Below, piece by piece: positions 1 through 34,468 of a DNA stretch of 34,468 nt; within the stretch, counting starts at the first letter, position 1; every line of letters begins with the position of its first letter. The stretch covers positions 1 to 34,468 of the IMG/VR virus record IMGVR_UViG_3300008470_000172; one strand, 5' to 3'. The position numbers were made by a program, and so were the translations under genes. The stretch comes from a virus. The notes beneath the pieces were generated by a model. It was given only the letters and a program-made list of their open reading frames with translations, was not told the origin of the DNA and made no database searches.

Positions 1-213
1 TCCTTTGCTTTTCAGCTTTTTATTATATGCCATGACCTTGGTGTAATTCCCAGTCTTGGCAGCTTCCTCTCTCAACTGTTCAAGCACTGCATCACTTTTT
101 CCTGATATTCCCCCGGCTTTTCCGGTAGAGATTCTTTTCTCTGGGGCAGGTGCTTTTTTACTTTTTTGATCCTTTTTTCTTTGGCGTTGCCTTTTTTGGT
201 GCTTCAAGTGCAT
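1..213 (-). CDS. Lysine-rich partial ORF running off the left edge; separate small gene or frameshifted tail of the 158-700 gene
   Basis: An open frame continues from inside the end of the neighbouring 158-700 gene to the window edge without a stop. It can be read from an ATG at 211-213, whose N-terminus (MHLKHQKRQRQRKK) looks like an out-of-frame artefact. The part after about position 160 looks properly coding and ends, within the window, in GNYTKVMAYNKKLKSKG. Removing one A from the A6 run at 161-166 (minus-strand sense) would fuse it to the 158-700 protein. I therefore read it either as the true C-terminus of that protein or as an overlapping gene. No family is recognised. Confidence 0.45.
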   Translation of the reverse strand, partial: MHLKHQKRQRQRKKDQKSKKAPAPEKRISTGKAGGISGKSDAVLEQLREEAAKTGNYTKVMAYNKKLKSKG

Positions 214-700
214 CTTCTTTTGCATCAGCTTCCTTTTGAGCATTAACAGCATCGGTTTCTTGCGCTGTTTTCGCTTCATCAATTAGCTTTTTCATGACAG
301 CAAATTCTTCTTTGGTTGTATCAGTACTAAGTTTGAAAGCATCTGGATCAATATCAACCAGTTCAGCAAAAGGCGCAAGTGCTTTGACACGTTTCCCAAG
401 CATCATTGCTTGCCCTGCTTTCTTCGCTTTTCCAGCATCTTTGTCTTCTGCTTCTTGACGTTCGTCATCGACCTTCGTAATGGCTTTTGACTTTTTCAGA
501 TTGATTTCGCGCACCTTGTTTGCTATTTTAGCATTTTTTGCTTTGCGTTCATTAATCTCTTTTTCGTCTTCTTCGTTTACAAATTCAGCATTTCCACGGT
601 TAACCATATCAACAGCAACCACACGACCAATATTTTTCACTTGTCCGATTTCTAAACCGAACGATTTCTTGGTGATTCTAATATCAACTTTATTTGACAT
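158..700 (-). CDS. Head-region protein, charged and lysine-rich, unknown function
   Basis: The protein has about 180 residues if it starts at the ATG at 698-700 (MSNKVDIRITKK). An in-frame ATG eight codons upstream lies in the intercistronic hairpin and is a less likely start. The N-terminus is compact, followed by a charged, probably coiled-coil middle rich in E, K and A. The C-terminus is a lysine/alanine tail (PKKATPKKKGSKK). It lies directly downstream of the major capsid gene, in the slot where phages carry head accessory or head-tail connector genes. No conserved motif identifies it. See 1-213 for the possible frameshifted extension. Confidence 0.7.
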   Translation of the reverse strand: MSNKVDIRITKKSFGLEIGQVKNIGRVVAVDMVNRGNAEFVNEEDEKEINERKAKNAKIANKVREINLKKSKAITKVDDERQEAEDKDAGKAKKAGQAMMLGKRVKALAPFAELVDIDPDAFKLSTDTTKEEFAVMKKLIDEAKTAQETDAVNAQKEADAKEDALEAPKKATPKKKGSKK

Positions 701-715
701 ATTCAAGTGTATTAA

Positions 716-742
716 ATGGACCATTCAACGCAAATGGTCCAT
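716..742 (-). terminator. Intercistronic hairpin between capsid gene and the next gene
   Basis: There is a perfect 10-bp inverted repeat (716-725 with 733-742, 7-nt loop) immediately after the capsid stop codon. On the minus strand it is followed only by a short AT stretch and not by a good T-run. It may act as a weak or partial terminator, or as an mRNA-stabilising hairpin that keeps capsid expression above that of the downstream gene. Confidence 0.5.
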
Positions 743-750
743 AATTAATA

Positions 751-2229
751 TTATATAGTGATAGCCGTCAACGCCGTTGAAATGTCTGAAACGTGCATGA
801 ATGCGTTTTGCTGGTTTGTTTTTACCAACATGTTCAAACGTTCGTATGCTTTAACAGTTACAATTTCCTGTTCGAAGTTGTCGTTGTTCTCATAAGAGAA
901 TTCAATTGAAGCGTTTCTTCTTTGGTAAATCGCCGCTTTCGTTGAATCAAAGATATAGAATTCGTTTTCAGGAACGTTTGGATTTGGTATCACTAAAACG
1001 TTTCCATCAATCCAAATGCTTCCGCTTCTGTCTTGGAAAATACGAGGGTCAACAGTACCTGATTTGATGTAGTTATCATCACCATCTTTTGTCAACTTCA
1101 TTAATGTGTAATCTTTAGGATTAACATAAACAGTGTCAGCCATGAAAGAATTTTGTTCACCGAATGCCATGACTTGAGCAGCGGCAACAACAATCAAATC
1201 AATGATAGTAGCCGCTTGAACGCTTGACGTGTAAACAGCTGCAGGATTTGCCGCGTTAAACGTCGAAGAATAGAAGTCAATACTTGTTGTATTTGGGTTA
1301 ATACCATCAGCAAGCAAGAAATCGTTATCAATCTTCAATTGAAGTGAAGAAGTAAGCAATTCACGGATTTCACCATCAACAAAGTCATAATCTTCTAGCA
1401 TATCGATACAAATATCAACCATATCACGAACTTTCGTCGTTTGCAACGTTTTAGTTGCCCAAGTTAATTTTGTGTTATGAGTCGAAACACCACACATTGC
1501 AACGTTCTTTGCATCACGTACAACTGTCGCTTGGTCTCTGTATTTGATGTATTCCTTGTTTGTAGGAACAACACGGATTCTGTCTTTGATGTACGTTCTT
1601 TTGTGTGGAATCTTGTCTGTTCCTTCTAAAAATTGTGCATAAGCAACACGATCACCGATATCTGTCGGCCCTTGTGAAGCCTTCATTGCGATGTCAAACT
1701 TAACCGTTCCTTTTCCTGATTTCGTTAATTCTTTTAACTCGTCTTTGTACTTTTTCAACTGGTCAACAACTCCAACAGCTACTTCTTTAGGTGCTGATTC
1801 AGTTGCTTTTTTAAGTGCAAGAAGTGTATGATCGTTTTCTTCGATCAAAGAATTCATTTGCTTTTGTAGTAATTCTAAAGTTTTAGAATCAGCACTTTCG
1901 GCAATCGCTTTGACAATCATGTCACTGATGTCTTTCTTTTGTGTTGCGGAATCGAATCGTTGCTTTTCGGCAAGATAGGCTTCAAGTTCCTCAAACTTTA
2001 ACGCATCTTTTTCTTCCTTTGATTTCTCTGTAAAATCAGGAATTAAGATAACTTCACGCATTAGCCCCGCGCTTAACATTGGTGACTTGTACATCAAGGC
2101 ACTGAACAAACCCATTGAAACTGTCACCGATCCGGCTAACATTTCATTTTGTGTTCCAATTGCAATCAAGCCGTAAACGACTGAAAGCATTACTACGGCT
2201 AAAACAGCCTTAAACATTCTACTTTTCAT
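751..2229 (-). CDS. Major capsid protein, HK97 fold, with hydrophobic N-terminal extension
   Basis: This is the shell subunit (492 residues). Residues about 70-165 are charged and helical, like the delta/scaffold region of HK97-type capsid proteins. The C-terminal half carries the expected pattern ending in the typical region around KAYERLNMLVKTNQQNAF. It follows the prohead protease gene by 3 nt, the usual protease-capsid pair. Residues about 6-24 and 32-55 are two strongly hydrophobic stretches that could be membrane segments, which is unusual for a capsid protein. An internal Met at about residue 57 (MREVILIPDF) is an alternative start, but the tight spacing to the upstream stop favours the long form. 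Cleavage of the N-terminus by the protease is plausible but not shown. Confidence 0.87.
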   Translation of the reverse strand: MKSRMFKAVLAVVMLSVVYGLIAIGTQNEMLAGSVTVSMGLFSALMYKSPMLSAGLMREVILIPDFTEKSKEEKDALKFEELEAYLAEKQRFDSATQKKDISDMIVKAIAESADSKTLELLQKQMNSLIEENDHTLLALKKATESAPKEVAVGVVDQLKKYKDELKELTKSGKGTVKFDIAMKASQGPTDIGDRVAYAQFLEGTDKIPHKRTYIKDRIRVVPTNKEYIKYRDQATVVRDAKNVAMCGVSTHNTKLTWATKTLQTTKVRDMVDICIDMLEDYDFVDGEIRELLTSSLQLKIDNDFLLADGINPNTTSIDFYSSTFNAANPAAVYTSSVQAATIIDLIVVAAAQVMAFGEQNSFMADTVYVNPKDYTLMKLTKDGDDNYIKSGTVDPRIFQDRSGSIWIDGNVLVIPNPNVPENEFYIFDSTKAAIYQRRNASIEFSYENNDNFEQEIVTVKAYERLNMLVKTNQQNAFMHVSDISTALTAITI

Positions 2230-2232
2230 TTT

Positions 2233-3102
2233 TTATGAATTTTGCATTAATAATAATTTGCGTTTTTGTTCTTCTTCATCAAGAGTGTTCGCCAACGGCT
2301 CTGATTGTTCTTCTTTTATTTCAAGAGTGTCTTTCGACGGCTCTGAAAGGTCTTTTGAAAAAATTGATGTTGCGTCATTTGATCCACCTGCAACAACAAG
2401 GCTTCCTTCTTTATAAATTTGTAATTCTTCAACACCCCAAAAATAAGCGTCTTTTTCAACTTCTTCTTTGTTAGATATTGAACCTATTCGTTCATCATAG
2501 TACTTCTTTTCAGCTTCAAATCCCTTTTCAGTTGAATCAATACCAAGAACTATCTTGTGATAAACCATTCTAATTGAATTCTCGAAGTCAGCAACCTTGC
2601 TTTCGATAGCCTGAAGAACATCTTTTCGTACAATCTTGTCTTTGTTTATCTCAAAAACAAGTGCTTCTGTTTTTCCAACGTAGTCTTTCCCTACAACAGA
2701 CCAATCAATCGATTGAACCGACATAGTAATATCTTTAGGCCATGCAATGATTGAATCGAATTTGATTTCATGATCTAAAGCATAATGAATTTTTCCTTGC
2801 TGATCCTTCACTGTTTTAGTGAAACAACCGTCGAAATGACAGTCTTTGTGTGAATCCAAATATCTTGTTGTTGATATAATTGGATAGATAAAACCTTCTT
2901 TTGCTTCAATTCCTGCTTTAATGGTAGACGTTTTCATCGGTGCATTCAAAGAAAATAATTGACCTTTTTCCGCTGACTTGTGAACCTGTGCTTTCTTGAT
3001 TCCGATGATTTTATCAGCGTTCGTTTTCAATGCAAGGTGCATTTCTGCTTTCGTCTTGAATTCTTGCCCTGGTAACTCTATAGCCTTAAAGATTTCGTTC
3101 AT
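2233..3102 (-). CDS. Prohead maturation protease (HK97/S78-like)
   Basis: This protein (289 residues) probably processes the procapsid before DNA packaging. The visible signature follows the S78 family layout. A YLDSHKDCHFDGCF segment at 81-94 corresponds to the family's 'D..GD...G.F' region. A histidine lies in YALDHEIKFD (about H111) and a serine in ENSIRMVY (about S176), which are the likely catalytic pair. A late VEELQIYKEGSLV segment matches the 'EvSlV..paN' region. The C-terminal tail is acidic and probably disordered. It sits directly upstream of the capsid gene, and its ATG overlaps the stop of the 39-residue ORF upstream. Catalytic residues are assigned by pattern only. Confidence 0.83.
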   Translation of the reverse strand: MNEIFKAIELPGQEFKTKAEMHLALKTNADKIIGIKKAQVHKSAEKGQLFSLNAPMKTSTIKAGIEAKEGFIYPIISTTRYLDSHKDCHFDGCFTKTVKDQQGKIHYALDHEIKFDSIIAWPKDITMSVQSIDWSVVGKDYVGKTEALVFEINKDKIVRKDVLQAIESKVADFENSIRMVYHKIVLGIDSTEKGFEAEKKYYDERIGSISNKEEVEKDAYFWGVEELQIYKEGSLVVAGGSNDATSIFSKDLSEPSKDTLEIKEEQSEPLANTLDEEEQKRKLLLMQNS

Positions 3103-3218
3103 TTTGTCACAGATTTTCCAGTAGTTTTTGATTTAACATCTTGTAAGATTTTAGACTTTAAAGGTGAGTTTTTCACGCCTTGCATCTTTTTCTTAACATC
3201 CTTTAAATTTTCACACAT
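3099..3218 (-). CDS. Small basic protein (39 aa) upstream of the prohead protease
   Basis: The ORF starts MCENLKDVKKKM, is rich in lysine and serine, and ends in KTTGKSVTK. Its TGA overlaps the protease ATG (ATGA), the classical arrangement for translational coupling. This makes it credible despite its length. It is the first gene of the minus-strand head operon and diverges from the portal gene. No family is recognised. Confidence 0.6.
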   Translation of the reverse strand: MCENLKDVKKKMQGVKNSPLKSKILQDVKSKTTGKSVTK

Positions 3219-3264
3219 AATGTTACATTATTGTATAAAAGTAAGAATTTCAACAATAAAATCA

Positions 3265-3272
3265 TATTTTTG
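3265..3272 (+). promoter_or_regulatory. Portal gene promoter, -7 element TATTTTTG
   Basis: TATTTTTG matches the Bacteroidota -7 consensus TAnnTTTG and ends 28 nt before the portal ATG, on the plus strand. I do not see a TTG at the ideal -33 spacing. It lies in the only divergent intergenic region of the window (3219-3300), which holds no other gene. Confidence 0.5.
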
Positions 3273-3300
3273 TTTTAAAACAATCATTTAATTTTGAAGC

Positions 3301-4560
3301 ATGGCGCAAATTACAAGTAATAGTTTTAGAGGTATAAACATCTTCAGACGCGGAAACGACAGGTACACAACAACACCAAACTTGATCCCTAACTTGTTAA
3401 ACCTATTCAATAAAAGTGCTGACTATCTTTCAATTGACGGCCATGAATCCGAAATACTTAAGACAACGCCCCAATTGAAAGCGGTTGTTTATAGAAAGGC
3501 AGAAATGATTTCAAACGGTAAATGGGTACATTATGGCCGTGATGGAAAGCCAATTGATAATTCGCCAATTGTTAAACGATTAAACAAACCAAACCCATTT
3601 CAAACGGGCCGTGAATTCATCATTCAAAATTCTGTTCAAAAATCAACATACGGAAACGCATTGACATACATCTTGAAAGGTTCGAAACTTGCACCTGTTC
3701 CGTCTGCTTTTTGGAATCTTGCACCGCAATTCATGACTGTTGAACGTACAGGAAAGATTTTTAACATGACTGAAGAATCTGAAATCATTTCTTCTTACAG
3801 ATTGAACTTTGATTCAGCAACAGGAATTTCACAGGAAACATTCGAACCGCACGAAATCCTTCACAGAAATATTCAAGATGTTGATGATCCCATCGTTGGA
3901 ACGTCACCACTTCACGCAATCAAAATGCCCTTGTCAAACATTCGTGGTGCTTATGGTTTCCGTAATGTATTGATTACAGAAAAAGGTGCGCTTGGTATTC
4001 TGTCAAATAATTCAAAAGGAAGTGCGGGTGCTTTGCCATTAACAAACGATGAAAGAAAGAAAATTGATACCGCATACACTAGAAACTACGGAATCAGCGA
4101 GAAACAAAGAAAGGTGTTGTTGACAAATGCATCTTTATTGTGGCAACCAACAAGTTTTCCAACGAAGGATATGATGCTTTTCGAAGAAGTTTCTGATGAT
4201 TTCCGCGCAATAATTGATGTATACGGAATGGATGAATACTTGTTTTCCGTTGGTGGTGTTGGTGGCGGTTCCACTTATGAAAATAAGAATTCAGCGAAGA
4301 AAGGCGTTTATGAAGATACAATCATTCCTGAAGGTGAAGACCTTGCACGTGGAATGACAGACAAATTGAACCTGGAAGACAAGGGTGAATGGTTGGAACT
4401 GGATTATTCACATCTTGCAATACTTCAAGAAGATCAAGTTTTGAAATCAGAAGTTCAAAAGAACAAAGCAGAAACAGCAAGAACAATGAAACAATCGAAC
4501 GGACTTTGGTCTGATGCTGAAATCAAAGAAGTTGTTGATCTGATTCCCGAAAAGAAATAA
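3301..4560 (+). CDS. Phage portal protein (HK97 family), inverted relative to the rest of the genome
   Basis: The portal ring occupies one capsid vertex and is the docking point for terminase and tail. The 419 residues fit the family. Recognisable stretches include TPQLKAVVYRKAEMIS, a proline-containing NKPNPFQTGREFI, STYGNALTY, the EILH segment before a 'DD.IVGTSPL' region, and a C-terminal 'MTDKLNLEDKGEWLELDYS' region. It lies beside the protease and capsid genes as expected, but on the opposite strand from them and from both terminase genes. It has its own upstream -7 element and ends at a bidirectional terminator, so it is a monocistronic unit convergent with the operon at 6510-4633. Confidence 0.9.
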   Translation: MAQITSNSFRGINIFRRGNDRYTTTPNLIPNLLNLFNKSADYLSIDGHESEILKTTPQLKAVVYRKAEMISNGKWVHYGRDGKPIDNSPIVKRLNKPNPFQTGREFIIQNSVQKSTYGNALTYILKGSKLAPVPSAFWNLAPQFMTVERTGKIFNMTEESEIISSYRLNFDSATGISQETFEPHEILHRNIQDVDDPIVGTSPLHAIKMPLSNIRGAYGFRNVLITEKGALGILSNNSKGSAGALPLTNDERKKIDTAYTRNYGISEKQRKVLLTNASLLWQPTSFPTKDMMLFEEVSDDFRAIIDVYGMDEYLFSVGGVGGGSTYENKNSAKKGVYEDTIIPEGEDLARGMTDKLNLEDKGEWLELDYSHLAILQEDQVLKSEVQKNKAETARTMKQSNGLWSDAEIKEVVDLIPEKK

Positions 4561-4568
4561 GCACAAAA

Positions 4569-4594
4569 AAAAGGGAAACTTTCGAATCCCTTTT
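4569..4594. terminator. Bidirectional terminator between portal and the convergent operon
   Basis: AAAAGGGA (4569-4576) and TCCCTTTT (4587-4594) form an 8-bp stem. The flanking A-run and T-run give a U-tract on either strand. It lies 8 nt after the portal stop and about 38 nt after the stop of the convergent 4633-5211 gene, so it can end both transcripts. Confidence 0.72.
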
Positions 4595-4632
4595 AACCTA
4601 ACCATTCATATTCACTATGACTGACAATATAG

Positions 4633-5211
4633 TCATTTGTTTTTAAGTGCTTCTATCTTCTTACCCATTTCTTCGTAAGACTTCTCGAGTTCGTTTAGTT
4701 CGGTGTTTGTTTCAATGATGGTTGCCCATTGGCCGTTGTTAAATATGCACCATTCGCCATATCCTAAACAGTGTAACATGTTGTTGTGAAATTCCATATT
4801 TACCGAACCTACTTTGCCATTATCACGCTTAACTGCACTAGTGTTTACTCCACCTTTAACCGCTTTAAATTCTACATTATAAACAAACCCTCGTTTAACC
4901 GCCTCAGCTTTTAATGCTGTCTCTACTTCGGTGTGGGTGGCTTCTTGCCATTCATTTGATTCAATCATGACTATAGAATTGCCCCAACCGTACATTTGGT
5001 TAACACCATAAGAACAGCCAACTCCTTGTTTATTTGCTATTGTACCTGATTTATGCTTGTACCACTTACCAACTCCTAGTGCAGGTAATAAACCCTTGTC
5101 TTTCTTGAATTGTTCTAAGTCCTTCCTAACTGTTGGGTTTACCTCGCTAAGAATATAATCCTTAAACTCATCTAGTAACCCGTTAACTTCTTCTGTGTTA
5201 AATGTTTTCAT
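4633..5211 (-). CDS. Hypothetical phage protein, 192 aa, with aromatic/glycine-rich core
   Basis: The N-terminus is predicted helical (EEVNGLLDEFKDYIL). The core resembles small beta-rich phage proteins of flavobacteria, with GKWYKHKSG, CSYGVNQMYGWGNS and GYGEWCIFNNGQW. The C-terminus is a short coiled coil (ELEKSYEEMGKKIEALKNK). It is the last gene of a minus-strand operon, 2 nt after the DUF4494 gene. I do not recognise a function. The repeated W/G pattern suggests a small beta-domain. Confidence 0.68.
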   Translation of the reverse strand: MKTFNTEEVNGLLDEFKDYILSEVNPTVRKDLEQFKKDKGLLPALGVGKWYKHKSGTIANKQGVGCSYGVNQMYGWGNSIVMIESNEWQEATHTEVETALKAEAVKRGFVYNVEFKAVKGGVNTSAVKRDNGKVGSVNMEFHNNMLHCLGYGEWCIFNNGQWATIIETNTELNELEKSYEEMGKKIEALKNK

Positions 5212-5213
5212 GT

Positions 5214-5654
5214 TTATTGTTTTTCTGAATTATAAGGAAAGATTTCAATCAATGGCGACACCTTGATTTCAGGAATTTCGAAGGTAACCATCAGTGTTGA
5301 CAATGATTCTTTGATTCTTTGATATGCCTGTTCAACAGATTCTGCAGAAACCAAGAAGTTTTGCGTCACCTTTTTTGCTTTGTCTGACTCCCCTTCTTCA
5401 ATTCCTTCATATTTAATCTTCACTTTGTACCACACATCAGCGTCATCATACGCAAAGATGTCATGTATTTCTGTGCGCACTATCTGAACGACGTTGAATT
5501 CACCGCGAATGATTTGACCTAGTTCTTCATAGATTCGTGCTTCAGCGTCTGTAAATGTCATCGCTGAAAGAAGATAAGGTTCTGATACACGTTTCAGTGC
5601 TCCGTTGTCAAGTTGTTTTGTGTACTTGACTTTTACTGTAAACCAGTTGTTCAT
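5214..5654 (-). CDS. DUF4494 family protein
   Basis: The 146 residues follow the DUF4494 pattern known from Bacteroidota phages and mobile elements: WFTVKVKYTKQLDNG, then SEPYLLSAMTFTDAEARIYEEL, then a mid-region VWYKVKIKYEG. The function of the family is not known. Its ATG overlaps the stop of the upstream 5651-5995 gene by 4 nt, which suggests translational coupling. Confidence 0.85.
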   Translation of the reverse strand: MNNWFTVKVKYTKQLDNGALKRVSEPYLLSAMTFTDAEARIYEELGQIIRGEFNVVQIVRTEIHDIFAYDDADVWYKVKIKYEGIEEGESDKAKKVTQNFLVSAESVEQAYQRIKESLSTLMVTFEIPEIKVSPLIEIFPYNSEKQ

Positions 5655-5995
5655 AATTTAATCGCTTTTATAAGTTCAACATCAAAGTCAATCAACACCA
5701 TTTTAATCGTAATGTCATCATACTTTTCGGCTTTGTATGTGTATTTATTCAGAAGTTCAGACCGTGAAATTCTTGAAGTGTCAGACAGTTCAATCAGAAT
5801 TGTTTCACCAAATTCGATTCCACAATTTTTCTTGAAGTGGATTTCATCTTGCATTAGATTATAAACTGAAACTTGTCCTTCATGTGTGTTGCAATCGTTA
5901 TGATTGACAAATACCACTTTTTCAGACTGTGGCAACATTTTGTTAAAGAATTCCGCGACACTGTTCTTCTTCACGTTTAATTTTACTTTTTTCAT
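5651..5995 (-). CDS. Hypothetical protein, 114 aa
   Basis: A small soluble protein beginning MKKVKLNVKKNSVAEFFNKM, without a recognisable domain. It overlaps the DUF4494 gene by 4 nt and lies 18 nt after the 6014-6322 gene, so it belongs to the same operon. No membrane segment or motif is visible. Confidence 0.65.
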   Translation of the reverse strand: MKKVKLNVKKNSVAEFFNKMLPQSEKVVFVNHNDCNTHEGQVSVYNLMQDEIHFKKNCGIEFGETILIELSDTSRISRSELLNKYTYKAEKYDDITIKMVLIDFDVELIKAIKL

Positions 5996-6013
5996 TTGGT
6001 TTGTATTTGTTTA

Positions 6014-6322
6014 TTAATTTTCGATTTTGTCCAATTGATTTTGAACCTTATCTTTCACCGCCTGTTCAGCTTCTTGAAACTTGATGAATTCTTCACGTGT
6101 GATTATCATGTAATCATTTTTAGGTATAATGAATGTGACGTGACATTCTGTTCCGTTCATCATATTGACAAACTTATTTTTAGAATGAATAAAGACACTT
6201 TTGACGTGATGATTTAATAATGTATAAGCGTTTGATCCAAGAACAACAACCATTTCTTCAGGCATGTGTTGCTTTATCATTTCTGACGCTTCAATGATCT
6301 GATCTAATATTGTATCACTCAT
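6014..6322 (-). CDS. Hypothetical protein, 102 aa
   Basis: A helix-rich N-terminus (MSDTILDQIIEASEMIKQHM) leads into an alternating beta/alpha middle and a charged helical C-terminus (FIKFQEAEQAVKDKVQNQLD). Its ATG overlaps the stop of the upstream 6319-6510 gene by 4 nt. No family is recognised. Confidence 0.65.
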   Translation of the reverse strand: MSDTILDQIIEASEMIKQHMPEEMVVVLGSNAYTLLNHHVKSVFIHSKNKFVNMMNGTECHVTFIIPKNDYMIITREEFIKFQEAEQAVKDKVQNQLDKIEN

Positions 6323-6510
6323 GCAACTGCTGAATTATTGAACCAAGCAAGCAGAATTTCTTGATCATCCAAAATGAATTTGAACCAATATTTGTCCATT
6401 GCTGATTGAACCGCTTGTTCGTGGGCCATTCCTTGACGTGTGTTTTCACGTACTTCTGAAACGACTTCGCTATATTTCGAAGTGATCGGTTGATTGATAG
6501 TGTTGTTCAT
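6319..6510 (-). CDS. Small hypothetical protein (63 aa), first gene of the DUF4494 operon
   Basis: I place the start at the ATG at 6508-6510 (MNNTINQPITSKYSEVV) and not at the in-frame ATG 60 nt upstream. The upstream stretch contains the promoter and leader box. The protein is mostly helical with an aromatic C-terminal part (KYWFKFILDDQEILLAWF). It begins the minus-strand operon 6510-4633. Confidence 0.65.
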   Translation of the reverse strand: MNNTINQPITSKYSEVVSEVRENTRQGMAHEQAVQSAMDKYWFKFILDDQEILLAWFNNSAVA

Positions 6511-6511
6511 T

Positions 6512-6562
6512 TGATGTATTTTAATTTGACTCCAAAGATAGAACAATATCCTTGATAAACAA
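6512..6562 (-). promoter_or_regulatory. Bacteroidota-type promoter with leader box (site 1)
   Basis: On the minus strand, TTG (6562-6560) is followed after exactly 19 nt by TATCTTTG (6540-6533), an excellent match to the Bacteroidota -33/-7 promoter. Four nt downstream comes a CAAATTAA...TACATCA box (6528-6512) that ends next to the ATG of the 63-aa gene. The same box recurs at 8058-8072, 16942-16957 and 22665-22680. Confidence 0.72.
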
Positions 6563-6620
6563 CAATTCAACGATTATATTGTCAAGTTGTTCAAAATGTT
6601 TGATTGTTTTGTGAAATAAA

Positions 6621-6650
6621 AAGCCGTCACCAAATGAATGATGACGGCTT
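6621..6650 (-). terminator. Rho-independent terminator after the 12-codon ORF
   Basis: AAGCCGTCA pairs with TGACGGCTT (6621-6629 with 6642-6650, 12-nt loop). On the minus strand the stem runs into a T-rich tract (TTTTTATTT). It ends transcription coming from the 6670-6708 mini-ORF, upstream of the site 1 promoter. Confidence 0.8.
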
Positions 6651-6669
6651 CAATTCCTGTTTTGTGATG

Positions 6670-6708
6670 TTAACAATTGCAACCACCACCTAGATAAATC
6701 TTTTTCAT
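6670..6708 (-). CDS. Putative 12-residue peptide MKKIYLGGGCNC in its own short transcription unit
   Basis: An ATG at 6706-6708 opens a 12-codon frame ending GGGCNC before TAA. It is bracketed by a terminator upstream (6768-6789) and one downstream (6621-6650), so the roughly 110-nt interval has no other gene. The AT-rich leader (GTTAATTAATTTT) resembles leaders of real genes here, and CTAAGATA at 6751-6758 (TATCTTAG on the minus strand) is a degenerate -7 element. It could be a real micropeptide, a leader peptide or chance. An alternative is a small RNA. Confidence 0.4.
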   Translation of the reverse strand: MKKIYLGGGCNC

Positions 6709-6767
6709 AACTGTAAAATTAATTAACTCTTGCAAAATTGCTTTGAACAACTAAGATAATCAAAAAA

Positions 6768-6789
6768 GGCGCACCGTTTCCAGTGCGCC
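6768..6789 (-). terminator. Strong GC-rich terminator after the 6814-7218 gene
   Basis: GGCGCAC (6768-6774) pairs with GTGCGCC (6783-6789) across an 8-nt loop and is followed on the minus strand by six T residues (6767-6762). It lies 25 nt after the stop of the membrane-protein gene. Confidence 0.85.
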
Positions 6790-6813
6790 AACCTAAACAG
6801 TCGATGAGAAAAA

Positions 6814-7218
6814 TCAACTGTGTTTCTTTATCAATTGGATTAATGACCAGATAAGCGTGTTTAATGTAGCGACTATCAACATAACAAGCACAACGTTGTA
6901 ATTCCATTCAAAGCCCATTACGAACCACCAAACCAACGTGTGAACCGAGGCCATACATGTTGAACACAAGATGAACGGTTTCATGATGTATAGGATTATT
7001 TTCATAATGTTCACTTTCATTGTGTCATACAAGTGAACACCATCAAACGGCGCAAGATTCTTGAATCTTTTATCAAGTTCTGCTTCTAAATCCGTTTTCC
7101 TTTCTGATAACTTATCAAACGGCTTTCTAAGGAAATACAGAATCATTCCTTTGTCGGTGATTGCTCTGAAGCCTAAAGAGGCAAGCGAAATCAATAATGC
7201 GATGTAGAGAATGTTCAT
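6814..7218 (-). CDS. Hypothetical membrane protein, 134 aa
   Basis: An N-terminal hydrophobic helix (MNILYIALLISLASLGF) is followed by a charged region (KLSERKTDLEAELDKRFKN). A C-terminal pair of hydrophobic segments includes WNYNVVLVMLIVATLNTLIW. The likely topology is three membrane helices. It is the last gene before a strong terminator and lies downstream of the tRNA-Cys gene. No family is recognised. Confidence 0.68.
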   Translation of the reverse strand: MNILYIALLISLASLGFRAITDKGMILYFLRKPFDKLSERKTDLEAELDKRFKNLAPFDGVHLYDTMKVNIMKIILYIMKPFILCSTCMASVHTLVWWFVMGFEWNYNVVLVMLIVATLNTLIWSLIQLIKKHS

Positions 7219-7328
7219 GTTGTTGGGTTTTAGTTAAAAAATGCCGTCTTTCCGTGCTGTCATGCTTCTAATGCTACTTAAATAACACCAACCATCTCGC
7301 AATAATGGTTGTTCTTCTGGAAAGTTTG

Positions 7329-7399
7329 AGCCTCCGACAGGATTCGAACCTGTGTGCACGGTTTTGCAGACCGCTACCTGACCACTCAGACACGGAGGC
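7329..7399 (-). tRNA. tRNA-Cys (GCA)
   Basis: A full cloverleaf can be drawn on the minus strand. The acceptor stem is GCCTCCG with CGGAGGC. The anticodon stem-loop GCGGT-CTGCAAA-ACCGT has anticodon GCA. The T-arm is ACAGG-TTCGAAT-CCTGT, and the discriminator base is U73, the known Cys identity base. The 3' CCA is not encoded. It starts 4 nt after the stop of the 7404-7721 gene, so it is probably cut from a longer transcript. The roughly 110 nt between it and the next gene holds only a weak hairpin (7290-7310). Confidence 0.93.
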
Positions 7400-7403
7400 T
7401 TTT

Positions 7404-7721
7404 TTAATTAAAGATTACTTTCTGTTTGTTCTTTTGCGTGTATGAATAAATCTTATACTTCAGACAGATTTCGTGAATTTCCTGGACATAGTTTGAAATA
7501 TACGCCTTGTCACGATGAACACCGTGTTCTTCAGTGTATCGCATGCCCTTGATAATGCTTCCTTTGCGCATTTGCATTGCCTTGATTGATGTCTTTTCCT
7601 TGTCGGTCATTCGGTTGAATGTCGATTGATTCAAGAACATCTTCACCCAATCGGACGCGTTGCAGTTGATCGTTTCCGTCGCTGTTCGCGTGATCTCTTT
7701 GTTTATTGGTTGTAGTGACAT
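7404..7721 (-). CDS. Hypothetical protein, 105 aa
   Basis: A mostly helical basic protein (MSLQPINKEITRTATETIN...). Its stop lies 4 nt before the tRNA-Cys and its start 6 nt after the frameshifted gene at 7728-8050. It contains a tract MTDKEKTSIKAMQMRKGSI and no recognised domain. Confidence 0.62.
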   Translation of the reverse strand: MSLQPINKEITRTATETINCNASDWVKMFLNQSTFNRMTDKEKTSIKAMQMRKGSIIKGMRYTEEHGVHRDKAYISNYVQEIHEICLKYKIYSYTQKNKQKVIFN

Positions 7722-7727
7722 TATGAT

Positions 7728-8050
7728 TTAATTTAAAGGTTGCGGTCTGTTAGGTGCATAATCACATACTTTTTCCCAAAGAGTAGTTTTCACTTCAAAA
7801 ACGCTACTGTTTAAAAAGAAGAAATCATCTTCATAAATTTCTTGAATGTTTAATTCAGGAAGCATTAACGCACTATCCGTTGGAATTATATTCAATTCAA
7901 AAAATATTCTTGACCAAAATTCAAATTATTTATTTCTGAATGGTACGTAAAAATTCCTTCACAAAAACACTTTAACTTGAATAGTTCGCCATTGTATAAA
8001 TTGTGTGAAATAATTTTAATTAACTCTTGTTGTGATTTTGTTATTTTCAT
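7728..8050 (-). pseudogene. Small gene interrupted by a -1 frameshift at a T6 run (107 aa if joined)
   Basis: The frame starting at 8048-8050 (MKITKSQQELIKIISHN) stops at 7892 after 52 residues. The remaining sequence to 7728 is open in the -1 frame and looks coding (ELNIIPTDSALMLPELN, NRPQPLN). The switch coincides with T-TTT-TTG in the correct phase (7904-7898), a textbook -1 slippery heptamer. The total of 323 nt is one base short of an intact frame. The cause may be a dropped T, a real mutation or programmed frameshifting. The product is not recognised. It is the first gene behind the promoter at 8058-8085. Confidence 0.6.
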
Positions 8051-8057
8051 AATGTGA

Positions 8058-8085
8058 TGATGTATTAATTTGTTCCGCTAAGATA
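8058..8085 (-). promoter_or_regulatory. Promoter-like element with leader box (site 3)
   Basis: On the minus strand TATCTTAG (8085-8078), a variant of TAnnTTTG, is followed after 5 nt by the CAAATTAA...TACATCA box (8072-8058) and 7 nt later by the ATG at 8050. The arrangement matches sites 1, 2 and 4. No TTG is seen at the ideal -33 position. Confidence 0.5.
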
Positions 8086-8089
8086 GCAA

Positions 8090-9571
8090 TTATTTTGAAT
8101 TTTGATCTTCATAGTCACCAAGTACTTGAACGAATTCGTCGTAAAGGTGTGGAAAGTACATCATAATCATTCGTGCAAGCCCTGCAAGCGCATCGGGTGC
8201 ATCATCGTGCTTGTTGCCTCCTGTCTTGCGATATTCACAAAGATTGATCATGAAACGCCCGTATTCGGTGCGCTTGTCAAAGTTGTTCCTGAAATAGAAG
8301 TACTTTTTTATGAATCCTGACATCGTTTGAATTCTGGTGTGCTTGTTGCCCCTTGCGTACATTTCAATTAAACCTGTGACACCGTTCATTTTTGGTTCTT
8401 GGCTTATGCTCATTAATTGAATATACATTCCACCACCGAAATTTGATTCAACTTGCATGTATTCGGGTTTGTGAATATTGGTCATCAGGATCGTGTCAGT
8501 CACGTTGGTTTCTGTTCCTTCCTTAGTGAAAAGAACGTCATCAATGAACGCTTTACTTCCAATAAGTTTTGCAAATGGTGCACAATGATTGTCTTCACCT
8601 TTATCGGCAACATCAACGAACGCACAACATGTCTCAGCTTGGACCATGTCAACCGTTTCATCGTCAAAGTAGTTCAATTCATCTTTAGAGAACATCAAAC
8701 CCTCTTTTGGTGATGGATCTTGTAAGTATTGAGAGTCGAAAACAACATCATTGACTTCGCGCAAATGCTCCAATTCCTTCAGGCTATGTTTGAACGGCCA
8801 CAATGCAGAACCGTCTTCTTTTATGCATGGTAAAGAAAGAACAACCCAATCTTTTTCTTCAACGTCCATAAGATAACCGGATAAATCCATTTCGTGAAGA
8901 CGTTGCATGATGACAATGATTGGCGTGTCACGTGAATTGGTTCTTGATCTTATGGTTGAATCAAAGCGATAGTTTACTTTTTCACGTTGCGTGTCTGAAT
9001 CCGTGTCATCGGGCTTTATTGGATCATCAATGACAATTGCACCGCCAAAGTTTTCAAGATAATCAATATAAGTCCATCCAGTTTTATCAACTTCAGGATT
9101 TCCAACAGCACCTGCACCGAAACCTGTTACTGATCCACCTGCGGCCGTTGCATAAACACCGCCTTTTTGATCGGTGTACCACTTTTTTTTTGACTTTGAA
9201 TCAGCCTTTAATTTTATAGGAAAGTACTCCTGGAACTCGTCAGATTCAATAAAATCCTTTATAGATTCTGAATTGTCAAGTGCTAAAGTATCAGAATACG
9301 AAAGGTGAATGAACTTTGCTTTGGCGTTGTTTGCTAGTATGTACGCGATAAAATTCTTCACAACAACTTCAGTCTTCGAATAACGTGGTGCAATGTTTAT
9401 GATCAGCCGTTTTGTACGCCCCATGATAACGTCAACCAATTCATCAATTATCTGTTGATGGTGTTCGTTGAACTCAAATTTTCGCCCGTTGTGCTTCTTG
9501 AAGAAGTATCTGATGAAGAATTCAAATTCATACTTCAGTTTGTTTTGTATGAACTGTTCACGTGTTGCCAT
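8090..9571 (-). CDS. terL: Terminase large subunit (TerL)
   Basis: This is the ATP-driven DNA packaging motor and headful/site nuclease (493 residues). The ATPase domain has a deviant Walker A APRYSKTEV (61-69) and a Walker B AIVIDDP (178-184). The coupling region is IVIMQRLHEMDLSGYL (219-234). The RNase H-like nuclease domain shows its acidic residues in FVDVADKGEDN (D320), QVESNFGG (E375) and HDDAPDALAG (D456/D457). The gene follows the small subunit by 2 nt, so the pair is probably translated together. The Walker A lacks the usual second glycine (S in place of G before KT), a variation known among terminases. Confidence 0.95.
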   Translation of the reverse strand: MATREQFIQNKLKYEFEFFIRYFFKKHNGRKFEFNEHHQQIIDELVDVIMGRTKRLIINIAPRYSKTEVVVKNFIAYILANNAKAKFIHLSYSDTLALDNSESIKDFIESDEFQEYFPIKLKADSKSKKKWYTDQKGGVYATAAGGSVTGFGAGAVGNPEVDKTGWTYIDYLENFGGAIVIDDPIKPDDTDSDTQREKVNYRFDSTIRSRTNSRDTPIIVIMQRLHEMDLSGYLMDVEEKDWVVLSLPCIKEDGSALWPFKHSLKELEHLREVNDVVFDSQYLQDPSPKEGLMFSKDELNYFDDETVDMVQAETCCAFVDVADKGEDNHCAPFAKLIGSKAFIDDVLFTKEGTETNVTDTILMTNIHKPEYMQVESNFGGGMYIQLMSISQEPKMNGVTGLIEMYARGNKHTRIQTMSGFIKKYFYFRNNFDKRTEYGRFMINLCEYRKTGGNKHDDAPDALAGLARMIMMYFPHLYDEFVQVLGDYEDQNSK

Positions 9572-9573
9572 TC

Positions 9574-10125
9574 TTAAAATTCATCTTCGAGTTCGTTATT
9601 AAGTTTTTGACGTTCGTCTTTGGTCATTGTTGTCACTTCATGGTTCATACTGACTTGAATGATCTTTTCAGGCGCATTGAATCCAAGCATTTTTGTCATC
9701 ATTTCAAATGCCTTCTGTTTATCAGCAAACTTCAATTCAACCAATTCTTCCGTCACTTTCTTTCCATTTTCGTCGGTGTAAGTCTTTTTAATTGACTTGT
9801 ATGAAGTAATCAAACGACGTACATCGATAGGCAATTCTTTAAATTCTTTTGATGACAATTGGAAGGTTTCAGTGATGTCGGAAAAGGCAAAAGATTCAAG
9901 TGCTTTAATGATTTTTTCTGCTGTTATTCCAGTTGCTTTCGAAAGGTTGCTTTTGTGTTTCTCAATATAGGCTTGAATGTTTGCACTTGTTAGTAGTTTA
10001 GAAGCGTTCGTTCGTGCTGTTGAATCCTTTGTATTAGGGTAGGCGATTTTGTATGCCCTAGATCCGTTAAAATCGAACGCATATTCTTTACAAAAGATTT
10101 TCTGTTTCTCTGTTGGTTCTTTCAT
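9574..10125 (-). CDS. terS: Terminase small subunit (Terminase_2 family)
   Basis: The protein (183 residues) recognises the packaging site and hands DNA to TerL. The N-terminal DNA-binding region matches Terminase_2: PTEKQKIFCKEYAFDFNGSR, then an AYPN turn and ASKLLTSANIQAYIEKH. A middle helical oligomerisation region is followed by an acidic C-terminus (NNELEDEF) that may contact TerL. It sits immediately upstream of terL. Confidence 0.9.
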   Translation of the reverse strand: MKEPTEKQKIFCKEYAFDFNGSRAYKIAYPNTKDSTARTNASKLLTSANIQAYIEKHKSNLSKATGITAEKIIKALESFAFSDITETFQLSSKEFKELPIDVRRLITSYKSIKKTYTDENGKKVTEELVELKFADKQKAFEMMTKMLGFNAPEKIIQVSMNHEVTTMTKDERQKLNNELEDEF

Positions 10126-10129
10126 ATCC

Positions 10130-10381
10130 TTAGAAGAATAAAGCGATTAAACGATACAAGAACGGAATCCACCAAAAGGAAGAAATGACAACGAAGATTG
10201 CGATGTAATAGGTCCAACGTCTACCAAGTGCTTGTTTTTCATGTTCGAATTCGTTGATTTCTGTCCAACTTGGAACGTCACGCCAAGGAAGGAATGCTTG
10301 AATGAATCGATCCGGCATGATGAAGATTGCAGAAATCAATGTGATTATTCCCATCCAAACGAAGTTAAGTGTCTTTTTCAT
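10130..10381 (-). CDS. Small membrane protein, 83 aa, upstream of terminase
   Basis: I choose the ATG at 10379-10381 (MKKTLNFVWMGIITLIS), because an earlier in-frame ATG overlaps the previous gene. Two hydrophobic helices are visible (about 6-24 and 58-80), separated by a tryptophan-rich charged loop. It ends 4 nt before terS. No family is recognised, and a lysis or membrane-anchoring role would be a guess. Confidence 0.6.
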   Translation of the reverse strand: MKKTLNFVWMGIITLISAIFIMPDRFIQAFLPWRDVPSWTEINEFEHEKQALGRRWTYYIAIFVVISSFWWIPFLYRLIALFF

Positions 10382-10400
10382 AGTATCTAAGTTAGTGAAT

Positions 10401-10751
10401 TTATGCTGAAGCCTTTGGTGAATAGTTCTTCGCGAAGAATTCAGCGTCAATAACTACGCATTTAAGTCTTGGTTTCACGTGTTTAAGCGTTTCAACTGCT
10501 TCGTTCCAACTATCAAGGTAGTGCAAATAAACGGTTCTATATTGGATCACCTTTGGAAGTTCAGGATCGAACAAGGCATCAATGAAGTTGTCAATGACAG
10601 CTTGCAGAACTTCACCTGCACGAATTGCGTCTTTAATGAACGCTCGTTTGTCAGAACGATTGTTCAGAAAAATTTTTGATTCAATTGCGAATTGGTTCTG
10701 ATGTTCCAGGTTTGGAAGTGCTACTTCAGTAATGAAAAGTTGATCGTGCAT
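10401..10751 (-). CDS. Hypothetical protein, 116 aa
   Basis: The start at 10749-10751 (MHDQLFITEVALPNLEH) is preferred over the ATG seven codons earlier, which lies almost against the previous stop. A soluble, helix-rich protein with no recognised motif (SDKRAFIKDAIRAGEVLQAV in the middle). It lies between the winged-helix regulator and the membrane protein in one operon. Confidence 0.6.
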   Translation of the reverse strand: MHDQLFITEVALPNLEHQNQFAIESKIFLNNRSDKRAFIKDAIRAGEVLQAVIDNFIDALFDPELPKVIQYRTVYLHYLDSWNEAVETLKHVKPRLKCVVIDAEFFAKNYSPKASA

Positions 10752-10774
10752 GATTTGTTGTGTTTTTAACAAAT

Positions 10775-11170
10775 TTACTTAAAATTTCGTTGATTGTATT
10801 CCGTTGCAATTTGTCCTGCTAATTCACCCGATAAACCGTGAAACTTTTGACCACGAATCAGCCACTTTGTGAACTTTTCGTCGGCTTGAATTCTTGCGTA
10901 TTCTTCAATGAATGGTTCGGGTGTTGCATACCAAATTGTACAACCGTCTTTTGGTTTGTCAGACGGTTTCAAATATATTCTTCCTTGATCACGAAGCGAA
11001 GAAAGCCTTGAAGTGACGGTTTGGTGTTTCATGGAAAGTGCTATTTCAAGTTCTTTTTTTGTTGCTCCATAGTGCGTCAAACCTTTTATTACGTTCATGA
11101 TTTGCGCCTCGTTTGTTGGTGCATTCTTTTTTGCTTCTTCGAATGCGTCTAATTGTGCGATTGTTGACAT
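10775..11170 (-). CDS. Winged helix-turn-helix DNA-binding protein
   Basis: The 131 residues contain a clear wHTH between about 22 and 68: IMNVIKGLTHYGATKKELEI followed by a recognition helix HQTVTSRLSSLRDQGRI and a wing (YLKPSDKP...). The first gene of the terminase operon is a sensible place for a transcriptional regulator. A perfect inverted repeat 17 nt upstream of its start (11188-11203) could be its operator. The C-terminal part (KWLIRGQKFHGLSGELAGQI) is not recognised. Confidence 0.75.
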   Translation of the reverse strand: MSTIAQLDAFEEAKKNAPTNEAQIMNVIKGLTHYGATKKELEIALSMKHQTVTSRLSSLRDQGRIYLKPSDKPKDGCTIWYATPEPFIEEYARIQADEKFTKWLIRGQKFHGLSGELAGQIATEYNQRNFK

Positions 11171-11187
11171 GATATTAATTTATTTAA

Positions 11188-11203
11188 TTCGTCGCTAGAC
11201 GAA
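11188..11203. promoter_or_regulatory. Inverted repeat, possible operator of the wHTH gene
   Basis: TTCGTC-GCTA-GACGAA is a perfect 6+6 palindrome with a 4-nt spacer, located 17 nt upstream of the wHTH start codon. There is no T-run to make it a terminator. A dimeric repressor site for autoregulation is the simplest reading. Confidence 0.4.
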
Positions 11204-11246
11204 AGTTTTTAATCCTTACAATTTAACAGGGCTGTAAGGTTTTCCT

Positions 11247-11282
11247 TTACTAAATCGGTTAATGGTTTATATTTCCTTGTTA
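11247..11282. repeat. 36-nt dispersed repeat, copy A
   Basis: This intergenic 36-mer is repeated 7.8 kb away at 19020-19055 in the same orientation with only two G/T differences. Both copies contain TATATTTCCTTGTTA and both lie just downstream (in the minus-strand sense) of a small single gene. Next to it, CCTTACA and TGTAAGG (11214-11220 and 11233-11239) form a small stem. The interval 11171-11285 has no gene. Confidence 0.75.
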
Positions 11283-11285
11283 TGC

Positions 11286-11525
11286 TTAATCTTTAATTTC
11301 TTCTAATTCGGTAATTCTTAGCCATTTTTCCGAAGTATCATTATTGCATATAAGCCAACCATCTTCACTTTCTACTAGCGTTGTAGGTTCAAGTAACGCT
11401 TCTTGTTCTAAATCCCTTCTAACCCTTTCAATCAACTTGCTTTTGTCTGTAGAGAACCAGTTGTTGTAAATATTCCACTCTCTCACAAATGGCAAATTAA
11501 ACGATTGTATAATGTAGTATTTCAT
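11286..11525 (-). CDS. Hypothetical protein, 79 aa, flanked by inverted repeats
   Basis: The start is taken at 11523-11525 (MKYYIIQSFNLPFVREW). An earlier in-frame ATG would read through the structured leader. The protein has a compact alpha/beta look with DKSKLIERVRRDLEQEALL and ends in EKWLRITELEEIKD. Its stop codon lies inside TGTTATGCTT (11278-11287), whose exact inverted copy AAGCATAACA lies upstream of the gene (11545-11554). It therefore looks like a single-gene cassette. No function is recognised. Confidence 0.62.
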   Translation of the reverse strand: MKYYIIQSFNLPFVREWNIYNNWFSTDKSKLIERVRRDLEQEALLEPTTLVESEDGWLICNNDTSEKWLRITELEEIKD

Positions 11526-11542
11526 AGTTATCAAATTAAAGA

Positions 11543-11594
11543 CAAAGCATAACAGAACCTCAAAACACATTGAAGAAACGATGTTTTAGCTTTG
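11543..11594 (-). repeat. Nested imperfect palindrome upstream of the 79-aa gene
   Basis: CAAAGC (11543-11548) pairs with GCTTTG (11589-11594). Inside lies a second stem, AAAACA (11562-11567) with TGTTTT (11582-11587), extendable to AT/AT by one bulge, with an unpaired stretch between. The outer left arm overlaps the AAGCATAACA flanking repeat. The bulged-hairpin shape resembles folded integron attC sites, but I see no integrase. The rest of 11526-11645 holds direct repeats TACGTGGTT and TACGCGGTT (11612-11620, 11638-11646). Confidence 0.45.
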
Positions 11595-11645
11595 CCCATT
11601 ATAATCAATTAATACGTGGTTCTAATACGGGTTTACTGTACGCGG

Positions 11646-11744
11646 TTAAACATTCGCAATTGCGATAACTGCAACGAATGCACTTGTCCAGGCGATAACC
11701 ATGACAAGCGCAAACCAAACAGGAATTGTTTCTTTATTCGACAT
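11646..11744 (-). CDS. Single-pass membrane micropeptide, 32 aa
   Basis: MSNKETIPVWFALVMVIAWT begins a 32-residue protein made almost entirely of one hydrophobic helix after a short polar N-terminus. Its ATG overlaps the end of the exonuclease gene by 11 nt, which suggests translational coupling. No family is recognised. Confidence 0.55.
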   Translation of the reverse strand: MSNKETIPVWFALVMVIAWTSAFVAVIAIANV

Positions 11745-12285
11745 TATTCATTGCAATTAAGAGTTTAAGACTTGCGTCACAATCACCAAGTGCACGATGT
11801 GGGTTGATGTTTACGACGTTAAATTCTTCACAAAGTGATTCCATTGAATACGAATCAAGTTCAAATTCTTTTTTGGCTATTTCATGAATGCAAGTTTGAA
11901 TTGGAAACCAATCTTCACAATCATACTTTGAAAATTCATCGAAGAACTTGACCAATATTGGGCAGTCGAATTTTTTGATTGAATGTCCCATGAATTCAAT
12001 GACATCATAGTCTTGAATCAGTGCTTCCATTTGAATTACTGCTTCACGTGGGTTGATTCCTTCAGCTTCTTGAACTTCGGCTGTTACACCATGAATTTCG
12101 ATTGCTTCGTCTGAATATTTACAAAGTTCTTCAGTTCCTTCAACGAAGTACCTTGAAATTATAGCACCAAATCGCGCAATTTCTTTGTTGTTTTCATCGA
12201 TTATTATCATTCCAATTTCAACGATTCCTGCAGAACGTGAAAAACCGCCGTTTTCAATGTCTATTACTGCTTTATTATTGCTCAT
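11734..12285 (-). CDS. DnaQ-like 3'-5' exonuclease (DEDDh)
   Basis: The protein (183 residues from MSNNKAVIDIENGG) carries the three exonuclease motifs in order: D9-I-E11 (ExoI), MGHSIKKFDCP with D107 (ExoII) and NPHRALGDCDAS with H163 and D168 (ExoIII, DEDDh type). The family removes 3' nucleotides from DNA or RNA, as in proofreading subunits and repair enzymes. An in-frame ATG seven codons upstream is possible but would extend the overlap with the preceding gene. It lies among replication and recombination genes. A proofreading role for a phage polymerase is inferred only. Confidence 0.88.
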   Translation of the reverse strand: MSNNKAVIDIENGGFSRSAGIVEIGMIIIDENNKEIARFGAIISRYFVEGTEELCKYSDEAIEIHGVTAEVQEAEGINPREAVIQMEALIQDYDVIEFMGHSIKKFDCPILVKFFDEFSKYDCEDWFPIQTCIHEIAKKEFELDSYSMESLCEEFNVVNINPHRALGDCDASLKLLIAMNNVE

Positions 12286-12715
12286 TTTTAGTGGTTTTAG
12301 GCGCATTATTTTCTTGTGATTCGATTAATGATTCTTTGTATTTTGCAACAAAATACTTGATTTCTTCAATTCCGATTTTGCCGTCTTTCATTTTTTCTTC
12401 AGATCTAAGTTTCAGAACTTTCTTGAACGTTTTCAGTGTTCCGTTGAAGATTTCGACTTTTTGCATTGTGTTCTGATCATCAACATCAGTGATTATTTGC
12501 GCGATATCGATATAATCATTCACAATCTTTAAAGGAAGACGTTTTTCACCGAATGTTTCAACGGCTTTTTCACACAACGTGACAATTCCATCATATTGCT
12601 TGAAAGCAAGTTTTCTGATGTCGTTTTGAAATTGCTGTTCTTTGGTTGGTCTGAATTTAATCCATAATACCACGCAAAGCGAAATGATGGAAAGAATGAT
12701 AATTGTTGTTTGCAT
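12275..12715 (-). CDS. Hypothetical membrane-anchored protein, 146 aa
   Basis: One N-terminal transmembrane helix (TTIIILSIISLCVVLWIKF) is followed by a helical, charged cytoplasmic-type domain and a polar tail (ENNAPKTTKNEQ). It overlaps the exonuclease start by 11 nt, and its ATG overlaps the stop of the upstream gene by one base (TAATG). No family is recognised. Confidence 0.65.
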   Translation of the reverse strand: MQTTIIILSIISLCVVLWIKFRPTKEQQFQNDIRKLAFKQYDGIVTLCEKAVETFGEKRLPLKIVNDYIDIAQIITDVDDQNTMQKVEIFNGTLKTFKKVLKLRSEEKMKDGKIGIEEIKYFVAKYKESLIESQENNAPKTTKNEQ

Positions 12716-13191
12716 TATTTCTTTGTTTTAGGGTTGTTTAATTGATATGAAATTTTCTTTGTTGGACTTCTGATGATTAATTCAAGACCAAGCGCGTCAC
12801 AGATTGTGACAACTTGATTGTATTGAAGACCAAGTGAAGTGATGTTTGACCAAACATTTCCGCGTGATGTGTCTGCACCAACCAATTTTGCAAGTTCATG
12901 GTTTGAATATCCAAAATCTTCCTTTTCGGAATTGATACACTTGTAAAACGCAAGACTTTCTTTCAGAATGTTGTGTTCAGAATTGCGGGTTTTACGTGGA
13001 TTCATGATAATAAGATCAAGTTTTAACAGTTCACAAATTTCAGCAATCAAGAAGAAGCGAATCTTTCCTGATTTCAATGTACTCCAAACGTTCGTATTTG
13101 TTGAAAGTTTTCCAATTCCTTCAGAAACTTCTTTTTTCATAATCTTCAAGCGTTTCATTTCGCTTTTGATTGCTTCGTATAATTCAGACAT
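12715..13191 (-). CDS. Tandem-duplicated helix-turn-helix-like protein, 158 aa
   Basis: The two halves of the protein are homologous. NVWSTLKSGKIRF...ICELLKLDLIIMNP in the first half matches NVWSNITSLGLQY...ICDALGLELIIRSP in the second. Each half has a helical XRE-like layout preceded by KKEVSEGIGKL or NHELAKLVGAD. A covalent pseudo-dimer that binds DNA without partner subunits is the natural reading, perhaps a phage repressor or regulator. No named family is assigned. It lies 1 nt after the metallo-beta-lactamase-fold gene. Confidence 0.65.
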   Translation of the reverse strand: MSELYEAIKSEMKRLKIMKKEVSEGIGKLSTNTNVWSTLKSGKIRFFLIAEICELLKLDLIIMNPRKTRNSEHNILKESLAFYKCINSEKEDFGYSNHELAKLVGADTSRGNVWSNITSLGLQYNQVVTICDALGLELIIRSPTKKISYQLNNPKTKK

Positions 13192-13192
13192 T

Positions 13193-13927
13193 TTAAAAAG
13201 GTGTTAGTTTGAAATCAATTTCTACTTCAGGGCCTGCAACGGTTGTTTTAATTCCGAATCGTTCCTGTGATTCCTTTGCGAATCGTTTTTCATTGGTTAA
13301 TCCGTCCGATAGGTGAATGAACACAATATTTTTGCATTGTGACAAGTCAAGGCGTTCAAGTGTCAACATAGCCGTTTGAAACGACATGTGACTGTTGAAT
13401 CTTCTACTTTCGACAATGTCTTTTCCTTGTTTTTCAATCCATTTGTCACGTAATTCTTCGCAATAATTCGCTTCGATGATTACATGATCAAATTTTATAT
13501 TGAAGTCGTACTTCAAAATGTACGTATCAGTAACGAAAAGAATTGTTCCGCATTCAGGGTATTCAATGATGAATCCAAGCGGTTCTTTTGCATCGTGTTC
13601 AACGTTGAACGCTGTTATTTGCCACTTGCAAATAGTATCTTTTTGTCCGTGTTTGATTGTGAAACCATCACCTGAAATTTCACACGCTTCTTTTGTTCCT
13701 GGTGACGCAATAATCGGAACGCCTGCCTTTGCTAATTCCTTAATTGATTTACAGTGATCTTGATGTTCATGCGTAACAAGACACGCGTCAATGTTCATGA
13801 CATCATAATCAAGTGCTTCTTTGATCACTTTGAAAGGCATTCCACACTCAATCAAGAGTGTGGAACTTTTACTATTTAGAATGTAGGCGTTGCCTTTAGA
13901 ATTCGAGTTGATGACTTTTAGTTTCAT
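13193..13927 (-). CDS. Metallo-beta-lactamase-fold hydrolase, probable nuclease partner of RecT
   Basis: The metal-binding motif HEHQDH (53-58), preceded by ACLVT, and later LFVTDT, FNSHMS and IVFIHLSD segments are typical of the YycJ/VicX-like branch of the MBL fold. The length (244 aa) fits. I start at 13925-13927 (MKLKVINSNSKGNAY) because the longer frame overlaps the recT end. It lies 10 nt downstream of recT. MBL-fold proteins often sit beside recT in phages and are thought to replace an exonuclease, but that activity is inferred here. Confidence 0.83.
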   Translation of the reverse strand: MKLKVINSNSKGNAYILNSKSSTLLIECGMPFKVIKEALDYDVMNIDACLVTHEHQDHCKSIKELAKAGVPIIASPGTKEACEISGDGFTIKHGQKDTICKWQITAFNVEHDAKEPLGFIIEYPECGTILFVTDTYILKYDFNIKFDHVIIEANYCEELRDKWIEKQGKDIVESRRFNSHMSFQTAMLTLERLDLSQCKNIVFIHLSDGLTNEKRFAKESQERFGIKTTVAGPEVEIDFKLTPF

Positions 13928-13937
13928 AGTTGAATAA

Positions 13938-14966
13938 TTAAAACCCAGGTTCAATTGTTGCTTGTCCATTGCTGTCAAACTTTGGTTCTTCCTTTTTTAC
14001 AGGTTTTGCGGTTTTATTTGGTTTTTCTTCAATCACCAATGCAACTGAAGCAGTGTCTTCTTTTACTTCTTCAAAGGTAGCATCTTCGGTTGTTTGTTGG
14101 TTATTTATTACAACTTTTGATGAATCATCAATTTGCATTGCGTTTACTAGATGTGCATCAATTTTTTCACTGTCAATGGTGATGTCATTGTAAGCAGAAC
14201 GATAAATTGTTTTGTAGCACATTTCGTCAAACCACCCTTCAATCGTTTCTTTTCCAACTTTTTTCCCGTTTTTCCAAGCGTCTTTTTCACCTCCCCAAAA
14301 TTCGGCTGAAGCGTAGGCGGGCTTTCTTTTTTCGATGTCTTTAAGACTGAACACACGAAGTTTGTTTCTTTCAGGTTTATCAAAATATTTGTGATAATAG
14401 AAACCACCAACAACAGCACCGCGTTCAAAGTTGTTCTTGATGTTTAGAACGTATGATTCAACTTTGTTGTTCATGTCTTTTTTGAACTGAATAAATTCAT
14501 CGGTGCTGTATACGATTTCAACAACAACGTCATCAGGAATGCTTGTTCCGTACTTGGTAGCTTTCAATTCAAGACCACGATAACCAATAATTGCGGTGAT
14601 GTCGTATTGATTAGTCGCTTTATTCTTGTAAGGAATCAGATTGATATGATTTGGTTGTAATGGGTCCAAACCAACACTAGAAAGCGCAACAACTTCAAAC
14701 GCTAATTTGTTCATGTTGATGTTTTTCCACTCAAATTCAAGCGCGTCACGGTATTGTTCAGGCTTTGCAAGGCGTTTTGTTTCAGCTAATTTCAAAGCAC
14801 CATCAAGTTTGATGAAGTAGTTTTGAATCAACTTCTTTTGAAATGGTGAAATTTGAACTTCAGAACCAACCGACGAAAGATTGAATTGTTTCATTACTGA
14901 TTCCGTAAATCTTGCGCTGTGTGTTTTTTCAACAACAGTGACTTCTTTGTTTTCTTCTTTTGACAT
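13938..14966 (-). CDS. recT: RecT-family single-strand annealing protein
   Basis: This protein binds ssDNA and anneals complementary strands in phage recombination. Recognisable parts of the family are LAFEVVALSSVGLDPLQPNH, LIPYKNKATNQYDITAIIGY followed by RGLELKATKYG, and the late VEIVYSTDEF and GGFYYHKY segments. The total of 342 residues includes a disordered charged C-terminus (EEKPNKTAKPVKKEEPKF), where RecT proteins may contact host partners. It lies between the Rad50-like ATPase and the MBL-fold gene in one recombination operon. Confidence 0.9.
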   Translation of the reverse strand: MSKEENKEVTVVEKTHSARFTESVMKQFNLSSVGSEVQISPFQKKLIQNYFIKLDGALKLAETKRLAKPEQYRDALEFEWKNINMNKLAFEVVALSSVGLDPLQPNHINLIPYKNKATNQYDITAIIGYRGLELKATKYGTSIPDDVVVEIVYSTDEFIQFKKDMNNKVESYVLNIKNNFERGAVVGGFYYHKYFDKPERNKLRVFSLKDIEKRKPAYASAEFWGGEKDAWKNGKKVGKETIEGWFDEMCYKTIYRSAYNDITIDSEKIDAHLVNAMQIDDSSKVVINNQQTTEDATFEEVKEDTASVALVIEEKPNKTAKPVKKEEPKFDSNGQATIEPGF

Positions 14967-14992
14967 TTATTTGATTTTAAAAGGTTAAAAAA

Positions 14993-16942
14993 TTAGGCAT
15001 TGAATACTTGAATACCTTCAACAGTATCATCAACTTTCAAGCTGATCATTTGACAATCCATCAAATGCAATTTGGTCACGCTTTCCTTGTGATCAACGAA
15101 GACAGGTGCAATAACTTCAAAGTGCTTTTGCATTGCGTTGATAATGTCAAGACCGACATTGATTTGCATTGCTGTGTTTAGATCGTTGAAAGGTACACCG
15201 CCAACAGTACAAATGCAAGTTGGAGTTTCACCACCGTTGATTTGATTTTCAAACATCTTGAATTTCGCAAGTTGAAACTTTGAATTCACACGTTCTTCAA
15301 TCAATGACGCTTTTGATTTGTTGAATTTATCGATTTGCATTTCTACTTTTTGACAGTCAGCGATTGTTTGCGAAAGTGTGCGCTGTTGATCACCTAGTTC
15401 AGCAACACGGATTTCAATCGTTTTAATCTTGCCCTTATCTTGTAAAGAAGTTTTTAACCCATCAAGCGCAATTGTTGCGATTTCTTTCTTTTCGTTCAAT
15501 TCTGCAACATTTGGAACAACAACTTCAGGAACAACGATTGCTTCAATTTCTGCTTTCAATTTGATCATTGCAGGTGTTGGAACTGGAACGGCTGTTCCGC
15601 TTTTACATTTGCGCAATAAATCATTCATTTCAGCTTCAACAATCGGTTTGTTAGTCTGAAGCCCTTGAATGTTTTCTTCTAATTTTAAGATTCTGTTTCC
15701 GTTCTTGGTGATAGTGTCGGCATTTGCTTTGCCTTTTTTGCTTATTTCACTTAACTTTTCAACCTTATCTGAATTGAAATTTGCACGAAGTTCTTCTTGT
15801 TTCGCTTCAGCGTTATCAAGTGCGCGTTTGCATGTAGGACAATCAGTTGCATTTTCATCAATAACAAACGTTGATTCATTAATCGTTTTCCAATTAACTT
15901 TCAAAATTGTATTTCCTTCTTCTAGTCTTGAAGAATCAGACTTCAGTTCTTCAACTTCATCACCATTGTCTGCAATTGATTCATTTATCAATCGAAGTGC
16001 ATTTCTTTTGATACCACCTTGTTTGATCAATTCAGGGTCTTCTTCATTTGCTTTTACGTCATTGTCACGTGTCAACGTCACCAATTCCTGTTCCTTGTTG
16101 TACTTATCAGTCTTTATTTTTCCGATTCTTTCACGTTCAGCATCAACAGATTTGTTTTTATCAAAGATCTGTTCATCGATTGAAGTAATTTCTGATTTCA
16201 AGTCATCAATACCGTCTTCGATTTTTAACCAATCACTGTCTTCAGGCTTGTTTCTTTGCGCTTCATCAATTCTTGGTTGTATCGTGTCAAGTTCATGTTT
16301 TGCTTTCAAACGTTCAGCAGAAATGCGTTTCTTTTCGTTTTCCAGGTTTTTATTTGTTGTTAAGAAGTCAATAATTAAAGAATAGTCTGTTTCGCTTCCT
16401 AAAAGTTCATTGTCAGAAATCGTTCCTGCCATTAATTCAAGAATTTCACGTCGATTTTTCCAACCCCAGGCTGAAACGTTGCTATTGAAAAAAGTTGGTG
16501 AAGAAATCAATTTCGAAATCTTTTCATCAATGATATTAGAAACAGCACTTTTGAATTCAGTCTGTGATTTTGGAACACCATCAACGAAGTATGTTGTTTG
16601 ATTTCCTGAAAATTCTTCAATTTCGTTTCCTTTTTTGGTCTTCCAGTTTTCTTTCAATACTCGCTTTAAAACTACCGTTTCACCGTCTACGTCAAAAGTT
16701 CCATTGACTTCATGATCAATTTTAGGAATAACAACGTTATATTGATCAAGCGTTTTGACATTGAAGTCAGTCTTGTCTTCTGAATTTTTGCCGAATAACA
16801 ACCAAAGAAAGGCATCGTTGATTGTTGTTTTTCCTGATCCGTTTGCGCCTGAAATTTCTGTATTTTCAGTAAAAGGAATGATTTGGTTTCTTACTCCTTT
16901 GAAATTAACTAATTCCAATTGCTTTAAAGTGATTTTTCTCAT
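14993..16942 (-). CDS. Rad50/SbcC-like ABC ATPase with zinc hook
   Basis: An SMC-type ATPase of 649 residues (start MRKITLKQLELVNFKG at 16942, next to the leader box). It has Walker A SGANGSGKTT (31-40). Long coiled-coil arms flank a zinc-hook motif CPTC at 368-371. The C-terminal half-site has Walker B-like FVDHKES (D617, E620). Rad50/SbcC proteins tether DNA ends and control a partner nuclease. No Mre11/SbcD homologue is seen in the window, so the MBL-fold protein or a host nuclease may serve. A CICTVGGVPFNDLNTAMQIN segment stands where the ABC signature region is expected. Confidence 0.87.
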   Translation of the reverse strand: MRKITLKQLELVNFKGVRNQIIPFTENTEISGANGSGKTTINDAFLWLLFGKNSEDKTDFNVKTLDQYNVVIPKIDHEVNGTFDVDGETVVLKRVLKENWKTKKGNEIEEFSGNQTTYFVDGVPKSQTEFKSAVSNIIDEKISKLISSPTFFNSNVSAWGWKNRREILELMAGTISDNELLGSETDYSLIIDFLTTNKNLENEKKRISAERLKAKHELDTIQPRIDEAQRNKPEDSDWLKIEDGIDDLKSEITSIDEQIFDKNKSVDAERERIGKIKTDKYNKEQELVTLTRDNDVKANEEDPELIKQGGIKRNALRLINESIADNGDEVEELKSDSSRLEEGNTILKVNWKTINESTFVIDENATDCPTCKRALDNAEAKQEELRANFNSDKVEKLSEISKKGKANADTITKNGNRILKLEENIQGLQTNKPIVEAEMNDLLRKCKSGTAVPVPTPAMIKLKAEIEAIVVPEVVVPNVAELNEKKEIATIALDGLKTSLQDKGKIKTIEIRVAELGDQQRTLSQTIADCQKVEMQIDKFNKSKASLIEERVNSKFQLAKFKMFENQINGGETPTCICTVGGVPFNDLNTAMQINVGLDIINAMQKHFEVIAPVFVDHKESVTKLHLMDCQMISLKVDDTVEGIQVFNA

Positions 16943-16971
16943 GATGTATTTAATTTGTGTGGTCAAATATA
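16942..16971 (-). promoter_or_regulatory. Promoter with leader box (site 4) for the recombination operon
   Basis: On the minus strand TATATTTG (16971-16964) fits TAnnTTTG. Six nt later the box CAAATTAAATACATCA runs directly into the ATG of the Rad50-like gene. The -33 TTG is not at the ideal spacing. This places the Rad50-like, RecT, MBL, HTH and exonuclease genes in one transcription unit. Confidence 0.6.
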
Positions 16972-17009
16972 ACAATAATTAATTGATATTGTCATGTTTT
17001 GCAAAAAGA

Positions 17010-18380
17010 TTATAGTTTAAATTTAGAAATTATCTTTTTTAGTACCCTCCTTGTTATCGAATTACCCGCCTGTTTATATAGTTGTGAATCGCTCATTCCT
17101 ACATCTTTGCATTTCTGAACGTGTGCATCTGGAAAATCTTGTAAACGAAAACATTCAAGCGGTGTTAGTCTACGTATTCTCATACCATCGAAAACACCGT
17201 GTTTGTCTTGCGCTGTCAAGGTAAATGAAGGATCACCATCTTCTTTGAAGCGTCTGCCGTTTTGACGTTTTTCGGCTCGGTCTGGTGTTAGTACTTGAAT
17301 GCAAACCCCCATCATTGCACCAGTATTTAAAGTTTGTGAAACTTGTTTACCAACGCGCCCTTTTCGAGTTTTAGAATTTGGGTTTTCGTAATTTACCAAA
17401 TCCCCCTCTTTTGCAATTTCAAAACCTCGTTTAGTTGCTGAATTAATCATTATAATAGGCTGACCGCTTCCGTCCCCCCTTGCACGTGCGGGAATTGTTG
17501 GACACGTTCCGTCTTTTATTTCACGGAATCCTTCACCGTCTTTATGAGTGCGTAATGTTCCAACTTTCACGTAGTTGTCATCAGTACCCATTCTAAAGCA
17601 CCTAGCCGTAACACAGTTCCCTATTGATTCGCCTGTTTTTGGTTTAAATGTGAATCCGTTGTCTTGTTGGTTTTTGTTTAACAATCCTTTAACCATTTTA
17701 TCACTTAAAAAGTACTTTTCATCAATTTCATCTTCAAGAACGTCCTTCAATTTGGTTGACAAATGTCCTTCTTTGGGCCATGTAAAAGAATTATCAACAT
17801 CATCACGAATTCCAACGATAAAAACACGTTCGCGGTTTTGTGGTACTCCGTGTTCTTTTGAGTTTAAGACCTTCCAGTAAATGTGATAAGGAACTGAATT
17901 ATCGTAAGGAAATAGAACGGCTTCACCATTTACAGATTTACCACCAAGCAAGTTGAGCCATTCACGAAACGTTTTGCCAATCTTTTCATCCTTGTTTGAT
18001 TTATTGTGAGATAATAAACCTTTCACATTTTCGAATATGAAGTAACGCGGATTGTTTACCTGGATAAATTCAAGCGAATTGAAGAACAAAACGGTTTTTG
18101 CGCTTTCTTCCGGATTCTTTCCGGCAATGCTGAAATCTTGACAAGGTGGTGATGTCATGTAAATATCAAGCGGTTCGGCTGGAATTTCACGTTCATAAAC
18201 ATCCTTTGGAAAATATGCCGGTTCACCATGAGCTGAAACATAACTAATCCGAGCGAATTTATCCCAATCGCAAGCAAAAACCCGTTTGTGAATAAATTCT
18301 TGTTCTTTGGCCACGTCCTCCATTGCGTAATCAAACGCACCAACGCCTGAAAAATCTGATCCTGTTGTGATTTCTTTCAT
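17010..18380 (-). CDS. DNA (cytosine-5) methyltransferase
   Basis: All main C5-methyltransferase motifs are visible in the 456 residues. Motif I is SDFSGVGAFDYA (8-19), and motif IV is TSPPCQDFSIAG with catalytic C80. Motif VI is FIFENVKG (E117), and motif VIII is QNRERVFIVG (181-190). A variable target-recognition region precedes motif IX RRLTPLECFRLQDFPD and motif X QAGNS (437-441). I prefer the start at 18378-18380, because an ATG 24 nt upstream would overlap the nuclease gene. There is no classical restriction partner except the adjacent VRR-NUC nuclease. Protection of phage DNA against host restriction is the likely role. Confidence 0.93.
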   Translation of the reverse strand: MKEITTGSDFSGVGAFDYAMEDVAKEQEFIHKRVFACDWDKFARISYVSAHGEPAYFPKDVYEREIPAEPLDIYMTSPPCQDFSIAGKNPEESAKTVLFFNSLEFIQVNNPRYFIFENVKGLLSHNKSNKDEKIGKTFREWLNLLGGKSVNGEAVLFPYDNSVPYHIYWKVLNSKEHGVPQNRERVFIVGIRDDVDNSFTWPKEGHLSTKLKDVLEDEIDEKYFLSDKMVKGLLNKNQQDNGFTFKPKTGESIGNCVTARCFRMGTDDNYVKVGTLRTHKDGEGFREIKDGTCPTIPARARGDGSGQPIIMINSATKRGFEIAKEGDLVNYENPNSKTRKGRVGKQVSQTLNTGAMMGVCIQVLTPDRAEKRQNGRRFKEDGDPSFTLTAQDKHGVFDGMRIRRLTPLECFRLQDFPDAHVQKCKDVGMSDSQLYKQAGNSITRRVLKKIISKFKL

Positions 18381-18384
18381 AATG

Positions 18385-18762
18385 TTATTTTTCAAAATAT
18401 TCATCGATTATTTTCTTACATTCATCGAAACCAACGCCAAAAACGGCTTTATACCCTATATATTCAAGCATTTTCAGCGTTTCGTTTTGGGCCTGAAGAT
18501 GTTTATTGTTTGACAATTCATCGTTTTTTAGATAAATCTTTTCGCCTGGACGCTTTATTTCAATGATTAATCCGTGATATTGTTTGCTTGGATTCAGGAT
18601 CAACAGATCAGGAATTTTGTAATTTGCTTTAAGTGCAATCATTTTCTTTGCGTTTCCAATGCTTAAACGAATTCCTGAACTGTCTGAAGTAAAGATGACT
18701 TTCGGGTGTTGCAATTTCAGGTAGTTTGCAACGGCTTTGTGCGTGGCGTATTCTTCACTCAT
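18385..18762 (-). CDS. VRR-NUC domain nuclease
   Basis: The protein (125 residues) shows the PD-(D/E)XK core of VRR-NUC proteins: YKIPDLLIL, then HGLIIEIKRPGEK (the E-I-K catalytic strand), then HLQAQNETLKMLEYIGYKAVFGVGFDE. Phage VRR-NUC proteins are stand-alone structure-specific nucleases, possibly for Holliday junction or replication-fork processing. It lies 4 nt upstream of the methyltransferase and overlaps the previous gene by 8 nt. Confidence 0.88.
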   Translation of the reverse strand: MSEEYATHKAVANYLKLQHPKVIFTSDSSGIRLSIGNAKKMIALKANYKIPDLLILNPSKQYHGLIIEIKRPGEKIYLKNDELSNNKHLQAQNETLKMLEYIGYKAVFGVGFDECKKIIDEYFEK

Positions 18763-19012
18763 TTTCTTTAGTTATTGTGTACGGTTTATTCCAATTATCT
18801 TTTATTTTCAAGTCAACAACTAGTTGCCTAAGTTTCGAGTATGCTGTCATTTGCGTTGCTTCAACGGTTGAATCAAGTTGTGTGATCCAAATTTCAGCGG
18901 TGAAAACAGTATCAGGATAATAAAAAACTTCTCCGTTCAGTGTTTTCGGAAACTTTGACTTGTTGGCGTTGATCCAATTTTTTGTCTTTTCGATTTGTTC
19001 GGGTGTCAGCAT
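18755..19012 (-). CDS. Hypothetical protein, 85 aa
   Basis: A small soluble protein (MLTPEQIEKTKNWINANKSK...) containing AEIWITQLDSTVEATQ and a C-terminal KPYTITKENE. It overlaps the VRR-NUC gene by 8 nt. It is the first gene downstream of the repeat/palindrome at 19020-19080, which may therefore also carry regulatory signals. No family is recognised. Confidence 0.62.
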   Translation of the reverse strand: MLTPEQIEKTKNWINANKSKFPKTLNGEVFYYPDTVFTAEIWITQLDSTVEATQMTAYSKLRQLVVDLKIKDNWNKPYTITKENE

Positions 19013-19019
19013 TAGTTTG

Positions 19020-19080
19020 TTACTAAATCGTTTAATGTTTTATATTTCCTTGTTAGCAAACATTAAAACGATTTGCTAAC
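19020..19080. repeat. 36-nt dispersed repeat (copy B) inside overlapping palindromes
   Basis: Positions 19020-19055 match 11247-11282 at 34 of 36 bases. Here the repeat is part of a larger palindrome: AAATCGTTTAATGTTT (19025-19040) is answered by AAACATTAAAACGATTT (19058-19074) with one extra base. A second stem is GTTAGCAAA (19052-19060) with TTTGCTAAC (19072-19080). The end of the 63-aa gene, including its stop codon, is embedded in it. The design resembles a recombination or gene-cassette boundary, or a complex terminator. Confidence 0.65.
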
Positions 19081-19254
19081 AACGTGTATATCTAATTTTT
19101 TAAAAGATACTTTTAGCATCCTTTCAAAGAACTGTGCAACTTCTAAACTATCTTTATTTGTATCTTCAACGTGTTCATCTAAATGAAACGTTTGGTTATC
19201 TATTTTAAACCATACCTGATAACCATCTATTGTCTTTCTAATTCCTGTTTCCAT
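19063..19254 (-). CDS. Hypothetical protein, 63 aa
   Basis: METGIRKTIDGYQVWFKIDN begins a small, probably beta-rich protein with acidic middle (EHVEDTNKDSLEVAQFF). Its last codons (VSKSF) are encoded within the palindrome at 19058-19080, so the gene end and the repeat have a shared history. No family is recognised. Confidence 0.55.
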   Translation of the reverse strand: METGIRKTIDGYQVWFKIDNQTFHLDEHVEDTNKDSLEVAQFFERMLKVSFKKLDIHVVSKSF

Positions 19255-19288
19255 ATTCCGCTTTTAAAAAACTATACATACACAATAC

Positions 19289-19591
19289 GTTAGAACAAAT
19301 TACTGTTCAATTGTTATTTTATAACCTTTTGGTAATGGTACGTAATCTTTTTCATCTTTAGTAAACCACCCTTCTGACCTTCCGTTTACATATTGCACAT
19401 AGGGTTTAGTCTTATTTCCATCTTTAGAAATCATAGAAACTATAAATATTTCATCAATATCATAAACTTTTCCTAATTCTGTTGGGTCTCCTGCCGTCAT
19501 TATTGCTAAGTATGGGTGTTCTCTTACTGGTATTTCTTGTGTTGTTTTCATTTGTTTTCTTTTTAATTATTAGTATTTAACTTGTTCTAAC
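19289..19591. repeat. Inverted repeats flanking the 83-aa gene
   Basis: GTTAGAACAA (19289-19298) and its exact inverse TTGTTCTAAC (19582-19591) bracket the gene at 19300-19551. Beyond the right arm, GTGTA (19595-19599) and TACAC (19625-19629) enclose an inner imperfect stem AACaCC with GGcGTT, giving a bulged hairpin. CAACGTGTATA at 19080-19090 and CACCGTGTAATA at 19591-19602 look related. The gene-free intervals 19255-19299 and 19552-19635 hold only these elements. Confidence 0.6.
19300..19551 (-). CDS. Hypothetical protein, 83 aa, between inverted repeats
   Basis: MKTTQEIPVREHPYLAIMTA begins a small protein with a likely beta-barrel-like pattern (GKVYDIDEIFIVSMI, YVQYVNGRSEGWFTKDEKDY). It is a separate single-gene unit bracketed by 10-bp inverted repeats. 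No family is recognised. Confidence 0.6.
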   Translation of the reverse strand: MKTTQEIPVREHPYLAIMTAGDPTELGKVYDIDEIFIVSMISKDGNKTKPYVQYVNGRSEGWFTKDEKDYVPLPKGYKITIEQ

Positions 19592-19635
19592 ACCGTGTAA
19601 TATAACACCCCAAAAGGCGTTACATACACTAGTCA

Positions 19636-19998
19636 TTATAAATTATTATTTAATTTTTTATGGGCTTTATCTCTAATGTCTTTGGTTATTTCAAATTGTT
19701 TTGACTTAATGTTATTAAACATCTTTATATATTTTTCACCTATTTTTATAGATTTATCCAAATCTTTATTTAAAGATATGATTTTCTTATCCTTACTGCT
19801 TATAACCTTTTTTAGATTTTCTATCTTCTTTAGATGTTTTAATTCATTATTATCCGGTAATGCTGTTAAATGCCATGCGTTACACGTATAACAATAATAA
19901 GTTCTTATTGGGGAATATGATCTTTTATTCTGTCGCTTAAATTTTTTCATATCTATTAACGCCAAGTTATCGGATGGGTATTTTACTTTATTACACAT
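19636..19998 (-). CDS. Small zinc-finger-like protein with coiled-coil C-terminus
   Basis: The N-terminus has a putative zinc ribbon: C2 near the start, then YYCYTCNAWHLT with CxxC followed by a histidine. The rest is a highly charged coiled coil (KKIENLKKVISSKDKKIISL...). The lysine-rich composition suggests nucleic-acid binding. It begins 3 nt after the end (20002) of the reconstructed upstream gene. The 120-aa gene is very AT-rich compared with its neighbours. Confidence 0.62.
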   Translation of the reverse strand: MCNKVKYPSDNLALIDMKKFKRQNKRSYSPIRTYYCYTCNAWHLTALPDNNELKHLKKIENLKKVISSKDKKIISLNKDLDKSIKIGEKYIKMFNNIKSKQFEITKDIRDKAHKKLNNNL

Positions 19999-20001
19999 AA
20001 T

Positions 20002-20606
20002 TTATAAATTATTATCAATTTTCCACTGTTTAAAATCTTCACGGTCGAAGCCTTTTGGAATTTCATCTTTGATTTTTCCAAGAGCATCGAGAACTTCAGG
20101 CGCAATCTCTTTGATAGTTGATTAACTAGCTTTCCATCTTCAACGGCATGTTCGCTTTTGCGTTGTTTGTTGCTTTGCTCGGTTTGTTTCATGCAATGGG
20201 TTACGCGTTCTTCAGCATATTGGGCGAACCACTGCAAAACTTCAGGCATATTTAAGGCGTATTTAATTGGGCCATATTCGCCCCGCTTTGCCTTTCTGAA
20301 AATGTACGTTATTTCTGTCATATTCATGAAATAGTAAAGCGTTATGATTTCGCTGGCTATCTCATAATTTTGGAATTTGCTTAATTTACCGTGAACGTTT
20401 ACCGATTGCGCAAGGCTTAAAAGGTGCATTTCAATTACTGCGATCACAGAATCTTCGCCTATTTGCTTTCGATAAAATGCCAATCCGTTCGGGTCCGCTT
20501 TGATCGCTTCAGCTACATTTTTAACCGTTCGTATTTCCTTACTCATTCGGTTCGGTTCGAATTTCACTAGGAAATTTTCTTTTGTGTATTTAATTAAATC
20601 GCTCAT
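20002..20606 (-). pseudogene. Phage replication-region gene with a -1 frameshift near its 3' end
   Basis: The frame from 20606 (MSDLIKYTKENFLVKFEPN) looks normal to about residue 165 (...KSEHAVEDGKLVNQ), then becomes unlike protein and stops at 19983. The alternative frame from about 20115 reads IKEIAPEVLDALGKIKDEIP...DREDFKQWKIDNNL and stops at 20002, just before the next start codon. Total length is one base short of intact. The shift lies between 20111 and 20127, not in a long homopolymer. The gene overlaps the replisome-organiser gene by 4 nt (ATGA). The function is not recognised beyond co-occurrence with the replication gene. Confidence 0.72.
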
Positions 20607-21343
20607 GCTTGCCCTGTTCTTTGCCTAAGTTCTTCTAAATATTCAGCGTCTATTCCTTCACCATGGTTTTTCTTTTGTTCGTCTTGTGACTCTTGAAAAA
20701 GGCGTTCAAACTTTTCACGCAATTTCTTTATGCTTTGTATGTTCTTTTTCCAAAAATCATTTGCTTTTAAGAACTTGAACACTGTTTCGAATTCTTTAAT
20801 TGTTCGCCCGTCCGTGTCGATCATCAAACGAACATCATTCGTCCACGGTTTTAATTTGGCTTTATCCAATTGCATCGTCTTTTCAATTCCTGTACTTTTT
20901 AGATTTGACTTAAACAACTTCCAAAAGGAAAAGGCAATTTTTTGATTAGTCAAAAGTTTGGTTTCTTCAGAAAGCGAACAAAGAAGTATTTCTTTTACTT
21001 TCTCTTTCCCTTCCTCTTGTACTTTCCCTTCCTCTTGTACTTGTACTTGTTGGCTAGGGGTTATTTGGTTTTCATTTACCCCTACCGTAGGGGGTGCGGT
21101 TTCGGCTTGTAACGTTGTGCCTGTCTTGTCTTCATAGCCTTTTACCTGTGAATCAATGCTGTTCGTTTGGCTTATGTATGCAAAACTTGCCATTCCTTTC
21201 AAGTCGTCAGGTTTGACCCCTAAAAATTGTCTATCTAGTAAAGCGTCCATAAATTGAACCTTTGCTTTGTCGTCTAATTCGTTATAGACATCGTAATAAC
21301 TTCTAAAAAAATTAAAGCCTTTACGCTTTGTGAGTTTTACCAT
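20603..21343 (-). CDS. Replisome organiser / replication initiation protein (DUF6291-like N-terminus)
   Basis: The N-terminal 70 residues (FFRSYYDVYNELDDKAKVQF, FMDALLDRQF, AYISQTNSIDSQVKGYEDK) resemble the DUF6291 domain of Bacteroidota phage replication proteins. After a linker with a duplicated VQEEGK unit, the C-terminal domain (WTNDVRLMIDTDGRTIKEFE...FWKKNIQSIKKLREKFERL) follows the pattern of phage replisome organisers that load helicase. The two VQEEGK units are encoded by a direct DNA repeat around 21007-21048. The gene lies directly behind a terminator-like RNA structure (21362-21453), so its expression may be attenuated. Confidence 0.72.
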   Translation of the reverse strand: MVKLTKRKGFNFFRSYYDVYNELDDKAKVQFMDALLDRQFLGVKPDDLKGMASFAYISQTNSIDSQVKGYEDKTGTTLQAETAPPTVGVNENQITPSQQVQVQEEGKVQEEGKEKVKEILLCSLSEETKLLTNQKIAFSFWKLFKSNLKSTGIEKTMQLDKAKLKPWTNDVRLMIDTDGRTIKEFETVFKFLKANDFWKKNIQSIKKLREKFERLFQESQDEQKKNHGEGIDAEYLEELRQRTGQA

Positions 21344-21361
21344 AATTTAGAGTATAAAAAA

Positions 21362-21453
21362 AGCCTTGTAAATCCGTCAGGTTCTCACGTCTGATTTCAT
21401 TACAAGGCTAATTTAAAATTTCCTTTTGTTCCTATGTTGTGAGAACGGAACAA
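21362..21453 (-). promoter_or_regulatory. Structured leader RNA with two complementary hairpin loops ahead of the replication gene
   Basis: Read on the minus strand, hairpin 1 is TTGTTCC/GGAACAA (21453-21447 with 21432-21426), and its loop contains GTTCTCAC. Hairpin 2 is AGCCTTGTAA/TTACAAGGCT (21409-21400 with 21371-21362) followed by seven or more T, a good intrinsic terminator. Inside it a TCAG/CTGA stem presents a loop with GTGAGAAC. The two loops are perfectly complementary over 8 nt, allowing a kissing or alternative pairing that could affect termination just before the replisome-organiser gene. The 8-mers could instead be protein-binding half-sites. The interval has no ORF. Confidence 0.6.
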
Positions 21454-21469
21454 GTGCGCAATATACAAA

Positions 21470-21673
21470 TTATTCTTCAATCTTCTGTTGAAGTAACAAA
21501 ATGTTTTTATAAGTTGGAATACATATAACCATGTCAAGCAGATCTTCCTTGGATATGCTTTTAATCTGATTTAATGTAGGTTCAACGATTCCGCGATACT
21601 TGAAGTGTTCTTCAATCGCTTTGATCGCTGAACGGCTTCTTTCGCCTTTTAGAAATTCGCGCCAATCTAGCAT
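21470..21673 (-). CDS. Hypothetical protein, 67 aa
   Basis: MLDWREFLKGERSRSAIKAI begins a helical, charged small protein without a recognised domain. It ends 16 nt before the structured RNA and lies 2 nt after the 86-aa gene. Confidence 0.6.
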   Translation of the reverse strand: MLDWREFLKGERSRSAIKAIEEHFKYRGIVEPTLNQIKSISKEDLLDMVICIPTYKNILLLQQKIEE

Positions 21674-21675
21674 GA

Positions 21676-21936
21676 TTAGGTTTTTGATATAAATTCAAGA
21701 ACAGCATCCAATCCGAACAACTGCAATGTTGCAATTTCAGAATCTTCTTTTTCGTTTGATTTAAGATTCAGTGAAAAGGATTCACCAAGACAGGAAACGT
21801 GCGATTCTTCAACAACGCAAAAACCCGCTGAAATTGGTTTGAAATTTATGAACCTGGAATGCTCGATTGACATTGGAAAAATGATGATTTCATCGTTTTC
21901 AGTACGAATGTACTTCTGTTGAATGATTTTTGACAT
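21676..21936 (-). CDS. Hypothetical protein, 86 aa
   Basis: MSKIIQQKYIRTENDEIIIF begins a small, likely beta-rich protein (FKPISAGFCVVEESHVSCLG). The leader directly before its ATG is shared with the 22110 gene: CATAGTGAATTTATT on the plus strand. No family is recognised. Confidence 0.6.
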   Translation of the reverse strand: MSKIIQQKYIRTENDEIIIFPMSIEHSRFINFKPISAGFCVVEESHVSCLGESFSLNLKSNEKEDSEIATLQLFGLDAVLEFISKT

Positions 21937-21951
21937 AGTGAATTTATTTTG

Positions 21952-22110
21952 TTAAAAATTATATTTGTCCATGAAATAGTTTGAAATAACTTCAGACCAC
22001 GAAAATCCGTCCCCGCTAATTATGTAACATAGTGGAAACAGTAAAGTTGTAAGTCCTATTAAACCTAATAAAGGAAAAAATAACAGTGCTTTTAATGTTC
22101 TATTAATCAT
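21952..22110 (-). CDS. Small membrane protein, 52 aa
   Basis: The protein starts MINRTLKALLFFPLLGLIGL and has one long hydrophobic segment or a short helical hairpin (to LCYIISG), then a polar tail ending MDKYNF. The 5' leader CATAGTGAATTTATT (plus strand) is identical to that of the 86-aa gene. No family is recognised. Confidence 0.58.
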   Translation of the reverse strand: MINRTLKALLFFPLLGLIGLTTLLFPLCYIISGDGFSWSEVISNYFMDKYNF

Positions 22111-22117
22111 AGTGAAT

Positions 22118-22336
22118 TTATTGTTTTATTGAAAAATTGACACCCATAAATTCACCCCTCATAAATGATATTGACAGATCTTTTGATGCTCCGTGAATTG
22201 ATCTAAAATCCTTTTCAATTGAAAGTTTTAAAGGCTCGCTATCAATCTCAAATGTTAGATTATCGGGAATTTCAATATTGGCGTATGCTAGGTCGTTAAA
22301 GAACGAAGCTAAATGCGTTTGCGTTTCTATTCTCAT
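22118..22336 (-). CDS. Hypothetical protein, 72 aa
   Basis: I take the start at 22334-22336 (MRIETQTHLASFFNDLAYAN). An upstream in-frame extension would overlap the end of the previous small gene. It contains LTFEIDSEPLKLSIEKDFRS and ends FMGVNFSIKQ. It is 7 nt upstream of the membrane micropeptide start. No family is recognised. Confidence 0.57.
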   Translation of the reverse strand: MRIETQTHLASFFNDLAYANIEIPDNLTFEIDSEPLKLSIEKDFRSIHGASKDLSISFMRGEFMGVNFSIKQ

Positions 22337-22349
22337 AATTATCAATAAT

Positions 22350-22520
22350 TTATTTATTGAATTTTTGTGTACGAATGACATCAATCTTTGTTTGGTCCCA
22401 ATTGGTGAAGAACTTTGACCTGTCTTTGTCACTGATTTTTGTGTAGTTCGGTGTTGTTCGAAGATGATCTTTATCAGGATAAACCGTTCGAATCATTGGG
22501 GGTGTGTAGATGTTTTCCAT
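22350..22520 (-). CDS. Hypothetical protein, 56 aa
   Basis: MENIYTPPMIRTVYPDKDHL begins a basic, polar small protein (ending DVIRTQKFNK). It starts 3 nt after the stop of the preceding 45-aa gene and ends 13 nt before the next, so it fits the operon. No family is recognised. Confidence 0.55.
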   Translation of the reverse strand: MENIYTPPMIRTVYPDKDHLRTTPNYTKISDKDRSKFFTNWDQTKIDVIRTQKFNK

Positions 22521-22523
22521 GTT

Positions 22524-22661
22524 TTAAGAATTAGGATTGTTACAATAAGCATTGATTTCACTTAGTGTTGAAAGTTCTTCTTTGGTCAAAACGTACTTCT
22601 TTAAAAGTCTTTTTCTCAATTTTAAAAGTTCGCTATCTGTGTAAAGGAATTCAATTGGCAT
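22524..22661 (-). CDS. Hypothetical protein, 45 aa, first gene of the replication operon
   Basis: MPIEFLYTDSELLKLRKRLL begins a helical, basic protein with a second helix (LTKEELSTLSEINAYC). It starts directly behind the TATCTTTG promoter and leader box at 22665-22694. No family is recognised. Confidence 0.58.
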   Translation of the reverse strand: MPIEFLYTDSELLKLRKRLLKKYVLTKEELSTLSEINAYCNNPNS

Positions 22662-22664
22662 GTG

Positions 22665-22694
22665 TGATGTAATTAATTTGTTGATTCAAAGATA
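22665..22694 (-). promoter_or_regulatory. Promoter with leader box (site 2) for the replication operon
   Basis: On the minus strand TATCTTTG (22694-22687) matches the Bacteroidota -7 consensus. Six nt later comes the box CAAATTAATTACATCA (22680-22665), 3 nt before the ATG. TTG triplets occur upstream but not at exactly 19 nt. It lies just after the lysis-module terminator, so it starts a new transcription unit. Confidence 0.65.
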
Positions 22695-22739
22695 AACAAA
22701 CATTTGACAATAACAGCAATAAAATGTTATTTAATTCAA

Positions 22740-22775
22740 AAAGCGTGTGAAAAAAATTAATTAATCACACGCTTT
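22740..22775 (-). terminator. Terminator closing the tail/lysis transcript
   Basis: AAAGCGTGTGA (22740-22750) pairs with TCACACGCTTT (22765-22775) over 11 bp with a 14-nt AT loop. The minus-strand product continues TTTTTGAATT. It separates the lysis genes from the replication promoter. Confidence 0.8.
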
Positions 22776-22821
22776 CAACAAATTAATACACATCAAAATC
22801 ATCACACTTTGAGGTAAATAT

Positions 22822-22838
22822 GTCGCCAGGAAGGCGAC
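22822..22838 (-). terminator. Short GC hairpin downstream of the lysis enzyme gene
   Basis: GTCGCC-AGGAA-GGCGAC is a perfect 6-bp stem with a 5-nt loop, 14 nt after the reconstructed stop at 22853. It lacks a T-run, so it may stabilise the mRNA 3' end or assist the terminator at 22740-22775. No gene is visible in 22695-22852. Confidence 0.45.
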
Positions 22839-22852
22839 TGAATGCTAATATA

Positions 22853-23451
22853 CTATTTTAAGTTAAATCTATCTTCATTAAGAAGCGCAAATGAAAATTT
22901 ATCACATAATCCATGCGAAATCTGAATTCGTGCCATTTGATAAAGTAAGTCCATATTTTCGTTGACAGATCCCCAACAACCCGCCGACCATTTACCAACG
23001 TTATTTCCAATAGTACCCATGTCATGACCGTTGTATTATAAATAGCGTGTTCAACTTCACCTTCGAAATCAAGCTGTTCGTTTCGGTCATTGTCTCGCCA
23101 ATAGGTCATGTTTCCAGTTTGACGAAATGCTTCTTGTCCACGATGCCCGCCTTTTTTCATATAGGTATAAGCCCCACGATGTTGAACACCGTGTTGAATT
23201 ATGGCTGTACCATCTATATTCACTGGATTCATTCGGTAATAAAGCCCCGCGTCAGTTGTTCCTTCAACTATTACTGAAACAATACCACCATTATTTGTAA
23301 AGAAAGAAGCAAACAACCAATCATTGAACCTGTTCGATTTTTTATCCTTGGTACGAATACCTCCAAGCGCTACATCAAAAGGTCTTTCAAATACCTTCAT
23401 TCCCGCTTCACGCATTACTTCGTGAATTTCTTCAATCGTTGGTCTTTTCAT
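22853..23451 (-). pseudogene. Probable lysis enzyme (L,D-transpeptidase-like SxGC motif) with a frameshift
   Basis: The N-terminal part (residues 1 to about 145) matches a Bacteroidota phage family: TKDKKSNRFNDWLFASFF, EGTTDAGLYYRMNPVNIDGT, KKGGHRGQEAFRQTG and YWRDNDRN. Beyond HAIYN the frame from 23451 becomes nonsense. The alternative frame gives HDMGTIGNNVGKWSAGCWGS with a conserved histidine and SAGC, and ends at 22853. The gene is one base short of intact, with the break at about 23015-23030. The H...SxGC pattern resembles L,D-transpeptidase-like cysteine enzymes. With holin-like neighbours, a peptidoglycan-degrading role is inferred. Confidence 0.72.
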
Positions 23452-23452
23452 G

Positions 23453-23749
23453 TTATTTCCTTTTAAAACGTTTCTTTACTTGCACTATTGCTAGTTCAAT
23501 AGATTTTAATCCAGAATAACCAATCAGAAAACCCAGAAACAGCTGTGCGCTTGGATTAACTTTGTGTAATACATCGACAACAGTAACCGCAAAGGGCGTG
23601 ATATACATTGCCGAAACACCACCGACGAAGATAGTTAACGCTCGTTCGTACCATTTAAGTTCTTGCGGATTTAAAAAAGATGCAACAGCACCCGCGCAAC
23701 CCGCCAAAAATATCCCAAGTTTAAATCCTATTTCTTCAGCTAGATTCAT
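23453..23749 (-). CDS. Holin-like membrane protein, 98 aa
   Basis: Three hydrophobic segments are visible: about 8-27 (LGIFLAGCAGAVASFL), 37-58 (ALTIFVGGVSAMYITPFAV) and 68-85 (AQLFLGFLIGYSGLKSI). The C-terminus is strongly basic (VQVKKRFKRK). Size, topology, basic tail and position 1 nt upstream of the lysis enzyme fit a holin. No sequence signature proves it. Confidence 0.65.
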   Translation of the reverse strand: MNLAEEIGFKLGIFLAGCAGAVASFLNPQELKWYERALTIFVGGVSAMYITPFAVTVVDVLHKVNPSAQLFLGFLIGYSGLKSIELAIVQVKKRFKRK

Positions 23750-24083
23750 TTAGTTTTCTTTTATCGTAGATGTAAATACCAAATAAAACTATTAAAGCCG
23801 TAACCCACTCATGCCATGAAACAACAAAAGGATTAAATAAAACCTCGTCGCAAAGATTTGATATAGCAGTGAACAACGCGAATCTAGTGAATACCTTAGC
23901 TATTCCGTGCTTCTTTGTACTGTCGATATAGATAGCACCCGCGATAAATATAAGTCCAAACCCTACGCCAAATAAGAAGTCTCCATCTTCTAGCCATTCG
24001 AAAGCGTGGTTTAAATCCCAACTCAAACGAAATAGGAAGCCGAGTATAGTTAGTATAACATATATTCTAAAGGCTCTAATCAT
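23736..24083 (-). CDS. Lysis-module membrane protein, 115 aa
   Basis: Four hydrophobic segments (YVILTILGFLFRLSW, LFGVGFGLIFIAGAIYI, RFALFTAISNL, WVTALIVLFGIYIY) make this an integral membrane protein. It overlaps the holin-like gene by 14 nt and is coupled by ATGA to the frameshifted gene upstream. It may be an accessory holin or antiholin, inferred from position only. Confidence 0.62.
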   Translation of the reverse strand: MIRAFRIYVILTILGFLFRLSWDLNHAFEWLEDGDFLFGVGFGLIFIAGAIYIDSTKKHGIAKVFTRFALFTAISNLCDEVLFNPFVVSWHEWVTALIVLFGIYIYDKRKLNESS

Positions 24084-24249
24084 GGTCTTTTTGGTCTTCC
24101 TCCGATTGTGTCCATTGCCGATTTTAAATCTTCTTCTGAAGGCGTTTTATCAAATTCGTACACGTATTCACAATTTTTTTTTTAAAAATCCTAATTCTGT
24201 TAGTGTGTATTCTATTACTGCTATCTGTTATAATTTTTAATTTCATCAT
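24080..24249 (-). pseudogene. Small gene frameshifted at a T10/A10 run (56 aa if joined)
   Basis: The frame from 24249 (MMKLKIITDSSNRIHTNRIR) crosses an A10 run (24183-24174) and stops at 24124 with a lysine-rich, unlikely tail. In the -1 frame the sequence reads CEYVYEFDKTPSEEDLKSAM...IGGRPKRP and its TGA overlaps the ATG of the next gene (ATGA), as expected for an authentic end. Total length is one base short. A dropped A in the homopolymer is the likeliest cause; slippage on A-AAA-AAA is an alternative. Function unknown. Confidence 0.62.
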
Positions 24250-24297
24250 TTTTCCTAAAGTTAATATTAAATTGTTAATTGTACCTATTATAAGCTA

Positions 24298-24399
24298 TTA
24301 TTTCAATGTCGGGTATTTTTCAACTTGGTATTTAACAAGTTTATCAGCAAGCCGACCCGCGTCTTGTGCAATACTGTTGTTTGTTAGTTTATCGCTCAT
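24298..24399 (-). CDS. Small hypothetical protein, 33 aa
   Basis: MSDKLTNNSIAQDAGRLADK begins a helical, soluble 33-residue protein ending VEKYPTLK. It starts 1 nt after the stop of the fibre-type gene. No family is recognised. Confidence 0.5.
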   Translation of the reverse strand: MSDKLTNNSIAQDAGRLADKLVKYQVEKYPTLK

Positions 24400-24400
24400 G

Positions 24401-25081
24401 TTAGTCGGATATGCTTATTTCGATAGAGACATTCGAAAGCCCGTCAGCCACTACGGCACCGTCAATCATAGACTTTTGAAATGTTATTGTTGCCGTACCA
24501 AAAGCATCAACATACTGTGTTGGTTTGAACAGAGCGTCAGAGTTGCTACCACAAATAACAAAAACTTTTTCAATTGCAACTAATGCACTTATTTGATATT
24601 GCGCTGCATTCACATAGGCCCAAGTCCACACAAGGTCCGTTTCATTCATTACAGTTCTGTTAACTGTTGGGGCATTGGTTGAGGCTTGGTCTATCGTGAA
24701 AAGATATCTTTTAGCCTGTTTCGATCCAACACCTACACCGTCTTCAGATTGGTTTATAATTAATGGACTACCGCCGTTTCCAGAATAACCAGGTACATCG
24801 GAAAGGTCTTCAAATGAAGTTGCACCTGGTGAATTAAAATTTCCGGCTTCATTTAAACAGAAAGTTCTCATTGTTGCTTCACTGAATGCAACAACGCCTG
24901 CTTCATCAAACCAATTTGAAGCGTCTGCAATCAAAATAATTATTGTTGCTCGTTGAACCTCGTCTTTTATGATAAAATTAAATCCATCTTCTTTGTATGA
25001 AGATTTTCCTGATGCAACTCGTTTGATTGCACCGTTATCATCAGCAATGATGAAATTTCCTGAAATGTATAATTTTTTCAT
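24401..25081 (-). CDS. Tail fibre-type protein, 226 aa, paralogous N-terminus with the 27311 protein
   Basis: The N-terminal 80 residues share a pattern with the protein at 27311-27880: L.ISGNFIIADDNG...K..Y, then NWFDEAG...F.EATMRTF versus NWNDDETG...F.EASLKTF. A middle Gly/Ser-rich region (SDVPGYSGNGGSPLIIN) and beta-rich C-terminal half suggest a virion surface protein, such as a tail fibre or decoration. The leader before its ATG (AAATACACATCATG) resembles the leader boxes elsewhere. The exact role is inferred. Confidence 0.6.
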   Translation of the reverse strand: MKKLYISGNFIIADDNGAIKRVASGKSSYKEDGFNFIIKDEVQRATIIILIADASNWFDEAGVVAFSEATMRTFCLNEAGNFNSPGATSFEDLSDVPGYSGNGGSPLIINQSEDGVGVGSKQAKRYLFTIDQASTNAPTVNRTVMNETDLVWTWAYVNAAQYQISALVAIEKVFVICGSNSDALFKPTQYVDAFGTATITFQKSMIDGAVVADGLSNVSIEISISD

Positions 25082-25110
25082 GATGTGTATTTTTATTTAA
25101 ATTTAGTTAA

Positions 25111-25766
25111 TTAATAGTTATTTGTTACATTTTCATCTTCGGTTGGAACTTCTTTTTCTTCATTTTATTCTATTATAAACCCGTTTAAGTCAAGGGGCTT
25201 GCCTTTTAATTCGTTGTATTTGCCCCCTTTAACATTATTACCTAAAGCATCAATATAAAAGCTATCTAATGAAACCAAATAAATTGATATTAGAAACCTG
25301 TACTCGATTATTTCAGTTTCAGTAAGTCCCATCTGGGCAGTTAAGTTTGATACATCTTCATAAGCGTTAATAAAATTACCAGATTCAATGCTTTGTTTTA
25401 ACGTGTCAAAGTGTATATATGTCAAATCCCTCTGCTGTTCATGAGAACTTAAACTAGCATCTGATGAAAGCCTTAAAAGTCTAAATTTAGAAGAAACGAG
25501 GTTTGATAGTATTGAACCATATTCTTTACGGCTTTCTTTTTGAAGTATTTCGTCGCCTAATGGATCGGATGAGTCTTCTTCTGTTATAGCGTTATAGAAA
25601 TTTATTATTTCCGTTTTTTCTGTTTCGTCTGGCTCGCTCTCAAAATAAATATTTACATTAACGCCCTCTGACGTACCTATAAAATTTAAAGAATAGTTAA
25701 GTCTTAGCCATTCAGTAAAGTATTTATTTTTGCGTTTGTATTTATACTTAGTTCTATTTTATACAT
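25111..25766 (-). pseudogene. Tail-module protein with an N-terminal frameshift and an in-frame stop before a coding-like tail
   Basis: A long open frame from about 25748 to 25165 reads KNKYFTEWLRLNYSLNFIGT... to KPLDLNGFIIE but has no ATG. An ATG at 25764-25766 (MYKIELSINTNA) is joined to it by restoring one base in the T5 run 25727-25731, giving about 200 residues. Beyond the TAA at 25165-25167 the same frame continues NEEKEVPTEDENVTNNY to a second TAA at 25111. The ATG lies inside the end of the YkgJ-like gene. The function is unknown; it sits among fibre genes and may be a chaperone or virion protein. Confidence 0.55.
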
Positions 25767-26101
25767 TGCATTAAATTTTTACATCTTTTTGATTCATTAC
25801 TAAATTCCCTGCAAACTTTCGGTCTGTTTTCATATATTCCACAAAGCCTAGTTTCCCTGTTTAATAGACTACAAAAACCGTCCTCACCTTTTTTAATTAT
25901 TGCAAAATCATCATTATACATGCCGTCAAGAAATTGTTCTTTTCCTTTGTATTCTGGGTTTTTATTAGTGAATATTTCACTTTGTTTAACAAGGCTTCCT
26001 GAAAGTTTTAATTTGTTTAACCTTTCATATTCCTCCCTATTAATATCAATTATTAATTTACAACAACTAGCAACGCACCCAAAGCATTTGTTTACTTCCA
26101 T
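25754..26101 (-). CDS. YkgJ-like cysteine-cluster protein (zinc/iron-chelating)
   Basis: Cysteine motifs typical of YkgJ/UPF0153 proteins are visible: CFGCVASCCK near the N-terminus (CxxCxxxCC), then GFCSLLN, RLCGIYENRPKVCREF, and a further CKNLMQC. The family is thought to bind iron-sulfur clusters or zinc; its function is unclear. Finding it between tail-fibre genes is unusual. It overlaps the start of the next fibre gene by 10 nt. Confidence 0.8.
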   Translation of the reverse strand: MEVNKCFGCVASCCKLIIDINREEYERLNKLKLSGSLVKQSEIFTNKNPEYKGKEQFLDGMYNDDFAIIKKGEDGFCSLLNRETRLCGIYENRPKVCREFSNESKRCKNLMQCIK

Positions 26102-27267
26102 GTTTGTATAAATATTTCACCACTTTCCCAAGTTGCAGAGTCTCCCAAAGTGCTTAAAAACAAATGTACCTTGTCGCCTGCCGTTAAAGAAATATTACCG
26201 AAAGTGCCCTGTATTCCAGTTCTTCTATTCTTTTTTCCGTTCATGTTTTCCCTATATGGTTGTTGTCCAACTACTGCACCAGAACCAGTATCAATCCCAT
26301 AAACTAACTCAATAGATCCGCTATCTTTGTTTAGATCAGGTCCTATATTTATCGCTCCATATATCACATAATCACCTGATTCAACAACCGTTATTTCTAA
26401 AGTTCCCGAACTGGGAACGCACTCCAACGGACTACCAAAAGCAGCATTAACTGTACCACCTACTATATTGGTAGATTTTTGCTTATACCAAGTTTGACCG
26501 CCTCCAATTGTTAATGTAGTTTTACCACCTCCATCATTATTAGAAGTTACGTTTCCTTCAAAATTTAGAGTATTTGTATTTGTTCCAACTGTTACATCAT
26601 CCTTTTGCACTATAATATTTGCGCCGGATCCAGTTGTTCCCGTTTCTCCTTTGACTCCTTGAAGTTTTACACCCCAAAAATTAGATTCATCACCTATTAA
26701 TGTCCCGTCAAAAGTTCCAGGATTTGAAGATTCCAAACCTATTTGAATTTCTATATATTGACCGCTTATTAATTTTAAAGGTCTGAATGTAAATTCTAAA
26801 GACCAATAATCAGAAGCCGAACCACTGTTTCTTATATAACCTGAATCAACAGCCATATCTTGAATAACTCCGTCAATTCTTAGCTTAGGGAGTGGCTGAA
26901 CTCTTTGATTCCCGTTGTTGAAAATTCTCAAAGCCCCTCCAAATTGATATGTACTATCATCAGTCACGGCTATTCTGCTGTTATTAGTAGAATTATTATG
27001 CGTAAACCCAGTATCTTTTTCGCTTTCCACGTTCCAAGGTATAATCAACGGACTAGCTTCTGTAAATGTACTGCTGTTATCCGTACTCGTTAACGCTATA
27101 ATTGGCAAAGGTTCGGGAGTTCCTCCCCCGCCTATTTCAACACCGTTATACTCTAAATTGCCCGTAGTTGAATTTATATATAACCCTTCTTTATCTGATA
27201 AAGCTGTTATTTCTGCCTGTGTTAATTCTAATAATTTAAATATATCATCTGATTCAGTAAAACTCAT
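26092..27267 (-). CDS. Tail fibre / receptor-binding protein with collagen-like linker
   Basis: The N-terminus (ELTQAEITALSDKEGLYINS, TTGNLEYNGVEIGGGG) is a typical phage fibre attachment segment. It is followed by a beta-rich domain (about 55-205), a short collagen-like GVKGETGTTGSG linker, and a C-terminal domain resembling C1q/TNF-like jelly rolls (VESGDYVIYGAINIG...LTAGDKVHLFLSTLG). Such proteins trimerise and bind host surface glycans. It starts 1 nt after the possible readthrough end (27269) of the upstream fibre gene. Confidence 0.75.
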   Translation of the reverse strand: MSFTESDDIFKLLELTQAEITALSDKEGLYINSTTGNLEYNGVEIGGGGTPEPLPIIALTSTDNSSTFTEASPLIIPWNVESEKDTGFTHNNSTNNSRIAVTDDSTYQFGGALRIFNNGNQRVQPLPKLRIDGVIQDMAVDSGYIRNSGSASDYWSLEFTFRPLKLISGQYIEIQIGLESSNPGTFDGTLIGDESNFWGVKLQGVKGETGTTGSGANIIVQKDDVTVGTNTNTLNFEGNVTSNNDGGGKTTLTIGGGQTWYKQKSTNIVGGTVNAAFGSPLECVPSSGTLEITVVESGDYVIYGAINIGPDLNKDSGSIELVYGIDTGSGAVVGQQPYRENMNGKKNRRTGIQGTFGNISLTAGDKVHLFLSTLGDSATWESGEIFIQTWK

Positions 27268-27310
27268 ATTATCCTATTTTTCCTATTAATACTCTATAAA
27301 TTCCATCTAG

Positions 27311-27880
27311 TCAATTTCCCGATCTACTAATATCTATTGTGTTTACTCCCGTACGTTCTATTCTTAGCCCTACCGTGCGACCGTTTGAAAGTCTAAATGT
27401 TTGAGCCGTTACATCTAAACTATTTAGAGTGTGTGTTATTGTGTATGTTGTTCGACCTCCTGCAAATACTCTAACAACTGAAGACTCTGAACTATCCAAG
27501 TCAATATTAAAATTAGAAGAAAATTTGTTAACTGTTGAACTGTCGTCAATGTCGTCTGCATCTAATATTACTACGCCTGTCTGACCATTTACAGAAGTTA
27601 CACCTCCACCCGCGCCACTTTCAGGACAACAAAGCCCTGTTTTAGTTCGAAGAAAAGTCTTCAAACTTGCTTCTGTGTAAAATGTCGAACCCGTTTCATC
27701 ATCGTTCCAATTGATAATGTCCGTTGTTTCTATTACGGTTTCATCTTCACCCGCTTGTATGATTCTATAACCATCTTCAGAAGTTTTGTATTTAACAAAC
27801 TTTTTTTCATATTGCCTGTTGAATTCACCATCTATTAATGCAATGATATAGTTGTCTGATTCAAATAGTCGCTTCGCCAT
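27311..27880 (-). CDS. Tail fibre protein, 189 aa, with possible UGA-readthrough extension
   Basis: The N-terminal module (LFESDNYIIALIDGEFNRQY, INWNDDETGSTFYTEASLKT) is related to that of the 24401 protein. It is followed by VTSVNGQTGVVILDADDID, a classical phage fibre segment, and a beta-rich C-terminus. The frame stops at TGA (27311-27313) but continues in frame LDGIYRVLIGKIG to a TAA at 27269, 1 nt before the next gene. YRVLIGKIG resembles ends of related fibre proteins. Either a point mutation or leaky UGA reading (context UGA-CUA) may be involved. Confidence 0.72.
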   Translation of the reverse strand: MAKRLFESDNYIIALIDGEFNRQYEKKFVKYKTSEDGYRIIQAGEDETVIETTDIINWNDDETGSTFYTEASLKTFLRTKTGLCCPESGAGGGVTSVNGQTGVVILDADDIDDSSTVNKFSSNFNIDLDSSESSVVRVFAGGRTTYTITHTLNSLDVTAQTFRLSNGRTVGLRIERTGVNTIDISRSGN

Positions 27881-28761
27881 TAGTAGGTAGTTTTTTCGTT
27901 TCGTACTCGTTTACCAACCGTACACGTCAACACATCTTGACGTGCAAATCTGTCGCTTACTTCACGTTCTGGTGCTGAATCTTCACCCATCAAAACGACT
28001 TCCTGATCAAGTATGTCATAACTGTTTGTGTGCGCATTGTAGTCAGCAATCCACATTTCAGCAGGTGAAAGAAGGAAAAGGTTTTCCATTAATTCAAGCA
28101 TTGGATCTGTGTAACCATCCGTTTCAATAATCCATGTTTGCCACTTTTCAGCAATTACAGGTTCAACACGTCGATTTTGTTGCGTTACGTTTCTATATTT
28201 TGTATTCGCTTGATCCTTTCGTATCTGTCCATAAAAACGAATTGAATCTTGAACGTTCGAACCTGTGAAATCAATATCTTCGATTTTGTGGTTTAAGTTC
28301 CAAACTGTTCGGATTCTTGCAGTATGTTTTGCATTCTGAATAGTATAGCTTTTCAGTTCATACGTTGTGTTTCTCCAAATATCGAAGCCAGTAAAACCGC
28401 CCATGTTGAACGTTCTTTTGATTCTGTAACAACCATTTCCTTCAAGATTTTGAACATCAGCCCACAAAACAGTTGCATAAAACGCAAGCGCATCAAGAAC
28501 AACTTGGTTGATAGGTGGATTGTAAAACGTAGTTTGAGCCCATGCACCGCCAACTTTCTTTTCAACGGTAAAACTCACCGTGTCACTTGGCTGACTTAAC
28601 TTCAACCATGCGCTTGTAATATCGTTTTTCCATGATTCAAGACCGTTTCCCGCTAAAACAAGAACTTTTTCACAACATTCTTCAAGACCTCGATCTTGTT
28701 CGGTGAATTGCTGTGGTATTTTAACCGCCGGATAGTCTCTTTTGATTCTTTCTTGTATCAT
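27880..28761 (-). CDS. Tail structural protein, 293 aa
   Basis: A beta-rich soluble protein (DTVSFTVEKKVGGAWAQTTF, GGFTGFDIWRNTTYELKSY, WQTWIIETDGYTDPMLELME) with an early CCEKVLVLAG motif. Its position between the 1010-residue tail protein and the fibres, and its TAATG-type overlap with the next gene, make it part of the distal tail or fibre-attachment complex. No named domain is recognised. Confidence 0.62.
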   Translation of the reverse strand: MIQERIKRDYPAVKIPQQFTEQDRGLEECCEKVLVLAGNGLESWKNDITSAWLKLSQPSDTVSFTVEKKVGGAWAQTTFYNPPINQVVLDALAFYATVLWADVQNLEGNGCYRIKRTFNMGGFTGFDIWRNTTYELKSYTIQNAKHTARIRTVWNLNHKIEDIDFTGSNVQDSIRFYGQIRKDQANTKYRNVTQQNRRVEPVIAEKWQTWIIETDGYTDPMLELMENLFLLSPAEMWIADYNAHTNSYDILDQEVVLMGEDSAPEREVSDRFARQDVLTCTVGKRVRNEKTTY

Positions 28762-28764
28762 AAT

Positions 28765-31700
28765 CTAGTAGTTATCATAGTATGATTCAGTATTAATATT
28801 GATGAAGTTCATGTCATTCGTCTTGTCAAGATTCCAAAAAAGAACTTCCTGCATATTTCCGTTTTGGTACTGGTCAACTCCTAAAATTGTGTTTTTTCCT
28901 AAAGTTGTGAGTACTGGCGTATCTCTTACATAGTTTAAAAACGGAAGCGGTGCAGTGTTTTGATACAGTTCAACTGTATTTGTTAAATCTCTTTTTAAAA
29001 CATTGTGAAACATTCCAGTTTGCAATTGATCAACGGCATGAAGTTCGTTATTTGCACCCATTCCTGTGAAAATCTTATCTTCAAAATTCCAAAACATCGA
29101 ATAAGGTCCGTTAACACTTCCCATGCTAACAATGATACCATTTATATCGGTTCCAAGTCTTTCAAAAACAAACGATTCAAAAAATAATTGAGTATCAATA
29201 ATAATATCTGAAAGGTCAAAGAAATGCCGAATTCCCCCGAAATTTATTGCAGGGATTCCATTTGTTGCAAGGTTCACGGCTCCATTTATTACGATTCTAG
29301 GTTGTGCAAGTCTCGTAGTTTGGACCGCATTTAGTCCAATTCCGTCTTGACTATACCATATTGCAACGTGTCCTTGATCGGTTGGCCCAGTTCCAACGAA
29401 TGCAAGAAGTGAAGCCGTGTCAAGATCATCACCAACAAAACCAATATCTTGTTCAGCGTCATCGCTGATTCTTCTTACTCGCATACATGGCAAGCCTAGC
29501 GCGTAAACATTAACAGAAGCAACTCGACGTACTGAAAGTCCTGTTGTCGCGTCTTTATTGTCTGTGATTATATAAGGGAGAAGTGAATCATCGTTTTCTT
29601 TTATTTTTCCTGTGATACTGATACCGTTCGACATGTCAATTTTGTTTGTATCAAACAAGCATTCAAAAACCGCTACATTCGGCAACGGATAAGTGATCAT
29701 CATTAAATTTGTTGATTCGGGTGTCAATGGGTTTTGTGAATTATTATCAAATGGAACAATCGATGAACAATCCCAACGTTGACCGCCTTCTCTTGGTTCA
29801 ATTGTAGTTTGCGCCCACGTCTTTGATGGGTCCCAATTTCCAATTAGATTTTCACGTGTCACACGAATACGCATCAATTCGCCAATCACTGCAGTTTCTA
29901 AAATCTGAAGCGTTGATTCAAGTATCAATTCAATTCCAAGTCCGTCAATGTTTGGTTCGTCATCATAAGTATTGATAGAAATTGTATTCGTATGAACAAA
30001 GCCAAAGTTCCCTTGAATCAGTGTCAATTCAGTTCTAACAATCCAATTTGCAGAACCGCTGTATTGTTGCCAGTTTTCGTTTTGCGTTGGATAGAAGTCA
30101 ACATTTGCATCATTCTTTGAAATCCAATACTTCCAATCGAGCAACCAAGGTGCGTAAATTTTAACACCGTATTGTGAACCAACATCAAGCGAAGGATCGA
30201 GAACAAGGAGAAATTGACGTTTTTCTGAAGTTGCAAGAAGAACAGTTGATGAAGTTCCAAATTCATCAAGTAAATAGCGACCATCAGCGGAAATTTGAAC
30301 ACCTGCAAAGCTGAAAATCTGTTGCTGAAGTGTGAAGTCTTCTTCTGTTACAGTGTCGAATGCTTCAAGTTTAACGATGAAACTATCAAATACTTCGTTC
30401 TTTTCAAGAAGGAATGAACCAACGAACGCAACATCATCTTCAGTGTCTGCAATGAAACCTGTCAAATCGCCAGTTGCAACGGTTGTGTTTTGTGAGTGAT
30501 CCAAATATCCGTAATCTTGAATCATTGGAAGCGGGCCTGAAATAACAGGTTCACACGTTAATTGATCAGAATAAACTAAAAAGTTAGTATTTCCACACTT
30601 TAACCATATTTTGAACAGTCGATCACCTTCTTCGCGTCCTTCCATGAAAGTCGTGAAAGCTACATTGAAAGCCAATGAAATTATAATTGTTGAAACTGAA
30701 CCAATATTTGTGACGTTTGTTACTTGTATCGTATATGACGCACCGAATTCGTTTACTTCAGTAGTGTAAAAGCCTGGAACAACATCAGTTGTTCGAAGTG
30801 TCATCGTTATTTCTTGCTGTGAATATGGTCTATTTTTATAATAATTTACATCAGTAGGCACATACATACAACCGATTCCAATTTCAGTCAGTGGCCCGTC
30901 TACTTTTAAAGAAATTCCATTTGCACCAACACAATATTGAAGTTCTTCTGTAATTCCTTGAACAAGTGTAGCATCTGCAACGCTCGTGTTGTGTGGCATG
31001 TCAAAACCTCCTGTATTGGAATCAAAATTGTAAACTTCAACCGATCTTGCAAACGGTTCACCGCCAAGACTGGCCCACAATAATTTGACAAATAACTTTA
31101 GACAATCGCCTGAGTCAAACCAATCCTGATCATAACCGCCTGAATTAATGAAAATCAAAGTAATTTCATGATGATTAAACCCATCAGGAGAATCAGCAAC
31201 ACGTTTTACTTCTGCAGACTTTAGAAATTGACCTGATTGATTTACAATAAGATTTCCAACAACGGTTGCGCCTACAATCATACTCGCAAGTCCTGGGAAT
31301 GTTGCACGCGTTACTTCACCATCAATAAGCGATTCGGGCGCGCCTGTTGAATTATTAACAGAATGATTAATAAGAACATCAAGATCATCACGACTTCTTC
31401 CTACCACGCTTAAATCAGCAATAACAACAAGGAAAACAATGCTTTCATTGTTAGCTGTGTTTATTCCTGCTGTTTGCATGACGTTGAAGTCACAAACAAA
31501 ATCATCAACTAAGTTGATTTGTGTCCACCATTGAAGTATTAAAGTGCCTCCACCGTTGTATTTTCTACACCATACCCAATCACCAACGCGAAACCCTTCT
31601 TCAAGCCATGATTCAGTCGTTGACGTTATTTGATTTAATGTAAGATCAAAAATCAACGGATTGTTTAATGAACTTAAACGAATCGCTGACCTAAAAGAAA

Positions 31701-31797
31701 GTTTTGCTGTTATTTGATCACCTGCATTTGATTGATAGTAAGGAAGTACATTTCCAAATACATCAGTAAATTCAGCACCTTCATTTTGAATTGGCAT
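28765..31797 (-). CDS. Large tail protein with lectin-like C-terminal domain, 1010 aa
   Basis: Several beta-rich repeats fill the first roughly 750 residues (for example FRVGDWVWCRKYNGGGTLI, RVTRENLIGNWDPSKTW). The last 250 residues (AIWYSQDGIGLNAVQTTRLA, QPRIVINGAV, NGIPAINFGGIRHFF, NTILGVDQYQNGNMQEVLFW) follow the pattern of concanavalin A/LamG-like carbohydrate-binding domains. It probably forms the tail tip and recognises cell-surface glycans. It has very few charged repeats or coiled coils, unlike a tape measure. Confidence 0.65.
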   Translation of the reverse strand: MPIQNEGAEFTDVFGNVLPYYQSNAGDQITAKLSFRSAIRLSSLNNPLIFDLTLNQITSTTESWLEEGFRVGDWVWCRKYNGGGTLILQWWTQINLVDDFVCDFNVMQTAGINTANNESIVFLVVIADLSVVGRSRDDLDVLINHSVNNSTGAPESLIDGEVTRATFPGLASMIVGATVVGNLIVNQSGQFLKSAEVKRVADSPDGFNHHEITLIFINSGGYDQDWFDSGDCLKLFVKLLWASLGGEPFARSVEVYNFDSNTGGFDMPHNTSVADATLVQGITEELQYCVGANGISLKVDGPLTEIGIGCMYVPTDVNYYKNRPYSQQEITMTLRTTDVVPGFYTTEVNEFGASYTIQVTNVTNIGSVSTIIISLAFNVAFTTFMEGREEGDRLFKIWLKCGNTNFLVYSDQLTCEPVISGPLPMIQDYGYLDHSQNTTVATGDLTGFIADTEDDVAFVGSFLLEKNEVFDSFIVKLEAFDTVTEEDFTLQQQIFSFAGVQISADGRYLLDEFGTSSTVLLATSEKRQFLLVLDPSLDVGSQYGVKIYAPWLLDWKYWISKNDANVDFYPTQNENWQQYSGSANWIVRTELTLIQGNFGFVHTNTISINTYDDEPNIDGLGIELILESTLQILETAVIGELMRIRVTRENLIGNWDPSKTWAQTTIEPREGGQRWDCSSIVPFDNNSQNPLTPESTNLMMITYPLPNVAVFECLFDTNKIDMSNGISITGKIKENDDSLLPYIITDNKDATTGLSVRRVASVNVYALGLPCMRVRRISDDAEQDIGFVGDDLDTASLLAFVGTGPTDQGHVAIWYSQDGIGLNAVQTTRLAQPRIVINGAVNLATNGIPAINFGGIRHFFDLSDIIIDTQLFFESFVFERLGTDINGIIVSMGSVNGPYSMFWNFEDKIFTGMGANNELHAVDQLQTGMFHNVLKRDLTNTVELYQNTAPLPFLNYVRDTPVLTTLGKNTILGVDQYQNGNMQEVLFWNLDKTNDMNFININTESYYDNY

Positions 31798-31997
31798 TAT
31801 TTCGCTAGTTTATATAGTTCGTCAATATTTCCTTCTTTAATGGCTTTAAGTGCTTTTGCAACGTCCATCTGTGGACCTTTAACCTTTTGCTGTGCTTCAG
31901 GTGGCATTCCTGCAAACGCTTCGTTCATGCTTACTTGAAGAACCTTTCTTTGATTCTCTAAGTTCTTTAAAATCCCGCCTATGTTCTTATCCATCAT
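31797..31997 (-). CDS. Small hypothetical tail-module protein, 66 aa
   Basis: MMDKNIGGILKNLENQRKVL begins a helical, charged protein (MNEAFAGMPPEAQQKVKGPQ...). It shares 4 nt with the upstream 583-aa gene and 1 nt with the downstream 1010-aa gene. It may be a tail assembly helper. No family is recognised. Confidence 0.6.
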   Translation of the reverse strand: MMDKNIGGILKNLENQRKVLQVSMNEAFAGMPPEAQQKVKGPQMDVAKALKAIKEGNIDELYKLAK

Positions 31998-33745
31998 TCA
32001 CCGATTATTTTGATTACCTGCTTACCTTCTGACCAATCATCAAAGATTTTTACAGTTGCCGTTGTTTGTGTTTCAATTTCTTCTTCACCAAAAAATTGAA
32101 TATCTAATATTTCAGCTTTTCCATTATTTATGAAATTGTTCGTTAACAAATTTACAAAATCATTTGGACGTATTCGAATAGGAACGTTTTTCAATATCCT
32201 TCCGGCTATCTTTGAAACGTCACTTCTTGAATAGTAATTATCATTTATTGCATTTGCGCCAATGATGTCAACATAGTTTTCAGGCTGACTTCCGTTCACA
32301 ATATACATCAATTTAGGTATTCCGTAAAATTGTTGACTGATTTGCATTTTTCCCTTCCTTGCGTTGATCTTTGCCTCAAAGGAAGAAGAACCGCCGAATG
32401 AATTGATTAAACCGTCCAAGCCTTTGAAGAACTGCTTCGCAAGTGTTTCAAACCAATTCAATTTGTTCTTTCTAACACCAAGCGCAAAAGGAATGTTTAC
32501 ATTTTCATATCCTGTTATCGTTTCAAGGTCTGAATTTGGAACGTTTGTATTTTCAAGCGAGCGTTCCGCAACAGTTGGATCAAAAAAGTCAAGTGTGTGA
32601 ATATCTGAAGCATCTGTTTGATATTGAACAAGACGACGTTTGAATGCTTCTTCAGTATTGTACGACCATTCGTTCAGGTTTTCATCATCAAGATTGACAT
32701 TCAATTCAATGTTGTTCGGTGTTATGTTCTTCCAATGATCCCACAATTCGAATTGAACACAGTTGTTCGTGACTTTCGTAGCCCCGTTCAATGCTGTTGC
32801 CATTGTGTCAAAAAGGTCGCTAACAAGTGACACTGAAGCGTCTTTTGCTGTTGGATAGCCTTTTGTGTAAGCGAAATTTAAGTCGTTCATCAGGTAATCC
32901 CACCAAGAATCTTTGTCTTTAATCAATGGCAAAGGTAAAATTGCAAGTCCAGGAAGTGAATCAAGAAGTTCTGATTTGAATTCAAAACCAAAGTGTGCAG
33001 ACGCTTTTGTCATTAACTCCTTCACTTTACAACCTTGAAAAGTTCTTACTTTAGGAAATATTAATTCAAAAAATTGCTGTGACAACTTAATAAGTGCAAA
33101 TAATAACAAACCAATTACAACTATTTGCGCAACAGCACAAACAGTAAGAGAAATTATATCTTCAACGTTTTCACCGGGGTCAACATTAGCTGTTGTAGCT
33201 TTAATTATTGCAATCACCGTTTGAGTAAGTGCTTGTGATTGGTTTATGATTTCACGTGTAACGTTGAAAATCCCAAGTGATAGAGAAATACCAAGTTCAA
33301 CAGCATTGTCTTTTATGATGATATAGTCAATATCAGTTAAAGTAAAATTGACACCCGCATCAGCTAACATTTCAAAAGACCAACCTTTTGCTTGATCAAA
33401 GAAATTAGAATCACGCCTTTTCAACTTCAGTTGCGTTGTAATTCCCTCATAAAGCCCTGTAATATTCAACGTTTTGAAAGTTGGCTTTGTTGATGGGTCC
33501 CATAAATCGGCATAATACCGAATTATTGTACCGTCTTTTGTTTCAACATGTGCAGGAATTCCATTTCCAAGACCATTTTGATCAATCCAATCACGAATAA
33601 TTTGAACACCTTCACGCGGAATTATCAACGTTAATGTTGAAAGTTTGAGTTCTTCAGGGTTGCTTCTGATCTTAAAATCGGAATGAAGACCAACGTTCAA
33701 GCCGTCGATTGGATTTATTTGTATGTTGTTAAGGAAGAATTTCAT
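31994..33745 (-). CDS. Baseplate / tail hub-like protein, 583 aa
   Basis: It lies directly after the tape-measure gene, where siphophages carry distal-tail and tail-associated proteins. It has an N-terminal beta-domain (FKIRSNPEELKLSTLTLIIP, ETKDGTIIRYYADLWD). An odd hydrophobic stretch lies at about 205-230 (VCAVAQIVVIGLLLFALIKL). The C-terminal half is hub-like (FKRRLVQYQTD, RIRPNDFVNLLTNNFINNGK, EILDIQFFGEEE). The transmembrane-like stretch may be a membrane-insertion segment. The assignment rests on context and general pattern. Confidence 0.6.
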   Translation of the reverse strand: MKFFLNNIQINPIDGLNVGLHSDFKIRSNPEELKLSTLTLIIPREGVQIIRDWIDQNGLGNGIPAHVETKDGTIIRYYADLWDPSTKPTFKTLNITGLYEGITTQLKLKRRDSNFFDQAKGWSFEMLADAGVNFTLTDIDYIIIKDNAVELGISLSLGIFNVTREIINQSQALTQTVIAIIKATTANVDPGENVEDIISLTVCAVAQIVVIGLLLFALIKLSQQFFELIFPKVRTFQGCKVKELMTKASAHFGFEFKSELLDSLPGLAILPLPLIKDKDSWWDYLMNDLNFAYTKGYPTAKDASVSLVSDLFDTMATALNGATKVTNNCVQFELWDHWKNITPNNIELNVNLDDENLNEWSYNTEEAFKRRLVQYQTDASDIHTLDFFDPTVAERSLENTNVPNSDLETITGYENVNIPFALGVRKNKLNWFETLAKQFFKGLDGLINSFGGSSSFEAKINARKGKMQISQQFYGIPKLMYIVNGSQPENYVDIIGANAINDNYYSRSDVSKIAGRILKNVPIRIRPNDFVNLLTNNFINNGKAEILDIQFFGEEEIETQTTATVKIFDDWSEGKQVIKIIGE

Positions 33746-33747
33746 AG

Positions 33748-34468
33748 TTAATTTTCAATTCGTCTTCTTGTTTCAATCGTTTTGTTGTTTAATATCTTTT
33801 TTGTCACTAAGTAGACAAGATTGTCAGAAAGTTCTTCAACGTGTGAAGAAAAATCAGGAGTGTCGGCATACGCTTGTTTTAAATCACTCATGCCGTTCAA
33901 TAGTGCTGACGCTTGCCACGCTGAACCACCGTTTGAATTTCGTTCTGCTTCATACATTAAAGCACCTCTGTCACGATCATGTGCAAGTTGTCCAAGTTCA
34001 GCGTTTGACATTCCATCAGGAATATTTGAGTTGTTTCCTTTATCAATAACACGTTCGAACGGATGAAGCATTGCGTGAAAACCGCCTTTTCCGTCAAGCC
34101 CTTGACCATGTGAACCAGTGTTTTCAATCCCTTTTTCGAATGCAGGAATCGTTGCAATGAATGCTTGAAGTAGTGAAATATCTGTGATTGTTTCAGAAAG
34201 TGGTGCTGTTGATCCTGCTTCAACCTTAGATTGATAGATGTCGTATGTTGTAGCAATCAATTGCCGTCTTTGCTTTGCTTTTTCTTCAGCAATACGCGCT
34301 TTTTTCAGTTCATTAATTCGCGCTTTTTCCGCTTTTAAAGATTGTTCTTTGTAATGTCTCCTTTTTTCGCTAAACTTTCAAGGTGTTCAAACTGTGATTG
34401 ACGTGCAAAAATTTCTTCATTGATCTTTTCAATCCGTTTATCACTTTGTTTGTCAAGAAATTGTTGAA
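33748..34468 (-). CDS. Tape-measure protein, C-terminal part, frameshifted and cut by the window edge
   Basis: The C-terminus (AFEKGIENTGSHGQGLDGKG, FHAMLHPFERVIDKGNN, GMSNAELGQLAHDRDRG) is the motif ending tape-measure proteins of Bacteroidota siphophages. Upstream, a coiled coil continues (ARINELKKARIAEEKAKQRR). Near 34362-34367 (T6) the reading frame shifts: the upstream part (KRIEKINEEIFARQSQFEHL...LAKK) is in another frame that stops at 34335. Adding one A restores a continuous coiled coil. The gene extends beyond the right edge. The protein sets tail length and its C-terminus contacts the tail tip. Confidence 0.78.

Follow-up and report, generated by a model that had tools for sequence, protein, structure and literature searches.

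A kissing-loop leader RNA in front of replication genes of Bacteroidota phages, probably a transcription attenuator

Here, we describe a leader element directly upstream of a phage replication gene, in which the loop of a 5′ hairpin is complementary to the apical loop of the intrinsic terminator that follows it. Judged by matched mutations that preserve it in dozens of phages, this loop–loop element is a real structured RNA. Such leaders open the DNA-replication genes of many phages with Flavobacterium-type hosts. We consider it probable that the element acts in cis to attenuate transcription close to its promoter, at the head of early or replication operons of the phages. It is apparently undescribed and probably represents a switch for phage replication: searches of Rfam 15 gave no gathering-score match at the element or at the elements of 20 related loci (sub-threshold matches were noise), and no description was found in the open-access literature; unpublished candidate lists may exist.

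Structure and surroundings of the element

In the window, i.e. the whole stretch of 34,468 nucleotides of viral DNA that was analysed, the kissing-loop leader spans positions 21453–21356 of the minus strand, as read from the sequence. The features of the locus are, in the direction of transcription:

21458–21465, minus strand: predicted promoter box TATATTGC (TAnnTTGY, SM5-like), 4 nt before hairpin H1; from sequence and finder
21426–21453, minus strand: hairpin H1, 7 bp with a 14-nt loop GTTCTCACAACATA, predicted 5′ end of the RNA; from sequence and folding
21439–21446, minus strand: K1, the H1-loop sequence GTTCTCAC, complement of K2; from sequence and covariation
21433–21438, minus strand: AACATA, which follows K1 in the H1 loop as a 3′ linker (class A: ANNATA); from the alignment, conserved columns and linker table
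21410–21425, minus strand: single-stranded spacer of 16 nt between H1 and the terminator hairpin (mostly 11–16 nt in class A); from sequence
21362–21409, minus strand: terminator hairpin with a 10-bp outer stem, internal loop TGAA/GGAT, apical stem TCAG/CTGA and loop ACGTGAGAAC; from sequence and folding
21381–21388, minus strand: K2, the apical-loop sequence GTGAGAAC in the terminator, complement of K1; from sequence and covariation
21356–21361, minus strand: T-run of the predicted intrinsic terminator; from sequence
20603–21343, minus strand: DnaD-like replisome organiser or replication initiator (PHROG 2514, DnaD-like helicase loader, E = 1.8e-17; phrog_4880, replisome organizer, E = 9e-14)

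Read along the minus strand, the order is TTGTTCC-GTTCTCAC-AACATA-GGAACAA, the spacer, AGCCTTGTAA-TGAA-ATCAG-AC-GTGAGAAC-CTGAC-GGAT-TTACAAGGCT and the T-run. The arms of H1 are TTGTTCC (21453–21447) and GGAACAA (21432–21426), the outer stem of the terminator is formed by 10 perfect base pairs between AGCCTTGTAA (21409–21400) and TTACAAGGCT (21371–21362), and the apical stem encloses AC-GTGAGAAC. The original prediction had thus placed the element correctly with regard to its coordinates, strand, both hairpins of 7 and 10 bp and the exact 8-nt complementarity of the loops, and also to the T-run that ends just before the replisome organiser, whose ATG at 21343 lies 12 nt past it. It had taken GTTCTCAC alone for the H1 loop, whereas the loop comprises all 14 nt of GTTCTCAC-AACATA.

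The G+C-containing 10-bp stem is followed directly by six T, as in an intrinsic terminator. The 8-mer that K1 and K2 share as exact complements has no other copy in the window, and their kissing interaction, computed as a free duplex, amounts to about −10 kcal/mol. The folding energy of the whole leader is −25.6 kcal/mol, compared to −15.7 ± 2.8 kcal/mol for shuffled sequences (z = −3.58). A leader peptide was dropped as a candidate: the tiny frames that begin with this loop's ATGAA in the internal loop of some relatives' terminators differ in length and are not conserved.

In Flavobacterium psychrophilum, TAnnTTTG and TAnnTTGY (SM5) boxes sit at −12 to −5 (PMC9723704). With this spacing, the first base of H1 (21453) would be the +1 position, i.e. 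the Bacteroidota promoter box is predicted to place the transcription start at the first hairpin or within a few nt of it. Among the relatives described below, TAnnTTTG was present in 43 of 61 upstream 30-mers, compared to 2.5% of random 30-mers, and the gap to H1 was mostly 3–7 nt. For 84 promoter-supported elements we counted 82 sense boxes within 40 nt upstream, a number that is partly due to selection. Past the terminator stem, 71 of these 84 elements carry at least five T in 8 nt and 13 have poorer T-runs; in 82 of them, an ORF starts 11–61 nt after this stem, at a median distance of 23 nt. Promoter box and downstream gene start fit a leader that would control the replication operon.

The N-terminus of the replication protein in the window resembles DUF6291 (PF19808, E = 1e-4, under the Pfam cut-off). 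Elsewhere in the window, a portal-like protein is encoded on the plus strand (3301–4560; phrog_2662, E = 1.5e-25), opposite to the major head protein (751–2229) and the large terminase (8090–9571), both on the minus strand, and a tRNA gene is present at 7329–7399 on the minus strand (Rfam RF00005, 52.9 bits). Around 22738–22776, also on the minus strand, a perfect terminator-like hairpin of 11–12 bp, GAAAGCGTGTGA...TCACACGCTTTT, lies between the ORFs 22350–22520 and 22858–23451.

Covariation of the stems and of the loop–loop helix

Is the pairing between both loops retained in related phages? A covariance model built from five sequences, from which the loop–loop pairs were left out, retrieved 23 loci at E < 0.001. 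In the alignment of these 23 sequences, where the figures count sequences and not independent events, 96.8% of the cells of all four helices are paired, and the covariation score is 0.862 compared to 0.215 after shuffling. The H1 helix is paired in 97.4% of the cells with double changes in all five modelled pairs, the outer stem of the terminator in 98.7% with double changes in 10 of 10 pairs, and the apical stem in 98.1%. For the K1–K2 helix, we found 93.3% of the cells paired, compared to 68.2% when the partners were re-dealt and 31–46% when they were slid by 1–3 columns. It contains 43 double-changed cells (11.9 in shuffles), with double changes in six of its eight pairs, and none of 500 shuffles gave a covariation score as high. 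In a blind helix scan, the leading helices were exactly these four. Three of the 23 loci (L019, L023 and L080) had been missed by the finder that searches for loop complementarity; by inspection, their loops match too.

Since it was the match between the loops that had drawn attention to the seeds, an independent set was made from the terminator only. A DNA pattern of the terminator hairpin, in which six of the eight K2 positions were left open, gave 72 viral stretches, 36 of them distinct, and H1 was found in all 36 without using K2, an ATA being required in its loop. In this set, whose members are partly interrelated, 35 of 36 loci pair perfectly over all eight positions, with nine combinations of K1 and K2. 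Indeed, some loci with an identical terminator hairpin differ only in K2, and K1 follows the change (L266, L204 and L209; L219 and L241). The one exception, L238 (near 3370–3465), combines K1 CCTTCGAC with K2 GTCGGATG, which form six Watson-Crick pairs and one G-U pair; its loop duplex amounts to −6.0 kcal/mol, compared to −10 to −12.6 kcal/mol, and the locus looks like a natural recombinant of two loop types.

The original prediction had named a covariation search in related phages as its check. There, the terminator stem is not kept by itself: both stems and the complementarity of the loops are retained, and the loop–loop pairing, as in an intramolecular kissing-loop structure, is conserved by compensatory change. 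The G-U and A-C cells in the stems are also informative on the nature of the molecule. On the strand that reads the replication gene, the stem cells contain 30 G-U and one A-C, which indicates that the conserved structure is the RNA of the rep-coding strand.

Distribution, architectural classes and neighbouring genes

A search with the Rep protein led to 80 viral loci, and inspection of the upstream DNA revealed a recurring layout with differing sequences in front of Rep. A loose hairpin finder was uninformative (1855 matches versus 1763 in the control), whereas a tightened version, which asks for a hairpin and a terminator with complementary loops, found 88 places versus 11 in Markov controls. 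With the promoter box required, the finder gave 11 matches versus 0.33 in the Markov-shuffled control for ten phage genomes, and 5 matches versus 0.67 in the control for five cultured-phage records together with the window. After collapsing, 62 distinct promoter-bearing candidates were left, a few of which look like chance. About 60 distinct phage elements have this plan in common.

The cultured carriers are Flavobacterium phage 11b (33634), Elemovirus elemoF (9313) and Polaribacter Danklef_1 (28568) and Freya_1 (36646). At least two of these four have their element next to annotated replication genes; in elemoF, the element at 9313 precedes a gene that adjoins an annotated replication initiation protein. 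A match at 25381 of elemoF falls inside another gene and is probably due to chance, and a pattern scan for class D gave mostly chance matches. The element was absent from the regions of Bacteroides LoVEphage and Riemerella CRP5 that were examined, blastn of the window region against cultured phages gave no match, and of the genome-contig scans the first was empty and the second yielded one Lacinutrix MAG without a detectable element. Covariance-model and pattern searches for class A found none in 296 Flavobacteriales and 395 Bacteroidota chromosomes, with a weak first-look filter of the covariance model and few candidates scored. Based on this absence of class A from the sampled chromosomes, the element seems to be specific to phages.

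The commonest class (A), which includes the window, accounts for 27 of the 62 elements. Its K1 sits directly on the 5′ strand of the H1 stem and is usually followed by the 6-nt ANNATA linker, and in the apical loop of the terminator K2 is preceded by a linker, in most cases 2 nt long and mainly purine, and followed by none. A smaller class is the mirror image, with a 5′ linker in H1 and an AATA-like 3′ linker in the terminator. In pseudoknots, the deep groove can be bridged by a short linker and the shallow groove by a longer one that is rich in A. Considering this geometry and the observed linker lengths, coaxial stacking of the three helices is conceivable; the AACATA linker is positioned such that it could run across the kissing helix on its shallow-groove side. 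A further subtype upstream of Rep (L060–L064, L067, L068, L070, L073 and L074) has a 10-nt loop pair, AGGTCGAAGC/GCTTCGACCT, a spacer of ~40 nt and an apical loop of the terminator with little or no stem of its own. What is common to the elements is a plan and not one sequence pocket.

Downstream of the elements we found replisome organisers whose N-terminal sequences are of several kinds, the next gene often having ~300–340 codons (those without a match were judged by eye from the sequence), and in other cases a helicase, a ParB-like protein or an HNH endonuclease. Some phages carry two or three elements, and the loop pair then differs from element to element. The replisome organiser is the sole family common to all 14 element-bearing genomes, which is partly a matter of selection since these genomes were reached through Rep; a shared phage antiterminator protein was not seen among them. 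At one locus (L049, 1987–2019), a DUF805b RNA (Rfam RF02914, 49.5 bits) lies between the kissing-loop terminator and the ParB-like gene. In L032 and L054, promoter-like boxes and hairpins outside the kissing plan are found ~100 nt upstream of Rep, and the leader of L054 contains AGAGC..GCTCT and repeated AGGTTA motifs; these two leaders are possibly another kind of leader control.

Proposed mechanism and alternative readings

We propose that the transcript would begin at H1, whose K1 loop would wait while transcription proceeds. Upon its emergence, K2 would pair with K1 over 8 bp; this kissing helix would make the RNA, ~100 nt in length, compact, and the terminator stem would close beneath the helix. 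As the kissing helix is compatible with the full terminator stem, the RNA would end at the T-run unless the outcome is altered. From the element's promoter, the replisome organiser (20603–21343) would thus be made by read-through of the terminator only, and the extent of read-through would set the level of Rep. From the sequence, we infer that both termination and read-through occur; RNA polymerase might also pass the terminator constitutively, and promoters located farther upstream in this operon may transcribe the gene as well. The sensed input, if any, could be the folding kinetics of the RNA itself, a host factor or Rep.

The kissing-loop attenuator of the original prediction is borne out in its structural part, i.e. 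in the stems, the loop pairing, the promoter box and the gene start, whereas a classical switch with a competing antiterminator is unsupported. The scan for other conserved helices gave no well-supported antiterminator helix, which argues that kissing and termination are compatible and leaves no sign of a classical antiterminator. We speculate, with a slight preference over the opposite, that kissing aids rather than hinders termination, by closing a hairpin whose loop is long and interrupted and by arranging it in advance. If kissing assists termination, occupying or melting either loop would raise the expression of Rep.

In its logic, the nearest known system is the rep attenuator of pT181, also a leader RNA before a replication gene in which a 5′ hairpin, an intrinsic terminator and loop kissing take part in control (PMC4878617). 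There, however, the leader kisses a second molecule, an antisense RNA, and the terminator has to compete with an antiterminator (PMC4878617), while the kissing partner in the phage element is the terminator's own loop, in cis. Both defining features of pT181 are missing here: antisense TAnnTTTG boxes are not enriched over the 84 elements (9 versus 8.85 expected), and a conserved competing helix was not found.

Among phage RNAs, HK022 put is the nearest, and a put-like antitermination site ranks first among the alternatives, although we regard it as unlikely. According to this reading, the folded RNA would bind RNA polymerase or a host factor and promote read-through of its own and of later terminators. 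The putL and putR sites of HK022 are short phage RNAs with two stem-loops near an early promoter, putL right after it, and possibly act directly without a phage protein (PMC9378689). The window has two stem-loops and a predicted promoter box, which may be an early one. The conserved unpaired positions ANNATA and ATGAA/GGAT point in the same direction, and the finding that only the replisome organiser is common to the 14 genomes, partly by selection, fits a mechanism based on RNA alone or on a host factor. However, put acts on distant terminators, where it prevents termination, and descriptions of its structure mention neither a terminator nor a loop–loop helix (PMC9378689). As far as described, its second hairpin has no built-in terminator, whereas that of the phage element is itself predicted to terminate.

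Less probable still is an independent small RNA of ~90–100 nt that would act in trans, for instance in autoregulation or, like the P4 CI RNA, in immunity, with the kissing providing stability or a binding surface and the place before rep being secondary. The predicted ends of the RNA coincide with the promoter box and the terminator, elements of the same genome carry differing loop pairs, and near-identical terminator hairpins differ only in a K2 that K1 follows, all of which would suit such an RNA. It would leave the tight coupling to the downstream start codon unexplained, though, and the absence of K from the rest of the window means that no further phage target is visible; moreover, other relatives hold K constant while their stems change, so that a fast change of K is not general. 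In the immunity system of satellite phage P4, a processed CI RNA pairs in trans with two targets. P4 and the phage element are alike in the short complementary segments that their replication-operon leaders contain and in premature termination, which is predicted here; the difference is that the phage element pairs within one RNA. ColE1 RNAI–RNAII kissing is similar in its loop–loop helix of 7–9 bp, which could stack on both stems, but in the phage element the kissing is intramolecular and one partner is a predicted transcription terminator.

A ligand-binding riboswitch with the kissing complex as its aptamer appears very improbable. Such a switch would agree with a compact pseudoknot that has conserved unpaired bases and is directly coupled to a terminator, yet several unrelated linker architectures share the kissing plan only, unlike one conserved pocket, the downstream genes have phage replication and not a metabolic pathway in common, a mutually exclusive antiterminator helix is missing, and there was no match in the 395 Bacteroidota genomes or in Rfam. 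The other reading offered by the original prediction, in which the 8-mers are DNA half-sites for a regulator or, by extension, part of a replication origin, can practically be set aside: the neighbouring initiator gene and the inverted 8-mers, as potential operator halves, would suit it, but the 8-mers lie inside hairpin loops and change between phages with their complementarity retained, and G-U prevails over A-C on the transcribed strand.

We place the element among the attenuating leaders, a generally known kind of RNA, as a new family of structured RNA with a novel terminator that kisses in cis, since it lacks the two defining features of pT181 and its nearest phage RNA is HK022 put. More tentatively, we can imagine a phage-specific class of RNA-only regulators of transcription in which the 5′ hairpin locks the terminator loop of the same molecule, and which Bacteroidota phages may have reinvented in several topologies, including a mirrored one. 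Diverging loop pairs would then keep the elements of one genome orthogonal, and the terminated RNA may additionally serve replication in trans, as a signal of dose or superinfection.

The element is apparently a widespread structured RNA family outside Rfam 15, and its covariation is enough to establish the structure without experiments. It raises the question of how an intrinsic terminator can be modulated by a tertiary loop–loop contact in place of a competing helix. The cultured carriers 11b, elemoF, Danklef_1 and Freya_1 make the element testable, with the natural loop pairs as orthogonal variants. It is attached to a decisive step of the phage, the start of replication, in a host phylum for which little is known about how phages regulate their genes.
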